A DNA stretch of 64,000 bases from Nonomuraea angiospora (GTDB taxonomy: Bacteria; Actinomycetota; Actinomycetes; Streptosporangiales; Streptosporangiaceae): positions 12,152,001-12,216,000 of the forward strand of contig NZ_JADBEK010000001.1 in NCBI RefSeq assembly GCF_014873145.1, given 5' to 3'. Below, one piece after another: positions 1-64,000 of the stretch. Each line of letters opens with the position of its first letter. Within the stretch, counting starts at the first letter, position 1. The notes below the pieces were generated by a model. That model worked only from the letters and a program-made list of their open reading frames with translations, was not told where the DNA came from and ran no database searches. The translations under genes were made by a program, and so were the position numbers.

Positions 1-225
1 CCACGGCAGCGCCGGGTCCGGCCGCTCGACCTGCTCGAACACCCGCTCGGCCACGCCGTCGAGGATGTCGGCCTTGTTGGAGACGTGGTTGTAGAGGGAC
101 ATCGCCTCGACGCCGAGCGCCTTGGCCAGCCGTCGCATGGTCAGGCCCTCCAGGCCCTCCTCGTCGGCCAGTTCCAGGGCCGCGTCCAGGACCCTCTCCC
201 TGTTCAGCGGCTCCCGTCGTGCCAT
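1..225 (-). CDS. TetR family regulator, N-terminal part (cut by window edge)
   Basis: Seventy-five codons from the ATG at 225 down to the window edge; the ligand-binding domain lies outside. The visible part is a TetR helix-turn-helix: it starts MARREPLNRERVLDAAL and continues with the recognition-helix stretch RLAKALGVEAMSLYNHV, close to the TetR/class-C type that has 'SLYNHV'. It is divergent from a FAD monooxygenase, and the spacer holds two copies of a 13-bp palindrome, so it probably represses both itself and the monooxygenase and is relieved by a small molecule that may also be the monooxygenase substrate. The DNA-binding family is clear; the target and ligand are inference. Confidence 0.9.
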   Translation of the reverse strand, partial: MARREPLNRERVLDAALELADEEGLEGLTMRRLAKALGVEAMSLYNHVSNKADILDGVAERVFEQVERPDPALPW

Positions 226-270
226 GCGGTGCTCCTTTCCCGGATTGACAAAGCTTACGGTGTATGTGTT

Positions 271-302
271 CTACTTACTGCGTAAGCTTACTGCGTAAGT
301 AG
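271..302. promoter_or_regulatory. Tandem palindromic TetR operator
   Basis: CTTACTGCGTAAG occurs twice head to tail without a gap (274-286 and 287-299), each copy an inverted repeat of CTTAC around TGC; the flanks extend the symmetry to about 32 bp. A third partial half-site (CTTACGG) sits at 254-260, and a TTGACA -35 hexamer for the rightward gene is at 245-250. The layout is that of a TetR operator overlapping the monooxygenase promoter, which also lies in front of the tetR gene. Binding is inferred. Confidence 0.7.
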
Positions 303-312
303 AGGAGCGGAG

Positions 313-1848
313 ATGACCGACGTGATCGTCGTCGGCGGCGGGCCCGTGGGGCTGCTGCTGGCGTGCGAGCTCAAGCTGGGCGGCGCCGACCCGCTGGTCC
401 TGGAGGCGGCCACGGGCGAGGAGCGCCGGACGCGCAGCCTCGGCCTGCGCTCGCTCAACGCGCGCACGGTGCAGTCGCTGGCCCTGCGCGACCTGGTCGA
501 GCCGGTGGCGGGGGAGCAGTGGGCGATGCTCGACGAGCTGGCCGCGCGCCGCGAGCCCGCCGGGGCCGACCTGGTCGCCATGATGGTGGAGCTGCTGCGG
601 GAGGGCCTGATCAGGGGGCACTTCGGCGGGCTGCCGCTGCTGGGCGAGGCCGGCGACGCCGAATACCTCATGCTCAAGCAGGACCGGCTGGAGGCCGTCC
701 TGGCCGAGCGGGCTGCCGGGATGGGGGTGCGGATCCGGCAGGGGTGCGCGGTGCGCGACGTCGCGCAGGAGGGCTCCGCCGCCGTCGCCACGCTCGCCGA
801 CGGGCGGACGGTGCGGGCCGCGTACCTCGTGGGGTGCGACGGCGGGCGGAGCCTGGTGCGCAAGCGGTCGGGGTTCGCGTTCGAGGGGACGCCGGCGACC
901 ATGACGGGGCGGACCGCCGTGGCCGAGCTCGCCTCCGCCGAGGCCGTGACGTCGTCCCTGCGCCACCCCGGCGGGCTGGTGAACCTGTCGCTGGTGCCGG
1001 GGGAGATCGCCACCATCGAGTTCGACGGCGGGCCGGACGACCGGGACGCGCCGATGACGGCCGGGGAGCTGGAGGCCAGCCTGCGGCGGGTGACGGGGCA
1101 CGACGTGGTGGTCAAGCGGCTGGAGACCGGCATCCGGTACAGCGACAACACCCGGCACGCGGGCACCTACCGCAAGGGGCGGGTACTGCTGGCGGGGGAC
1201 GCGGCGCACGTGCACTCGCCGATCGGCGGCCAGGGGCTCAACCTGGGGCTGCAGGACGCGGTCAACCTCGGGTGGAAGCTGGCCCTGGTGGCCCGGGGGC
1301 TCGCGCCCGAGGCGCTGCTGGACACCTACACCGCCGAACGGCACCCGGTGGCGGCCAGGGTGCTGCGCAACACCCGGGCACAGGTGGCGCTGATGCGGCC
1401 AGGGGCGCAGGTGGAGGCGTTGCGGGAGGTGCTGGCGGAGGTGATCGAGCTGCCGGACGCCAAGCGGCACTTCACGGGGATGGCCGACGGGACGGAGGTG
1501 GACTACGCGCCCGGCTCGGCGCACCCCCTCGTCGGCCGCTTCGCACCCCGCCTCGAGGCGCTCCCCGAGCCGGCTCCCGCGAAGGCCCGGACGCTCCCCG
1601 AGCTGCTGCGGGACGGGCGCGGTCTCGTACTGGCCCTCTCAGGAACGCCCGGCGACGGTGGGATCGACGCTGCCGTGGCCGGGCACCGGGACCGCGTGCG
1701 GGTGGCGCACGCGGACCCCTCGGCCGTCCCCGGCGGCGGGGCCGCGCAGGTGCTGCTGGTGCGGCCCGACGGCTATGTCGCGTGGGCGGGCGGGCGCGAC
1801 GGGGTCGCCGCCGCGCTCACCACCTGGTTCGGCCCGCCCAGGGCCTAG
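313..1848 (+). CDS. FAD-dependent aromatic monooxygenase (PheA/TfdB, rifampicin-monooxygenase-like)
   Basis: 511 residues, full length for class A flavoprotein hydroxylases. The N-terminal GxGxxG Rossmann motif is in DVIVVGGGPVGLLLACEL, the DG motif in LVGCDGGRSLVRKRSG (near 173-188), and the ribityl-binding GD motif in LLAGDAAHVHSPIGGQGLN (near 293-311). The C-terminal thioredoxin-like domain is present. Such enzymes hydroxylate phenols, polyketides or antibiotics using NAD(P)H and oxygen. The start is set by GAGGAG at 302-307. Its divergent TetR gene and the operator next to it suggest inducible detoxification of an aromatic compound. The substrate cannot be read from the sequence. Its TAG stop shares the bases CTAG with the stop of the convergent M20 gene. 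Confidence 0.9.
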   Translation: MTDVIVVGGGPVGLLLACELKLGGADPLVLEAATGEERRTRSLGLRSLNARTVQSLALRDLVEPVAGEQWAMLDELAARREPAGADLVAMMVELLREGLIRGHFGGLPLLGEAGDAEYLMLKQDRLEAVLAERAAGMGVRIRQGCAVRDVAQEGSAAVATLADGRTVRAAYLVGCDGGRSLVRKRSGFAFEGTPATMTGRTAVAELASAEAVTSSLRHPGGLVNLSLVPGEIATIEFDGGPDDRDAPMTAGELEASLRRVTGHDVVVKRLETGIRYSDNTRHAGTYRKGRVLLAGDAAHVHSPIGGQGLNLGLQDAVNLGWKLALVARGLAPEALLDTYTAERHPVAARVLRNTRAQVALMRPGAQVEALREVLAEVIELPDAKRHFTGMADGTEVDYAPGSAHPLVGRFAPRLEALPEPAPAKARTLPELLRDGRGLVLALSGTPGDGGIDAAVAGHRDRVRVAHADPSAVPGGGAAQVLLVRPDGYVAWAGGRDGVAAALTTWFGPPRA

Positions 1849-3107
1849 GCGAGGAGACGGGTGAGGACCCGGGTGCCGAATTCGAGCCCCTCCACCGGCA
1901 CCCGCTCGTCCTTGCCGTGGAACATCCCGTAGTAGTCCAGGTCCGGCCGGAGCATGAGGGGCGCGAAGCCGTAGCCCTTGATGCCGATCCTGGCGAAGGA
2001 CTTGGCGTCCGTGCCGCCGGCCATCACGTACGGCACCGGCCGCGCGAGCGGGTCTTCGGCCATCAGCGCGCCCGCCAGCGTGTCGAAGAACGCCGACGGG
2101 TACGGCGCGTCGGGCGCGTCCTCCAGGTTGACGAACTCCCGGGTGATCTTCGCCCCGAGCAGCGCGTCGATCGTCTCCAGGAACTCCTCCTGCGTCCCCG
2201 GCATGTAACGCCCGTCCACGTGCGCCTCGGCGGTCGAGGGCACCACGTTCACCTTGTATCCGGCGTCGAGCATCGTCGGGTTCGCCGAGTTGCGGATCTG
2301 GCTCTTGAACAGCCCGCCCAGCGGCCCGAGCCGGGCGGCCTCCTCGTCGAGGCGGTCGAGGTCGATCGGGCGGCCGGTGATCTCCGACAGGCTCTGGAGG
2401 AGGGCGGCCACCGGCGGCGTCAGGCGTACGGGCCACTGGTGGGCGGCCACCCGCGACAGGGCGTGCACCAGCGTGGCGACCGGGTTGTCCACCGGCGGGC
2501 GCGAGCCGTGCCCGGCCACGCCGTGCGCGGTGAGCTTCATCCAGGCGGTGCCGCGCTCGCCCACGGCGATCGGGTACACCCGGTGCTCGCCGGAGGCCAC
2601 GCTGAAGCCACCGGACTCGCTGATCGCCTCCGTGACGCCGTCGAACAGCTCCCGGTGCTCGGTGACGGCGTGCCGCGAGCCGTAGTCGCCGGTCGCCTCC
2701 TCGTCCGCCAGGAACGCCAGCACCAGGTCACGCTTCGGGCGCACGCCCCGGGCGGCCAGGTCGAGCACGGTCGCGAGGGTCATCGAGCACGAGCCCTTCA
2801 TGTCGACCGCGCCGCGCCCGTACACGCAGCCGTCCACGATCTCCCCCGAGAACGGGTGCATCCGCCACTCGGCCGGGTCGGCGGGCACCACGTCCAGGTG
2901 GCCGTGGATCAGCAGCGCGTCAGGGGAGTCGCCGTCGATCCTGGCCACGACGGTGGTCCGCTTCGGAGCCGACTCGAACACCACCGGCTCGATCCCGGCG
3001 TCGGACAGCAGCGTGGCGACGTACTCGGCCGCCGGCCGCTCACCGGAGCCCGGGTTGGTGGTGTCGAACCTGATCAGATCCGAGCAGATCTCGGCAACGC
3101 TTTTCAC
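1845..3107 (-). CDS. M20 family zinc metallopeptidase (ArgE/DapE/CPG2-like)
   Basis: 420 residues. Metal-site motifs are visible: LIHGHLDVVPAD (His70, Asp72), GRGAVDMKG (bridging Asp102) and FLADEEATGD (catalytic Glu136, metal Glu137); the C-terminus has the expected second-domain end. The family hydrolyses peptides, N-acyl or carbamoyl amino acids with two zinc ions in the cytoplasm. The GTG start at 3107 overlaps the TGA of the upstream S9 peptidase (GTGA) and is preceded by GGGGAGAG, so I prefer it to longer in-frame starts that lie inside the upstream gene. It is the last gene of a C39-S9-M20 peptidase operon. Exact substrate unknown. Confidence 0.9.
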   Translation of the reverse strand: MKSVAEICSDLIRFDTTNPGSGERPAAEYVATLLSDAGIEPVVFESAPKRTTVVARIDGDSPDALLIHGHLDVVPADPAEWRMHPFSGEIVDGCVYGRGAVDMKGSCSMTLATVLDLAARGVRPKRDLVLAFLADEEATGDYGSRHAVTEHRELFDGVTEAISESGGFSVASGEHRVYPIAVGERGTAWMKLTAHGVAGHGSRPPVDNPVATLVHALSRVAAHQWPVRLTPPVAALLQSLSEITGRPIDLDRLDEEAARLGPLGGLFKSQIRNSANPTMLDAGYKVNVVPSTAEAHVDGRYMPGTQEEFLETIDALLGAKITREFVNLEDAPDAPYPSAFFDTLAGALMAEDPLARPVPYVMAGGTDAKSFARIGIKGYGFAPLMLRPDLDYYGMFHGKDERVPVEGLEFGTRVLTRLLA

Positions 3108-4963
3108 GCTCTCCCCTTCAGTGTCAAAGGCGGGACCTCGGGAGTCTCCATGCCGAAGATCAGCCCGTAGAAGGCCAGCTCGGCCTCCAACGCCGAGACG
3201 ATAGTCTCCTCCCTGCGCCAGCCGTGCTGCTCGCCGGGGTAGGTGATCAAAGCCCACTCTTTGCCATGTTTGTCCAGTTCGGCGGTGAACCGCTCGGCCT
3301 GGCTCACGTCAACGATCGCGTCCTCCAGGCCGTGCATCATGAGGCACGGGCCCGACGCCCGGTAGGCGTTCAGGAGCGGTGAGCGCTCGGTGTAGCGCTC
3401 GCGGGTCTCGGGCAGCGGGCCCACCAGGCCGTCCAGATAGCGCGACTCGAAGTCGTGCGTCTCGGCCGCCCAGCTCTCCGGGTCGGTGATCGCGTAGTGC
3501 GCGACCCCGCCCGCGAACACGTCGCTGTGCACGAGCGCCGCCACCGTCGTCCAGCCTCCGGCGCTGCCGCCGCGGATGGCGATCTTCGCGGCGTCGGCCC
3601 TGCCCATCTCGACCAGGCCGCGCGCCACCTTGGCGCAGTCCTGTACGTCCACCACGCCCCACTGGTGGCGCAGCCGCTCGCGGTAGGCGCGGCCGTACCC
3701 GGTCGATCCGCCGTAGTTGACCACGGCCACGCCGAGCCCTCTGCTGGTGAAGTACGCGATCTCCAGGTCGAGCACGACCGGGAGGTTTCCGGTCGGGCCG
3801 CCGTGGACGAAGATCACGTACGGGTCCGGGCCGCTCCGGTCGCCGGACGGCGGATAGAGGTGCGTGTGCACGCCCTCGATGGTCACGGCCTCGGGCGTGG
3901 GCAGCAGGTCGCGGTCCGGCAGGGGCTTGCGCGGCGACACGACCTCGTGGGTGCCGTCCGCGAGGTCGACGAGGGTGACCTCCAGCGGCGTGTACGGGGT
4001 CGCGCCCACCGCCGCCACCTTGCCGCCCGCGACCGACACGGTCGAGGACCAGTAGGTGGCCGTGCCGCCGATGTCCCTGATGTCGCCGGTCTCCGGGTTC
4101 AGCACGCCCAGGCGGCGCAGGTCCGGGGTGCCGTACACGACCGCGAGCTCGCCCGTGTCCGCGATGGCCAGGTACGACATGCCCGGCTTCCACGCGGCGG
4201 CGCCGAACTCCTGCTCGATCGGGGTGAGGTTCGTGGCGGGGGAGCCGTCGAGGGGGACGAGGTGGACGTTCCACCAGCCGGTGGGGTCGGTCACGGCGTA
4301 CAGGCCGGCGTCGTCGCGCCACTCGGCCTGCGCCACCGACTCCTCGGGGCCGCCGGCGACCACCCGGTGCGCGCCCGCCGTGCCATCCTCGCGCAGCGGG
4401 GCCACGCACAGCTCGGTGCCGTCCCAGGGCATGTTCGGGTGGTCCCAGCCGATCCAGGCGACGTGGCGGCCGTCGGGGGACAGGCGGGGGTTCATCAGGA
4501 AGTGCTGGGCCTTGACGATCATCGTGACCGGGCCGCCGTCCAGGGGCACCGCCACCAGGTCCCGCACGCCGTCCGTCTCCCGGACCGCCCACACCTCGTC
4601 CCGGCCGGGCGGGAGGTAGAGGTCCGCGTAGCGGTACGGGCCCTCGGGGGTGATCGCCACCGGCTCCGCCCCCTGGATGCGGTAGAGGCGCTGGTCGGCC
4701 CAGTTCGTGAAGACCAGGCCGCCGTCCGGGAGCGGGCGCCAGGAGCGCCCGCCGTACTCGATCACCCGGTTGCGCGCGTTCCAGCCCGGCGGCAGGGCGT
4801 CCACGCGGCTGCCGTCGGGGAGGCGGCGCACCACGCAGCGGCGCCCGCCCTCGGCCGGGCGTGGCTCGTCCCACCAGACCTCGACGCCGGAGGGCGTGGC
4901 CACCGCCTCCACCCACTGCGGGCCGCCGTCGGTACGGGCCACGTCGATCGGTCGAATGCTCAT
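3104..4963 (-). CDS. S9 family prolyl oligopeptidase / acylaminoacyl peptidase
   Basis: 619 residues. The first two thirds read as a beta-propeller with repeated WDxxxL-like blades (LSPDGRHVAWIGWDHPNMPW and others); the last third is an alpha/beta hydrolase. The catalytic Ser is in IRGGSAGGWTT (near 467), Asp in GLEDAIVDVSQ (near 547) and His in YPGEQHGWRRE (near 579). No signal peptide, so cytoplasmic. The family cuts short peptides or removes acylated N-terminal residues. ATG 4963 lies four bases after the stop of the upstream C39-like gene; an ATG six codons earlier overlaps that gene and has no better ribosome site. Likely co-translated with both neighbours. Confidence 0.9.
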   Translation of the reverse strand: MSIRPIDVARTDGGPQWVEAVATPSGVEVWWDEPRPAEGGRRCVVRRLPDGSRVDALPPGWNARNRVIEYGGRSWRPLPDGGLVFTNWADQRLYRIQGAEPVAITPEGPYRYADLYLPPGRDEVWAVRETDGVRDLVAVPLDGGPVTMIVKAQHFLMNPRLSPDGRHVAWIGWDHPNMPWDGTELCVAPLREDGTAGAHRVVAGGPEESVAQAEWRDDAGLYAVTDPTGWWNVHLVPLDGSPATNLTPIEQEFGAAAWKPGMSYLAIADTGELAVVYGTPDLRRLGVLNPETGDIRDIGGTATYWSSTVSVAGGKVAAVGATPYTPLEVTLVDLADGTHEVVSPRKPLPDRDLLPTPEAVTIEGVHTHLYPPSGDRSGPDPYVIFVHGGPTGNLPVVLDLEIAYFTSRGLGVAVVNYGGSTGYGRAYRERLRHQWGVVDVQDCAKVARGLVEMGRADAAKIAIRGGSAGGWTTVAALVHSDVFAGGVAHYAITDPESWAAETHDFESRYLDGLVGPLPETRERYTERSPLLNAYRASGPCLMMHGLEDAIVDVSQAERFTAELDKHGKEWALITYPGEQHGWRREETIVSALEAELAFYGLIFGMETPEVPPLTLKGRA

Positions 4964-4967
4964 CAAG

Positions 4968-6056
4968 TCACCAATTGCCATTCGTACAGGGAGGAAGTGG
5001 ATGGTCAGGCGGGTGAAGGATGTACGCGATGCCCCCGCTGCCCGAGCTCCTGAGCCACACGTTCTCGAACGCTGCCCGCGGATAGACCCTTTGAACCGAG
5101 GCGTCGCCGGGAGCCGCGGGATCGTTGACGACGATGTCGCCCTCGGTGGTGAAACCGGTGACGACCAGGATGTGCCCGCTGGTGGAGTAGCAGGAGCCGG
5201 GCAGCTCGGCCGCCTTGAACGACTGCGAGGTGATCACCGGGACGCCGGCCCGCACGAACGCCTCCAGCTCCACCGCCGACCGCAGCCGCGTCACGAACCC
5301 GGCCAGGCCGTAGCGCCCCGCGTACGCCACGTTGAACGGCCAGTTGCCGGTGCCCTGGTAGCTCGTGTCGTACGTGCCCATGGCCGCGTGATCCACGGAC
5401 GGGGCCGGATCGCCGTCCCCCACCCAGGCCAGCTCGGCCGGCCCGGGACCGCGGCCCCAGTAGCCCAGCACCATGGCCACCGAGGTCGGGCCGCACCAGT
5501 TGGCGCCCCCGCCGTCCCACTGCGGATGGTGCCCGGCGTGCGCGTGCTGGGAGTAGGCGGGCACCGCCAGCTCCACCGCCCCCGCGGCGCCGAAGGGGCT
5601 CGGCGTGACCGGGCGGCGCGGCACGGCCGAGGCCATCACGCCCAGCCCGGTCACCCGCGCGTCCCCGCCGTGCGCCGCGATCCGCACCTGGTACGCCACG
5701 ACCGGCCGCCGCGCCACGAACGTGTCCACCGCCACGTCCCCGTCCTCGTCGCCCTGACCGGGCACCGAGGTGCGGGGGGCGCCGTGCTCCGACCAGCGGC
5801 CCATGACGTACCACTTGGTGAGATCGCCCCGCGCGGTCCTGGCCCGGAGCGCCACCTCGATCCACGAGCCCGGCGGGGTGCGCGCGGTCCACGAGGGGAT
5901 GAGCTGGGTCGCCGCGAACCCGATCCGCTGCTCCGCGCTCTCCCACGCGCCCGCCTGCGGCGCGCCCGCGGGCACGGCGAAGCGGGCGAAGGCGACGCGG
6001 GTCAGGTCGACGGTGAGCACCAGCCATATTGTGGTTTCGCACCCTGTGTCGCACAT
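4968..6056 (-). CDS. C39-like papain-fold cysteine peptidase
   Basis: 362 residues. The C-terminal half is a peptidase_C39_2-type domain: catalytic Cys in NWCGPTSVAMVL (near 187), His in STSGHILVVTGF (near 293) and the following acidic position in IVVNDPAAP. The N-terminal 160 residues form a separate, beta-rich region resembling the accessory domain these actinobacterial proteins usually have. No clear signal peptide or transmembrane segment. The start is uncertain: ATG 6056 has no ribosome site, and GTG 6020 is an alternative. It is first in an operon with S9 and M20 peptidases, which together could degrade peptides stepwise; that joint role is inference. Confidence 0.8.
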   Translation of the reverse strand: MCDTGCETTIWLVLTVDLTRVAFARFAVPAGAPQAGAWESAEQRIGFAATQLIPSWTARTPPGSWIEVALRARTARGDLTKWYVMGRWSEHGAPRTSVPGQGDEDGDVAVDTFVARRPVVAYQVRIAAHGGDARVTGLGVMASAVPRRPVTPSPFGAAGAVELAVPAYSQHAHAGHHPQWDGGGANWCGPTSVAMVLGYWGRGPGPAELAWVGDGDPAPSVDHAAMGTYDTSYQGTGNWPFNVAYAGRYGLAGFVTRLRSAVELEAFVRAGVPVITSQSFKAAELPGSCYSTSGHILVVTGFTTEGDIVVNDPAAPGDASVQRVYPRAAFENVWLRSSGSGGIAYILHPPDHPLPPCTNGNW

Positions 6057-6113
6057 CGGATGGTTTACGTACCGGCCCTGTTTGTGTCGGTGGTGATCTC
6101 TAAGGTTCGGGGC

Positions 6114-7442
6114 ATGACTCAGGCGGTACAGGCATATTCCTATGCGGGCCCCTCCACGCTCACCGACGGCAGGCTCGGTCTCTCGACCTCCGGCGGCACG
6201 GCGTTATCGGGGCCGCGGACGCACCCGCGCTTCTTCAGCGGGCTGCTCACGCACGCGGCCCCGGCCGCGGCCGGGCTGCTGGCGGTGGCGGACGTCGCGC
6301 TCGCCCGCTACCACCAGCCCAGGCCGGGCTGGACCCGCGACCCGGTGGTGACGTGCGACGGCGGGCGGCTGCGGTTCGAGTCGTTCTCGGCCTGCGGCGG
6401 CGTCTACGCCCGGCTCGACGTGCTGGAGCTCGACGGCGACGTGCTCGACCGGGGCACCACCAACGTCGACGTCAACGGCCCGCTGCGCGAGTCCCTGGCC
6501 AGGGTGGGTGGCAGGGACCCGCTCCACCTGGGCGTCGGCCCCGACGAGCTGACGGTCACCACGCTCGACGGCGCGGTCGTGGAGAAGAAGGTGCCGCTGC
6601 CGTCGCGGTGGCTGCGCGGGTTCGCGGAGGTGCAGGTGATCGCGTCCGGCTGGGACCTGCGGGCCGAGCTGGCCGGGCCGCACGCCGTGCGCTTCCTGCG
6701 CTCCCTGCCGAAGGGCGCCCGCTCCACCGTCTGGGCCGTCCCCTCGGGCCGCGACCTGCGACTGGCCTCAGGGCCCGCGCGCGGTGGGGTCTGCCTGTCG
6801 GGCACCGGGCGGGTGGCCACGCTGCTGCCGCTGCTCAGGTTCGCCAAGGCGCTGCGCGTGTACGGGCCCGCCGACGGCTCGTCCACGGCCAGCGGGTGGG
6901 AGCTGGAGCTGCCCGGCATGCGCTACACGCTGGCCGTCTCGCCCGAGCCGTGGCGCGGGTTCTCCGGCGAGGGGGCGGTGCTGTCGGACCTGGCCACAGA
7001 CGAGGCCGCGGACGACGCCGACGTGGTGGGCATGCTGCTCAACTTCGAGCCCACGGTCGAGCTGGGGCTGCTCGCCGACCGTTCCGGGCTTGCGATCGAG
7101 CGTGTACGCGCCGCGCTCACCCAGCTCGGCACGGCCGGGCGCGTCGGCTACGACCTGCACGAGGCGGCCCACTTCCACCGCGAGCTGCCCTACGACAGGG
7201 ACCAGGTGGCGGAGCTCAACCCCCGGCTGACGGCCGCCCGCGCGCTGGCCGGCTCCGGCGCCGTGCGGCTGCTCGGGGAGGCGGCCGAGGTGACGACCGA
7301 CGGCGGGGTGCGGCGGGTGCGCATCGCCGAGGGCGAGTGCACGTGCCCGTGGTGGTTCGACCACCGGGGCTCGCGCGGGCCGTGCAAGCACGTGCTGGCG
7401 GCCAGGATCGCCGCCCGCGTCGCCGTAGAGGTCGCTCCGTGA
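6114..7442 (+). CDS. SWIM zinc-finger protein
   Basis: 442 residues. The only recognisable domain is the C-terminal SWIM finger, CxCx(n)CxH, in GECTCPWWFDHRGSRGPCKHVLAAR (about 407-431); the preceding 400 residues are unassigned but of the kind seen in actinobacterial SWIM proteins. SWIM fingers bind DNA or protein. A -10-like TAAGGT at 6101-6106 lies eight bases before the ATG, so the transcript may be leaderless. Its TGA overlaps the GTG of the next gene (GTGA), showing tight coupling with the large downstream protein. In other actinomycetes SWIM genes sit with MoxR-type AAA and VWA genes; here a AAA gene is convergent just downstream. Confidence 0.85.
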   Translation: MTQAVQAYSYAGPSTLTDGRLGLSTSGGTALSGPRTHPRFFSGLLTHAAPAAAGLLAVADVALARYHQPRPGWTRDPVVTCDGGRLRFESFSACGGVYARLDVLELDGDVLDRGTTNVDVNGPLRESLARVGGRDPLHLGVGPDELTVTTLDGAVVEKKVPLPSRWLRGFAEVQVIASGWDLRAELAGPHAVRFLRSLPKGARSTVWAVPSGRDLRLASGPARGGVCLSGTGRVATLLPLLRFAKALRVYGPADGSSTASGWELELPGMRYTLAVSPEPWRGFSGEGAVLSDLATDEAADDADVVGMLLNFEPTVELGLLADRSGLAIERVRAALTQLGTAGRVGYDLHEAAHFHRELPYDRDQVAELNPRLTAARALAGSGAVRLLGEAAEVTTDGGVRRVRIAEGECTCPWWFDHRGSRGPCKHVLAARIAARVAVEVAP

Positions 7443-10147
7443 CCGCATGGGAGACGGTGGTGGCGGCCATCGACACCGGAGACCCGCAGCGGGTCGCCGA
7501 ACGCGTGCTCGCCCTCGGCGAGCGCGAGCGCCGCGAGGTGGCCGCCCTGCTCCCCGCTCACATCGCCGTGGCCGAGGAGCGGGCCCATGCCCGGGACCTG
7601 GAGCGGTTCACCAGGCGGGAGCGCGAGAGCGAGGCCGCCTGGCGCGAGCACGTGCGCCGGGCCGAGCGCGCCGGCCGCACCGTCCACGAGTACGAGCGCT
7701 GGGAGTGGAACACCCCCTGGAACCCGCCCTGGCCGATGGAGCGCGAGGAGAACTGGGCCGGCTCCCTGCGGGTCGCGGGCGCGGCCACCATCGGCGGTGC
7801 GGCGGCCGTCGTGGCCTGGCTCAACCGCCGCGAGTTCCAGGAGCGCGGGGAGATGAGCGGCGCCACCACCGCGATCCTCGAAGGCGTCCTGTCCGCCCGC
7901 CCGGCCGCGTGGCAGGAGGACTTCGCCACCCGCGCCGCGCTCCGGCTGCGCCCGGCCCCCCGCCGGCGCCGCCGCCCGGACGAGACGGACGCGCTCGCCC
8001 TGGCCATGCTGCGCCGCACCGGCGTGGTCCCGCCCGAGCACGACCCCCTCGTGGTGGCCTGGGTACGCCGCCCGCCCGTCCGCGAGGACCCGCTGCTCGA
8101 CCACCTCCTGCCCCGGCTCTTCGAGGCGGAGGGCGTGGGCGCGGCGCTGCGTGGCGAGCGCGCGGAGCCGCCGGCGCGCGGCACGTGGCTGGCCACGCTC
8201 AAGAAGCTGGCCGGTCAGGGCCGCCGCGACCTGCTGCTCGACGGGTGCGTACGGCGCTTCCTGCGCGGTGGCGAGGCCGCCGACCTGCGCTTCTTCGTCC
8301 GCCTGCACGAGCTGCTCCAGCCGACCTCCGACGAGGTGAGCAAGCGCGCCGCCGACTACCTGCGGCTGCTGCCCGCCGCGCCCGGACCCGTCGCGGAGGC
8401 GGCGCTGCGCCACCTGCGCGGGCTCGACCACCTGGACCACGCCGACGTGTCGGAGGCGCTGCGGGCGCTGCTGTTCAGGCCGGAGCGCAAGCTGGTGACG
8501 GCCGGGCTGACCTGGCTCGACGCCGTCGCCCGCGCCTGGCCGGGCGACCTCGACGAGCTCGCGCCCGCGCTGGGATACGCCTTCGCCTGCGAGTCCGCCG
8601 ACGTGCAGGGGCGGGCGGTGCGGATCGCGGTCAAGCACGCCAAGCGGTTCACGCCGGTGGGGGCGCAGGCCCTGCGGGACTCGTTCGGGGTGCTGCCGCA
8701 CCAGCTCGGGGAGACCCTCGTGGCGGTGTTCGGCGGGGAGGCCGCCGAGGAGCCGCCGGAGCCCTTCACGCCCGCCGAGCTGCCGGCGCCGCGCTACGCC
8801 GAGGCGTTCCCCGCGCCGGTGGCCACGCCCGTGGAGCTGGGGCCGTGCTGGGGCGGATGGGAGTCCGCGGAGCTGTGGCTGGCGGGCGTCGTCCGGCTGC
8901 ACCACGACGACCGCGACGGGCTCGTGGCGAAGCTGTCGGAGTGGCGGCTGGGCCGCCGCTCGCACGAACGGCCGTGGCTGGACGTCTGGCAATGGTGCGA
9001 GGAGATCGCCCGGCTGATCCTGACGGGCGGCTCCCCGGCCGACGGGCTGCCCCGGGGCGGCGCGGTGTCGGCTCCGCACCTGTTCCTGCTGCGGCGGTGG
9101 GCCGAGGTCCACTCGGCGCTCCAGGGCGGCGCCCTCCCGCCGTACCTGCTGGCCGAGCCCACCGAGGGCACCGGGCACGTGGACGCCGGGGAGCTCGTGG
9201 CGCGGCTGGCGGGCTACGAGCGGTGCGGCGTCGAGGCCCTGCCGGCGGACCTGCAGCAGGCGCTGCTGCGGCTGCCGCGCGAGGTGGCGCCCGAGGTGGT
9301 GGCGCGGGCGCGGCTGCTCACCTCGGAGGCGGGGCGGGCGGCGGCCCGGTGGATGGACGGCGGCCGCCCCGAGCCGGTCACGGAGGTCGGCTGGCTCGCC
9401 TCCGGGCGGCTGGACCCCGGCGGCGAATACCGCGACGACCGGGAGCCGGCCGACACCCGGACCCCCGACCTGGCGCCCAGGATCCGGGTGGCGCCGACGG
9501 GGCTGCCGCTGGTCGACGAGCTGTTCACCGAGCCCGGCCGGCGGCGGGAAGGCCAGGACGGGCTGCTGCCGTGGTGGCCGTACGTGATGCCGTCCCACCG
9601 GGAGGTCGTCGCGCTGCACTTCCTCCCGCACCTGCTGTACGGGTGGCCGACGCAGGGGGCGGGGCCGCCCGAGGCGTACGCCCTCGCGCTGGCCGACGGC
9701 CCGTGGGGCGAGGGGATGGCGCTCGTGCCGGCGTTCCTGCTGGCCGACCCGTCCTGGTCGAAGCTGCCCGTGGTGCGGGCGGGCCTGGTGGTGGACCTGG
9801 CGGCCCGCGGCGACGGGGACGCCGAAGAGATCGGCCGGCAGCTCGGGCTGCTGCTGCGCAGGACGTGGCTCAAGCCCGGCCCGGTTCTCGAGACCCTGGA
9901 GAGCGCGGCAGAGCAGGGAGCGCACCGGGAGGTGTGGCGGATCATGACCGGGTTCCTGCCGGTGTTCCTGCCGGGGCCGGAGGAACGGCCGCACACCCGG
10001 CACACGCAGGTGCTCGCCTTCGCGCTGCGCACCGCCCGGTGGGCCGGAGCCCGGGGGCCGGTGCCCTGCGTGGCGGAGATCGCCGAGCGGCGGGCGTCGA
10101 ACAACTTCGTCCGCGAGGCCCGCCGCCTGCACACCTACCTGACGTGA
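7439..10147 (+). CDS. Large SWIM-partner protein (DUF6493-like), function unknown
   Basis: 902 residues, translationally coupled to the SWIM gene. I recognise no enzymatic motif. The N-terminal 90 residues are rich in Arg and Glu (RDLERFTRRERESEAAWREH), followed by repetitive helical segments resembling HEAT-like scaffolds, and by a conserved-looking C-terminal block (RIRVAPTGLPLVDELF, LPWWPYVMPSHREVVALHFLPHLL). I recall this as the DUF6493 family that accompanies SWIM proteins; this should be verified. No signal peptide. A plausible role is a scaffold in a SWIM/AAA complex, but this is inference. It ends 26 bp before a 52-bp palindrome shared with the convergent ATPase gene. Confidence 0.75.
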   Translation: MTAWETVVAAIDTGDPQRVAERVLALGERERREVAALLPAHIAVAEERAHARDLERFTRRERESEAAWREHVRRAERAGRTVHEYERWEWNTPWNPPWPMEREENWAGSLRVAGAATIGGAAAVVAWLNRREFQERGEMSGATTAILEGVLSARPAAWQEDFATRAALRLRPAPRRRRRPDETDALALAMLRRTGVVPPEHDPLVVAWVRRPPVREDPLLDHLLPRLFEAEGVGAALRGERAEPPARGTWLATLKKLAGQGRRDLLLDGCVRRFLRGGEAADLRFFVRLHELLQPTSDEVSKRAADYLRLLPAAPGPVAEAALRHLRGLDHLDHADVSEALRALLFRPERKLVTAGLTWLDAVARAWPGDLDELAPALGYAFACESADVQGRAVRIAVKHAKRFTPVGAQALRDSFGVLPHQLGETLVAVFGGEAAEEPPEPFTPAELPAPRYAEAFPAPVATPVELGPCWGGWESAELWLAGVVRLHHDDRDGLVAKLSEWRLGRRSHERPWLDVWQWCEEIARLILTGGSPADGLPRGGAVSAPHLFLLRRWAEVHSALQGGALPPYLLAEPTEGTGHVDAGELVARLAGYERCGVEALPADLQQALLRLPREVAPEVVARARLLTSEAGRAAARWMDGGRPEPVTEVGWLASGRLDPGGEYRDDREPADTRTPDLAPRIRVAPTGLPLVDELFTEPGRRREGQDGLLPWWPYVMPSHREVVALHFLPHLLYGWPTQGAGPPEAYALALADGPWGEGMALVPAFLLADPSWSKLPVVRAGLVVDLAARGDGDAEEIGRQLGLLLRRTWLKPGPVLETLESAAEQGAHREVWRIMTGFLPVFLPGPEERPHTRHTQVLAFALRTARWAGARGPVPCVAEIAERRASNNFVREARRLHTYLT

Positions 10148-10172
10148 CCGCCCCGTGATCGCCCCGTGACCG

Positions 10173-10224
10173 CCACGGGCCTGTACCTCTGGCCGGCGCG
10201 CCGGTCAGAGGTACAGGCCCGTGG
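10173..10224. terminator. 52-bp near-perfect palindrome, bidirectional terminator
   Basis: Arms of 19 nt (10173-10191 and 10206-10224) are exact reverse complements; the 14-nt centre itself contains the palindrome CCGGCGCGCCGG, leaving one mismatched pair in 26. It lies between two convergent genes and its right arm covers the stop codon and last codons of the minus-strand ATPase. A strong bidirectional rho-independent-type terminator of the actinobacterial kind, which lacks a T-run, is the simplest reading. Confidence 0.75.
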
Positions 10225-11314
10225 ACTCGTCGCCCGGCTGCGGGGTGAACTCGCGGCCCGCGCGCAGGGCGTACAGCTGGGCCAGCGTCGCGCCCGACGC
10301 GCTCACCCCGTTGGCGGAGCCCAGCCACGTGACGGCCTCCTCCTTGGTCAGCGGCCCGACCTCCACCTGCGCCAGGCAGCGGCCGGGGCGGACGACGGCC
10401 GGGTGGAGGCGGGCGAGGTCCTCGTTGGTGGTGATCGCCACCAGGACGTCCCGCCCCTGGCCGAGCAGGCCGTCGGTCAGGTTGAGCAGCCGCGAGAGCC
10501 CCTGGCCCGCCTGGGCCTTGGCGCCCGAGCTGATCAGCTCGTCGCAGTCCTCCAGGACGAGCAGCCGCCAGCGCTGCGCGTCCTCGTCGGAGTCGTAGCC
10601 GACGGCCACCTCCATCAGGTAGCCCGGCTCGTTGAACAGCCGCTCCGGGTCGAGCACGCAGTCCACCTGGCACCAGTCGTGCCACTGCTTGGCCAGCGTG
10701 CGCAGCAGCGTGGTCTTGCCGGTGCCCGGCTCGCCGTGCAGCAGGATCAGGCGGCCGTTGACGTCGGCGGGGGTGATCGACATCAGCCGGTCGAGGGCGG
10801 GGCGGACCTTGGCCGAGTAGTTCTTGGTGATCTCGTCCCAAGGTTGCGCCGTGATCGGCTTCTCCGAGCGGGTGCCGCCGTGCATGCCGCGCCACCAGAA
10901 GCCCATCTCGACGTGGTCCACCTCCGGCATGGCCTCTTCGGCGCCCTCGATGCTCTGCGCGAGCACGCTCTTGGCCAGCTCCTCGTCCACGGCCGTGACG
11001 CTGACCGTGGCCGTGCGGTTGCGATGACGCACGACGCGCAGGGTCCAGCCCTCGCCGGCGATCAGCCGCGACTCCGAGCCGTCCTCGACCCGCGCCGTGC
11101 GCAGCAGCCGGCCGTCGGCCGGGCTCAGCGGGGCGTCGGGGCGTACGCGCTCCAGATTGGCAAGGCGGGACCACGGTTGCGCACCCGTCGCGAACGGCGA
11201 CAGCGCCAAGGCGTCGATGACGTCGATGGCGGAGTCGGCGTCGTCGATCCAGATGTTCATGGGGAGCTCGGAAGACTCCCGGCTGGGGAACGGCACCTCC
11301 CTCATCACAGACAT
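10205..11314 (-). CDS. AAA family ATPase with DUF5925-type N-terminal domain
   Basis: 369 residues. Walker A is LLHGEPGTGKTTLLRTLAKQW (near 191-211), Walker B is LLVLEDCDEL (near 246-255), and an arginine-finger region follows in AVVRPGRCLAQVEV. The first 120 residues (IDDADSAIDVIDALALSPF...) match the domain I recall as DUF5925, found before AAA modules in actinobacteria. The ATPase probably remodels a partner protein. The start is uncertain: ATG 11314 and two later ATGs lack convincing ribosome sites. It converges on the SWIM operon, ending inside the shared terminator, and lies 66 bp downstream of a Ser/Thr kinase on the same strand, so it could be co-transcribed with it. Confidence 0.85.
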   Translation of the reverse strand: MSVMREVPFPSRESSELPMNIWIDDADSAIDVIDALALSPFATGAQPWSRLANLERVRPDAPLSPADGRLLRTARVEDGSESRLIAGEGWTLRVVRHRNRTATVSVTAVDEELAKSVLAQSIEGAEEAMPEVDHVEMGFWWRGMHGGTRSEKPITAQPWDEITKNYSAKVRPALDRLMSITPADVNGRLILLHGEPGTGKTTLLRTLAKQWHDWCQVDCVLDPERLFNEPGYLMEVAVGYDSDEDAQRWRLLVLEDCDELISSGAKAQAGQGLSRLLNLTDGLLGQGRDVLVAITTNEDLARLHPAVVRPGRCLAQVEVGPLTKEEAVTWLGSANGVSASGATLAQLYALRAGREFTPQPGDESTGLYL

Positions 11315-11380
11315 AACGTTAATGATCCAGCGTCCAGCCGTCACATGTCGAAGGGTTTTGCGGAAAATTCGGCGTATCGG

Positions 11381-12850
11381 TTAGGTCTTGCTCAGGGTGC
11401 CGGTCTGGGTGACGATGCCGGGGCCGGGCTCGTCCCGCCAGGTGTAGGAGACGGCGTCGCCCTGCTTGGCGAGCCAGACGGTGCCCGGGATGCAGCCGCC
11501 CTCCATCGCTTCCAGCGAGAACGTCAGCCGCGACGCCTCCACCTGGGTCAGCGTGATCGTGCCGCGGCAGCTCACGCCGGCGTCCTTCTCGCTCCACTGC
11601 GCGGTGGACGCGCCCGGCTTCAGCACCACGGTGTTCTCGGCCCCGTCGGTGTCCATGGGGTTGGTGCTCCGCGTCCGGCCCGTCCACGTCCCCGCGTAGG
11701 CGGCGGGGATCTTGAGCTTCCCGCCGGAGGCGGCGGGCGTCGTGCTGTCCGCGGACTCCGGTGGGGACTCCGGTCGGGACTCCGGTGGGGACTCCGGCGG
11801 GGTGGACGGTGCCGGGGACTCCGGAGGGACGGGCGAGGAGGAGTGGTCGCCCTGGTCGGCGAGCGAGGTCGGGGTGCGATCGGCGGAGAGCATCGTGACG
11901 ACGGCCGCGGCGAGGGCGACCAGGACCGCCAGCGCGCCGATGAGCAGGCCCCGCGAGCGGGTGCCCCCCGTCCCCTGGGTGGTGATCGCGGCCTGGGGGC
12001 GCGGCCCCGTGCCAAGGCTCTCGGGAACGGCGGGGCCCTGCGGGAGGTGGGCCGGCGGGGCGTTGGGGTTGACCAGGGACATCATCAGGTGCTGGGCCGT
12101 GGGCCGCCGCGACGGGTCCTTGACCAGGCAGGACGCGATCACCCCGCGCAGGCGTGGCGGCAGCTGCGCCAGGTCCGGCTCCACGTGGAGCACCCGGTGC
12201 AGCACGGCGGGCACGGTGTCCGCCCCGAACGGGCTCGTGCCCGTGGCCGCGAACAGCATCGACGAGGCCCACGCGAACACGTCGGAGGCGGGCGAGGCGG
12301 GCGAGCCGCCGATCTGCTCGGGCGCCAGGTAGGCGGGGGTGCCGATCAGGCCGGAGGTCATCGTGGCCGCCCCCTCGGCCCGGGCGATGCCGAAGTCCAC
12401 CACCCTGGGCCCGTCGGGCCCGAGCAGCACGTTGGCCGGCTTGAAGTCGCGGTGCACGATCCCGGCCGCGTGGATGGCGGCCAGGGCGGTGGCCGTGCCG
12501 ACCGCCAGGCGTTCGAGGTCGCCGCCGCGCAGGGGGCCGCGCTCGCGCACCCGGTCGGCCAGCGAGGGGCCGTCCACGAACTCGCTCACCACGAACGGCC
12601 GGGGCCCGTCGGCCGAGACGTCGAGGACCCGCGCGGTGCAGAAGGAGGCGATGCCCTCCAGCGCGTCCAGCTCGCGCGCCAGCCTGGCCCGCGTCTGCTG
12701 GTCGCCCGCGCTCAGCAACTTGATCGCGACCGGCTCGCCGGCGGCGGTCTGGGCGAGGTAGACCACGCCCTGCCCGCCCTCCCCGAGCCGGCCGGACAGG
12801 CGGTAGTCGCCCAGGGACGGCGGGTCGTCCGGTCGCAGGGGGCTCGCCAT
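11381..12850 (-). CDS. Membrane Ser/Thr protein kinase (PknB-like catalytic domain)
   Basis: 489 residues. The catalytic domain spans about 14-260: glycine loop GRLGEGGQGVVYLA, Lys44 in VAIKLL, HRDFKPANVL (133-142), DFG (152-154) and APEQ. A single transmembrane helix (GLLIGALAVLVALAAAVVTML, about 301-321) is followed by a Ser/Pro/Glu linker with repeats of PPES (TPPESPPESRPESPPES) encoded by a short tandem DNA repeat, then an extracytoplasmic domain with two cysteines (SCRGTITL, GGCIPGTVWL). The outer domain resembles none of PASTA or LGFP. ATG 12850 is the best start by alignment with the second kinase in this window; upstream ATG and GTG starts exist. Divergent from the channel gene; ligand unknown. 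Confidence 0.85.
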   Translation of the reverse strand: MASPLRPDDPPSLGDYRLSGRLGEGGQGVVYLAQTAAGEPVAIKLLSAGDQQTRARLARELDALEGIASFCTARVLDVSADGPRPFVVSEFVDGPSLADRVRERGPLRGGDLERLAVGTATALAAIHAAGIVHRDFKPANVLLGPDGPRVVDFGIARAEGAATMTSGLIGTPAYLAPEQIGGSPASPASDVFAWASSMLFAATGTSPFGADTVPAVLHRVLHVEPDLAQLPPRLRGVIASCLVKDPSRRPTAQHLMMSLVNPNAPPAHLPQGPAVPESLGTGPRPQAAITTQGTGGTRSRGLLIGALAVLVALAAAVVTMLSADRTPTSLADQGDHSSSPVPPESPAPSTPPESPPESRPESPPESADSTTPAASGGKLKIPAAYAGTWTGRTRSTNPMDTDGAENTVVLKPGASTAQWSEKDAGVSCRGTITLTQVEASRLTFSLEAMEGGCIPGTVWLAKQGDAVSYTWRDEPGPGIVTQTGTLSKT

Positions 12851-12944
12851 GGCCGATACGTTACCGGTCGCCATGCGCTGGTGAAGATCCACCGGTACCT
12901 TGGAGCGTTGGGCAAATCACACCTTAAGCGGAGGTATCGGGGAA

Positions 12945-14810
12945 GTGTCGAAGGCGACGTTCCGTGAACGGGCGCGTTACTGGTTCGACAACACCATGTC
13001 CAGGGGAACCGCCTCGTTGATCGGCTGGCTGGCCGTGGTGTCGGTGGGGCTGATCGTGGTCGTGGCCGGGCTCACGCTCTGGCTGGCGCCGAACGAGCCC
13101 GACGGTGTGAACGGCCCCGGACATGTGCTCTGGATCGCGCTCATGCACGCGCTGAACCCAGGCAAGCTCGCCAGTGACAAGGGCTCGACCGCGTACATGG
13201 CCGTGATGTTCGCCGGGTCGATCGGCGGCCTGTTCGTCGTCAGCATGCTCGTCGGCCTGCTGTCCAACGGGCTCAAGCAGAAGGTGGACCGCCTGCGCAG
13301 GGGGCGCTCGCGGATCGTCGAGTCCGGCCACACGGTGGTCCTCGGCTGGTCGGACCAGGTGTTCACGATCGTGGCCGAGCTGGTCAAGGCGCACGCCAGC
13401 CAGAAGGGCTCGGTCATCGCCGTCCTGGCCGACCGCGACAAGCTGGCCATGGAGGACGACATCCGCGAGGCCGTCGGGGACCTCGGCAGGACCCGGCTGG
13501 TCTGCCGCACCGGGCGGCCCACGGAGCCGCGCGACCTCGCGCTGATGAACCTGGCCACCGCCCGTTCGATCGTCGTGCTCTCGCCCGAGGGCGAGGACCC
13601 GGACGCGCACGTCATCAAGATCCTGCTCGCGCTGGCCAAGCGGCGCGGCGTCCACCCGCCGGTGGTCGCCGGGCTCGCCTCCAGCCGCAACATCGCCGCC
13701 GCCCGCCTGGCCGGCGGCGAGGACGTGCACCTCGTCGACTCCGACGACACCGCCTCCCGGCTCATCGTGCAGTCCTCGCGCCAGTCGGGCATGTCCGTCG
13801 TCTGCATGGACCTGCTGAACTTCGACGGCGGCGAGATCTACCTGCGCACGCCCAAGAAGCTCGTCGGCGTCACGTACGGGGAGGCGCTGCACGCCTACCA
13901 GACCGCCTCCGTCATCGGCCTGCGCCGGCCGACCGGCGTCGTGCTGAACCCGCCCATGGACACCGTCGTCAACGCCGACGACGAGGTCATCGTCATCGCC
14001 CACGACGACTCCCACATCCGCCTGGCCGCCGGCAAGCCGTCCATGGAGGAGTCCGCGATCGTCGAGGCGCAGGCGCCGCCCACCGAGCCCGAGCGCACGC
14101 TCCTGCTCAACTGGAACGGCCGGGCCGAGCAGATCGTCCGCTACCTCGACGGCTACGTGGCCCCCGGCTCGGTGCTGGAGATCGCCGCCGACCACCCCAA
14201 GGCCGGCACCGGCCTGGCGGGCCTGCGCAACCTCACCGTGAACGTCAAGGACTGCGACACCACCGACAGGTACGCCCTGGAGTCCCTCGGCGTCGGCCTC
14301 TTCCAGCACGTCATCGTGCTCTCCGACGACCGCTTCGCCGCCCACCACGCCGACACGCGCACGCTCATGACGCTGCTGCAGCTCCGCGACATGCAGAGCA
14401 CGCTCGGCGAGCACTACTCGATCGTCAGCGAGATGCACGACGAGAACAACCGGGCCCTGGCCGAGGTCACCGAGGCCGACGACATCGTGATCAGCGACAC
14501 CGTCATCGGCCTGCTGCTCGCCCAGCTCGCCGAGAACCGGCACCTGGCGGACGTGTTCGGCTACCTGTTCGACTCGCGCGGCTCGGAGATCTACCCCAGG
14601 CCCGCCGCCTCCTACGTCAAGACGGGGACGCGCGTGCACTTCGCCACGGTCGTGGAGTCGGCCAGGCGCAGGGGCGAGACCGCCATCGGCTACCGCAACG
14701 CCCTGGCGCGCAACGACCCGCCGCACTACGGCATCGTCCTCAATCCCGACAAGTCCGAGCCCGTCGTCCTGAACCACGGCGATTCGGTGATCGTCCTCGC
14801 CGAGCGCTGA
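12945..14810 (+). CDS. CASTOR/POLLUX-like ion channel with RCK (TrkA-N) domains
   Basis: 621 residues. Two transmembrane helices flank a pore-like segment (IGWLAVVSVGLIVVVAGLTLWL and AVMFAGSIGGLFVVSMLVGLL), followed by tandem Rossmann-type RCK regions, the first starting GHTVVLGWSDQVFTIVAEL and the second TLLLNWNGRAEQIVRYL. This is the architecture of the CASTOR/POLLUX-related (DUF1012) channels, which pass cations and are gated by cytoplasmic RCK rings. GTG 12945 is chosen because it begins just before the amphipathic RERARYWFDNTMS; an in-frame TTG at 12900 is possible. GGAGG precedes by ten bases. The neighbouring kinase is divergent from it; a regulatory link between them is only a possibility. 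Confidence 0.85.
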   Translation: MSKATFRERARYWFDNTMSRGTASLIGWLAVVSVGLIVVVAGLTLWLAPNEPDGVNGPGHVLWIALMHALNPGKLASDKGSTAYMAVMFAGSIGGLFVVSMLVGLLSNGLKQKVDRLRRGRSRIVESGHTVVLGWSDQVFTIVAELVKAHASQKGSVIAVLADRDKLAMEDDIREAVGDLGRTRLVCRTGRPTEPRDLALMNLATARSIVVLSPEGEDPDAHVIKILLALAKRRGVHPPVVAGLASSRNIAAARLAGGEDVHLVDSDDTASRLIVQSSRQSGMSVVCMDLLNFDGGEIYLRTPKKLVGVTYGEALHAYQTASVIGLRRPTGVVLNPPMDTVVNADDEVIVIAHDDSHIRLAAGKPSMEESAIVEAQAPPTEPERTLLLNWNGRAEQIVRYLDGYVAPGSVLEIAADHPKAGTGLAGLRNLTVNVKDCDTTDRYALESLGVGLFQHVIVLSDDRFAAHHADTRTLMTLLQLRDMQSTLGEHYSIVSEMHDENNRALAEVTEADDIVISDTVIGLLLAQLAENRHLADVFGYLFDSRGSEIYPRPAASYVKTGTRVHFATVVESARRRGETAIGYRNALARNDPPHYGIVLNPDKSEPVVLNHGDSVIVLAER

Positions 14811-14828
14811 AAACGTACAGTTTGCCGT

Positions 14829-15767
<939 letters not shown>

Positions 15768-15848
15768 GTAAAATCACCCAACTTCAGGACCTGTCCGCAT
15801 GCTCCGCGTTACGCTCGGTGGTCTCGACAGCGACTCTCGGAGCTCACC

Positions 15849-17552
15849 GTGGCCATCGACCTGGTGTTACGCAAAGACTGGAACGCCCGCCCGCCGCGCG
15901 GCGACTACACGCAGCTCGACTCCACCAAGGGAGTGAAGGTCCACTACACGGGCGGCAGAGTCGACCCCGGCATCGTCTCCGACCACAGCGGGTGCGTCTC
16001 GCTGGTGCGCTCGATCCAGGCGTTCCACATGGACGACAACGGCTGGATCGACATCGGCTACTGCGTCGACGAGGAGACCGAGCTCCTCACCCGGCAGGGG
16101 TGGAAGTCGTACCGGGACCTGCGCGCGGGCGACGTCGCGCTCACGCTCGACCACGGCACGGGCATGTCCGAGTGGCAGCCCGTGCTGGAGGTGTGCGTGT
16201 TCCCGGCGATGGAGCGGGAGATGATCCGGATGGAGGGGCCCGCCCACTCCTCCCTGACCACCCCCCATCACCGCTGGCCCGTCGAGCGCCAGGCGGGCGA
16301 GGACACGCGGCGCCTGTGGGTGACCACCGAGACCATCGGTCACCGGGACCGCATCCCGGTCGCGGCGCCCTGCGCCGACCTGCCGGCCGAGCCGAAGTGG
16401 TCGGACGCCTTCGTGGAGCTGGTCGCGTGGTTCGCGGCCGGGGGCGAGTCGAGCGCGGGCGCCGTCGCGATCCACCGGTCGCGGCGGGACCCGGCGCAGC
16501 TCATGCGCGTCCGCGCCGCGCTCCACGGCGTCTTCGGCCCTCCCGCTGGGGGCGCGTCCCGCTGGAGGGAGACGGCCAAGGACGATCTCGTCGAGTTCCG
16601 GCTCCCGGCCGACGCCGGACGGCAACTGGTCGAGGTGGCGCCCGGCAGGGTGCCGGGGTACGCGTTCCTCCTGTCACTGACCCGGGCCCAGCTCGCCCTG
16701 TTCCTGGAGACCTCCCTGACGGCGGGCGACGCCGGGCGCGACAGGCTCGCCCGCGAGGACCGGGCGGCGGCGGAGGCGTACATGTTCGCCGCGCTGCTGT
16801 CGGGGTCGGGAGCGGCCATGAGCCGCCTGCCCGAGACCGGCATGTGGCTGACCACGATCCGGCGCCGGCACTCCGTCATGCCCCGGCCCGCCCTGAGGAT
16901 CCGGAGGGAGACCTACCGCGGCCGGATCTGGTGTCCCCGGACCGAGAACCAGAGCTGGCTGGCCCGCCGCGAGGGGACCGTCTACTTCACCGGCAACACC
17001 ATGGTCGCCTGCCCGCACCGCAAGGTGTTCGAGGGGCGAGGTCTGCACCACCTGCCCGCCGCCAACGGCCCCGGGCTCAACGCCGGCCACTACGCGGTGC
17101 TGGGGCTCGTCGGCAACGCGGGGCTCGTCCAGCCGCCCGACGGGGTGCTGCACGCGGTCCTGGACGCCGTCCAGTACCTGCGCGACAAGGGCGGCGCGGG
17201 CACGGAGATCAAGGGGCACCGCGACGGCTACTCGACCGACTGCCCCGGCGACCCGCTCTACGACTGGATCCGGCGCGGCGCGCCCCGGCCGGGCGGGACC
17301 CCGCCCGCGGAGCCGGACGCGCCGTCGTTCCCCGGGCGGCTGCTGAAGTATCCGCCGGTCATGCACGGCGAGGACGTGCGCACCTGGCAGGCGCGGATGA
17401 GCAAGCGCGGCTTCGACCTGGCCGTGGACGGGGCGTACGGCGCCGGGTCGCGCGAGGCGTGCCGCAGGTTCCAGCGGCGGCAGGGCATCGAGGACGACGG
17501 GGTCGTGGGCCCCCTGACCTGGCGGCTGACGTGGGAGGCGCCCGCGTCGTGA
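15849..17552 (+). CDS. Peptidoglycan N-acetylmuramoyl-L-alanine amidase interrupted by an intein
   Basis: 567 codons, of which 312 are an intein; the spliced host would be 255 residues. The host is an Amidase_2/PGRP domain: zinc His in VHYTGG (residue 32), then DIGY (68-71) that continues after the intein as TMVACPHRKVFEGRG, NAGHYAVLGLVGN, and the second zinc His and Cys in EIKGHRDGYSTDCPGDPLYDWI. A C-terminal PG_binding_1 domain follows (VMHGEDVRTWQARMSKRGFD to GVVGPLTW). The enzyme cuts the MurNAc-L-Ala bond. There is no signal peptide, as in phage endolysins, so the gene may have phage ancestry. GTG start, CGGAG eight bases upstream. The unspliced protein should be inactive because the intein splits the conserved DIGY-CPH loop. 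Confidence 0.9.
   Translation: MAIDLVLRKDWNARPPRGDYTQLDSTKGVKVHYTGGRVDPGIVSDHSGCVSLVRSIQAFHMDDNGWIDIGYCVDEETELLTRQGWKSYRDLRAGDVALTLDHGTGMSEWQPVLEVCVFPAMEREMIRMEGPAHSSLTTPHHRWPVERQAGEDTRRLWVTTETIGHRDRIPVAAPCADLPAEPKWSDAFVELVAWFAAGGESSAGAVAIHRSRRDPAQLMRVRAALHGVFGPPAGGASRWRETAKDDLVEFRLPADAGRQLVEVAPGRVPGYAFLLSLTRAQLALFLETSLTAGDAGRDRLAREDRAAAEAYMFAALLSGSGAAMSRLPETGMWLTTIRRRHSVMPRPALRIRRETYRGRIWCPRTENQSWLARREGTVYFTGNTMVACPHRKVFEGRGLHHLPAANGPGLNAGHYAVLGLVGNAGLVQPPDGVLHAVLDAVQYLRDKGGAGTEIKGHRDGYSTDCPGDPLYDWIRRGAPRPGGTPPAEPDAPSFPGRLLKYPPVMHGEDVRTWQARMSKRGFDLAVDGAYGAGSREACRRFQRRQGIEDDGVVGPLTWRLTWEAPAS
16062..16997 (+). other. Intein (312 residues, degenerate LAGLIDADG endonuclease) inside the amidase
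   Basis: In-frame insertion from Cys1 (codon 16062) to Asn312 (codon 16995), followed by Thr (+1). Block A is CVDEETELLTRQGWKSYRDL, block B is SSLTTPHHRW (TxxH at 66-69), block F is YRGRIWCPRTENQSWLARRE and block G is GTVYFTGN. The penultimate residue is Gly rather than the usual His, which is tolerated in some inteins. Two LAGLIDADG-like segments, AFVELVAWFAAGGES (116-130) and LALFLETSLTAGDAG (211-225), lie between blocks B and F, but the expected acidic metal ligands look lost or shifted, so the endonuclease is probably dead while splicing residues Cys1, Asn312 and Thr+1 are intact. Confidence 0.88.
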
Positions 17553-17617
17553 ATCTGGGCCCTGAATCTGGGGTGGACCGGGGTCGGCGACACGCCGATC
17601 CTGGGGTGGACCCGGGG

Positions 17618-17647
17618 TTACCGCGCCTTCGGAGCTGCGCCTAGTAT
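17618..17647 (+). promoter_or_regulatory. Promoter of mutA (leaderless)
   Basis: TTACCG (17618-17623), an 18-bp spacer and TAGTAT (17642-17647). The mutA ATG begins six bases after the -10 box, so transcription should start at or next to the start codon; no ribosome-binding site is present. Confidence 0.6.
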
Positions 17648-17653
17648 CCGACC

Positions 17654-19380
17654 ATGGAACTGGCCACGGGGTTCGAGTCCATCTCGCGAGACGGCTGGCG
17701 GGCGCTGGCGGTCGAGGTCCTGCGCAAGTCGGGCATCGAGACGGAGGCGCCGGAGGAGGCGCTGTCCACCGCGACCTACGACGGGGTGACGGTCGCGCCG
17801 CTCTACGACCTGGACGACCTGCCCGGCGATCCCGGGCTGCCCGGTGAGGCGCCTTACGTGCGCGGGGCCCGCGGCACCCCAGGCTGGGACGTGCGCCAGC
17901 GGCACGCCGTGGCCGACCCCGAGGCGGTGCTGGCCGACCTGGAGAACGGGGTCACCTCGCTGTGGCTCGTCGTCGGCGACGGCGCGATCCCGGTGGACGC
18001 GCTGGGCGCCGTGCTCAAGGACGTCTACCTCGACCTGGCGCCGGTCGTGCTGGAGGCCGGGGAGCGGGTACGGGAGGCCGCCGAGGTCCTGTTCGGGCGC
18101 GGCAGCGCGGTGCGGGGCAACCTGGGCGCCTCCGCCGTAGGGGGTCCTGGGCTGGAGCTGGCCCGGCGCTGCGTGGACGGGTTCCCCGGACTCGGGGCCG
18201 TCACCGTCGACGCCACCCCCTTCCACGACGCGGGCGGCAGCGACGCCGAGGAGCTGGGCTGCTCGATCGCCCGGGGCGTCGCCGAGCTGCGGGCGCTCAC
18301 GGACGGCGGGCTCTCTGTCGAGCAAGCGCTAGGGCAGATCGAGTTCCGCTACGCCGCCACCGCCGACCAGTTCGCCACCATCGCCAAGCTGCGCGCGGCC
18401 CGCCGGCTGTGGGCCAGGGTCGCCGAGGTCTGTGACGCCGCCGGGCACGGAGGCCAGCGGCAGCACGCGGTGACCAGCTCGGCCATGATGACCGCCCGCG
18501 ACCCCTGGGTCAACATGCTGCGCACCACCCTGGCCTGCTTCGCCGCCGGGGTCGGCGGCGCGGAGGCGGTCACGGTGCAGCCGTTCGACGCCTGCCTCGG
18601 GCTGCCGGACGCCTTCTCGCAGCGCATCGCCCGCAACACGCAGGCGCTGCTGCTGGAGGAGTCGGGCCTCGGGCGCGTCATCGACCCCGCCGGCGGCTCC
18701 TGGTACGTCGAGCGCCGCACCGCCGACCTCGCCGAACGCGCGTGGGCCTGGTTCCAGGAGATCGAGGCGGCGGGCGGGATCACCCGGGCCGGCGGGCTGG
18801 TGGCGGACCGGATCGCCGCCACCCGCGCCCGCCGCGCCGACGACGTCGCCCACCGCCGCCTGCCCATCACGGGCGTGAGCGAGTTCCCCGACGTGCACGA
18901 GAAGCCCGTACGCCCGCCCACGCCGGCGCAGGCCGCCTCCGAGACGGGCGGCCTGCCCCGGATCCGCTACGCCGAGGAGTTCGAGGCCCTGCGCGACCTG
19001 GCCGACGCGCAGCCCGAGCGGCCCACGGTGTTCCTCGCCACGATCGGGCCCGTGGCCGCCCACACCGCGCGGGCCGCGTTCGCCGCCAACCTGTTCCAGG
19101 CGGGCGGGCTGGACACCGAGACCGCCGGTCCCGGGGCCGACCCCGAGCAGATCGCCACCGCGTTCGCCGTGAGCGGCGCCTCCGTCGCCTGCCTGTGCTC
19201 GACCGACAAGCTCTACGCCCAGCACGCCGCCGCCGTCGCCACCGCACTGCGCAAGGCCGGTGCGAGGAAAGTCTGGCTGGCGGGGAAGGGGGAGTACGAA
19301 GGCGTGGACGGAAACCTCTACGCGGGCTGCGACGCGCTGGCCGTGCTCCGCGAGACCTTCGACGACCTGGAGGTGACCCG

Positions 19381-19384
<4 letters not shown>
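17654..19384 (+). CDS. mutA: Methylmalonyl-CoA mutase, small (non-catalytic) subunit
   Basis: 576 residues; family members are usually 600-640. It shares the mutase TIM-barrel pattern with the large subunit ([38 protein letters not shown]) but its C-terminal B12-like domain lacks the DxHxxG cobalamin ligand motif, as expected for the non-catalytic chain. With MutB it interconverts (R)-methylmalonyl-CoA and succinyl-CoA, feeding propionate or odd-chain carbon to the TCA cycle or supplying extender units for polyketides. Its TGA overlaps the mutB ATG (ATGA). Expression from the leaderless promoter directly upstream is likely. Confidence 0.93.
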
Positions 19385-23741
<4,357 letters not shown>

Positions 23742-23852
23742 GAGGGGAGTGACTCCTGTGACGGCTGAGGTTAGAACTCCAGCACCCTACTGGCAAATGT
23801 CAAGACTTGTCAGAGCTTAGGCTGATCAACTGGGAAGAAAGGGGTAAGCCGG

Positions 23853-24812
23853 GTGCACTCGCTGGAGGACTACGCCCGAGGCGTACGGGCCGGGTCCCGT
23901 ACGTGGATCGCCCGCGCGATCACGCTGGTCGAGTCGACCAGGCCCGACCACAACGTCCTGGCACAGCGTCTGCTCGTCGAGCTCACCCCGCTGTCCGGCC
24001 ACGCGCGCCGGATCGGGATCTCCGGCGTGCCCGGCGTGGGGAAGTCCACGTTCATCGACGCCCTCGGGACGATGCTGACCGAGCAGGGCCACAAGGTGGC
24101 CGTCCTGGCCGTCGATCCCTCCTCCACCAGGACGGGCGGCAGCATCCTCGGCGACAAGACCCGCATGGCCCGCCTGTCGGTCGACCCCGCAGCGTTCATC
24201 CGCCCCTCGCCCACCTCCGGCACCCTGGGCGGGGTCACCAAGGCGACCAGGGAGGCCATGGTCGTCGTGGAGGCCGCCGGCTTCGACGTCGTGCTGGTCG
24301 AGACCGTCGGCGTGGGCCAGTCGGAGACCGCGGTGGCCGACATGGTGGACACGTTCCTGCTGCTCACGCTGGCCCGCACCGGCGACCAGCTCCAGGGCAT
24401 CAAGAAGGGCGTGCTGGAGCTCGCGGACGTCATCGCGGTCAACAAGGCCGACGGCGAGCACGAGCTGCCCGCCAGGAAGGCGGCGCGGGAGCTGGCGGGC
24501 GCGCTGCGCATGCTCCGCTCCGACTCCACACCGCCGCCGGTGCTCACGTGCAGCGGGCTCACCGGCGACGGGCTGGACAAGCTCTGGCGGCACGTGCTGA
24601 CCCACCAGGAGTCGATCGACCTGGCCGCCAAGCGCCGCGGGCAGCAGGTCGGGTGGACGTGGACGCTGGTGCGCGACCGGCTGCTGTCCGAGCTGCGCCA
24701 CGACCCCGAGGTGGCGGCGATCACCGAGGAGGTCGAGCGGGAGGTCCTGGCGGGCGAGCTGACCCCCGCGCTCGCGGCCGACCGGCTCCTGTCCGCCTTC
24801 AAACGGCCCTGA
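23853..24812 (+). CDS. meaB: MeaB/ArgK-type GTPase, methylmalonyl-CoA mutase chaperone
   Basis: 319 residues. The P-loop is ISGVPGVGKSTFIDALG (near 56-72), followed by VLAVDPSSTRTGGSILGDKTRM, the switch region VVLVETVGVGQSE and the guanine-specificity motif AVNKADGE. MeaB gates cofactor loading and protects methylmalonyl-CoA mutase from inactivation. It lies on the same strand as mutAB but is separated from them by the convergent kinase gene, so it must have its own promoter or depend on long read-through. GTG start with AAGGGG seven to ten bases upstream. Direct functional partner of MutB. Confidence 0.93.
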   Translation: MHSLEDYARGVRAGSRTWIARAITLVESTRPDHNVLAQRLLVELTPLSGHARRIGISGVPGVGKSTFIDALGTMLTEQGHKVAVLAVDPSSTRTGGSILGDKTRMARLSVDPAAFIRPSPTSGTLGGVTKATREAMVVVEAAGFDVVLVETVGVGQSETAVADMVDTFLLLTLARTGDQLQGIKKGVLELADVIAVNKADGEHELPARKAARELAGALRMLRSDSTPPPVLTCSGLTGDGLDKLWRHVLTHQESIDLAAKRRGQQVGWTWTLVRDRLLSELRHDPEVAAITEEVEREVLAGELTPALAADRLLSAFKRP

Positions 24813-24839
24813 GACGGGAGACGCGCGGCGCACTGGTCT

Positions 24840-24856
24840 ATCCCAAATGGTGGGAT
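24840..24856. promoter_or_regulatory. Small inverted repeat upstream of acyl-CoA synthetase
   Basis: ATCCCA and TGGGAT separated by five bases, 42 bp before the acyl-CoA synthetase start. It is a possible repressor half-site pair; nothing else supports it. Confidence 0.25.
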
Positions 24857-24898
24857 TGCTCTTAGAGTCGGCGTCAACACCGTCCAGGAGGTTCAGGC

Positions 24899-26653
24899 AT
24901 GGCCAGCATTCCGTCCCTGCTGCGCGACCGGATCGCGGCGACCCCCGACGCCGAGGCGTACCGATTCCCCTCGGACGACGGCTGGGCCTCGCTGTCGTGG
25001 CGCGAGGTGGGCGAACGCGTGCGCGGGCTGGCCCTGGGCCTGGCCGGGCTGGGCTCGGGGCCCGGCAAGCGGGTCTCCATCCTCTGCTCGACCCGGGTCG
25101 AGTGGATCCTGGCCGACCTCGCGGTGCTGGCGACCGGAGCGGCCACGACCACGATCTACCCGTCCAACACGGCGGCCGAGTCGGCGTTCGTCATCACCGA
25201 CTCCGGCAGCACGATCGTCATCGCCGAGAACGACGAGCAGGTGGCCAAGCTCAGGTCCGTCCAGAAGGAGCTGCCCGACGTCACCCACGTCGTGGTCGTC
25301 GACGGCTCGCCCAGCGACGACGGCTGGGTGGTCACCCTCGCCTCTCTCAGCGGTGAGGGCGACTACGACGCCATGGTGGACGCCATCGCCCAGGACGACC
25401 TGGCCACCCTCATCTACACCTCGGGCACCACCGGCCGCCCCAAGGGCGTGGAGCTGACCCACGACAACTGGCTCTACGTCTCCGAGGCCGTCCGCAAGCT
25501 CGGCCTGCTCTCCACGTCCGACCTGCACTTCCTGTGGCTGCCGCTGTCGCACTCGTTCGGCAAGCTGCTGGAGGTCGTCATGATCGACATCGGCGTGCCG
25601 ACCGCGATCGACGGCCGCCTCGACAAGATCGCCGAGAACCTCGGCGCCGTCAGGCCGACGTTCATGGCCGCCGCGCCGCGCATCTTCGAGAAGATCCACA
25701 ACACGGTCGTGGCCACCGTGCGCCGCGAGGGCGGGATCAAGCTGCGCATCTTCGACTGGGCGAAGCAGACCGGCATCCGGGTCGTCAGGGCCCGCCAGCG
25801 CGGGGCGGACGTCCCGGTCACCACCCGGGTCGAGCACGCCGTGGCCGACCGCCTGGTCTTCGCCAAGCTCCGCGACCGGTTCGGCGGCCGGATCCGCTTC
25901 TTCATCTCCGGCGCCGCCCCGCTCTCGCAGGACATCGCCGAGTTCTTCGACGCGGCGGGCCTGACCATCCTGGAGGGGTACGGGCTGACCGAGTCGTCGG
26001 CGGGCAGCTTCCTCAACCGGCCGGAGTCGGTGAAGTTCGGCACGGTCGGGCCGCCGCTGCCGGGCACCGAGGTCCGCATCGCCGACGACGGCGAGGTTCT
26101 CATCGGCGGGCGCGGCATCATGCGCGGCTACCACGGGCTGCCGGAGGAGACGGCCGAGGCGCTGGAGGAGGGCTGGCTGCACACCGGCGACATCGGCGAA
26201 CTCGACGAGGCCGGGCGGCTGCGCATCACCGACCGCAAGAAGGAGCTGATCAAGACCTCGGGCGGCAAGTACGTCGCGCCCACGTACCTGGAGGGCCGGA
26301 TCAAGGCGGCCTGCCCATACGCCTCGCACGTCTTCGTCCACGGTGACCGGCGCAACTACGTCACCGCGCTGGTCACGCTGGACATGGACGTCGTCAAGCC
26401 GTGGGCCCAGGCCGAGGGACTGCCGTCCGATCCCGAGGAGCTGCGCGAGCACCCGCGCGTGCGCGAGGAGGTCGGGCGGGCCATCGACCAGGTCAACGCC
26501 GACCAGGCCAGCTACGCGACGGTCAAGAAGTTCGCGATCCTGGCCGAGGACTTCACCGTGGAGACGGGCGAGCTGACGGCCAGCCTCAAGATCAAGCGCA
26601 AGGCCGTCGAAGAGCGCCACGGCAAGACCCTCGACTCCTTCTACGACGGGTGA
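24899..26653 (+). CDS. Long-chain fatty acyl-CoA synthetase (FadD15-like)
   Basis: 584 residues. AMP-binding signature TLIYTSGTTGRPKGVELTHDN (near 170-190), the adenylate motif EGYGLTESSAGSF, the hinge LRITDRKKELIKTSGGKYV and the terminal catalytic-Lys region TASLKIKRKAV are all present. It activates fatty acids to acyl-CoA with ATP, either for beta-oxidation or lipid synthesis. A perfect AGGAGG stands in front of ATG 24899. Its TGA overlaps the GTG of a thioesterase gene, so acyl-CoA formation and hydrolysis are made together. Downstream of meaB, it may connect odd-chain fatty acid breakdown with the mutase; that link is inference. Confidence 0.92.
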   Translation: MASIPSLLRDRIAATPDAEAYRFPSDDGWASLSWREVGERVRGLALGLAGLGSGPGKRVSILCSTRVEWILADLAVLATGAATTTIYPSNTAAESAFVITDSGSTIVIAENDEQVAKLRSVQKELPDVTHVVVVDGSPSDDGWVVTLASLSGEGDYDAMVDAIAQDDLATLIYTSGTTGRPKGVELTHDNWLYVSEAVRKLGLLSTSDLHFLWLPLSHSFGKLLEVVMIDIGVPTAIDGRLDKIAENLGAVRPTFMAAAPRIFEKIHNTVVATVRREGGIKLRIFDWAKQTGIRVVRARQRGADVPVTTRVEHAVADRLVFAKLRDRFGGRIRFFISGAAPLSQDIAEFFDAAGLTILEGYGLTESSAGSFLNRPESVKFGTVGPPLPGTEVRIADDGEVLIGGRGIMRGYHGLPEETAEALEEGWLHTGDIGELDEAGRLRITDRKKELIKTSGGKYVAPTYLEGRIKAACPYASHVFVHGDRRNYVTALVTLDMDVVKPWAQAEGLPSDPEELREHPRVREEVGRAIDQVNADQASYATVKKFAILAEDFTVETGELTASLKIKRKAVEERHGKTLDSFYDG

Positions 26654-27102
26654 GCGATCCCGCCGTGATCTCCCACCTGCCGGTGCGGCCGAGGCACTGC
26701 GACGCCCAGGCCATGATGCACGCCTCCCGGTACTACGAGTACATCGAGGACGCGTTCCTCGACTGGATCGGGGCCCGCGGCGGCTACGACCGGCTCCGGC
26801 GGGAGGGCGCCGACCTGGTGGTCAAGGCGAGCGGGTGCGAGCACCACGCGCCCGCCCGCCTCGGCGACGTGCTGGCCGTGGAGAGCGCGCCGGCCAGGGT
26901 CGGCACCACGTCGATCACCATGAGGTTCACGATGCGGCGCGGGGACGAGCTGGTGGCCGTCGGGACGGTCACGTACGTGTGCGTTCGCGACGGCCACCCC
27001 GCCCGCCTGCCCGACATGCTCAGAGGACCCGCTTCGCCCCCGGCAGCGACCGCACCAGGTACGCCAGCCCCCAGCACAGCGGCAGCGCCACCACCGCCAT
27101 GA
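26650..27102 (+). CDS. Hot-dog fold acyl-CoA thioesterase (4HBT-like)
   Basis: 150 residues; the hot-dog domain covers about 1-122: HLPVRPRHCDAQAMMHASRYYEYIEDAF with the catalytic-position Asp, and TTSITMRFTMRRGDELVAVGTVTYVCV. Coupled to the acyl-CoA synthetase through GTGA. The last 27 residues (RGPASPPAATAPGTPAPST...) are low-complexity and lie entirely antisense to the convergent acyltransferase gene, so the original stop was probably lost and the frame now runs 83 bp into its neighbour. Substrate not determinable. Confidence 0.8.
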   Translation: MSDPAVISHLPVRPRHCDAQAMMHASRYYEYIEDAFLDWIGARGGYDRLRREGADLVVKASGCEHHAPARLGDVLAVESAPARVGTTSITMRFTMRRGDELVAVGTVTYVCVRDGHPARLPDMLRGPASPPAATAPGTPAPSTAAAPPPP

Positions 27103-28093
27103 TCGCGAACTTGACGACCGCGATCGCCTCCAGCGGGCGCAGCGCGTAGCCGATGGCGACCAGCACGATCGGGTGGATGATGTAGACGGTGAAGGCGTGG
27201 TCGGACAGGAACCTCCCGCGCGGCCCCTGCCCGGCGAAGCGCTCCCGGAAAAGCACCGTCAGCCCGATGATCATGCTGACCGCGAAGGCCGACTCCCAGG
27301 TGGCCACCACCGCCGAGTTGACCGTCCCGCTGGTCATGGACGAGAGCGGCAGCAGCACGGCGGTCGACACGCCCGCCGCGGCGAACGCCAGGTGCCCCGC
27401 CCGCGCGGGCAGCGTCTCGAACCAGCCGCGCCGGAAGGCCACGCATCCGAGCGCGAACATGGCGACGTACTGCGGCAGGAAGCTCGGCGTCGGCAGCCCG
27501 AGCACCGGCACATAACTACCGGTCGGCACCGGGATCCGCCACAGGAACGTGGCGAGCGACAGGCCCAGGACGAACAGCACGACCGACCGCGGCCGCAGCG
27601 GCGCGGGGCTCGGCTCGGGCGCCGGCCGCCGGCTCCGCCACCACGCGTACGCCAGCGCGAAGACGATCAGCACCTCGGCGAACCACATGGGCCCCGGGTC
27701 CCACGAGCCCAGGTAGTACTGCCAGTACGGCATGTCCGGGCGCTGCGCGAGCCCGCCGAAGTTCACCAGCGGCCGGAGCAGGACGAGGAAGACGAGCAGC
27801 GGGATGCCCAGCCGCACCAGCCGGTCCCGCACGAAGGCCCGCGAGCCCTTGCGGTCGTAGGACCCGGGGGTGAAGAAGCCGGAGATGAGGAAGAAGAACC
27901 CCATGAAGAACGCCTGGTTGAACACCACCAGGATGTCGAGCGCGACCCCCGACGGGTCCTTGGCGGGCTCGGTGTAGAACCACAGGGGGATGTTCCCGTA
28001 CGTGACGGCGGCGTGGTGGATGACCACCAGCGCGGTCAGCACGATCCGCAGGTTGTCGATCGAGTGGAGCCTTGTCCTCGGTTCGGTCTTCAT
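27020..28093 (-). CDS. Acyltransferase 3 family membrane protein
   Basis: 357 residues with about ten hydrophobic helices. The family's N-terminal signature is LHSIDNLRIVLTALVVIHHAAVTYG, containing the catalytic His pair region, followed by NQAFFMGFFFLISGFFTPGSYDRKG and RDRLVRLGIPLLVFLVLLRPL. Such proteins O-acetylate or O-acylate carbohydrates or other compounds at the membrane. ATG 28093 overlaps the stop of the upstream TetR gene (ATGA) with AAGGG ten bases before; a second ATG nine bases earlier lies inside that gene. The pair forms a regulator-target operon. Acceptor unknown. Confidence 0.88.
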   Translation of the reverse strand: MKTEPRTRLHSIDNLRIVLTALVVIHHAAVTYGNIPLWFYTEPAKDPSGVALDILVVFNQAFFMGFFFLISGFFTPGSYDRKGSRAFVRDRLVRLGIPLLVFLVLLRPLVNFGGLAQRPDMPYWQYYLGSWDPGPMWFAEVLIVFALAYAWWRSRRPAPEPSPAPLRPRSVVLFVLGLSLATFLWRIPVPTGSYVPVLGLPTPSFLPQYVAMFALGCVAFRRGWFETLPARAGHLAFAAAGVSTAVLLPLSSMTSGTVNSAVVATWESAFAVSMIIGLTVLFRERFAGQGPRGRFLSDHAFTVYIIHPIVLVAIGYALRPLEAIAVVKFAIMAVVALPLCWGLAYLVRSLPGAKRVL

Positions 28094-28710
28094 TTCCGGC
28101 ATGCCCTTTCGAAGAGGTCGGCCAGCTCGCGCGCGTGTGCTTCGAGGTCGTGGTCGGGATAGGCGGCCCAGTAGCCGAACATGCTGTCCATGGCCGCCGA
28201 CAGCGTGACGGACATGACGCGGAGGTCGAAGTCCCTGAACTCGCCGGTGCGCTGCCCGAGCCTGAAGATCTGCTCCAGTCCCCGGTAGATCTCCTCACTG
28301 GTGCGCACGCCGTAGCGGGGCTTGCCGTCGGCGGTGCGCAGGTTGTTGAAGATCTCGCCGAGCGCCAGGATCTGCGAGCGGTGCTTGCGCATGTGCGCGG
28401 CGTTGGCGACGACGTACGTCCGCAGCAGCGCGCCGGCCCCCTCCACGCCCTCCATCGTGGCCAGCACGTGATCGGCGGCCTCCGTGTAGGCGCGGATGAC
28501 CACCTCCTCCATCAGCTCGTCCTTGCCGGCGAAGTGGTAGGAGATGACGCCCTTGCTGATGCCCGCGTGCTTGGCGATGCGCGCAAGGGACGCCTGGGCG
28601 AACCCGACGTCGGCGATCACCTCCACGGCCGACGCCACGATCTGCGCGCGCCTGGCCTCCTCGATGAACGACCGCCGCTTCTGGCCGTCCGGCTCATTTT
28701 CTGACCGCAT
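28090..28710 (-). CDS. TetR family transcriptional regulator
   Basis: 206 residues. Helix-turn-helix in ARRAQIVASAVEVIADVGFAQASLARIAKHAGISKGVISYHFAGKDELM; the C-terminal dimerisation domain is of the BetI-like/TetR_C_6 type (LRTYVVANAAHMRKHRSQ). Overlaps the acyltransferase gene downstream by ATGA, so it probably controls it. The spacer to the divergent pseudogene contains two TGGCCA hexamers centred 20 bp apart, a fitting operator. ATG 28710 has no ribosome site and may be leaderless; TTG 28716 is possible. Confidence 0.88.
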   Translation of the reverse strand: MRSENEPDGQKRRSFIEEARRAQIVASAVEVIADVGFAQASLARIAKHAGISKGVISYHFAGKDELMEEVVIRAYTEAADHVLATMEGVEGAGALLRTYVVANAAHMRKHRSQILALGEIFNNLRTADGKPRYGVRTSEEIYRGLEQIFRLGQRTGEFRDFDLRVMSVTLSAAMDSMFGYWAAYPDHDLEAHARELADLFERACRK

Positions 28711-28735
28711 GGCCAAAATTTAACACAGGTGGCCA
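28710..28735. promoter_or_regulatory. Putative TetR operator, paired TGGCCA
   Basis: TGGCCA at 28710-28715 and 28730-28735, with AT-rich DNA between them (AAAATTTAACACA) that also offers -10 hexamers for the regulator. The spacing of 20 bp suits two dimers on one helical face. It covers the start codon of the tetR gene. Confidence 0.4.
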
Positions 28736-28744
28736 GAGACGGCG

Positions 28745-29652
28745 ATGCCCAGCGCTTCGCGCCCTCAGCTCATCCGGGGCATGGAGTACGGCGAAGCCAC
28801 GGTCGAGCTCGAACCGGGGCCGCGTGAGGAGCGCCTGACCGAGCTCGCCCCGCGGCGCATCTACGACGCGGCCGCGCGCGGCTGGTACGGCGGCGACATG
28901 CACGAACACCTCAACTGCGCGGGAGACCTCGTCGGCGGGCCCGCGGACGCCGACGTCGCGTTCGGGCCCGTGGACAGCCTCGACGTGCTCACGCACGCCT
29001 CGATCCCGTCCACGGCGGCGGTGTACCGGCGGCTGATCGGGGCGCGCGACCGGCTCGCCGTGACCGCGGGCACGGATGCGGTGTACCGGCGGCTGATCGG
29101 GGCGGGCGACCGGCTCGCCGTGACCGCGGGCACGGATGCGATGATCTCCTTCGCCCGCTCCGGCAACCAGTCGAACCCGCCCGGCTGGGCCCGCGTCTAC
29201 GCCCAGGTCGAGGGCGCGCTGACCGCCAGGTCGTTCGCGGCGGCCGTACGCGCGGGCCGGACGTTCGCCACCACCGGCCCCTGGCTGGAGCTGTCGGTGG
29301 CCGGCCACGGCCCGGGCCACGTGCTCCAGGCCCGCGAGGGGCAGCGCGTCCGCGTCACGGCCACCGCCGTCGGCCCCGAGGTCGCGGCGGTGCGCATCCG
29401 CACGGCGGAGTGTGCGACGAGCACCCCCGCACGATGACCTCCACCGGGTACGCCCTGACCAGCCCCGTCTACGTGGAGGTGGACGGGTGGCGGGTCGCCC
29501 GGCGGGAGGACGTCGTGTGGTGCCTGGAGTGGCTCGACCTGCTGGAGGAGCTCGTCAGGCAGCACGGCCGCCTGGCCGGCGCCTACCAGTTCGGCGACCA
29601 CGTGTCCCTGCTGGAGCAGGCCGGGGCGGTCTACCGGTCCAGGCTGCGCTGA
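28745..29652 (+). pseudogene. Decayed CehA/McbA-like metallohydrolase (PHP superfamily)
   Basis: Two frames carry pieces of one ancestral protein. Frame one (28745-29437) begins with the domain start YDAAARGWYGGDMHEHLNCAGD, keeps the second metal-region segment VTAGTDAMISFARSGNQS and the C-terminal WARVYAQVEGALTARSFAAAVRAGRTFATTGPWLE. Frame two (29434-29652) holds the expected end, TGYALTSPVYVEVDGWRVARREDVVWCLEWLDLLEELV. Compared with the usual gene of well over 400 residues, large internal blocks are missing between the metal motifs and before the last segment, and the reading frame shifts near 29434. A 60-bp tandem duplication sits inside frame one. Family assignment rests on recognition of these motifs. 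Confidence 0.75.
29018..29137 (+). repeat. 60-bp tandem duplication inside the pseudogene
   Basis: Two adjacent 60-bp units (29018-29077, 29078-29137) identical except C29045 versus G29105. The unit encodes a 20-residue block starting AVYRRLIGA and keeps the frame. One difference in 60 means a recent event. Confidence 0.95.
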
Positions 29653-29819
29653 GGCGTCGAGACACCGCAGCGGCGAGGTGGGACGGTGGCGACCATGCGC
29701 GAGGTGCGCACCTCCCACACGCCGCAGTCACACCGCAGGTAGGAGACCGTGCCCTCGGAGGTGCGGTGGGAGGAGACGACGGCCAGGGCCAGGGGGTCGT
29801 GCAGGTGTCTGGAGTGCAT
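29631..29819 (-). CDS. Small Cys-containing protein of unknown function
   Basis: 62 residues starting MHSRHLHDPLALAVVSSHR, with a central block SYLRCDCGVWEVRTSRM that reads like a small zinc-binding or recognition motif (CxC followed by WEV). Codon third positions are GC-rich in this frame. It starts 25 bp from, and divergent to, the CGNR regulator gene, sharing its promoter region, and its tail overlaps the end of the CehA remnant. I do not recognise a named family. GGAAAC precedes the ATG. Reality of the gene is likely but not certain. Confidence 0.55.
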   Translation of the reverse strand: MHSRHLHDPLALAVVSSHRTSEGTVSYLRCDCGVWEVRTSRMVATVPPRRCGVSTPQRSLDR

Positions 29820-29844
29820 GTTTCCAATCTGCTGTAATGGCCTT

Positions 29845-30366
29845 ATGCATTTCAACGCTTACGGCGGCAACGGGGCGGCCCTGGCGGCGGCGCTGGTGAA
29901 CGCGACCGACTTCAGCCCCGGGGCGGTCGAGGCGATGCTGACCGAGCATCGCCTCGTTCGCACCGTCGTCACGGCGGAGCAGGCCGAGGAGCTTCGGGTG
30001 TGGGTGGGGCGGCTGTCGCCGGTGTTCGGGGAGCGGGACCAGGACACGCAGATCAAGCTGATCAACGATCTGCTCGACGTCACCGCCTCCAAGCCCTACG
30101 TCAGCGCGCACGACGGGCGCGAGCCGCACCTGCACTTCTTCGACCCCAGCGCGGACGTCGTGTCCCGGGCGAAGGACACGACGGCCGGCGGGCTGGCCAT
30201 GGCCATGTCGTTCGCGGGCGGGCACCGGCTGGGGCGGTGCGACCGCGACGGGTGTGAGATCGTCTTTGTCGACACCTCCCGCAACGGGCGGCGCCGGTTC
30301 TGCTCTCCGGCCTGCGCCAACCGGGTCAACGTCGCGGCGCATCGGGCGCGTGGCCTTGCGAGGTGA
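29845..30366 (+). CDS. CGNR zinc-finger (ABATE-domain) regulator
   Basis: 173 residues. The N-terminal ABATE region begins MHFNAYGGNGAALAAALVNA; the C-terminal zinc finger is RCDRDGCEIVFVDTSRNGRRRFCSPACANRVNVAAHRAR with four cysteines and the CxNR signature. Proteins of this type are thought to bind DNA and to respond to a small molecule through the ABATE domain. ATG 29845 lies seven bases after a TGTAAT -10-like box (29833-29838) and has no ribosome site, so it is probably leaderless and shares its 25-bp spacer with the divergent small protein gene. Confidence 0.85.
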   Translation: MHFNAYGGNGAALAAALVNATDFSPGAVEAMLTEHRLVRTVVTAEQAEELRVWVGRLSPVFGERDQDTQIKLINDLLDVTASKPYVSAHDGREPHLHFFDPSADVVSRAKDTTAGGLAMAMSFAGGHRLGRCDRDGCEIVFVDTSRNGRRRFCSPACANRVNVAAHRARGLAR

Positions 30367-30528
30367 TCGGGGCGTCGCATACGCTTTGTGGCGTCTTATC
30401 GCCGAGCCGTGGGGGCAGTTGACGTGAGGATCTGAGGTCGCGGGCACCGCGCCGTTCCGCCCTGTCGTGGGCATGCGCGCACACACCTGGACCTCTTGGC
30501 GATCCTCGTCGCCCCGGACCCTCTGCTG

Positions 30529-30549
30529 GTGTGCGTGCGTTTGCGGTGA
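30529..30549 (+). CDS. Possible six-codon leader peptide before the ABC-F gene
   Basis: GTG-TGC-GTG-CGT-TTG-CGG-TGA encodes MCVRLR. It ends 11 bases before a hairpin that abuts the ribosome site of the ABC-F gene. Antibiotic-resistance ABC-F genes in actinomycetes are known to use ribosome-mediated attenuation through very short leaders; whether this one is translated is unproven, and it lacks its own clear ribosome site. Confidence 0.25.
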   Translation: MCVRLR

Positions 30550-30559
30550 TTCCCGCCAA

Positions 30560-30584
30560 GTCACGAAATTTCGATCTTTGTGAC
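30560..30584 (+). promoter_or_regulatory. Hairpin directly before the ABC-F ribosome-binding site
   Basis: GTCACGAAA (30560-30568) pairs with TTTGTGAC (30577-30584) with one bulged G; an alternative short hairpin CGAAATTTCG (30564-30573) competes. The GGGAG ribosome site begins at 30585, immediately after the stem. AT-rich relative to surroundings. Candidate attenuator or translation switch. Confidence 0.4.
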
Positions 30585-30596
30585 GGGAGCCGCCTT

Positions 30597-32204
<1,608 letters not shown>

Positions 32205-32234
32205 TTGACGGGCAGGGATCAACCGGACGATAGT
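32205..32234 (+). promoter_or_regulatory. Promoter of the lipoprotein gene (leaderless)
   Basis: TTGACG (32205-32210), 18-bp spacer, GATAGT (32229-32234); the GTG start lies seven bases further on. It begins directly after the ABC-F stop codon, so the lipoprotein is expressed separately from the ABC-F gene. Confidence 0.65.
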
Positions 32235-32241
32235 GTGACAG

Positions 32242-33222
32242 GTGGCTGGACCCCGGTTGATCTCCTGTGTTCTCGCCCTGGCAACCCTCACGCTCGGCGC
32301 GTGCTCCTCGGCGTTACCGTCCCCGACCGGAGGCGAGCCGAAGGTCAGCGGGGTGGCCGGCGGCAACGGCGGCGTGCCCGCCGGCGGCGGCACGGTGGCG
32401 GGCACCCCGAGCCCGGCCGCGCTCACGCCCGAGGCCTACAAGGGCGAGCTCCAGAGCCGGCACAAGTCGATGGCGGACGCCATCAGCGCCCTGGCCGGCG
32501 CGCGCGGGGTCAAGGCCCTGGATCAGCGCGTCGGCCGCGCTGAGGAGGCGCTGAGCGGGGCGGCGGACGCGCTGGCGGCCATCACCCCGCCCGACGCCGT
32601 ACGACCCCAGCACGACGCGTACGTGGCCGGCCTGCGCGACTTCGCCGCAGAGCTGGGCACCACGGCCGGCAAGGTCGGCGCGCGGAACCTGTGCACCTCC
32701 TCGGCCGTCCTCGCCGACCTCGACGACAAGCTGGCCGCGCTCGACAAGGCGGGCGCGGCCCTGCAGAGCGCCGGCGACTACCCGGCCGACGTCGTGAGCG
32801 TGAAGGCCGGCAAGAAGCAGACCAGGCGGCTGAAGAACGGCTCGTTCATCAAGAGGGCGACCTTCAACGGCCGCAGCTCGCTGGAGATCGACAACGGCGG
32901 CAACCGCGACTCCGTGGTGACCATCATGAAGGGCGGGAGCAAGTCCTTCAGCGTGTACGTGCGCAAGAACGCCAAGTTCAAGATCAAGGGCGTGCGCGAC
33001 GGCAGCTACAAGATCTACTTCACGCACGGCGTGGACTGGGACGGCAAGAGCAAGTCGTTCACGCGGAACTGCAGCTTCGAGAGGTTCCAGAAGTCGGTGA
33101 CGTTCAAGACGACGTTCACCGCCACGCAGATCCGCTGGCACGACTGGCGGATCACGCTGCACGCGATCGCGGGCGGCAACGCCCGCACCTCGCCCGTGGA
33201 CCCCGACGACTTCCCGGGCTGA
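32242..33222 (+). CDS. Secreted lipoprotein of unknown function
   Basis: 326 residues. Signal peptide SCVLALATLTLGACSSALP with lipobox LGAC, so anchored to the outer face of the membrane. A Gly/Pro-rich linker is followed by a helical region (KSMADAISALAGARGVKALDQRVGRAEEAL, about 75-105) and a C-terminal beta-rich, lysine-rich domain (IKRATFNGRSSLEIDNGGNRDS to KIYFTHGVDWDGKSKSFTRNC) with two cysteines in the protein's mature part. No enzyme motif found. Leaderless promoter directly upstream and a strong bidirectional terminator downstream make it a single-gene unit. Confidence 0.85.
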   Translation: MAGPRLISCVLALATLTLGACSSALPSPTGGEPKVSGVAGGNGGVPAGGGTVAGTPSPAALTPEAYKGELQSRHKSMADAISALAGARGVKALDQRVGRAEEALSGAADALAAITPPDAVRPQHDAYVAGLRDFAAELGTTAGKVGARNLCTSSAVLADLDDKLAALDKAGAALQSAGDYPADVVSVKAGKKQTRRLKNGSFIKRATFNGRSSLEIDNGGNRDSVVTIMKGGSKSFSVYVRKNAKFKIKGVRDGSYKIYFTHGVDWDGKSKSFTRNCSFERFQKSVTFKTTFTATQIRWHDWRITLHAIAGGNARTSPVDPDDFPG

Positions 33223-33255
33223 CCCCCCGAAGACCCGAAGACCCCGTAGAACGCG

Positions 33256-33290
33256 CGAAGGCCGCGCACCCCATCGGTGCGCGGCCTTCG
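33256..33290. terminator. Bidirectional terminator hairpin
   Basis: CGAAGGCCGCGCACC and its exact reverse complement form a 15-bp stem around the loop CCATC, between the convergent lipoprotein and zf-TFIIB genes. No T-run, as usual in GC-rich actinomycetes. Confidence 0.85.
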
Positions 33291-33296
33291 TCGCGG

Positions 33297-33554
33297 TCAG
33301 GTGGAGAACAGCATGCCCACCCAGCTGCGCTGCCGGTGGTGGTGGCCGCCGTAGTGGCCGCCGTGCGGAGCGCCCCAGGCCGGACCGGGGGCGGGGGGCG
33401 GCGGGGGAGACGTGTGGTACTGAGACTCCATCCGGGTCAGCGTCTCGAGCTCGCCGTAGTCGAGGAAGATCCCGCGGCAGTTGTCGCACTGCTCGATGTG
33501 AACGCCGTTGCGCTCATAGGTCCGCATGTTCCCGCGGCACTTGGGGCACTGCAT
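33297..33554 (-). CDS. zf-TFIIB domain small zinc protein
   Basis: 85 residues. Two CxxC knuckles, MQCPKCRGNM and QCDNCRGIFLDYGELE, form the zf-TFIIB domain common in small bacterial proteins; the C-terminal 35 residues are a proline stretch and a His-rich tail (HGGHYGGHHHRQ) that could bind further metal. Function of the family is unknown. Ends seven bases from a strong terminator. Confidence 0.88.
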   Translation of the reverse strand: MQCPKCRGNMRTYERNGVHIEQCDNCRGIFLDYGELETLTRMESQYHTSPPPPPAPGPAWGAPHGGHYGGHHHRQRSWVGMLFST

Positions 33555-33612
33555 CTAGCTCGCTCTCCTTGGCTTCGAGGTCTCAGGTTGAAACCTACCG
33601 CGCGCAACCCCG

Positions 33613-34467
33613 TCACGCTCGGACGATTCTGTTGCACGCCTCGACTAACGAATGCTCGACCTCGTCCAGTTCCCGGCCGTCGCGCTCGGCGTTGACGACG
33701 GCCACCGCGGCGAGCTGAACGGTCAGCGCCCTGGCGGGCACGTCGAGCCGCCGCCACGGGTCGTCGCCCGGGCCGAGCGCGGGCCCGCCGGAGGCCAGGT
33801 AGGCCCCCAGGAACCGCTCCCAGACGGCCGGGTCGAGCAGCCCGGCGGCGTACCAGGCGGCCGGCCTGGCCAGGTCCCACGCCGGGTCGCCGACGCCCAG
33901 GTCGTCGACGTCGATGAGCAGCCAGCCGTCGCGGTGGACGAGCTGGCCCAGATGCCAGTCGCCGTGCGTGAGCAGGCCGGGCAGCGGGTCGGGCTCGGGC
34001 AGCTCCTCGAAGGTCCGCCTGATGAGCTGCTCCACCGGGCCGTCGCCGGTCATCCGGCCCACCGCCCTGGCGGCCCGCGCGGGCCCGCCGGCGGGGGGCA
34101 GGCCGGGCAGCAGGGTGAGCGGGACGGCGTGCAGCCTGGCCAGCAGCCTGGCGCCCTCCTCCCAGGGCGCGGAGTCCGGGTCCTCCTGCGCGACCGGCCG
34201 GCCGGCGGGCCAGACCGTCACCGCGCGGCCCGCGACCTGCAGCACCTCGGGGTCGAGCGGGGCCAGCAGCACGCCGGTCACCGCGGCCGACGCCGCGCCC
34301 CGCAACCGGATCCGCAACGACTCCACGTCGTCACGCCGCGAGTGGGCCTTGACCACGATCTCGCCCCTGCGTAACACCACGACGTCCGTGCGCGTCGGGT
34401 GCAGCACGGGCTCGCCCGTCCCCCCGTACGCCCCGGCGATCCCCGCCAGCTCCTCCTCCAGACCCAC
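33613..34467 (-). CDS. Aminoglycoside phosphotransferase (APH) family kinase
   Basis: 284 residues. The catalytic loop is LTHGDWHLGQLVHRDG and the metal-binding segment LIDVDDLGVGDPAWDLARPAAW; the N-terminal lobe is compact. This family includes antibiotic kinases, homoserine and choline kinases and many maltokinase-like enzymes; the loop HGDWHLGQ resembles the general APH group rather than a proven resistance enzyme. GTG 34467 starts six bases after a TAGTCT -10 box on the minus strand, so it is likely leaderless, and its promoter overlaps that of the divergent LLM oxidoreductase. Confidence 0.85.
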   Translation of the reverse strand: MGLEEELAGIAGAYGGTGEPVLHPTRTDVVVLRRGEIVVKAHSRRDDVESLRIRLRGAASAAVTGVLLAPLDPEVLQVAGRAVTVWPAGRPVAQEDPDSAPWEEGARLLARLHAVPLTLLPGLPPAGGPARAARAVGRMTGDGPVEQLIRRTFEELPEPDPLPGLLTHGDWHLGQLVHRDGWLLIDVDDLGVGDPAWDLARPAAWYAAGLLDPAVWERFLGAYLASGGPALGPGDDPWRRLDVPARALTVQLAAVAVVNAERDGRELDEVEHSLVEACNRIVRA

Positions 34468-34470
34468 TCG

Positions 34471-34479
34471 TACAGACTA
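34471..34479. promoter_or_regulatory. Overlapping divergent -10 boxes for two leaderless genes
   Basis: Only 18 bp separate the start codons of the APH-family gene (GTG 34467, minus) and the LLM gene (ATG 34486, plus). TAGTCT on the minus strand (34479-34474) and TACAGA on the plus strand (34471-34476) overlap, so the two promoters cannot be occupied together. Confidence 0.45.
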
Positions 34480-34485
34480 GAGCTC

Positions 34486-35370
34486 ATGAGGATCGGTTTC
34501 GCAGTGCCCCAGTCAGGCCCTTGGGCGACCCCGGAGAACATGCGCCGCGTCGCCCGGCGGGCGGAGGAGCTCGGCTACCACGAGCTGTGGACGTTCCAGC
34601 GGCTGCTGTACCCGGTCGGGCACCCGATGGGGCCGACGTACCGCAGCGTCCACGACCCGCTGATCACGCTGGCCCACCTCGCGGGCGTGACGGAGCGGAT
34701 CCGGCTCGGCGTGGCCGTCGTCAACACGTACGTGCAGCCCGTCGTGCTGGCCAAGCAGCTGGCCACGCTCCAGACGGTGTCCGGCGGGCGGCTCACGGCG
34801 GGGCTCGGGCTGGGCTGGCTGCCGGAGGAGTTCGAGGCGGCGGGCGCCGGCATGGACCGGCGGGGGCGCAGGGGCGAGGAGTTCGTCGAGGTGCTGCGCA
34901 AGGCCTGGGCCGACGACGTGGTCGAGCACCGCGGCGAGTTCTACCGGGTGCCGCCCTCCCACATCGACCCCAAGCCCGTGCCGGGGCCGCCGCCGATCCT
35001 GCTGGGCGGCACCGCGGAGGTCGCGCTGCGCCGCGCCGCCCGGCTGGCCGACGGGTGGGTGAGCTCCAGCAGGGAGGACCTGTCCGCCATCGCCGGCCGG
35101 GTGCGGCTGATCAAGGAGACGATGGCGGAGGCAGGGCGCGACGCGGCGGCGTTCCGCTTCGTCTGCCGCGGTGTCACGCAGGTCCGGGAGGCCGGCGACC
35201 GGCCACTGACGGGCACGTACGACAAGATCAGGAGCGACGTGGACGCGCTGGCCGCCAGTGGCGTGACGGACGTCTTCCACGACCTCAACTTCGACCGCGA
35301 GTTCGTCACGCTCGACGCCGAGGAGGCGATGCGCCGGGCCGAGGAGGCGCTGGAGGCGCTGGCCCCCTAG
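34486..35370 (+). CDS. LLM-class F420-dependent oxidoreductase
   Basis: 294 residues with the luciferase-like TIM barrel: MRIGFAVPQSGPWATPENMRRVARRAEELGYHELW, RIRLGVAVVNTYVQPVVLAKQLATLQTVSGGRLTAGLGLGW, and PPILLGGTAEVALRRAARLADGWV. These enzymes use F420 (or FMN) as cofactor and are abundant in actinomycetes. Substrate unknown. Its stop codon TAG is shared with that of the convergent VOC gene through CTAG. ATG 34486 has at best a poor ribosome site and is probably leaderless. Confidence 0.9.
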   Translation: MRIGFAVPQSGPWATPENMRRVARRAEELGYHELWTFQRLLYPVGHPMGPTYRSVHDPLITLAHLAGVTERIRLGVAVVNTYVQPVVLAKQLATLQTVSGGRLTAGLGLGWLPEEFEAAGAGMDRRGRRGEEFVEVLRKAWADDVVEHRGEFYRVPPSHIDPKPVPGPPPILLGGTAEVALRRAARLADGWVSSSREDLSAIAGRVRLIKETMAEAGRDAAAFRFVCRGVTQVREAGDRPLTGTYDKIRSDVDALAASGVTDVFHDLNFDREFVTLDAEEAMRRAEEALEALAP

Positions 35371-35750
35371 CCCCAGCCGCCGTACGGGACCGTGATGATC
35401 TCCAGGTTGTGGCCGTCGGGGTCGGACCAGTAGAGGCCGCGGCCGCCGTCGTGGGTGTTGATCCGCTCCGGCTGCGTGTGGTGCGGATCGGCCCAGTACG
35501 TCAGGCCGCGGCTCTTGATCCGGTCCCAGATCTGGTCGAACTCCTCCTCGCTGACCAGGAACGCGTAATGCTGCGGCACCACGGCCTCACCCGCCTGGAC
35601 GACGTCGAGCGAGACGCCGTTGCCGAGCGAGACGACGCGGAACGGCCCGTACACGGGCGCGGGCTCCAGGCCGAGGACGTCCACGAGGAACGCGGCGGTC
35701 GCGTCCCTGTCCTTCGCCTGCACGATGGTGTGGTTCAGCTGGACGGACAT
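35367..35750 (-). CDS. VOC family (glyoxalase/dioxygenase-like) protein
   Basis: 127 residues, one vicinal-oxygen-chelate module pair. Metal-ligand positions look conserved: LNHTIVQAKD (His7), QHYAFLVSEEEFD and YWSDPDGHNLEIIT (Glu near 117). May be a glyoxalase I-like, fosfomycin-type or dioxygenase enzyme; the sequence alone does not decide. Convergent with the LLM gene, sharing its stop bases, and followed by the muropeptide cluster on the same strand. Confidence 0.88.
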   Translation of the reverse strand: MSVQLNHTIVQAKDRDATAAFLVDVLGLEPAPVYGPFRVVSLGNGVSLDVVQAGEAVVPQHYAFLVSEEEFDQIWDRIKSRGLTYWADPHHTQPERINTHDGGRGLYWSDPDGHNLEIITVPYGGWG

Positions 35751-35759
35751 ACCTGCAGG

Positions 35760-36833
35760 CTACGTCAGGGGCTGGAGCTCGCGCAGTCGCAGCGCCTCCC
35801 CGGCCACCGCGTGGCGCAGCTCGCGGATGCCGTCCCGCCCGCGCACGGGGTGGACGGCGTTCGTCAGCAGCACCACGGTCAGCCCGCGGGCGGGATCGAC
35901 CACCAGCGAGGTGCCGGTGAAGCCGGAGTGCCCGAAGGCGCCGCTCAGGGGGCCGACGATGCCCGGGTCGCCGATCCGCACGCCCAGCCCGTGCCGGAAG
36001 GCGGCCCCCTCGGCGCCCTGGTCGCGCAGCATCTCGGCCACGCTCTCCGGGCGCAGCACGGCGCCGCCCCGCCCGATCGCGGACAGCCGCAGAGCCTCGC
36101 CGAAGGCCAGCAGGTCCCCGGCCGTGGCGAACAGCCCCGCGTGCCCCGCCACGCCGCCCAGCGCGTACGCCGTCTCGTCGTGGACCTCCCCGCGCACGCA
36201 GCCCGGCCCGGGCCGCTCCGGCTTCCACTCGGTGGCGGCCACGCGCGCGAGCGCCGTGGGCCGGTAGCCGGTGTCGGGCAGGCCGAGCACGTCCGTGACC
36301 CGGGCGCGGACCAGCGCGTCGAGCGGCGCGCCGCCCGCCAGCTCGGCGACCCGGCCGGCGACGACCAGGCCGACGTCGCTGTAGAGGTACGGGCCGCCGA
36401 CCGGATGGGCGATCGGCGTGCGCAGCATGGCCTCCATGCGTTCGGAGGCGTCCGCGCCGGGCAGCTCCAGGTCGATGCGGCGGGTCGGGGGCAGGCCCGC
36501 CGTGTGCGTGAGCAGGCGGCGCGGCGTGACCCTCGGGTCGTGCCCCGGTATCCAGGCGGCGACCGGCTCGTCCAGGCCGATCGCGCCCTCCTCGGCCAGC
36601 GAGAGCAGCACGGCCGTGGTGAAGAGCTTGCTGATCGAGGCCAGGTCGAAGATCGAGTCGTGGCCGGCGGGCGGGCGCCGCGCGGCCAGGGTCCCCTCGG
36701 CGTCGGCGTAGCGTACGAGCTCGCCGGCGGCGGCCGCGGCGGCCACGGAGCCGTCCACGGCGATCAGCGCGACCGCGGCGGCGCACACGCGCGGCACCGC
36801 GCCCGCCAGGACCGCCCCCAGCCGGTCGGTCAT
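35760..36833 (-). CDS. Beta-lactamase-fold serine hydrolase (AmiE/YbbE-like)
   Basis: 357 residues. Class C-type motifs: SxxK in FDLASISKLFTTAV (Ser near 65), YxN-like YSDVG, and HSG in GAFGHSGFTGTSLVVDP. No signal peptide; the fold starts almost at residue 10. It is eleven bases downstream of murQ on the same strand, and a NamZ-type gene is divergent. In Bacillus subtilis the equivalent neighbour, AmiE (YbbE), is a beta-lactamase-family N-acetylmuramoyl-L-alanine amidase that strips the peptide from MurNAc-peptides, which I take as the best guess here. A plain esterase is the alternative. GAGGGGAACGGGG precedes the ATG. Confidence 0.8.
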   Translation of the reverse strand: MTDRLGAVLAGAVPRVCAAAVALIAVDGSVAAAAAAGELVRYADAEGTLAARRPPAGHDSIFDLASISKLFTTAVLLSLAEEGAIGLDEPVAAWIPGHDPRVTPRRLLTHTAGLPPTRRIDLELPGADASERMEAMLRTPIAHPVGGPYLYSDVGLVVAGRVAELAGGAPLDALVRARVTDVLGLPDTGYRPTALARVAATEWKPERPGPGCVRGEVHDETAYALGGVAGHAGLFATAGDLLAFGEALRLSAIGRGGAVLRPESVAEMLRDQGAEGAAFRHGLGVRIGDPGIVGPLSGAFGHSGFTGTSLVVDPARGLTVVLLTNAVHPVRGRDGIRELRHAVAGEALRLRELQPLT

Positions 36834-36844
36834 CCCCGTTCCCC

Positions 36845-37744
36845 TCAGCCGCTCAGCGCGTCGCTGAGGCGCTCCCCGTGCGACTCCAGCAGCGCTCGTG
36901 CCCCCTCCGCGTCGAGCCCGTGCTGGATCATCAGCACGGCGATCTTCGCCTGCCCGCCGGCCGCGTCCAGCGCGGTCTCGGCCGTCTCCAGGTCGGCGCC
37001 GGTGATGTCGCTGACCATGCGCAGCGCGCGCCCGGCCAGCTTGTTGTTCATCGCCGACATCTCGATCATCTTGTTGCCGTAGGTACGGCCGAGCTTGACC
37101 ATCGAGATCGTGGAGATCATGTTGAGCACGAGCTTCTGGGCCGTGCCCGCCTTGAGCCGGGTCGAGCCGGTCACCACCTCGGGTCCCACGACCACCTCGA
37201 TCGCGTGCTCGGCGGCGGCCGACAGCGGCGCGCCCTCGTTGCACGACAGGCCGACGGTGACCGCGCCCCGGGAGGCCGCCTCCGCCAGCGCGCCCAGGAC
37301 GAAGGGAGCCCGGCCGCTGGCGGACACGCCCACCACCGAGTCGAGCGGTCCCACCTCCAGGTCCTTCAACGCGGCGGCGCCCGCCTCGGCGTCGTCCTCC
37401 GCTCCCTCGACCGACCGGGTGAGCGCCTCGGGCCCGCCCGCGATGATGCCCTGCACCAGCGACGGATCGGTGCCGAACGTGGGCGGGCACTCGCTGGCGT
37501 CGAGCACGGCCAGCCGGCCCGACGTGCCGGCCCCGACGTACAGCAGCCGGCCGCCCTCTGCCATCCTGGCGGAGATCGCGTCGATGGCGGCCGAGATCGC
37601 CGGGATGGCCACCGCGACGGCGGCGGGCACGGCGGCGTCGGCCTGGTTCATGAGCCGGGCGATCTGCTCGGTCGGCAGCCGGTCGATCTGGCTGTAGCGG
37701 GGATCGCTCTGCTCGGTGGACAGCTCGGGTAGCGGATCAATCAT
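36845..37744 (-). CDS. murQ: N-acetylmuramic acid 6-phosphate etherase
   Basis: 299 residues. SIS-domain enzyme with LLYVGAGTSGRLAVLDASECPPTFG, VGVSASGRAPFVLGAL and GSTRLKAGTAQKLVLNMISTISMVKLGRTYGNKM, all diagnostic of MurQ. It cleaves the lactyl ether of MurNAc-6-phosphate to GlcNAc-6-phosphate in the cytoplasm. Forms an operon with the AmiE-like hydrolase and is divergent from the NamZ-type gene. ATG 37744 is chosen (MIDPLPELSTEQ); GTG 37759 and GTG 37771, nearer to AAGGAG, are alternatives. No MurNAc kinase, MurP or MurR gene is visible within the window, so the phosphorylation step must be encoded elsewhere. Confidence 0.93.
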   Translation of the reverse strand: MIDPLPELSTEQSDPRYSQIDRLPTEQIARLMNQADAAVPAAVAVAIPAISAAIDAISARMAEGGRLLYVGAGTSGRLAVLDASECPPTFGTDPSLVQGIIAGGPEALTRSVEGAEDDAEAGAAALKDLEVGPLDSVVGVSASGRAPFVLGALAEAASRGAVTVGLSCNEGAPLSAAAEHAIEVVVGPEVVTGSTRLKAGTAQKLVLNMISTISMVKLGRTYGNKMIEMSAMNNKLAGRALRMVSDITGADLETAETALDAAGGQAKIAVLMIQHGLDAEGARALLESHGERLSDALSG

Positions 37745-37774
37745 GACGCTAATTTCCACCCTCTCCTTCACACT

Positions 37775-37789
37775 TGTAAATATCTTTCA
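37775..37789. promoter_or_regulatory. Possible operator in the murQ/namZ divergent spacer
   Basis: The imperfect palindrome TGTAAA-TAT-CTTTCA lies in the unusually AT-rich 58-bp spacer and overlaps a TAAATA -10-like element for the plus-strand gene. RpiR/MurR-type regulators bind sites of this general TGTAA/TTTCA look, but no such regulator is in the window. Confidence 0.3.
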
Positions 37790-37802
37790 GACAATGGCTT
37801 TC

Positions 37803-38915
37803 ATGCCACACATACGCACCGGAGCCGAACGGCTGGCCGTGGATACCGCACTCGCGGGCGGAACCCGGCTCGGCCTGATCACGAACCCCACCGGAGTCCT
37901 GCCCGATCTCACCCCCACCGCGGACGCGCTGCTGGCCGCAGGACTGAACCTGACGGCCCTGTTCGGCCCCGAGCACGGCATGCGCGGCACCGCCCAGGCG
38001 GCCGGCAGCGAGGCCGACTCCGTGGACGAGAGGACCGGGCTGCCGGTCTTCGACACGCACAAGCTCGAGGGCGAGGCGCTCGACCGGACGATCGCGGGGT
38101 CGGGCGTGGACACGCTCGTGTTCGACATCGCCGACGTGGGCACGCGCTTCTACACCTACGTCTGGACGATGTACGACCTGATGGCGTCGGCCGCCCGGCT
38201 CGGCCTGAGGTTCGTGGTCCTGGACCGGCCCAACCCGCTGGGCGGGACCGTCGAGGAGGGGCCGGCGCTCGACCCGGCGTTCGCGAGCTTCGTGGGCCGC
38301 TTCCCGCTGCCGGTCCGGCACGGCAGGACGGCGGGGGAGCTGGCCATGCTGTTCGGGTTCGACGTGGACCTGCTCGTGATCGAGATGGAGGGCTGGCGGC
38401 GCGACATGACGTTCGCCGCGACGGGGCTGCCCTGGGTGATGCCCTCGGTCAACATGCCGACCCCGGACACCGCGCTGGTCTACCCGGGCACGGGCCTGTT
38501 CGAGGGGACCAACTTCTCCGAGGGGCGCGGCACGACCAGGCCGTTCGAGCTGATCGGCGCCCCGTACGCCGACGCCAGGTTCGCCCCGGCGCTGACCGCG
38601 CTGGACCTGCCGGGCGTGCGGTTCAGGGAGACGTGGTTCATGCCCACATTCCACAAGCACGCGGGCGTCGCCGTGCGCGGCGTCCAGCTCCACGTGCACG
38701 ACCCCGAGGCGTTCAGGCCCGTCCTGACGGGCCTGTCCATGCTGTACGCGGCCCGCACCCTCTACCCGGACGACCTGCGCTGGTGGGGCCCCGACCTGTT
38801 CATGGACCACCTGTGGGGCTCCGACACCCTGACCCGCTGCCTGGACGCCGGCGAGGACCCCCGGGGCCTGTGCCCGCCGCCGGGAAAGCCTGAAGGACGA
38901 CTCATCTACGACTGA
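37803..38915 (+). CDS. NamZ-type exo-beta-N-acetylmuramidase (GH171, DUF1343)
   Basis: 370 residues. Recognised by LGLITNPTGVLPDL, ALFGPEHGMRGTAQAAGSEADSVDERTGLPVF, FDIADVGTRFYTYVWTMYDLM, LDRPNPLGG and PGTGLFEGTNFSEGRGTTRPFE, the last with the acidic active-site residues typical of the family. NamZ releases MurNAc from the non-reducing end of peptidoglycan fragments. Bacillus NamZ is secreted; here no signal peptide precedes the domain, implying action on imported muropeptides. Start is ATG 37803 (MPHIRTG) or ATG 37794; the latter is about 12 bases after the -10-like box. Divergent from murQ. Confidence 0.88.
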   Translation: MPHIRTGAERLAVDTALAGGTRLGLITNPTGVLPDLTPTADALLAAGLNLTALFGPEHGMRGTAQAAGSEADSVDERTGLPVFDTHKLEGEALDRTIAGSGVDTLVFDIADVGTRFYTYVWTMYDLMASAARLGLRFVVLDRPNPLGGTVEEGPALDPAFASFVGRFPLPVRHGRTAGELAMLFGFDVDLLVIEMEGWRRDMTFAATGLPWVMPSVNMPTPDTALVYPGTGLFEGTNFSEGRGTTRPFELIGAPYADARFAPALTALDLPGVRFRETWFMPTFHKHAGVAVRGVQLHVHDPEAFRPVLTGLSMLYAARTLYPDDLRWWGPDLFMDHLWGSDTLTRCLDAGEDPRGLCPPPGKPEGRLIYD

Positions 38916-38917
38916 CA

Positions 38918-39817
38918 TCACGCCAGATCGCGCCGGTAGAGCCAGAAGACGCGTTCCGCTCGCGCGCCCACGGCGTGCGAGTAGAACCGCAACGGCCCCA
39001 CCCACCCGATCTGGGCGCTGGACTGTCCAGCGGCCCGCTGGTCGGCCAGGCACCTGCGCAGCAGCACCCGTCCGACGCCGAGCCCGCGGGCGTCCGGGGA
39101 GGTCCCCATGGGCCCGAACCAGCCCGGCCGGGCGCCCCAGGCGGCGAAGCCCAGGACGCGACCGTCGCGCTCGGCGTAGTGCAGGCCGGCCGCGTGGGCG
39201 GCCTCCCAGGCCCAGCGCTCGTTCCACTGCTCCCGCACGAACGCGGCGACGTGCGCGCGGGCCGGGTGGTCCGCGGTGTCGCCGGCCGCGTGCACGCGCA
39301 CGCCGGAGCGCTCCAGCCGCGGCAGGTCGTCCTCCACGGACAGGTCGGCGCTCAGGTCGGCCGTCATGTTCCAGGCGACGTCGTAGCGGTGGTAGCCGAG
39401 GCTCTCGGCCAGGCAGGCGGCCGCGGTGTAGCGGACGTCGATGCCCGGCCAGACGTAGCACGGCGGGTTGCCGGAGAAGCGCGCCTGCCGCGCGCCCTGG
39501 CTCCTCAGCCACTCCTCGGCGGCCCGCACCAGCGCCCGCCCGCGCCCCTGCCCCTGCGCGGAGGGGTGGACGGCCAGCAGGTCGATGTGCCCGGTCTCCG
39601 GCTCCGTGGCCGACAGGGAAGCCATCACCACGCCGCCGTCGGTGGCCAGCGCGTTCCAGCGCCGCTCGGCGGGCGGGCGCGCCAGGTAGCCGACCAGGCC
39701 GGCGGCCTCCGCGGCGTCCAGCGTCAGCGCGGCGGCGGCGACCTCGGCCGCCTCGGCGGCCCCGGCCCCGCTCACAGATCCGGCGGCGGACATGAGGGTC
39801 CGCACGGCGTGGGACAT
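38918..39817 (-). CDS. Two-domain GNAT N-acetyltransferase
   Basis: 299 residues with two GNAT folds. The first has the acetyl-CoA loop LLAVHPSAQGQGRGRALVRAAEEWL (about 87-111); the second has GTSPDARGLGVGRVLLRRCL (about 250-270). The ATG overlaps the stop of the upstream ABC ATPase (TGATG), so it is the last gene of the peptide-importer operon. It converges with the NamZ-type gene, two bases apart. It may acetylate an imported amino sugar or peptide; substrate unknown. Confidence 0.85.
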   Translation of the reverse strand: MSHAVRTLMSAAGSVSGAGAAEAAEVAAAALTLDAAEAAGLVGYLARPPAERRWNALATDGGVVMASLSATEPETGHIDLLAVHPSAQGQGRGRALVRAAEEWLRSQGARQARFSGNPPCYVWPGIDVRYTAAACLAESLGYHRYDVAWNMTADLSADLSVEDDLPRLERSGVRVHAAGDTADHPARAHVAAFVREQWNERWAWEAAHAAGLHYAERDGRVLGFAAWGARPGWFGPMGTSPDARGLGVGRVLLRRCLADQRAAGQSSAQIGWVGPLRFYSHAVGARAERVFWLYRRDLA

Positions 39818-40827
39818 CACACCTCGCTCATCGGGCGGGCGATCACGCTGCGGCGCTCGGGGTAGAAGCACGCGTGCTCCTGCGGCACCCCTTGGGTCAG
39901 CTGCAGCAGCGGCCGCTCGCTCTCGCACCGCTCGCCCCTGAACGGGCAGCGGCGGGCGAACAGGCAGCCCTCGTCAGCCTGGCTCTCGTCCAGCGACTCC
40001 AGCGGCGTCACGGGCTGCTCGCCGGGCTGCTCCAGGCCGTGCAGCACCGGGATCGCCGACAGCAGCGACTGCGTGTACGGGTGGACGGGGTCGGCGATGA
40101 CCGTGTCCACCGCGCCGCGCTCGACGACCTGGCCGCGGTAGATGACGTACAGCTCGCCGTCGTCGCCGATGTAACGGGCCGTGGCCACGTCGTGCGTGAT
40201 GAACAGCACGCTCACGCCCAGCCGCTCGCGCAGGTCCTTCAGCAGCGCCAGGATGCCCAGCCGCAGCGACACGTCGATCATGGAGACGGCCTCGTCGGCG
40301 ACGAGCATCTCCGGGTCGACGGTCAGCGCGCGGGCGATGACCACGCGCTGGCGCATGCCGCCGGACAGCTGGTGCGGGTAGCGCGACAGCACCGTGCCCG
40401 GGTCGAGGCCCACCAGCGACAGCACCTCGGCCGCCCGCTCCTCGACCCACGACCGCGACCGCCCGGTCTGCCCGGCCCGCAGGGACAGCGGGGCGAACAG
40501 GGTCTGGTGGACGGTCCTGGTCGGGTTCAGGGCCGAGTACGGGTCCTGGTGGATCATCTGGATCTTGCGGAAGTGCGGCTGGCGCTGCTTCTGCTTGAGC
40601 GGCGACATGGAGACGCCGTCGATCGCGATCTCGCCCTCGTCGTACGTCTCCAGCCCGGCGATGATCCGGCCCAGCGTGGTCTTGCCGCACCCGGACTCGC
40701 CGATGAACGAGGCCGCGCCGCCCTTGGGGATCGCGAAGTCCACGCCGCGCAGCGCCCGCACCTCGCGGGCGCCGAGCACCTTGCCCCGCTGCTTGAACGT
40801 CTTGACGACGCCGGTCCCGGTGATCAT
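39817..40827 (-). CDS. Peptide-type ABC transporter ATP-binding protein (DppF/OppF-like)
   Basis: 336 residues. Walker A SFIGESGCGKTTLGRIIAG, Q-loop region MIHQDPYSALNP, signature LSGGMRQRVVIARAL and Walker B MLVADEAVSMIDVSLR (Ala replaces the usual Pro after Glu). The C-terminal oligopeptide extension (GCLFARRCPFRGERCESERP) carries the cysteine cluster typical of Opp/Dpp ATPases that hold an iron-sulfur centre. ATGA overlap with the upstream DppD-like gene and overlap with the GNAT gene show one operon: binding protein, two permeases, two ATPases, acetyltransferase. Confidence 0.93.
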   Translation of the reverse strand: MITGTGVVKTFKQRGKVLGAREVRALRGVDFAIPKGGAASFIGESGCGKTTLGRIIAGLETYDEGEIAIDGVSMSPLKQKQRQPHFRKIQMIHQDPYSALNPTRTVHQTLFAPLSLRAGQTGRSRSWVEERAAEVLSLVGLDPGTVLSRYPHQLSGGMRQRVVIARALTVDPEMLVADEAVSMIDVSLRLGILALLKDLRERLGVSVLFITHDVATARYIGDDGELYVIYRGQVVERGAVDTVIADPVHPYTQSLLSAIPVLHGLEQPGEQPVTPLESLDESQADEGCLFARRCPFRGERCESERPLLQLTQGVPQEHACFYPERRSVIARPMSEV

Positions 40828-41828
40828 GCGTGCTCCTTCACGTTCGCGGTCACGGCGTGGCACGCCACGACCCTCGACCCGTCGGCGCCCTGATCGGCCT
40901 GGGGGAGCGGATCGACGGTGTCGCACACGTCCATGCGCAGCGCGCAGCGCTCCCTGAACACGCACCCCTGCTTCGGCACGGTCGCCAGCGTCGGCGGCCG
41001 GCCGGGCAGCGCCCTGGCCTCGTCGATGTCGCCGACGAGCCGGGGGATGGCCTGGATCAGGCCCCGGGTGTACGGGTGCCGCGGCGAGCCGAGCACCTCC
41101 CTGGTGGGGCCCTGCTCGACCAGCCGCCCGCCGTACATGACGGCCAGCCGGTCGGCGACCTCGGCCACCACGCCGATGTCGTGCGTGATGACGAGGGTGG
41201 TCAGGCCGCGCTCCGCGTGCACCTCGCGCACGATCTTCAGGATGTTCGCCTGCGTGATCATGTCGAGGGCGGTCGTCGGCTCGTCCAGCACCACCAGGTG
41301 GGCGTTGAGGACCAGCGCCAGCATGATGCCGACCCGCTGGCGCATGCCGCCGGACAGCTCGTGCTGGTGCGAGTCGAGCACCCGGGCCCCGTCGAGGCCC
41401 ATCCGGCCCAGCAGCTCCTTGGCCTCCCGCACCAGCCCGCGCAGGTCCTCGACGCCGTGCGAGCGGCCCAGGTCGAGCAGCTGCTTGCCGACCGTCTTGA
41501 GCGGGTTCAGGGAGTTCTGGGCGGCCTGGAACACGTACCCGATGTGCTTGCCCCTGGCCTTGCGCAGGTCCTCGCCCTTCAGGCCGACCACGTCGCCGAG
41601 CCCGTCGATCTCGACGCTGCCCGCCGAGATCCTGCCCGGGGGCTGGACGGCGTTGAGCAGCGACAGGGCCATCGTCGACTTGCCCGAACCGGACTCGCCG
41701 ACGATGCCGGTGATCGTGCCCGGCTCCAGGGTCAGGGTGATGTCCCTGACGGCGGGCAGCTCTCCCGCGGGGGTCTTGTAGACGACCGTGAGGCCGTCGA
41801 TGCGCACTCCCGGTGCTTGCTGAGCCAC
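40824..41828 (-). CDS. Peptide-type ABC transporter ATP-binding protein (DppD/OppD-like)
   Basis: 334 residues. Walker A GIVGESGSGKSTMALSLLNA, signature LSGGMRQRVGIMLAL, Walker B LVVLDEPTTALDMITQ, switch His in TLVITHDIGVV, and the C-terminal Cys cluster KQGCVFRERCALRMDVCDTV. Pairs with the DppF-like subunit to power uptake. GTG start with a strong GGGAGGAG upstream, three bases after the permease gene stop. Confidence 0.93.
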   Translation of the reverse strand: MAQQAPGVRIDGLTVVYKTPAGELPAVRDITLTLEPGTITGIVGESGSGKSTMALSLLNAVQPPGRISAGSVEIDGLGDVVGLKGEDLRKARGKHIGYVFQAAQNSLNPLKTVGKQLLDLGRSHGVEDLRGLVREAKELLGRMGLDGARVLDSHQHELSGGMRQRVGIMLALVLNAHLVVLDEPTTALDMITQANILKIVREVHAERGLTTLVITHDIGVVAEVADRLAVMYGGRLVEQGPTREVLGSPRHPYTRGLIQAIPRLVGDIDEARALPGRPPTLATVPKQGCVFRERCALRMDVCDTVDPLPQADQGADGSRVVACHAVTANVKEHA

Positions 41829-41831
41829 TTA

Positions 41832-42731
41832 CTACTCCTCCCGCAGCCGGGGATTGAAGATCTCGTCCATGGCGTCCACCACGAGCACGATGGCCAGCGT
41901 CAGCAACAGGATCGCCAGCAGCGGCCCGATGAGGAAGCCCAGCGCGCTCGGCACCTGGAGCGCGCCGGAACGGAACACGGCCGTGTTGAGCATCTGCCCC
42001 CAGTTGTTCGACTCGTACGGCAGCACGCCCAGGAAGAACAGGCCGACCTGCGCGTAGACGCCGCCGGTGACCGCGATGAGCATGTTCATCGCGATGTACG
42101 GCGCCATGCTCGGCAGCAGCTCCTTGCCCACGATGTGCCTGGTGGGCAGGCCGAGCCCGCGCGCCGCCTCGATGAAGCCCCGCTCGCGCAGCGACAGCGT
42201 CTGCGAGCGCACCGCCCGCGCCACGCCGCCCCAGCCGAGCAGCCCCAGCACCAGGCCCATCTGGATCGCGCTGCTGAACTTCCACACCGTGGACAGCACC
42301 AGCAGCAGCGGCAGGCCGGGGATGGTCAGCTTCATGTCGGTGAGCCGCATGAGCACGTTGTCCCAGCGGCCCCGCTTGAAGCCGGAGAACAGCCCGATGC
42401 CGGTGCCCACGACCACCGTGATGACCGCGGTCACCAGGGCGGCCAGCAGCACGTACCGCGATCCGGTGACCACGAGGGCGATCACGTCCCGGCCCTGGTC
42501 GTCGGTGCCGAGCCAGTGCTCCCAGCTCGGCGGCGCGGTGATCCGGGTCGGGTCGAGGGGCAGCTGGGCGGGGTAGAACATCGGACCGAACACGCCCATG
42601 AAGACGAACCCGAGCACGAGCACCGCGCCCACCATGCGGCTGGGCTTGCGCTTCATGACCCGCCAGACGCCCGCCCAGAAGTTGCGGCGCATGGCGGCGC
42701 TGGTCGAAGAGCTCTCCAGCAGGACACTCAT
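41832..42731 (-). CDS. ABC transporter permease (DppC/OppC-like)
   Basis: 299 residues, with an N-terminal helix (MVGAVLVLGFVFMGVFGPMF), the PPSWEHWLGTDDQGRDV segment characteristic of OppC-type permeases, and five more membrane helices. The EAA loop is EAARGLGLPTRHIVGKELLP. ATGA overlap with the DppB-like gene. Inner-membrane component of the importer. Confidence 0.92.
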   Translation of the reverse strand: MSVLLESSSTSAAMRRNFWAGVWRVMKRKPSRMVGAVLVLGFVFMGVFGPMFYPAQLPLDPTRITAPPSWEHWLGTDDQGRDVIALVVTGSRYVLLAALVTAVITVVVGTGIGLFSGFKRGRWDNVLMRLTDMKLTIPGLPLLLVLSTVWKFSSAIQMGLVLGLLGWGGVARAVRSQTLSLRERGFIEAARGLGLPTRHIVGKELLPSMAPYIAMNMLIAVTGGVYAQVGLFFLGVLPYESNNWGQMLNTAVFRSGALQVPSALGFLIGPLLAILLLTLAIVLVVDAMDEIFNPRLREE

Positions 42732-43738
42732 GACGACACCTCCTCCCCGCTGCGGACCCGCGGGTCGATCGCGGAGTAGAACAGGTCGGCGAGGATGTTC
42801 GCCACGATGATGGACACTGTGATCAGCAGGAACGCCCCGCCCATCAGCGCGTAGTCACGCATGGTGATGCTGTCGAGGAGCAGCAGGCCGAGCCCCGGGT
42901 AGTTGAAGATCCGCTCGATGAACACCGCGCCGCCGAGCAGCAGCCCGAGCGACAGCGCGAGGATCGTGAACAGCGGCAGGATCGCGTTGCGCGCGATGTA
43001 GCGGAAGATGATCGACCGCTTCATCCCGCGCAGCTCCGCCGCCAGGATGAAGTCGTCGCCGAGCACCGTCACCACGCTCGACTTCATCGCCAGGATCCAT
43101 CCGCCGTAGGACGCCAGCGCGTACGTCAGCACCGGCAGCACCGCGTGCTGGGCCAGCGAGCCGATGTAGCCGGCGTTGAACCCTGGCTCGAACAGGATGT
43201 CCACGGGCCCGTCGCCCGGCAGGATCGGGATCAGCGTCGCGAAGACGGCGCTGAGCAGCAGCCCCAGTACGTACTGCGGGATGCCGTGCAGCAGCGATCC
43301 CGAGATGGCCAGGACGTCGCCGAGCTTGCCGGAGCGCTTGATGGCCGCGTAGACGCCCATCAGGATGCCGACCAGGAAGCTGAGCAGCGTTCCGACCAGC
43401 ACCGGTAGAACGGTCCACTTGGCCGCCTCGCCCAGCACCTGGGTGACCGGCGCGCCCGCGTGGGTGATCGACTGGCCCAGGTCGAAGCGGAGCAGGCCCG
43501 ACATGTACTGGGTGTACTGCTCCCACAGCGAGCCCTTGGGCTGGAACCCGTAGAGCACGCGCGTCGCCTGCTCGGCTGCCTGCTGATCCATGCCCTGCTG
43601 GACCAGCTTCTGGACGTTCGCGGCCACCGGGTCGCCGGGGATGCTCCTGACGATGAAGAAGCTGATCGTGGCTACGACGAGGATCATGACGACCCCGCGG
43701 GCCAGGTGGCCCGCGAGTCGCCGTGCGATTACTACCAT
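42728..43738 (-). CDS. ABC transporter permease (DppB/OppB-like)
   Basis: 336 residues. N-terminal helix VVMILVVATISFFIVRSIPGDPVAANV is the OppB hallmark, followed by a periplasm-facing loop, five helices and the EAA loop LAAELRGMKRSIIFRYIARNAILP. Ten bases downstream of the binding-protein gene. Confidence 0.92.
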   Translation of the reverse strand: MVVIARRLAGHLARGVVMILVVATISFFIVRSIPGDPVAANVQKLVQQGMDQQAAEQATRVLYGFQPKGSLWEQYTQYMSGLLRFDLGQSITHAGAPVTQVLGEAAKWTVLPVLVGTLLSFLVGILMGVYAAIKRSGKLGDVLAISGSLLHGIPQYVLGLLLSAVFATLIPILPGDGPVDILFEPGFNAGYIGSLAQHAVLPVLTYALASYGGWILAMKSSVVTVLGDDFILAAELRGMKRSIIFRYIARNAILPLFTILALSLGLLLGGAVFIERIFNYPGLGLLLLDSITMRDYALMGGAFLLITVSIIVANILADLFYSAIDPRVRSGEEVSS

Positions 43739-43748
43739 AGGCTCTTCT

Positions 43749-45569
43749 CTACTGCTTCGCCTTGATGAGGCCCAGCTGGATCCAGACGCCGGCGTTCAGG
43801 CGGAGCAGGTCACTGTCCTGCTCCGGCCAGCCGGTGAAGCGGCTGGTGTTGGTGAACTGCGTGTTCACGTAGTCCCAGAGCTGGATGGCCGGCAGGTCCT
43901 GGTTGGCCGTCTTGGCGAGCTGCGCCATGATCGGCTTGGCCTGCTCGGGCGTGGCCGCGTTCAGCTTGGCCGTGAGCTCGCCCGGGTTGATCTTGCCCAC
44001 GCCCTCGACGTCGATCTCCTCCGCGCTGCCCATCCAGTTGCCGCCCTTGCCGGGCGCGCTGTGCGCGACCTTGCCGGCGACGTTGGTCCAGCCGTTGGCG
44101 GCGCCGTAGAGGCGCTGGAAGATGTCGTACGGCGCGGGGCCGAGCGCCATCAGCCAGAAGCCGACGTCGTACTTGCCGGCATCGAGCTCCTCCAGGTAGA
44201 CGGGGTAGTCGGCGACGGTCACGACCTCGGCGTCCACGCCGCCCGCGATGAGCTGGCTCTTGATGTTCTCCTCGGCGGAGATCCAGTCGGAGAACGTCGC
44301 GGGCGCGCGCATGCTGACCTTCCACGGCGAGCCGTCGGCCAGCGTCCACTTGCCGCCCGTCTTCTTCAGGCCGGCGGCCTTGAACTCCTCCTCCGCCTTG
44401 GCCACGTCGTGCTTGTACGGGTTCAGGCTCGCCAGCTCGGAGCCGATCCACTCCTGGGCCGGCTTCTGGTGGATGCCGGAGGTGGTCAGGGCCGGCGTGC
44501 CGCCCTCGGGCGAGGCCACCTTGGTCACCTGGTCGCGGTCGATCAGGTAGGCCAGGCCGCGCCGCACGTGCACGTTGTCGTACGGCTTCTTCGACTGGTT
44601 GAAGGCCATGCCGACGGCCACCGGCGAGAAGCCCCTGATGACGTTGGAGCCGGGGGCGTTCTTGATCCGGGTCATGATGTCGGAAGGCATGGCGGTGAAG
44701 CCGGCCTGGTCGAGCTTGCCCGCGCTCAGGTAGTTCCAGATCTGCTCGTTGCCGTTGTAGTTGAGCAGCTTCACCTGCGCGGGCGCGACGTTCGCGGCGT
44801 TGTAGAAGTTCTTGTTCTTGACCAGCAGCGCCTCGCCGGGGTTGACCCGCTCCAGCGTGAAGGGTCCGGCCGAGACGTCCTTCGGCGGCGCGAACGCGAG
44901 CACCTTCTGGCCGATGGCGAGGATCTCCTCGCGGGCCTTGTCGGCGTCGGCGCCGGTTTCCCTGGCGGCCTTCAGCTTGTCCCAGAAGTCGGCCGGCAGC
45001 AGGCTGTTCCAGACATGGGCCGGCACGACCCAGTTGTCCATGATGCCGCGGGCGAACTTCATGCTCGGGTTCTTCATGTCCTGGGAGACCTTGACGGTCT
45101 TCTGGTCGACCACCTGGACGTCGGAGGCCACGCCCGCCGCGCCCGGCGTGACCGCGAACGCGGTGCTGCCGGTGGTGGAGGCCAGCCCGAGAGAGAGCTT
45201 GACGTCGTCGGCCGTCACCGGCTTGCCGTCGGACCACTTGGCGTTCGGCTGGATGTGGAGGGTGATCGAGGAGTTGTCGGGAGCGATCTCCCAACTGGCC
45301 GCGATACCCGGGTAGAACTGGTTGGGATCGGTCAGGTGGTTCTTGATCCAGCCCAGCTTCATCGCGTTGTAACCCAGGAAAGAGTTGCCCTTGGGCGCCC
45401 ATGGGTTGGCCGGGCCGCTCGCGTCGAGGCCGGGCTTGAGCACGTCGATCGTGGTGAAGAGCCCGCCCCCGCCGCCCGAGCCGCCGGAACTGTTGGTCGA
45501 ACCACCGCTGCACGCCGCTGTCGCGGTGGCAAGGCCCAGCAACGCCACTACCGCTGCCAGTCGTTTCAT
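43749..45569 (-). CDS. Peptide-type ABC transporter substrate-binding lipoprotein (SBP family 5)
   Basis: 606 residues. Signal peptide MKRLAAVVALLGLATATAACSG with lipobox TAAC, then a Ser/Gly linker and a family 5 binding fold (SWEIAPDNSSITLHIQPNAKWSDGKPVTADDVKLSL; GLAYLIDRDQVTKVA). Family 5 proteins bind di- and oligopeptides, nickel, or glycans and muropeptides. First gene of the importer operon. GGAG ten bases before ATG 45569, and a consensus-like promoter lies about 55 bp upstream. The cluster with MurQ, NamZ and AmiE-like genes suggests muropeptides as cargo; this is inference. Confidence 0.92.
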   Translation of the reverse strand: MKRLAAVVALLGLATATAACSGGSTNSSGGSGGGGGLFTTIDVLKPGLDASGPANPWAPKGNSFLGYNAMKLGWIKNHLTDPNQFYPGIAASWEIAPDNSSITLHIQPNAKWSDGKPVTADDVKLSLGLASTTGSTAFAVTPGAAGVASDVQVVDQKTVKVSQDMKNPSMKFARGIMDNWVVPAHVWNSLLPADFWDKLKAARETGADADKAREEILAIGQKVLAFAPPKDVSAGPFTLERVNPGEALLVKNKNFYNAANVAPAQVKLLNYNGNEQIWNYLSAGKLDQAGFTAMPSDIMTRIKNAPGSNVIRGFSPVAVGMAFNQSKKPYDNVHVRRGLAYLIDRDQVTKVASPEGGTPALTTSGIHQKPAQEWIGSELASLNPYKHDVAKAEEEFKAAGLKKTGGKWTLADGSPWKVSMRAPATFSDWISAEENIKSQLIAGGVDAEVVTVADYPVYLEELDAGKYDVGFWLMALGPAPYDIFQRLYGAANGWTNVAGKVAHSAPGKGGNWMGSAEEIDVEGVGKINPGELTAKLNAATPEQAKPIMAQLAKTANQDLPAIQLWDYVNTQFTNTSRFTGWPEQDSDLLRLNAGVWIQLGLIKAKQ

Positions 45570-45624
45570 TTGCCGCTCCGGGGAGATGTCGGACCTGTCG
45601 AAGATCTCTGTAGGGATTGACCGG

Positions 45625-45653
45625 ACCCTACGATCGTGCCTCACCCGCGTCAA
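45625..45653 (-). promoter_or_regulatory. Promoter of the peptide-importer operon
   Basis: On the minus strand TTGACG (45653-45648), a 17-bp spacer and TAGGGT (45630-45625). A 5' untranslated region of about 50 bases would precede ATG 45569. Confidence 0.6.
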
Positions 45654-45733
45654 TAATCTCCAGAGGTTGTGAGGCTAATGTAACTTTCCTTCATCAGTGT
45701 GCGGAGTGGAGCTAAGCGCCGTCAAGTAAAACG

Positions 45734-46699
45734 TCATTCCATTACCAAGACGGCAGCCCCTCTGACCTGGTCGTTCGCCAGATCGGTGAGCGCCTGGGCA
45801 GCCTCCCCGAACGGGTGGAGGCTCGTCGCCACGTGTGGCGGGTGCGCCAGCGCCAGCTCCAGGTAGGCACGCCCATCGGCCCTGGTGTTGGCCGTGACGC
45901 TGCGGAGCGTGCGTTCCTGGAAGAGGTGCCTGTCGTAGTTCAGAACGGGCACGTCGCTCAGGTGGATGCCGGCGATGGCCAGCGTGCCGCCACGGTCGAG
46001 CGCTTCGAGCGCTGTTGGCACCAGGGTACCTACCGGCGCAAATAGGATGGCCGCGTCCAGCGGCTCGGGCGGTTCGTCCCCGGCGGAGGCGGCTCCCAGC
46101 TCCAGCGCGAGCGCCCGGGAGGCCGCGGATCTGGTCACCGCGTGCACGACCGCGCCCTGCGCGATGGCGGCCTGCGCGGTCAGGTGCGCCGAGGCGCCGA
46201 ATCCGTAGATCCCCAGCCGCCCGCCCGGCGGCAGGTCGCAGCGCAGCAGCGCCCGGTAGCCGATGATCCCGGCGCACAACAGCGGCGCCAGCCGCTCGGC
46301 GGGCAGGCCCTCGGGCAGCGGATAGACGTAGTCGCGGGGCGCGGTGAGGTATTCGGCGTACCCGCCGTCGGCGTCCCACCCCGTGTAGGTGGAGGAGGGG
46401 CAGAGGTTCTCCGAGCCCCTCAGGCAGTATCTGCACGTGCCGCAGGTCGAGCGCAGCCAGGCCACGCCCACCCGCTCGCCCGTGCCCTCGACGCGCCCGA
46501 CGACCTGATGGCCGGGCGTGGTGCGCGGCCGGCGCGGCAGGAGATCGCCCTCCGCCAGGTGCAGGTCGGTACGGCACACGCCGCACGCCTCGACCCGCAC
46601 CAGCACCTCGCCCGGGCCAGGCTCGGGCACGTCCCGCTCGACGAGCTCCAGCGGCCCCGTCGCCATCGGCCCCGGCTCGGCCACGACCCACGCCCGCAT
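45734..46699 (-). CDS. Zinc-dependent alcohol dehydrogenase (MDR, AdhA-like)
   Basis: 321 residues. Catalytic zinc ligands in [16 protein letters not shown] and [10 protein letters not shown]; structural zinc cysteines in [17 protein letters not shown]; nucleotide fold [18 protein letters not shown]. The set matches class of zinc alcohol dehydrogenases with the C-R-T-D-L-H signature. NAD(P)-dependent oxidation of an alcohol. ATG 46699 is two bases after the stop of the M20D amidohydrolase gene, so both are co-transcribed. Confidence 0.9.
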
Positions 46700-46701
46700 G
46701 G

Positions 46702-47898
46702 TCACGACAGCCTGGCGTGCGCGAGCGTGGCGTAGAGCGCGGCGCCGTCGGTCAGGACGTCGTCGTCGAAGACGGCCTCGGGGGAGTGGTTGTAGGGCGC
46801 CGTGGCCGGGTCCCGGTCCGGCGGGCACGCCCCCAGGAACACGAACGCGCCCGGCACCTCCTCGAGCACGTACGAGAAGTCCTCGGAGCCCATGATGGGC
46901 TGCGGCGCCACGAAATACCGCCCCGGCCCGAACAGCTCGTCGGCCGTCTTACCCACGAACGCCGCCTCGCCGTCGTCGTTCACCGTCACCGGGTAACCCA
47001 TCCCGAACGACGCCTCGACCTCCAGCCCGTGCGCCGCCGCGATCCCCCGCACGACCTCCACCAGCCTGCGCTTGACCTTCGTCCGGTTGTCCTTGCTGAA
47101 CGTGCGCACCGTGGCCTCGAACCTGGCCTCGTCGGGGATCACGTTGTCCGCCGACCCGCCGTGGAAGCTGCCCACCGTCACCACGACCGGGTCGAACACG
47201 TCGAACCCCCTGGTCACCATGGTCTGCAACGCCGTCACCATCTCGCAGCCCGCCGCGATCGGGTCCAGCGACCGGTGCGGGCTGGAGCCGTGCCCGCCGC
47301 GCCCCTTGACCGTCACGAGGAACGTGTCCGCCGCCGCCATGATCGGTCCCGGCCGCGACGCGAACAGCCCCGGCGGCAACATCGCCGACACCACGTGCAT
47401 CCCGTACGCCGCCACGGGCCGCGTGCCCGCCGCGTCGAGCACGCCCTCGTCGATCATGTGCTTGGCGCCCTCGAAACCCTCCTCACCCGGCTGGAACATG
47501 AAGACGACGTCACCGGCCAGCTCCTCCCGCCGCGCGCTCAGCAGCCGCGCCGCCCCCGCCAGCATCGCGGTGTGCAGGTCGTGACCGCACGCGTGCATCT
47601 GCCCGGGGAGCTGGGAGACGTACGGCAGGTCGTTCTTCTCGGCCACGGGGAGCGCGTCCATGTCCCCGCGCAGCAGCACGGCCGGGCCCGGCCTGCCGCC
47701 CCTCAGCACGGCGGTGACGGAGCTGAGGGACGTGCCCGTCCTCACCTCCAGCGGCAGCCCGTCCAACGCGGCCAGGACCTTCTCCTGCGTGCGCGGCAGG
47801 TGCAGGCCGAGCTCCGGGGTGGTGTGCAACGAGTGCCTGAGCTGGATGAGTTCGTCCCGCATGTCACGGGCGGCTTCAGTGAAGGACATGAAGAACAT
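46702..47898 (-). CDS. M20D amidohydrolase (IAA-amino acid hydrolase / AbgB-like)
   Basis: 398 residues. Metal-site and signature segments: [37 protein letters not shown] (Cys and His ligands), [15 protein letters not shown] (catalytic Glu pair), [16 protein letters not shown] and [19 protein letters not shown]. Members remove acyl groups from N-acyl amino acids (hippurate, IAA conjugates, N-acetyl-diaminopimelate). Cytoplasmic. ATG 47898 has GGTGG seven bases upstream; ATG 47889 is possible. Operon with the alcohol dehydrogenase. A role in deacylating amino-sugar or peptide products is speculative. Confidence 0.9.
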
Positions 47899-47950
47899 TG
47901 TTCATCCACCGGGCGGGAAGTCGATAAGGCGCGCTCGGTACGATGTGCGT

Positions 47951-48730
47951 GTGACTCAGCGTAAACGGATCGACTCCTGGTTGTCCGATATGGACGGCGT
48001 TCTGGTCCACGAGGGTCGTCCGATCCCCGGTGCGGACGAATTCATCAAGCGGCTCAGCGAGTCCGACAAGAAGTTCAGGGTGCTGACGAACAACTCGATC
48101 TACACCCAGCGCGACCTGTCGGCGCGCCTGGCCGGGGCGGGCCTCGAGGTGCCCCCCGGGTCCATCTGGACCTCCGCGCTGGCCACCGCCCAGTTCCTCG
48201 ACGACCAGCGCGCGGGCGGCTCGGCGTACGTCATCGGCGAGGCGGGCCTGACGACCGCGCTGCACGAGGTCGGCTACGTGCTCACCGACCTCGACCCCGA
48301 CTACGTCGTGCTCGGCGAGACCCGCACCTACAGCTTCACGCAGATCACCCGGGCCATCCGCCTCATCGAGGGAGGCGCCCGCTTCATCGCCACCAACCCC
48401 GACCCCATCGGCCCCTCCACCGAGGGCTCCCTTCCGGCCTGCGGCGCCGTGGCCGCCCTCATCACCAAGGCCACCGGCGTCGCCCCCTACTTCGTCGGCA
48501 AGCCCAACCCCCGCATGATGCGCAGCGCCCTCAACGAGATCGAGGGCCACAGCGAGACGACCGCCATGATCGGCGACCGCATGGACACCGACATCGTGTC
48601 GGGCATGGAGGCGGGCCTGTTCACGATCCTGGTCCTCACGGGCGTGACCCAGCGCGACGAGATCGACCGCTTCCCCTACCGTCCCTCGCTGGTGGTCGAC
48701 TCGGTCGCCGACCTCATCGACCTCATCTGA
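47951..48730 (+). CDS. HAD-IIA family phosphatase (NagD-like)
   Basis: 259 residues. Motif [21 protein letters not shown], motif II LTNNSI, Lys in [10 protein letters not shown] and motif [21 protein letters not shown]; the cap lies between motifs II and III as in NagD/4-nitrophenylphosphatases. NagD-type enzymes dephosphorylate UMP or sugar phosphates and often sit beside amino-sugar catabolic genes. GTG 47951 follows a TACGAT -10-like box (47939-47944) by six bases, so it is probably leaderless. Divergent from the M20D gene across 52 bp. Confidence 0.88.
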
Positions 48731-48773
48731 ACCTGACCAGTTCTGACAGGTACGGGTGGCACCCTTGGGTGGC

Positions 48774-49397
48774 ATGACCCGCGTTTACCTGGAGATCGGC
48801 CCGAAGAAGGTGTTCGCCTGCTCGCTCGACTGGCCCGGCTGGTGCCGGGTCGCCAAGGGCGAGGAGGCGGCACTCGACCTGCTCATGGAGTACGTCCCCC
48901 GCTACGGCGCGGTGGCCGCGCGGGCCGGGCTGGACTTCGCCCCGGGTGACCCGGTGGTCGTGGCGCGCGTCCAGGGCAGCGACATCACGGACTTCGGCGC
49001 CCCGTACGCCGTCCCCGACCTGGACCAGGAGCCCCTGGCGGCGTCCGAGGCGGCCCGCGGCGTCGCCCTCCTCCGGGCGGCCTGGGCCCTGTTCGACGAG
49101 TGCGCCGCCGTCTCGCCCGAGGACCTGCGCAAGGGCCCGCGCGGGGGCGGCCGCGACCTGTCGAGGGTCGTCAGGCACGTGGAGGAGGCCGAGCGCGCCT
49201 TCGCCAGGAAGGTGGACGTGCGGCACAGGCCGTACAAGGAGCCCGGGGACCGGGACGCCATGCGGGCGGAGCTGGCGGAGGTGCTGTCCCGCGCCTGGGA
49301 GCCGCCCCAGACGACCGGCTGGCCGCCCCGCTACGCGCTGCGCCGCACCGCCTGGCACGTCGTCGACCACCTCTGGGAGATCGAGGACCGCCGCTAG
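48774..49397 (+). CDS. DinB-like four-helix protein with HicB-like N-terminus
   Basis: 207 residues. The first 60 residues (VYLEIGPKKVFACSLDWPGWCR) look like a HicB-type beta-alpha module; the rest is helical with DinB-superfamily features: RVVRHVEEAERAFARKVD and LRRTAWHVVDHLWEIEDR, whose His residues fit the metal triad. The family includes thiol-dependent transferases such as mycothiol-dependent maleylpyruvate isomerases. No function can be assigned. A small GC hairpin follows the gene. Confidence 0.75.
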   Translation: MTRVYLEIGPKKVFACSLDWPGWCRVAKGEEAALDLLMEYVPRYGAVAARAGLDFAPGDPVVVARVQGSDITDFGAPYAVPDLDQEPLAASEAARGVALLRAAWALFDECAAVSPEDLRKGPRGGGRDLSRVVRHVEEAERAFARKVDVRHRPYKEPGDRDAMRAELAEVLSRAWEPPQTTGWPPRYALRRTAWHVVDHLWEIEDRR

Positions 49398-49404
49398 CAT
49401 CCTC

Positions 49405-49420
49405 GCCCGGCGGGCCGGGC
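49405..49420. terminator. Short GC hairpin after the DinB-like gene
   Basis: GCCCGGC and GCCGGGC form a seven-base stem with a two-base loop eight bases after the stop. A weak terminator at most. Confidence 0.35.
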
Positions 49421-49543
49421 AAAGAATCGGGGCCGATTTCGTCGAGGTCTGGCCAAAATCCCTCACCGACTGCCACCATGTGGTGACCGAAAGCGGTCGT
49501 CGATGGTGCGGCCGCTCCATCAGCAAGCGCAAAGGTAAAACCC

Positions 49544-49966
49544 GTGGACGTACAGGCGGAGATTCGCGACTTGAAGCTCCGTGTCGATGGGCTCGAGGCG
49601 TGCGACCGGCTCGGCGACGCCACGCCGGGGGGCGGCGGGGAGCTGGCCCTGCTCCGTGAGATCAACGACCGCACCAAGCGTCTGGAGACCCAGCTCGCCG
49701 CGATGAAGGCCGAGACGGCGGTGGCCCGCACCGAGACGATCGAGCAGTTCGCTGCCGTCGACCTCGAGATCGCGGCCATCCGGCGGGAGATCCACACCCA
49801 CTTCGCCACGCCCGCCGCGGACGGCGAGGACTACATCCCGACGCAGATCGCCGACGAGTTCGCGAGCGTCCGGGCCGAGATCTCGCAGGAGTTCAACGCG
49901 ATGCGGTCCGAGCTGCTCGACCTGGGCATCAAGCTCGATCGCGTGCTCAAGAAGGACTACATGTGA
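49544..49966 (+). CDS. Small coiled-coil protein, function unknown
   Basis: 140 residues, almost wholly alpha-helical with heptad patterns (EIRDLKLRVDGLE, EINDRTKRLETQLAAMKAETA, EFASVRAEISQEFNAMRSELLDLGIKLDRVL). It contains no membrane segment and no enzyme motif. GTG start with AAAGG nine bases upstream. The layout suggests an oligomeric adaptor or structural protein. I do not recognise a named family. Confidence 0.65.
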   Translation: MDVQAEIRDLKLRVDGLEACDRLGDATPGGGGELALLREINDRTKRLETQLAAMKAETAVARTETIEQFAAVDLEIAAIRREIHTHFATPAADGEDYIPTQIADEFASVRAEISQEFNAMRSELLDLGIKLDRVLKKDYM

Positions 49967-50005
49967 CGCCGGGCCGGGCCGGATCGCCGCTTCGCCGAGG
50001 GGCCG

Positions 50006-51451
50006 CTAGCCGGGAGCGGGGCCGGTGAGGTCGTCGGCGCGTTCCAGGAGGGCGCGCTGCTCGGCGCCCGGGGCGAGGAGGGCGGCCGCCCGGCGGAACA
50101 GCGCGGCGGCGTGGTCGCGGTGGCCGAGGCGGGCCGTGAGGTCGGCCTGCGCGGCGACGGCGAGCGGATAGTCCTTCAGCGCGCCGGTGGCGAGCACCTG
50201 GTCGATCAGCGCCAGCCCGGCCGCCGGGCCGTGCGCGTAGCCGTGGGCCACGGCGCGGTTGAGGGCGATCACCGGTGAGGGGTGGATCTCCGCGAGCTCG
50301 TCGTACCAGCGGGCGATGGCCTGCCAGTCCGTCGCGCCGGGGTGCGGCGCGGTCGCGTGGCAGGCGGCGATGCGCGCCTGAAGGACGTAGGGGCCGTCGG
50401 CGATGCGCGCCTGCGGGACGTTGGGGCCGTCGGCGATGGGCGCCCGCAGGACGGAGGGGCCGTCGGCCCGCGCCGCCGCCAGCGTCTCCAGCCCTTCGCG
50501 GATCGCCGCGCGGTCCCAGCGGGCGCGGTCCTGCTTGTCGAGCGTGAGCAGGTCGCCCCGGCCGTCGCGGCGGGCCTCGCGCCGGGAGTGCTGGAAGAGG
50601 AACAGCGCCAGCAGGCCGGCGACCTCGGGCTGGTCCGGGAGCAGCCGGTGGAGCAGGCGTGCCAGCCGGACCGCCTCGTCGGCGAAGCCCGGCTCGCCGT
50701 CGGGGTCGTAGCCGCGGGTGAAGAGCACGTACAGGACCGCCAGCACGCCGGGCAGGCGCTCGGCCAGCGCCGGGCCGCTCGGGACCAGGTACGGGATGCC
50801 CGCGTCCGAGATCTTCGTCTTGGCCCGGGTCAGCCGCCGCGTCATGGTCGCGTGGGGGACGAGGAACGCCCGCGCGATGTCGGCGGTCGGCACCCCGCAG
50901 ACGGTCCTCAGCGTGAGCGCCACCCGCGACTCCAGGGCCAGCGCGGGGTGGCAGCAGGTGAAGATCAGCCGCAGGCGGTCGTCCACGACCTCCTCCTCCG
51001 GGTCGTCCGTGGCCGGGGCGGTGAGGGAGAGCTCCGCCAGCTCGTGCAGCTTGCGGCGCTCGACGGACGCGCGGCGCAGCACGTCGGTGGCGCGGTTGCG
51101 GGCCACGGTCATGAGCCAGCCGCCGGGGTTGTCCGGCACGCCGTCCCGCGGCCACCTCTCCAGGGCCTGCGCGAGCGCCTCCTGGGCGCTGTCCTCGGCG
51201 AGCGTCCAGTCGCCGGTGACGCGGATCAGGGTGGCGACGATCCGCGTGTAGGAGTCCGCGCCGACCCCCGCGACAACCTCCGCCACGGCCCCCGCGCCCT
51301 GTCCCGCGCCCTGTCCCGCGCCCTGTCCCGCGCCGGGTCCTGCGACGGCCTCTGTGACGGTCCCCGCACCGGGCCTCGCGCCGGGTTCCGAGCCGGTCCC
51401 CGCGGCGGGCTGTGCCGCCGCGGGGGGCCGTGCCGCGCGTCCTGCCGTCAC
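50006..51451 (-). CDS. ECF42-type RNA polymerase sigma factor with TPR-like C-terminus
   Basis: 481 residues, longer than the usual 400-420. Sigma region 2 is RIVATLIRVTGDWTLAEDSAQEALAQALERWP with RNRATDVLRR; region 4 is LTLRTVCGVPTADIARAFLVPHATMTRRLTRAK; the C-terminal 200 residues are the helical repeat extension seen in ECF42. No anti-sigma factor is adjacent; instead the DGPF/YCII gene lies upstream and overlaps by GTGA, the known ECF42 partnership. Two repeat expansions are present: an N-terminal GAGQ tract (12-bp units) and an 11-residue ADGPxxxxARI triplet (33-bp units) inside the C-terminal extension. The N-terminal 75 residues are low-complexity, so a later GTG start is possible. Confidence 0.88.
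   Translation of the reverse strand: MTAGRAARPPAAAQPAAGTGSEPGARPGAGTVTEAVAGPGAGQGAGQGAGQGAGAVAEVVAGVGADSYTRIVATLIRVTGDWTLAEDSAQEALAQALERWPRDGVPDNPGGWLMTVARNRATDVLRRASVERRKLHELAELSLTAPATDDPEEEVVDDRLRLIFTCCHPALALESRVALTLRTVCGVPTADIARAFLVPHATMTRRLTRAKTKISDAGIPYLVPSGPALAERLPGVLAVLYVLFTRGYDPDGEPGFADEAVRLARLLHRLLPDQPEVAGLLALFLFQHSRREARRDGRGDLLTLDKQDRARWDRAAIREGLETLAAARADGPSVLRAPIADGPNVPQARIADGPYVLQARIAACHATAPHPGATDWQAIARWYDELAEIHPSPVIALNRAVAHGYAHGPAAGLALIDQVLATGALKDYPLAVAAQADLTARLGHRDHAAALFRRAAALLAPGAEQRALLERADDLTGPAPG
50366..50464 (-). repeat. Three 33-bp tandem repeats in the sigma-factor gene
   Basis: Units at 50366-50398, 50399-50431 and 50432-50464, about 80-90 percent identical, in frame, each encoding an 11-residue ADGPxxxxARI-type unit in the C-terminal extension. 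Confidence 0.9.
51291..51334 (-). repeat. 12-bp tandem repeat (GAGQ) near the sigma-factor start
   Basis: CCCGCGCCCTGT repeated three full times plus two thirds of a unit, without mismatch, encoding GAGQ repeats before sigma region 2. Typical substrate for slippage and length variation. Confidence 0.9.
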
Positions 51452-51777
51452 TGGCCGGCGAACGGCCGCAGCTCCAGCCGCCCGTACCGGGCCATCGGGT
51501 GCGCCCGCGCCACCTCGATCGCCTCGTCGAGATGGGCGCACTCGAGGATGTCGTAGCCCACGATCACCTCCCGGGTCTCGGCGAACGGCCCGTCGGAGAC
51601 CAGCAGCTCGCCGTTGCGGACGCGGACCGTCGTGGCGGCCGACACCGGCCCCAGCTCGTTGCCGTCCAGCCGCCGGCCGCGGCCGTCGTTGTCGGCCACC
51701 CACTTCTCGATGTCCTCGCTGCCGGTCGAGTCCGTGTCCGGTTCGGCGTCGGTGCAGACGAACATCATGTACTTCAT
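51448..51777 (-). CDS. DGPF/YCII domain protein, ECF42 partner
   Basis: 109 residues. KYMMFVCTDAEPD start and the LLVSDGPFAETREVIVGYDILEC segment with the DGPF motif define the YCII-related family. Genes of this family almost always precede ECF42 sigma factors and may sense or modify something that controls them. Stop overlaps the sigma GTG. AAGGAG stands six bases before ATG 51777. Confidence 0.9.
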   Translation of the reverse strand: MKYMMFVCTDAEPDTDSTGSEDIEKWVADNDGRGRRLDGNELGPVSAATTVRVRNGELLVSDGPFAETREVIVGYDILECAHLDEAIEVARAHPMARYGRLELRPFAGQ

Positions 51778-52030
51778 CGATCGCTCCTTGCGTGTCGTGC
51801 TGTCACCAGCATGACGAACGGGCTCCCCGGATCCGGACACCCCCCGGAGCATCTCTCTCAATCCGGACTCTCTACCCAAAGCCGACCCTAAACCCGGTAA
51901 CCACCTCCATATCGCCAACGCTGGATCAATGAAAACTTGCGCGACAACAAGGGATCCAAGCCCCTAACGTTCTCGATTTCCGTGAGGCGCGCGGCTACGC
52001 TCAAGGCTTCGTTGGGCCATTGTTCGCGTA

Positions 52031-52057
52031 TTCCGTAGGAAAAGACTTGCTACGGAA
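52031..52057 (+). promoter_or_regulatory. Leader hairpin 1 of the exopolysaccharide operon
   Basis: TTCCGTAG and CTACGGAA, a perfect eight-base stem with an 11-base loop, about 110 bases before the first gene. Not followed by a T-run; may be an operator or an RNA element. Confidence 0.4.
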
Positions 52058-52110
52058 ATATGGGGCAGCAAATGGCCCGAAGAGAGACTATTGGCTTTTT
52101 GGAGGGATTA

Positions 52111-52134
52111 GATCGACTATTTTCAAGGTCGATC
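52111..52134 (+). promoter_or_regulatory. Leader hairpin 2 of the exopolysaccharide operon
   Basis: GATCGAC and GTCGATC form a seven-base stem with a ten-base A/T-rich loop, 31 bases before the first start codon. Preceded by a CTTTTTGGAGGGATTAG stretch. Confidence 0.4.
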
Positions 52135-52164
52135 CGGTCAAACTAGTTTATTTCCGGAGAAGTA

Positions 52165-53514
52165 GTGGCTGTTAGCGTTGGGGGCCATCGCTGGGTCAGG
52201 CGGTGGGGAGGACAGCAGAGGTCGAGGCTCTGGAAGGCCGTCCAACCACTGAGCCTGGTCTGCGTCGATCTGATGTGCATGGCGTTCGCCGCGGCCAACG
52301 CCGGCCAGAGCGTGCCGCGCATCGCGCTGGCGGGACTCCTGGTCGTCGCGGTCGGCGGCCTCGGTCACGTGTACGCGCCGCGCGTCCTGCCCTCCAGCCT
52401 GGACCGTGGCTTCTGGCTCGCCGGGGCGGGACTCGTGGGCGCGCTCACGGCCTTCCGGGAGACGACGTCGCTCATCGTGGTCGTCCTGATCGCGCTGCTG
52501 TTCACCTTTCTCGCCGTGTGCGGCAGGAGCGTCCTGTACTTCCTGATCCGCCGGGCACGCCGGCGCGGCAGGGCCGTGCCCGCCCTGGTGGTCGGCGCGG
52601 GGGCGCACGGTCAGCGGCTGGCGCGCAACCTGCTCGCCTACCCCGAGTACGGCCTGCTCCCGCTGGGCTTCCTGGACGAGACGCCCGGCGAGGACCCGTG
52701 CGTCCCGGTGCTCGGCGGGCCCGGCGACCTCGTCCGCGTCGTCCAGGCCCACGGGGTGCGCGCCGTGGTCATCGCCGGGCAGGGCCAGCAGTCGATCGCG
52801 AGAACGGCGAGGTCGCTCGGCTGCGACGTCTACCTCGCGCCCGACCTGGGCGAGCTCATCATCGACTTCGTGACGCTGCGCGAGCACGTACGCAGCTTCC
52901 CGCTCGTGCGGATGCGCCCCGAGGCGCAGCGCGGCCTCGCCTGGCCGCTGAAGCGGGCCATGGACGTCGCCGTCGCGCTGACCGGCCTCGTCGTCAGCGC
53001 GCCGATCCTCGCGCTCTGCGCACTGCTGATCCGGATGGAGACCGGCCCCGGGGTGCTGTTCCGGCAGCGGCGCGTGGGCTACCGGGACCAGCCGCTCGAA
53101 CTGATCAAGCTCAGGACGCTGAGGCCCGCGGACGCGCGCGAGTCCGAGACCCTGTGGAGCATCGCCCACGACAGCCGGATCGGGCCGGTGGGCCGGCTGC
53201 TGCGCAAGGCCTCCTTCGACGAGCTTCCCCAGCTCTGGAACGTTCTCAGGGGAGACATGAGCATCGTCGGCCCGCGGCCCGAACGCCCGCACTTCGTCAA
53301 GAAGTTCTCCCGGACGGTCCCGGGCTACGGCCTGCGCCACCGGATGCCGGTCGGCATCACCGGCTGGGCCCAGATCCACGGGCTGCGCGGTGACACCTCG
53401 ATCGAGGATCGCGTCCGGTTCGACAACCACTACATCGACGGATGGACGCTGCGGACGGATCTCAAGATCATGCTGCAGACGGTCTGGTCCCTGCTCCGGC
53501 CGGGCGGGGGCTAG
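52165..53514 (+). CDS. Polyprenyl-phosphate glycosylphosphotransferase (initiating enzyme)
   Basis: 449 residues. Several N-terminal membrane helices, a CoA-binding-like Rossmann stretch (VPALVVGAGAHGQRLARNLL) and the C-terminal bacterial sugar-transferase domain: KRAMDVAVALTGLVVSAPIL, ASFDELPQLWNVLRGDMSIVGPRPERPHFV and GITGWAQIHGLRGDTSIEDR. It transfers a sugar-1-phosphate to undecaprenyl phosphate to begin repeat-unit assembly on the inner face of the membrane. GTG start with GGAG upstream. First gene of a tightly packed exopolysaccharide operon. Confidence 0.92.
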   Translation: MAVSVGGHRWVRRWGGQQRSRLWKAVQPLSLVCVDLMCMAFAAANAGQSVPRIALAGLLVVAVGGLGHVYAPRVLPSSLDRGFWLAGAGLVGALTAFRETTSLIVVVLIALLFTFLAVCGRSVLYFLIRRARRRGRAVPALVVGAGAHGQRLARNLLAYPEYGLLPLGFLDETPGEDPCVPVLGGPGDLVRVVQAHGVRAVVIAGQGQQSIARTARSLGCDVYLAPDLGELIIDFVTLREHVRSFPLVRMRPEAQRGLAWPLKRAMDVAVALTGLVVSAPILALCALLIRMETGPGVLFRQRRVGYRDQPLELIKLRTLRPADARESETLWSIAHDSRIGPVGRLLRKASFDELPQLWNVLRGDMSIVGPRPERPHFVKKFSRTVPGYGLRHRMPVGITGWAQIHGLRGDTSIEDRVRFDNHYIDGWTLRTDLKIMLQTVWSLLRPGGG

Positions 53515-53516
53515 GC

Positions 53517-54911
53517 ATGCGCGCCCTCTGCCGGCGGCCCAGCCTGGCGGCCGCCGCCACCGTGCTCCTGACCTGCCTGCCGGCGGGCCGCCAGGACCTG
53601 TCCTCCGGCGTCCAGGTCACGGCCGCCGACCTGGCCTCGCTCCTGCTGGTCGCCATCGCGGCGACCGTCGCGCTGGCGAGCCGCCTGCCACGCCCGCTGC
53701 CCGCCCGCGCCTGGGAGTACGCGCACGCCGTGCTGCCTGCGCATGCCGTGCTGCCCGCCCGCGCTCTGGCGTCCGCCCGTGCCGTGCCGGCCGCCTTCGC
53801 CGTGGTGCCCGCGCGTGCCTTGGTGCTCGCGCCGGTCGCGGGCGCGGCCGGGATCGCGATGCTGGCCTCTCCCGACGTCCTGGCGAGCCTGCCGGGCTAC
53901 GTCCGGTATCTCCAGGTGTTCGTGCTGGTCCCGCTGGCCGTCCTGGTGACGGTCCGGGACCGTGCCGACACCCTGATCGTGGGCGGGGCCCTGGTCGGGG
54001 CGGCCGCCCTGCAGGGCCTGGTCGGCTGCGTCCAGGCGGTCACCGGCACCGGCGCGTCGTACGCGGGGGAACGGGTACGGGCCGTCGGCACCTTCGGCGC
54101 GCTCGACGTCATGGGCATGGCCGGCGTGGTCAGCTACGGCACGCTCCTCCTGCTGGCGGCCGGCCTGGCCTGGCGGGGCGGTCGCCGGGCCGCCGCGCTC
54201 GGCGGCGCCGCCCTGCTCTGCGTCCCGCTCGCCCTGTCGCTCAGCCGCGGCGCCTGGCTCGCCCTGCTGGGCGCGTCGCTGGTCGTGCTCTTCGTGCACA
54301 GCCGGGCGCTGGCGGCCAGGGTGATCCTGCTCGGCGCCGCGGCGGCGGCCGTGCTGGCCCTCGGCCCGGGCGCGGGCTCGGACCCGGACCTGCTGGGGCG
54401 GCGGCTGTCCTCCATCACCTCCGCCGTCTCCCAGCCCGACCAGTCGGTGAGCGACCGCTACAGCCTGTGGCTCACCGCCACGAGGATCTGGCTGGACCAC
54501 CCGCTGACCGGGGCCGGGCCGCGCATGTTCGCGGAGCTGCGCGACGCCTACGCGCCGATCGAGCTGTCCTCCGGCAGCGACACCGACGACCCGGTGAACG
54601 GCTTCCAGCGCCGGCCGCTGCTCTCCCCGCACAACATGTACCTGCTGACGCTCAGCGAGCAGGGCCTGCTCGGGCTGGCCGCGCTGGGCGCGTGCCTGGG
54701 GTCCATGGCCTGGTGGGCCGTGCGGGCGGGCGTGCCGGCCGCGGCCGGGCTGCTGGCCTGGCAGGGCATCGACTTCCTCTACGGCGACGTCGGCGGACCC
54801 TCGACCGTGGTCACGTCCGTCGTCCTGGGGCTGGTCCTGTCGCTCGTCGCCCGGCCCTCGGCGACAGGCTGGGCGGGCGGGGCCCCGGTCGCGCTGGGCG
54901 GGGCACGATGA
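53517..54911 (+). CDS. O-antigen ligase/polymerase family (Wzy-like)
   Basis: 464 residues, ten or more membrane helices. The Wzy_C core is ALSLSRGAWLALLGASLVVLF, with the large outer loop containing GAGPRMFAELRDAY and SPHNMYLLTLSEQGLLG, positions carrying the conserved His and Arg. It polymerises lipid-linked repeat units outside the membrane. An alanine-rich insertion with AVLPAxAVLPARAL-like repeats (about 65-105) is odd. Two bases after the preceding stop; TGA overlaps the flippase ATG. Confidence 0.88.
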   Translation: MRALCRRPSLAAAATVLLTCLPAGRQDLSSGVQVTAADLASLLLVAIAATVALASRLPRPLPARAWEYAHAVLPAHAVLPARALASARAVPAAFAVVPARALVLAPVAGAAGIAMLASPDVLASLPGYVRYLQVFVLVPLAVLVTVRDRADTLIVGGALVGAAALQGLVGCVQAVTGTGASYAGERVRAVGTFGALDVMGMAGVVSYGTLLLLAAGLAWRGGRRAAALGGAALLCVPLALSLSRGAWLALLGASLVVLFVHSRALAARVILLGAAAAAVLALGPGAGSDPDLLGRRLSSITSAVSQPDQSVSDRYSLWLTATRIWLDHPLTGAGPRMFAELRDAYAPIELSSGSDTDDPVNGFQRRPLLSPHNMYLLTLSEQGLLGLAALGACLGSMAWWAVRAGVPAAAGLLAWQGIDFLYGDVGGPSTVVTSVVLGLVLSLVARPSATGWAGGAPVALGGAR

Positions 54912-56434
54912 CCTCGTCCACCTCGCGGGCCACCTCGCCCATGGCACGGGCCGTCGGCGTCACCGTCCTGCTGACCGGGCTGGGCTCGCTGCTCGGCTTC
55001 GTCCGCGACCTGCTGCTGGGCCGCTTCTTCGGCGCCGACGCCGGCACCGACGCGTTCCTCGTCGCCTGGACGATCCCGGAGACCGCCGCGCCCCTGCTGA
55101 TCGAGGGGGCGATGGCGTTCGTGCTGGTCCCGCTGTTCAGCCGGGCCATGGAGGCGGGCGAGGACCTGAGGGCCCTGGTGTCGTCGACGCTGCCGTACCT
55201 GTGTCTCGGGCTGCTGGTGCTGACCGTGCTGGCCGTCGCGGGCGCGCCGTGGCTGGTCGGCGTGCTCGCCCCGGGCATCCGGCGGGCCGACCTCGCCGTG
55301 GACTGCATGCGGGTGGCGTCGGTGACGATCCTGACGTTCGGGCTGGCCGGGTACCTGAGCGCGGCGTTGCGGGCGCACCAGTCGTTCGCGCCGCCGGCCG
55401 CCATCTACGTGGCCTACAACCTGGGGATCGTCACCTGCGTGTGGGCCCTGCGGGACCAGGGCGCCTACGCGGCGGCGGTCGGGGTGGCCGCGGGCGGGGC
55501 GGGCATGGTGCTGGCCCAGGTCCCGGCGTTCGTGCGGCGCTTCGGGGCGCCCCTGCGGCCCGCGCGCCGCGTGGCGCTGCCGATGAGCGCCTTCCTGCCG
55601 ATCGCGGTCTTCACCCTCGCCCGGCAGAGCCAGGTCTTCGTCGAGAGGTTCGTCGGCTCGAAGCTGGCCGAAGGGTCCATCTCGCACCTCAACTACGCGC
55701 AGAAGATCGCCCAGGTGCCGATGGTCCTGTCGCTGATCGTGGCGACCGTGAGCTTCCCGCAGCTCGCCCGCGCCCTCGCCGCGGGCGAGACCGAGCGGGC
55801 GCGGCGCAGGCTCGGCGACGACCTGATCAGCGCCTCGGCGATCGTGCTGCTCGCCACCGCGGTGCTGCTCGTCTGCGCTCCGGACGTCGTGGCCGTCCTG
55901 CTGCAGTACGGCGCGTTCACCGAGGCCGACACCGCCGCCACCGCGCGGATCATGCGGGTGTACGCGCTGGGGCTGCTCGGCCAGGCCGTGGTCGGGGTCG
56001 TCTGCCGGGTCTACTTCTGCGGCGCCCGCGCGTCCTGGTACCCGGCCCTCGCGATGGGCGCGGGGCTGGCCGCGACGGTCGTGCTGGCCCGCCCGGAGTG
56101 GGGCGTGACGGGGATCGCCGCCGCCAACGCGGCCGGGATCACGCTGACCGCCGCGCTGCTGCTCGCGGGGCTGCGGCGGCAGGCCCTCGCCCTGCCCCTC
56201 CACGCGGCGCTGGGCCCGTTCGGCGACCTGCTGCCGGCCGCCGCGGCCGCCACCGGAGCGGGCTGGGGCACGCGGACGCTGCTGGCGGACCTGCCGCCGC
56301 CGATCGCCCTGGCTTCGACCGGAGCCGCGATCGCCGTCACCTTCTACGCCGTCGCGGCCCTCTCGGGGGCCACGGCAGCGCTCATCGACACCACCAAGAT
56401 CACCCACTTGATCAGGATGCGAGGTCGCTCATGA
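54908..56434 (+). CDS. MurJ/MviN-like lipid-linked oligosaccharide flippase (Wzx role)
   Basis: 508 residues, about 14 membrane helices. MviN features: GSLLGFVRDLLLGRFFGADAGTDAFLVAW, GAMAFVLVPLFSRAMEAGED, LYNFAYNLGI-like YVAYNLGIVT and SHLNYAQKIAQVPMVLSLIVATVSFPQLA. By position between polymerase and transferases it should translocate the undecaprenyl-linked repeat unit for this polysaccharide rather than lipid II, though that is inference. ATGA overlaps on both sides. Confidence 0.88.
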   Translation: MTSSTSRATSPMARAVGVTVLLTGLGSLLGFVRDLLLGRFFGADAGTDAFLVAWTIPETAAPLLIEGAMAFVLVPLFSRAMEAGEDLRALVSSTLPYLCLGLLVLTVLAVAGAPWLVGVLAPGIRRADLAVDCMRVASVTILTFGLAGYLSAALRAHQSFAPPAAIYVAYNLGIVTCVWALRDQGAYAAAVGVAAGGAGMVLAQVPAFVRRFGAPLRPARRVALPMSAFLPIAVFTLARQSQVFVERFVGSKLAEGSISHLNYAQKIAQVPMVLSLIVATVSFPQLARALAAGETERARRRLGDDLISASAIVLLATAVLLVCAPDVVAVLLQYGAFTEADTAATARIMRVYALGLLGQAVVGVVCRVYFCGARASWYPALAMGAGLAATVVLARPEWGVTGIAAANAAGITLTAALLLAGLRRQALALPLHAALGPFGDLLPAAAAATGAGWGTRTLLADLPPPIALASTGAAIAVTFYAVAALSGATAALIDTTKITHLIRMRGRS

Positions 56435-57123
56435 CCGCGATGCCGCTGGTGCTCATGTACCACTCCGTGGACAAATACGACAGCGACCCGCTTCACGTCA
56501 CGGTCTCGCCCGACCGCTTCGCCCGGCAGATGCGCTGGCTCGCCCGGCGCGGCCTGTCCGGGGTCTCGATGCTCGAGCTCACGCGCGCCCGCAGCACGCG
56601 CGGCCTGGTCGGGCTCACCTTCGACGACGGGTACGGCGACTTCCTCAGCGAGGTCGTGCCCGTCCTGCGCAGGTACGGCTTCACCGCCACGGTCTTCGTG
56701 GTCACCGGCCTGATCGGCGAGCACAACGCCTGGGACGCCGGCTCGCCGCGCAAGCGGCTCATGGACTCCGAGGGCCTGCGCTGGGCCGCGCGGCAGGGCA
56801 TGGAGATCGGCTCGCACTCGGCCGGGCACTACTCGCTGTCCGGGCTGCGCGACGACGAGCTCCACCAGGAGGTGGCCGGCAGCAAGGCGACGCTGGAGGA
56901 CCTCCTGGGCCGCCAGGTGAACGGGTTCTGTTACCCGTACGGGCACGTCAACGCCCGCGAGCTGGCCGCTGTCCGCGAGGCGGGCTACTCCTACGCCTGC
57001 GCCATCTGGAAGTCCGAGCTCACCGGCACGTACGCGCTGCCGCGCACGTACGTGGGCGAGCGGGACGGCGCGCTGCGGCTGCACGCCAAGCGGGCGCGGC
57101 ACCGGGTCCGGTGGGGCTGGTGA
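56431..57123 (+). CDS. Polysaccharide deacetylase (NodB family, CE4)
   Basis: 230 residues. NodB motifs: VLMYHSVD, GLTFDDGYGDF (catalytic Asp pair), GSHSAGHYSLSGL (metal HxxxH) and FCYPYGHVN. No signal peptide, so it may act on a cytoplasmic or membrane-bound intermediate. Removes N-acetyl groups from hexosamine residues, implying that the polymer contains an acetamido sugar. ATGA with the flippase gene, GTGA with the next transferase. Confidence 0.9.
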   Translation: MTAMPLVLMYHSVDKYDSDPLHVTVSPDRFARQMRWLARRGLSGVSMLELTRARSTRGLVGLTFDDGYGDFLSEVVPVLRRYGFTATVFVVTGLIGEHNAWDAGSPRKRLMDSEGLRWAARQGMEIGSHSAGHYSLSGLRDDELHQEVAGSKATLEDLLGRQVNGFCYPYGHVNARELAAVREAGYSYACAIWKSELTGTYALPRTYVGERDGALRLHAKRARHRVRWGW

Positions 57124-58214
57124 AGGTCCTGCACGTCATCACCGGCCTGGCGGCGGGCGGCGCGGAGCAGCAGCTGCGGTCCCTGCTGCCGCACGTGCGG
57201 GCCCGGTGCGAGGTGGCGGTGCTCACCGGGCACGGGGTGGTCGCGGACGCCATCGAGCGTTCCGGCGTGCCCGTCCACCACGTCGGCATGCGCGGCAACA
57301 GGGACCTGCGCGCCGTCGGGCGGCTGGCCCGGCTCATGCGCCGGCGCCGCTACGACGTGGTGCACACCCATCTGTACCGCGCCTGCGTGTACGGCAGGCT
57401 GGCGGCGCGGCTGGCGAACGTCCCGGCGATCGTGGCGACCGAGCACTCGATCGGGCGCGAGCACGTCGAGGGGCGCCGCCTGACCCGCTCGATCAGGGCC
57501 CTCTACCTGGCCAGCGAGCTGCTCGGGCACCTCACCGTGGCCGTCTCGCCGACCGTGGCCGACCGGCTGTCGAGATGGGGCGTCCCCCGCTCGCGCATCG
57601 TGGTGGTCCCGAACGGCGTCGACGGCGCCGCGTTCGGCTTCGACGCCGCCCTGCGCCGGCGCACCCGGGAGCGGCTCGGCCTGCCCGAGAGCGCGTTCGT
57701 GATCGGCGGCGTCGGCCGCCTGGAGCCGAGCAAGCGCTTCGACATCCTGATCAGGGCGCTGCCGCCGCTCGAACACGCCGTCCTGCTCCTGGTCGGCTCC
57801 GGCTCCTGCGAGCCCCGGCTGCGGGAGCTGGCCCGCGAGGCCGGGGCCGAGCACAGGGTGATCTTCGCGGGGGAGTCGCCCGACGTGGGGGCCCTGATGT
57901 CGGCGATGGACGTGCTGGCCGCGCCCTCGGCCGAGGAGACGTTCGGCGTGGCCGTCGTCGAGGCGCTCGCGTCCGGCCTGCCCGTCCTGTACGACGCCTG
58001 CCCGGCAGTCGAGGACCTGCCGCCCGGCTCGGCCCCGGGGGCGCGGCGCGTCGAGCCGCACCGGCTCGCCGAGGAGCTGTCCGGCCTCGCCGCCCGCCCG
58101 CCCCTCAGACTGCCACCGCCCGATGCCGTCCGGCTCTACGACGTCCGCCGCCAGGCGGACCAGTTGGAGCGGCTCTACCTGCGCCTGCTGGGCGCCGAAC
58201 CCACCGAGGAGTGA
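57120..58214 (+). CDS. GT4-family glycosyltransferase
   Basis: 364 residues. N-terminal acceptor fold VKVLHVITGLAAGGAEQQLRSLLPHV; donor-binding motif APSAEETFGVAVVEALASGLPVLYD with the E-x7-E pair; VVPNGVDGAAF hinge. Retaining transferase that adds a sugar to the growing repeat unit at the cytoplasmic face. GTG 57120 overlaps the deacetylase stop (GTGA); an earlier GTG at 57111 is less likely. Confidence 0.9.
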   Translation: MKVLHVITGLAAGGAEQQLRSLLPHVRARCEVAVLTGHGVVADAIERSGVPVHHVGMRGNRDLRAVGRLARLMRRRRYDVVHTHLYRACVYGRLAARLANVPAIVATEHSIGREHVEGRRLTRSIRALYLASELLGHLTVAVSPTVADRLSRWGVPRSRIVVVPNGVDGAAFGFDAALRRRTRERLGLPESAFVIGGVGRLEPSKRFDILIRALPPLEHAVLLLVGSGSCEPRLRELAREAGAEHRVIFAGESPDVGALMSAMDVLAAPSAEETFGVAVVEALASGLPVLYDACPAVEDLPPGSAPGARRVEPHRLAEELSGLAARPPLRLPPPDAVRLYDVRRQADQLERLYLRLLGAEPTEE

Positions 58215-58216
58215 GG

Positions 58217-58786
58217 ATGACTTGGACCTGGGTCCGCATCACGGGCCTGCTCGTGCGATGGTGGCTTCCGCTGTCCCTGGCGGTCGGGGCGCTCGGCGGG
58301 ACCGCCTACGCGCTGGCCCGCGACGCCGTCTACGCCGCCGAGGCCTACGTCGTGGTGGCCGGCGGCGACCCGGCTCAGGCGGCCGGGTTCGCCGCCGCCT
58401 ACGCCCGGATCTCCAGTCATCCCGGGTTCCTCGCGGGCGCCGCGGACGAGCCGGACAGCCTGCGGGCGGCGGCCTCGCCCGACGCCCCGCTGGTGCGGCT
58501 CACCTCCGTGGCGACCGGCGCGCGGGAGGCCGCCGACCGCGTCAACCGGGCGGCCGCCGCGCTGATCGCCTACGCCAACGCCCATGCCGCCGACACCCGC
58601 GTACGGCTGGTCCCCTTCGCCTCGGCGGCGCCTCCGCTGCGCCCCGCGTCCCCTCTGCCGCTGCTCAGCGTGGCCATCGGCGCCTGCGGGGCGGCCCTGG
58701 CGGCCGGCCTCGTCCGGCTGGCCGCGCCGCAGGCCCGCTCTCAGGCGCGGCCGGAACCGGCGGCGCTGACCGGAGCGCCGGCGTGA
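58217..58786 (+). CDS. Wzz-like chain-length/export protein
   Basis: 189 residues with two membrane helices, WWLPLSLAVGALGGTAYALA (about 15-34) and LPLLSVAIGACGAALAAGLVRL (about 145-166), bracketing an outer segment (SVATGAREAADRVNRAAAALIAYANAHA). The layout is that of a short polysaccharide co-polymerase; no kinase domain is attached. Begins two bases after the transferase stop and overlaps the next gene by GTGA. Confidence 0.75.
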   Translation: MTWTWVRITGLLVRWWLPLSLAVGALGGTAYALARDAVYAAEAYVVVAGGDPAQAAGFAAAYARISSHPGFLAGAADEPDSLRAAASPDAPLVRLTSVATGAREAADRVNRAAAALIAYANAHAADTRVRLVPFASAAPPLRPASPLPLLSVAIGACGAALAAGLVRLAAPQARSQARPEPAALTGAPA

Positions 58787-59913
58787 GGGCCGCCCGGCCG
58801 GGGACCTCGCGCGCGGGGCTCACGCTGCGGGTCGTCAGGGAGGGCGCGGAGCTGGCCGCGCTGTCGGCGGAATGGGCGGATCTGTACGCGCGCAGCTCGG
58901 CCGCCACGCCGTTCCAGTCCTACGGCTGGCTCAGCTCCTGGTGGCGGGTCTACGGGACCCCGGGGCGGCTGCGGCTGTTCCTGGCGCACCGGGACGGACG
59001 CCTGGTCGCCGCCGCCCCGCTCAGGCTGGAACACCGGCTCGGCTGCCGGGTGCTGACGCCCGTCGGGGGAGCGCAGTCCGACTTCACGGACATCGTGGTG
59101 GACGACGCCGAGGGCGACGCGGGCCTGCGCGACCTGCGCGCCGGGCTGCTGGCCCAGCCGGGCTGGGACGTCATCGACCTGCCCGAGGCGCGGCCCGGCG
59201 CGGCGATCCGCCGCCTGGCGGAGATCTGGGACGGCAGAGCCTGGACCCTGCCCGCCTCCACCTGCCTCCAACTGCCCGGACAACCCATCGAGCAGGTCCT
59301 CGCCGGGCTCCAAGGCCGCCGGGCCCAGCATGTGCGGGCCGCGCTGCGCAAGCTCGACGCGCTGAACGTGTCGGTGACCGCGGTCGAGGCGGACCGGGTC
59401 AGGGCGGCGACGGCCGAGCTGCTGCGGTTGCACACCATGCAGTGGAAGAGCCGGGCGATCAACGCCCAGCACACGCAGCCGCGCTTCCTGGACCACCTGG
59501 CCGGGGCCGCGCAGGCGCTGGTGACGGAGGACCACGGGGCGCTGTGGGAGTACCGGGTGGACGGGCGGCTGCTGGCCTGCGACTTCTCGGTGATCGGCAA
59601 GGACTTCGTGGGCGGCTACCTGTACGGGGTCCACCCGGACCTGCGGGCCCGGGTGGACCTGGTCACGATGCTGCTGCGTACCAACCTGGAGCTGACGCAC
59701 CGGCTGGGCAAGCCGGTGCTCAGCATGCTGCGCGGCGCCGAGCCGCACAAGGCCAGGTGGGAGGCCGAGGCGGTGGTCAACCGGCGGGTGATGCTCGGGC
59801 GCGGCTCCCGCGCGGCCGCCTACGCCGCGCTGGCGGGCGTGCGCAGGGCGGGCAAGGAGCTGCTGAAGAGGCGCTGCCCGCGCCTGGTGGCGAAGGTCTC
59901 GGCATGGCGGTGA
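58783..59913 (+). CDS. GNAT/FemAB-like acyltransferase (CelD family)
   Basis: 376 residues. Tandem GNAT fold of the CelD/BcsL type: FQSYGWLSSWWRVYGTPGRLRLFLAHRDGRLVAAAPL and later LHTMQWKSRAINAQHT, GALWEYRVDGRLLACDFSVIGKDFVGGYLYGVHPDLR. Genes of this type are common in exopolysaccharide clusters and are thought to acylate the polymer or a lipid intermediate. GTG start overlapping the Wzz-like stop. Confidence 0.85.
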   Translation: MRAARPGTSRAGLTLRVVREGAELAALSAEWADLYARSSAATPFQSYGWLSSWWRVYGTPGRLRLFLAHRDGRLVAAAPLRLEHRLGCRVLTPVGGAQSDFTDIVVDDAEGDAGLRDLRAGLLAQPGWDVIDLPEARPGAAIRRLAEIWDGRAWTLPASTCLQLPGQPIEQVLAGLQGRRAQHVRAALRKLDALNVSVTAVEADRVRAATAELLRLHTMQWKSRAINAQHTQPRFLDHLAGAAQALVTEDHGALWEYRVDGRLLACDFSVIGKDFVGGYLYGVHPDLRARVDLVTMLLRTNLELTHRLGKPVLSMLRGAEPHKARWEAEAVVNRRVMLGRGSRAAAYAALAGVRRAGKELLKRRCPRLVAKVSAWR

Positions 59914-61103
59914 GACCGGGGGTCCTGCATGTCACGCAGCCGGTGGACGGCGGCGTGGGGGCGTACGTGGCCATGGCCGCCGCCGACCAGGCACGCCGGG
60001 GCTGGCGGGTCGCGGTCGCCTGCCCCCCGCCCGATGTGCAGGCCGGACCGCTGGCCGGCGAGCTGGACCGGCTGGGCGTGCCCCGGCTGGACTGGACGGC
60101 CGGCCGCGCGCCCGGGCTCGGCGACGTCGCCCAGGCGGCGCGGCTGCGGCGGATCGTGCGCGAGTTCCGCCCCGACGCGGTGCACCTGCACTCGTCCAAG
60201 GCGGGGCTGGCGGGCAGGGCCGCGCTCAGGGGCCGGGTGCCCACGCTCTTCCAGCCGCACGGCTGGTCCTGGCTGGCCGCCCGGGGCGGCGTCGCCGCCG
60301 CGGCGCTGACCTGGGAACGGCTGGCCGCGCGCTGGGCCGACCGGGTGATCTGCGTGGGCGAGGGCGAAGCGGCGCTGGCCAGACGGTACGGCGTGCCCGG
60401 CGACCTCGTCGTGGTGCGCAACGGCGTGGACCTGCGCCGCTTCACGCCCGCGGGGCCGCGGGAACGGGCCGAGGCGCGCGCCCGCCACGGCATCGCCGAG
60501 GACACGCCGCTGGCGGTCTGCGTGGGGCGGGTCACCCGCCAGAAGGGCCAGGACCTGCTGCTGTCGGCCTGGCGGCGCGTCGCCGCGCGCGACGGGCGGG
60601 CCCGGCTGGCCATCGTCGGCGACGGCCCGCTGCTGAGCACGCTGCGGTCGCGGGCCGTGCCCGGCGTTCACTTCGCCGGCGGCGTGACCGACGTCCGGCC
60701 CTGGTACGCCGCCGCCGACGTGGTGGTGCTGCCCTCGCGCTGGGAAGGTCTGCCGCTCACCGCGCTGGAGGCGCTGGCCACGGGCAGGCCCGTGGTCGCG
60801 TGCGCGGTGCCCGGCCTCACCGAGGTGGTGGCCGGGGAAGTCGGCGCGCTCGTTCAGCCGGAGGACGGCGCGGGACTGGCCGAGGCGCTGCTGGTCAGGC
60901 TCGGGCAGCCCGCGCTGGCCGGCGCCGAGGGGGCGGCCGCCGCCGCGCTGGCGGCCGGGTTCGGCGTGGAGGGCGCGCTGGACGGGCTCGCCGCGCACAC
61001 GCTGGGCGTGCTGGCCAGGGAGGCGCGCTCCAGCAGCCGCCTGCGGAAGGCCTCCGACGAGCCCGGGTTCGACGAACACTGCCAGACGCCGTGGGGACAG
61101 TAA
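59904..61103 (+). CDS. GT4-family glycosyltransferase, 3' end overlapping the GH26 gene
   Basis: 399 residues. VLHVTQPVDGGVGAYVAMAAADQARRG acceptor fold, VVVRNGVDLRRFTP, VCVGRVTRQKGQDLLLSAW and the donor motif LPSRWEGLPLTALEALATGRPVVA. Complete GT-B fold up to about residue 372. The last 27 residues (SSRLRKASDEPGFDEHCQT...) are exactly antisense to conserved GH26 codons, so the native end has probably been replaced. ATG 59904 overlaps the previous gene by ten bases. Last gene of the forward exopolysaccharide operon before the convergent GH26 gene. Confidence 0.88.
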   Translation: MAVRPGVLHVTQPVDGGVGAYVAMAAADQARRGWRVAVACPPPDVQAGPLAGELDRLGVPRLDWTAGRAPGLGDVAQAARLRRIVREFRPDAVHLHSSKAGLAGRAALRGRVPTLFQPHGWSWLAARGGVAAAALTWERLAARWADRVICVGEGEAALARRYGVPGDLVVVRNGVDLRRFTPAGPRERAEARARHGIAEDTPLAVCVGRVTRQKGQDLLLSAWRRVAARDGRARLAIVGDGPLLSTLRSRAVPGVHFAGGVTDVRPWYAAADVVVLPSRWEGLPLTALEALATGRPVVACAVPGLTEVVAGEVGALVQPEDGAGLAEALLVRLGQPALAGAEGAAAAALAAGFGVEGALDGLAAHTLGVLAREARSSSRLRKASDEPGFDEHCQTPWGQ

Positions 61104-61987
61104 TCGGAGATCGAGTGATAGACGACGTTGTGAGTACTGATCCAGTCGAGCATCCCCTCGACGTAGGCGGGGCGGTCGCCGTTGCGGAACAGCCCCCACT
61201 CGGGGAACGAGATGGGCTTGCCGTGCTGCGCGGCGAAGTCGGCGTGCGCCCGCAGGCCGTACGGCTGGTCGACGTAGTCGGCGAACTCGTGCCCGGGCCC
61301 CTGGTCGTAGCTGTCCATGCCGATGATGTCGACCACGTCGTCACCCGGGTAGCAGTCCGTCCAGGGGACCGCGTCGCTCCCGCGGCTGGGGGCGAAGTCG
61401 AAGCGGAAGCGCTGGCCGGGCGTCTCGCGCATGGTCTGCACGATGCGCCGCCAGTACTGCTTCCACGCCTCCGGGTCGGGTCCGCACCTGCTGGAGTAGG
61501 TGGTGCCGTTCATCTCCCAGCCGAGCACGATGATCGTGTCGGCGGCGCCGGAGGAGACCAGCTTCCCGGCGAGCTTCCTGAAGCGGCCGTCGTGGGCGCC
61601 GTGCGCCCCCTTGGCCAGCTTTCGCGCCACGGCGCGGTCGGACATCCCGGACTCGTTCGGGGTGACCATCGGCACGTTCAGCGCCAGGACGCGGCCCGGC
61701 TGTGCGGCCCGCCAGCGTGTCCAGGTGTCGAGGATCTCGGAGTCGCCCCCCTCGAGGGACTTCCAGCGTTCGCCGGGGAGGTAGGTGCGCCCGACCGTCA
61801 CCTTGAGCCCCAGCCACGCCTCGAAGCCCGGCAGGAGGTCGGGACCGCGTTTGTCGGAGGCGAGGAAGACGCCCAGCGCCGCGGGGCCGGCGGAGGGGGC
61901 GGGCACGGGCGTGCCCAGGCTGACCGATGCCACGGCCACACCCGTGATTATCGCGAGCGAAAAGTGCAGATATTTCTTTCCTGCCAC
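60854..61987 (-). CDS. Secreted GH26-type glycoside hydrolase (beta-mannanase-like)
   Basis: 377 residues. Signal peptide KKYLHFSLAIITGVAVASVSLGTPVPA; the barrel has acid/base Glu in IVLGWEMNGTTYS, DDVVDIIGMDSYDQG and nucleophile Glu in KPISFPEWGLFRNGD. GTG 61987 with GGGG upstream is preferred because it puts the signal peptide at the N-terminus. It would cut the exopolysaccharide or a mannan outside the cell. The catalytic domain ends around SSEAFRRRLLE; the last 55 residues are Ala/Ser/Pro-rich and antisense to the glycosyltransferase gene, giving a 250-bp overlap that looks like read-through past a lost stop. Confidence 0.82.
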   Translation of the reverse strand: MAGKKYLHFSLAIITGVAVASVSLGTPVPAPSAGPAALGVFLASDKRGPDLLPGFEAWLGLKVTVGRTYLPGERWKSLEGGDSEILDTWTRWRAAQPGRVLALNVPMVTPNESGMSDRAVARKLAKGAHGAHDGRFRKLAGKLVSSGAADTIIVLGWEMNGTTYSSRCGPDPEAWKQYWRRIVQTMRETPGQRFRFDFAPSRGSDAVPWTDCYPGDDVVDIIGMDSYDQGPGHEFADYVDQPYGLRAHADFAAQHGKPISFPEWGLFRNGDRPAYVEGMLDWISTHNVVYHSISDYCPHGVWQCSSNPGSSEAFRRRLLERASLASTPSVCAASPSSAPSTPNPAASAAAAAPSAPASAGCPSLTSSASASPAPSSG

Positions 61988-62103
61988 GATCGCACATCCC
62001 CGATTCTCGCCTCTCCTTCCTTCTCCATACCCCACGTTTCGGCAATCCGGATATCCGACTCGCGATTTGCCTGATTTATAGCTTTTCGCGAAGGAGAAGG
62101 AAC
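61988..62103. promoter_or_regulatory. Divergent promoter region, GH26 and ATP-grasp genes
   Basis: 116 bp, markedly A/T-rich for this genome (GATTTGCCTGATTTATAGC). TTATAG around 62075-62080 could be the -10 box of the ATP-grasp gene. No palindrome long enough to call an operator. Confidence 0.4.
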
Positions 62104-63273
62104 ATGCTCGATTGCACCGTCCCGGCGCTTGTGCTGCGACTGGACCCCAATAACTTTCATCATGGGACCCTCGGCGCCATCCGCTCCCTCGGCAGGGCCG
62201 GCGTGGAGGTGCACGGGCTGCTCGGGGACACGGACTCGCCCACCTCCCGCTCCAAGTACCTGGCGCGCGGGCACGCGTGGCCGCGCGGCGGGGGCATGGG
62301 GGACGTCGTGCGGACGCTCACGCAGGTCGCCCAGAGCATCGGCCGCCCGGCCGTCCTGCTGGCGCTGGACGACGCGGGCGCCATCGCCGTCGCGGAGCAC
62401 GCGGCCGAGCTGCGCCCGTACTACCTCCTTCCCGACCAGGTGCCCGGACTGCCGCGCGCCCTCGCCGACAAGCGCCTGCTGGCGCAGCTGTGTTCCGCGT
62501 TCGGGGTCGTCCAGCCGGAGACCCGGCTGATCACCGGCGAACGCGACGCCGCGGCGGCCGTCACCGACTTCGGGCTGCCGCTGGTCGCCAAGTGGGCCCA
62601 GCCGTGGCTCCTGCCCGCCGGCGTCGGACTGCGCAACACCAGCCTGGTGCGCCGGGCCGGCCAGGTGCCCCGGCTGCTCCAGTACGTGGAGGGGCGCGAC
62701 CTGCTGTTCCAGCGCTTCGTGCCCGGTGGGCCGCACTCGGACTGGTTCTTCCACGGCTACTTCGACGAGAACTCCCGCTGCCTGTACGGCGGAGCGGGAC
62801 GCAAGGAGCGCGCCCATCCCAAGGGCGCCGGGCTCACCACCTACGGGCGATGGCTGCCCAACCCCGTCGTCGAGGGCACGGCCCGCGAGCTGGCGGAGCG
62901 GCTGGGCTACCGCGGCGTGCTGGACATCGACTTCCGCCACGACGCCGGCAGGGACGCCTACCACCTGCTGGACTTCAACCCCCGGCTCGGCGCCCAGTTC
63001 CGGCTCTTCAGCGACAGCAGCGGACTGGACCTGGTGCGGGCCGCCCACCTGCACCTGTCCGGCCGGCGCACGGCCCTGGGGCGGGCCGGACACGGCCGGA
63101 CCTACGTGGTGGAGAACTACGACCTCCTCACCGCGGGCCCGAAGAGCCTGCGCGCCCTGTGGTCGGCGGACGAACTGGCCTGGCTGTCCGCCGACGATCC
63201 CCGGCCCTTCGTGGCCATGGCCAGGCATGCGATGAAACGCGGATTCACCCGGCTGGCCCGGCAGCGGGCCTAG
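62104..63273 (+). CDS. ATP-grasp carboxylate-amine ligase-like protein
   Basis: 389 residues. ATP-grasp organisation: an N-terminal pre-ATP domain (HHGTLGAIRSLGRAGVEVHGLLGD), the central lobe with FGLPLVAKWAQPW (ATP-binding Lys) and the metal-binding end RGVLDIDFRHDAGRDAYHLLDFNPRLGAQFRLF with Asp, Glu-equivalent and Asn residues. Such ligases in polysaccharide clusters are thought to attach amino acids to uronic acids or to form peptide-like decorations. GAAGGAGAAGG precedes ATG 62104. Substrates unknown. Followed after 20 bp by a flavoprotein gene. Confidence 0.85.
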   Translation: MLDCTVPALVLRLDPNNFHHGTLGAIRSLGRAGVEVHGLLGDTDSPTSRSKYLARGHAWPRGGGMGDVVRTLTQVAQSIGRPAVLLALDDAGAIAVAEHAAELRPYYLLPDQVPGLPRALADKRLLAQLCSAFGVVQPETRLITGERDAAAAVTDFGLPLVAKWAQPWLLPAGVGLRNTSLVRRAGQVPRLLQYVEGRDLLFQRFVPGGPHSDWFFHGYFDENSRCLYGGAGRKERAHPKGAGLTTYGRWLPNPVVEGTARELAERLGYRGVLDIDFRHDAGRDAYHLLDFNPRLGAQFRLFSDSSGLDLVRAAHLHLSGRRTALGRAGHGRTYVVENYDLLTAGPKSLRALWSADELAWLSADDPRPFVAMARHAMKRGFTRLARQRA

Positions 63274-63293
63274 CACGGCGAATGGAGGAGAAC

Positions 63294-64000
63294 ATGGCTA
63301 CCTCGGTCATCGACGTGGCGATCGTGGGCGCCGGACCGTACGGGCTGTCCGTGGCGGCGCACGCCCTGCACGCCGGGCTGGACGCGCGGGTGTACGGCGA
63401 GCCGATGCGGGCGTGGGAGCGCCACATGCCCAGAGGCATGCTGCTGAAGTCCGAGCCGGACGCGTCCCATCTCGGCGACCCGGATCGCAGGCACGGCCTC
63501 GACGCCTTCCACCGCTACTCCTACGGGGAGCCGGTGCCGGTGGAGAGGTTCGTCGCCTACGGCAGGTGGTTCCGGGGGCGGGCGGTCGGCCGGGCGCTGG
63601 AGGAGACGGAGGTGACGGCCGTCGGCGTCGAGGGCAGGCTGTTCGCGCTCTCCCTGTCGTCGGGGGCGTCCGTGCTGGCCAGGACGGTCGTGCTGGCCCT
63701 CGGATTCCTGCCGTTCGCCCACCGGCCCCGCGCCCTGGCGGCCCTGCCGCCCGAGGCGGCCACGCACAGCTCCGACCACCACGACCTGAGCGGGTTCGCG
63801 GGCCGGGACGTGACCGTGCTCGGGGCCGGGCAGTCGGCGCTGGAGACCGCGACGCTGCTGGCCGAGGCCGGGGCGGCCGTCCGGCTCGTCGCCCGGACCG
63901 ATGCCCTGGCCTGGAACGACGTGCCCGTCGAGCGGCGCCCGCTCATGTCGCGCGTGCTGGCGCCCCGCTCCCCGCTCGGGAGCGGCTGGCCGTCCGTGGC
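63294..64000 (+). CDS. FAD/NAD(P)-binding oxidoreductase, 5' part (cut by window end)
   Basis: About 235 codons, open at the window end. FAD motif DVAIVGAGPYGLSVAAHAL at the start and a second NAD(P) motif DVTVLGAGQSALETATLLAEAG (near 172-193), the arrangement of flavin monooxygenases and lysine/ornithine N-hydroxylase relatives. GGAGGAG lies six bases before ATG 63294. Probably co-transcribed with the ATP-grasp gene; the pair could modify the polymer or make an unrelated small molecule. Function open. Confidence 0.85.
   Translation, partial: MATSVIDVAIVGAGPYGLSVAAHALHAGLDARVYGEPMRAWERHMPRGMLLKSEPDASHLGDPDRRHGLDAFHRYSYGEPVPVERFVAYGRWFRGRAVGRALEETEVTAVGVEGRLFALSLSSGASVLARTVVLALGFLPFAHRPRALAALPPEAATHSSDHHDLSGFAGRDVTVLGAGQSALETATLLAEAGAAVRLVARTDALAWNDVPVERRPLMSRVLAPRSPLGSGWPSV

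Follow-up and report, generated by a model that had tools for sequence, protein, structure and literature searches.

A phage-type intein with a degenerate endonuclease probably interrupts the catalytic motif of a chromosomal peptidoglycan amidase in Nonomuraea

The stretch of DNA analysed here (hereafter the window, 64,000 nucleotides located at 12.15-12.22 Mb on the single-contig 13.09-Mb chromosome of Nonomuraea angiospora) contains an open reading frame of 567 codons plus a stop, which encodes an N-acetylmuramoyl-L-alanine amidase with an intein in the middle of its catalytic domain (Table 1). The genome holds a single copy of this gene, along with two weak partial matches. Upstream there are an ion channel gene and an IF-2B family (MtnA-like) gene, and downstream two methylmalonyl-CoA mutase subunits. 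These neighbours recur in the genus: of its 53 further genomes, 52 (all but G178) have the IF-2B/MtnA-like gene in the stretch around the amidase, 51 the first mutase, 50 the second mutase and 44 the channel, the mutase misses being due to the end of a stretch or contig. A protein-kinase gene at 21522-23741 (minus strand; Pkinase by Pfam) carries tandem repeats at 22410-22588 and 22640-22755, in units of 18 and 15 bases, that code for a repetitive Gly/His/Phe-rich linker.

Table 1. Features of the intein-bearing amidase gene and its neighbours, in positions of the window.
Feature	Position	Strand	Basis or remark
Castor/Pollux-type ion channel	12900..14810	+	upstream, syntenic, Pfam
IF-2B family gene	14829..15767	+	upstream, syntenic, Pfam
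N-acetylmuramoyl-L-alanine amidase gene with intein	15849..17552	+	PGRP/Amidase_2-type domain, C-terminal PG_binding_1
N-extein	15849..16061	+	PGRP alignments
Zn-ligand His32, N-extein	15942-15944	+	PGRP alignments
Conserved Tyr71, last residue ahead of the intein	16059-16061	+	invariant in alignment A1
Intein, 312 aa, Cys1 to Asn312	16062..16997	+	
Intein block A including Cys1	16062..16100	+	
Intein block B: Thr67-x-x-His70, Trp72	16242..16283	+	block positions after PMC3196547
Trp72 = B:12 of the class-3 triplet	16275-16277	+	
Degenerate LAGLIDADG endonuclease domain	16293..16892	+	motif columns, dN/dS, fold
Gly127 in place of endonuclease acid 1	16440-16442	+	motif columns
Gly222 in place of endonuclease acid 2	16725-16727	+	motif columns
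Cys291, block F position 4 (class-3 nucleophile position)	16932..16934	+	21 residues ahead of terminal Asn
Block G: Thr310 (G:5), penultimate Gly311, terminal Asn312	16974..16997	+	
Terminal Asn codon of the intein	16995-16997	+	
C-extein, first residue +1 Thr	16998..17549	+	
Zn-ligand His457, C-extein	17217-17219	+	
Zn-ligand Cys465, C-extein	17241-17243	+	
PG_binding_1	17367-17525	+	C-extein
Methylmalonyl-CoA mutase family, first subunit	17654..19384	+	downstream, syntenic, Pfam
Methylmalonyl-CoA mutase with B12-binding domain	19387..21528, start approximate	+	downstream, syntenic, Pfam

An earlier sequence-only reading of this DNA had described two halves of one amidase motif, DIGY (ending at 16061) and TMVACPHRKVFEGRG, parted by 312 in-frame codons (16062-16997); these coordinates are confirmed, and the flanks joined without the insert amount to 255 aa. 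The joined product has 933 relatives, and in all of the 120 listed the motif is unbroken where the flanks meet; its Tyr is followed by Ser in 109 and by Thr in 11. Near relatives read TAC/TCx in their DNA where the window reads TAC/TGC...AAC/ACC, so that intein-free homologues and empty-site DNA agree on an exact insertion inside the motif, as had been proposed. Alignment to PGRP structures places the break directly after the motif Tyr, which we take to be Tyr46 in T7 lysozyme and Tyr78 in PGRP-LB; the catalytic roles of His32, Tyr71 and the downstream ligands are likewise assumed from the likeness to T7 lysozyme and PGRPs. The PGRP fold, with its His, His and Cys zinc ligands and the motif Tyr, makes the host an Amidase_2/PGRP zinc amidase, although the Pfam Amidase_2 model has no match on the window protein and stays below cut-off on the empty relative P0122. 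No signal peptide is apparent by eye, in line with the earlier reading.

The suggestion that the host descends from a phage endolysin stands in part. In its favour, the phage endolysin family phrog_1493 matches the extein at E 4e-43, and endolysins of Streptomyces phages match it at 39% over 97% of the query and at up to 47% over 64%; against it, the four neighbour genes, to which the search for surrounding phage genes was confined, are metabolic or encode the channel, have no match in PHROG and are conserved in the genus, which is not the setting of a prophage-encoded endolysin. Whereas PGRP/Amidase_2 zinc amidases and the endolysins of phrog_1493 are not split, the window amidase is, and its description as an unusual intein host is supported: nucleic-acid-binding proteins make up 84.9% of bacterial intein hosts in a data set discussed in PMC5050341, the 224 mycobacteriophage endolysins of one survey contained no intein (PMC3314691), and in the open-access PMC papers searched we recognised no report of an intein in a peptidoglycan amidase. 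In many species the catalytic centre of this cell-wall hydrolase appears to be interrupted, which the domain models used fail to see.

The window protein has 319 relatives at E<=0.001, and 110 of the 120 listed carry a same-ended insert in an amidase. Together with the window these 120 form an aligned set of 121 proteins, 111 of which passed a filter for a C[AV]D start and a TGN[ST] end, which makes Cys1, Thr310, Gly311, Asn312 and the +1 Ser/Thr conserved by construction. Independently of this filter, His70, Trp72 and Cys291 occur in 111/111 rows and Thr67 in 110/111. As for the ten rows removed, P0065 retains these four residues, as judged by eye; the phage-type P0116, P0117, P0118 and P0120 have Cys1, the block-B His and Trp, a Cys 21 residues ahead of the Asn, and TGN; P0057 is a fragment cut at its N-terminus, in P0085 the C-terminal end of the intein is missing, as is the first residue in P0119, whose last residues are TGP, and P0105 and P0107 are empty at the Tyr site. 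Blocks A, B, F and G, Cys1, the terminal Asn and the +1 Thr (a residue of the Cys/Ser/Thr kind) are all present as the sequence-only reading stated, and block B has its His at B:10. Profile searches of the kind it had proposed as a check (Hint_N, Hint_C, LAGLIDADG) brought no confirmation: the intein alone has zero matches in Pfam, NCBIfam and PDB sequences, and a profile of the whole alignment gives just weak intein matches in PDB (E about 0.02) in the block B region. PADLOC gave no match, and among plasmid records none has one place covering 80% of the query. Since the intein profile searches were empty, the identification as an intein is based on the motifs, on an insertion that keeps the frame and is absent from homologues at precisely this site, and on the predicted model, which has a Hint fold with a LAGLIDADG domain. 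Among the 50 entries listed for this model, 6zgq is the intein without endonuclease with the top Z (18.3, rmsd 1.9 over 146), and BIL structures are among the matches too. The endonuclease-bearing inteins PhoVMA/TliVMA and PI-PfuI (7qst, 7qsu, 1dq3) are 14% identical to the window intein, which differs from them in having a cell-wall amidase as host and in having lost the endonuclease acids.

A feature absent from the earlier reading is the triplet Trp(B:12)-Cys(F:4)-Thr(G:5), or WCT, by which class 3 inteins are defined (PMC3196547). It occurs in 133/133 aligned rows (111 listed proteins and 22 locus copies, which are overlapping sets), Thr at G:5 being forced by the TGN filter. The complete triplet is common to the window intein and to class 3 inteins (mycobacterial DnaBi1, MchDnaB1, AceL NrdHF and DnaB of phage Bethlehem), and the spacing of 21 between F:4 and the Asn equals that of Cys118 and Asn139 in M. 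smegmatis DnaBi1, as given in PMC6195587; the match of the model to 6zgq is a further resemblance to this class. However, unlike them the window intein has Cys1 and the block-B Thr. Class 3 is further defined by the absence of an N-terminal nucleophile (PMC3196547; PMC7891396), and an assignment to it was dropped because Cys1 is present, in the window as in all aligned rows (where it is part of the row filter); class-1 inteins that have a Cys at F:4 are described as polyphyletic (PMC3196547). By its residues, the window element combines Cys1 with a full WCT triplet, and in it the class-1 and the class-3 nucleophile positions are both occupied. Inteins with a position-1 nucleophile and WCT were reportedly noted by Tori and Perler in 2011, and this layout offers natural material on the origin of class-3 splicing. 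The nearest inteins in phage records lie mostly in Gordonia TerL and portal genes (33-39%, 13 GenBank records covering at least 80% of the query), and among the matches listed the metagenomic inteins of portal/tail-type proteins (P0116-P0118, P0120) are 47-50% identical; both groups match the window intein over its full length, and the four metagenomic ones share Cys1, WCT and TGN with it, but their hosts are packaging and structural proteins instead of an amidase.

The endonuclease motifs, which had been read as decayed, are indeed so: the two acid columns hold Glu and Asp in intact relatives and Gly and Gly in the window, whose motifs thus lack the acidic residue that each would need in an active LAGLIDADG enzyme. 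Among the 111 aligned rows both acids are found in 57 and neither in 34, and among the 17 alleles of the genus eight have both (G156 is of this intact type), three one and six none; inteins without the acids can be as short as 256 aa. Pairwise dN/dS (NG86, nine pairs, some rows shared) in the middle region is 0.04, 0.11 and 0.21 for pairs of intact rows, 0.34 and 0.43 for the two mixed pairs, and 0.39, 0.61, 0.58 and 0.76 for pairs in which each row lacks at least one acid, single-pair intervals being wide (0.21-0.75 for the window and G158). In all nine pairs the splice blocks remain at 0.02-0.29 and the exteins at 0.23-0.41, so constraint persists in the splicing blocks and the enzyme even as it relaxes in the middle, which indirectly suggests that splicing works in nature. 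The idea of retention without homing, put forward together with that of decay, suits the window and its sister G158; given the eight alleles with both acids, homing may continue elsewhere in the genus.

In the order, amidase matches at E<=1e-8 are found in 308 of 345 genomes, many of them weak and not orthologous, and intein matches in 69 genomes from 16 of 70 genera; in 66 of those 69, from 15 genera, the intein sits in the same amidase at the same site. Within the genus (54 genomes), 17 alleles are occupied and 37 empty, and the shared neighbours place occupied and empty alleles at one locus. Elsewhere in the order, an intein relative (36%) lies in a different host gene in G043:C20 (L123), a glycoside-hydrolase-like gene (GH5-type by eye, a possible cellulase) hosts an intein with Pro as its apparent first residue and WCT-like residues in G192:C83 (L157), and a 418-codon frame in G323:C1 (L148) is an orphan intein remnant with neither Cys1, terminal Asn nor exteins that retains acidic endonuclease motifs.

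We consider it highly probable that the element is a mobile intein of phage-associated type in a chromosomal amidase, with a dead endonuclease and splicing kept, and dispensable for its host. Such an intein would have entered a chromosomal peptidoglycan amidase gene of this order immediately behind the codon for the conserved Tyr of the catalytic motif. In the model of the precursor the amidase is split by the Hint domain, with the LAGLIDADG domain in a Hint loop, and the unspliced form would be inactive because its catalytic sheet is split; splicing would take 312 residues out, join DIGY to TMVAC and restore a zinc amidase of 255 aa. While the endonuclease was intact the intein would have spread between lineages by homing or recombination, and decay would have come after, the window representing a late stage in which retention of the host enzyme would have preserved splicing. 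The amidase itself would belong to the chromosomal genes of the genus rather than to a prophage and could do without the intein. The presence of empty, intact, decaying and shortened alleles in one syntenic gene of one genus makes the homing cycle directly testable.

Is the intein instead ancestral, passed down vertically and lost precisely and independently many times, without recent homing? The same site across 15 of the 70 genera would suit such a history, as would a weak correlation of intein with flanking-gene distances (16 rows, Mantel r 0.28, a value reached in 129 of 5000 shuffles). A tree of the flanking IF-2B-like, first mutase and channel genes was built from 57 rows, 21 occupied (four of these as outgroup) and 36 empty, with G184, the paralogue L083 and loci L120, L122 and L123 left out. 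On it, intein presence takes 12 changes, at least 10 of them forced by starred branches, and 12 on the genus rows alone (n=53; 79 of 1000 shuffles are as low); gains are indistinguishable from losses in these counts. Against vertical inheritance, the intein data reject the flanking-gene topology (delta lnL 129, AU p 1e-6; 17 rows, that is, 16 of the 17 genus alleles and G044, with G178 and L117-L119 dropped for short flanks), and nine intact inteins alone do so as well (delta lnL 27, p 8.7e-4), although the conflict could partly be an artefact of fast-evolving decaying rows and of a poorly resolved intein tree, in which 5 of 20 inner branches are starred. The extein data are weakly informative (p 0.028 for 17 rows; two further row sets give 0.30 and 0.092), and since they disfavour the flanking tree in one set, the whole amidase gene may have been exchanged. 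Furthermore, the low dN/dS of intact endonucleases implies selection for function, and altogether we regard an ancestral intein as rather unlikely. The flanking codons are consistent with a mobile intein: +1 Thr occurs in 12 of 17 occupied alleles and in 2 of 36 empty ones, and is followed by Met at +2 in 6 of 17 and 0 of 36 (counts that ignore relatedness), as co-conversion of flanking codons would leave them. The near-identical inteins of G137 and G170 gave a first impression of a recent transfer, which the identity profile of the DNA weakened (97.2% in the intein, mostly 0.91-0.97 per 150-base window in the flanks), leaving weak evidence of one.

The sequence-only reading had also seen in splicing a safety for a lytic enzyme. 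As a post-translational or stress-gated switch, the intein would keep the amidase off until splicing, and it does split the catalytic motif; its splice residues persist where the endonuclease has decayed (one or both acids are missing from 9 of the 17 genus alleles), and cysteines of the splicing centre could sense redox, as PMC6195587 describes for the class-3 DnaBi1 intein. Yet 37 of the 54 genus genomes hold the gene at the same locus with no intein, its presence takes the 12 changes mentioned above, and a cytosolic enzyme would have little access to wall peptidoglycan anyway, which makes a selected switch very improbable. That the insert is a Hint/BIL-like autoprocessing domain, cleaving or merely retained instead of ligating, is scarcely credible: Gly stands at the penultimate His position, and the empty profile searches and the BIL matches of the model would fit, but exact empty alleles exist, the terminal Asn, +1 Ser/Thr and block B His are kept, the model has a LAGLIDADG domain, and a phage intein with penultimate Gly is described in PMC5050341 as splicing, more slowly after a Gly to His change.

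Apart from the mobile intein at the Tyr site, P0105 and 18 more amidase-type proteins (P0242-P0259; the PhoH-family protein P0260 was set aside) carry another intein, distantly related to that of the window (21%, E 2e-4 by BLASTP; the best such match, with the intein of G173 in place of that of the window, has E 5.6e-9). In 17 of 18 a CPG or CPE stretch follows it directly (most by pattern, eight in full), and in P0251 it lies at a CPHG stretch; the Cys of CPG/CPE, presumed to be the zinc-ligand Cys, would double as the +1 residue. P0242 is named Planobispora rosea, and some of the others have glucosaminidase or Phage_lysozyme2 Pfam domains, and from their domains we guess that others are Firmicutes or phage lysins. 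Peptidoglycan amidases might repeatedly take up inteins although they are not nucleic-acid proteins, two distant families having settled at two active-site residues, the motif Tyr and the zinc-ligand Cys, and in the Tyr-site family, with Cys1 and Cys F:4, splicing may start from either and could be redox-gated, switching the wall enzyme on as conditions change where the endonuclease is dead; taken as a whole, this proposal is quite doubtful. A second-site allele searched against the 345 genomes gave, among the places listed, nearly all first-half matches (query up to 153 or 159). Partial matches or a long frame had made G159, G167, G180 and G184 suspected carriers of the second-site intein. 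G180, cut by the contig end, is empty at site a, as are G159, G167 and G184; followed as far as its stop codon, G184 has no intein at either site. The reading frame of this empty amidase allele, L172 (G184:C190), stops ahead of the peptidoglycan-binding domain.
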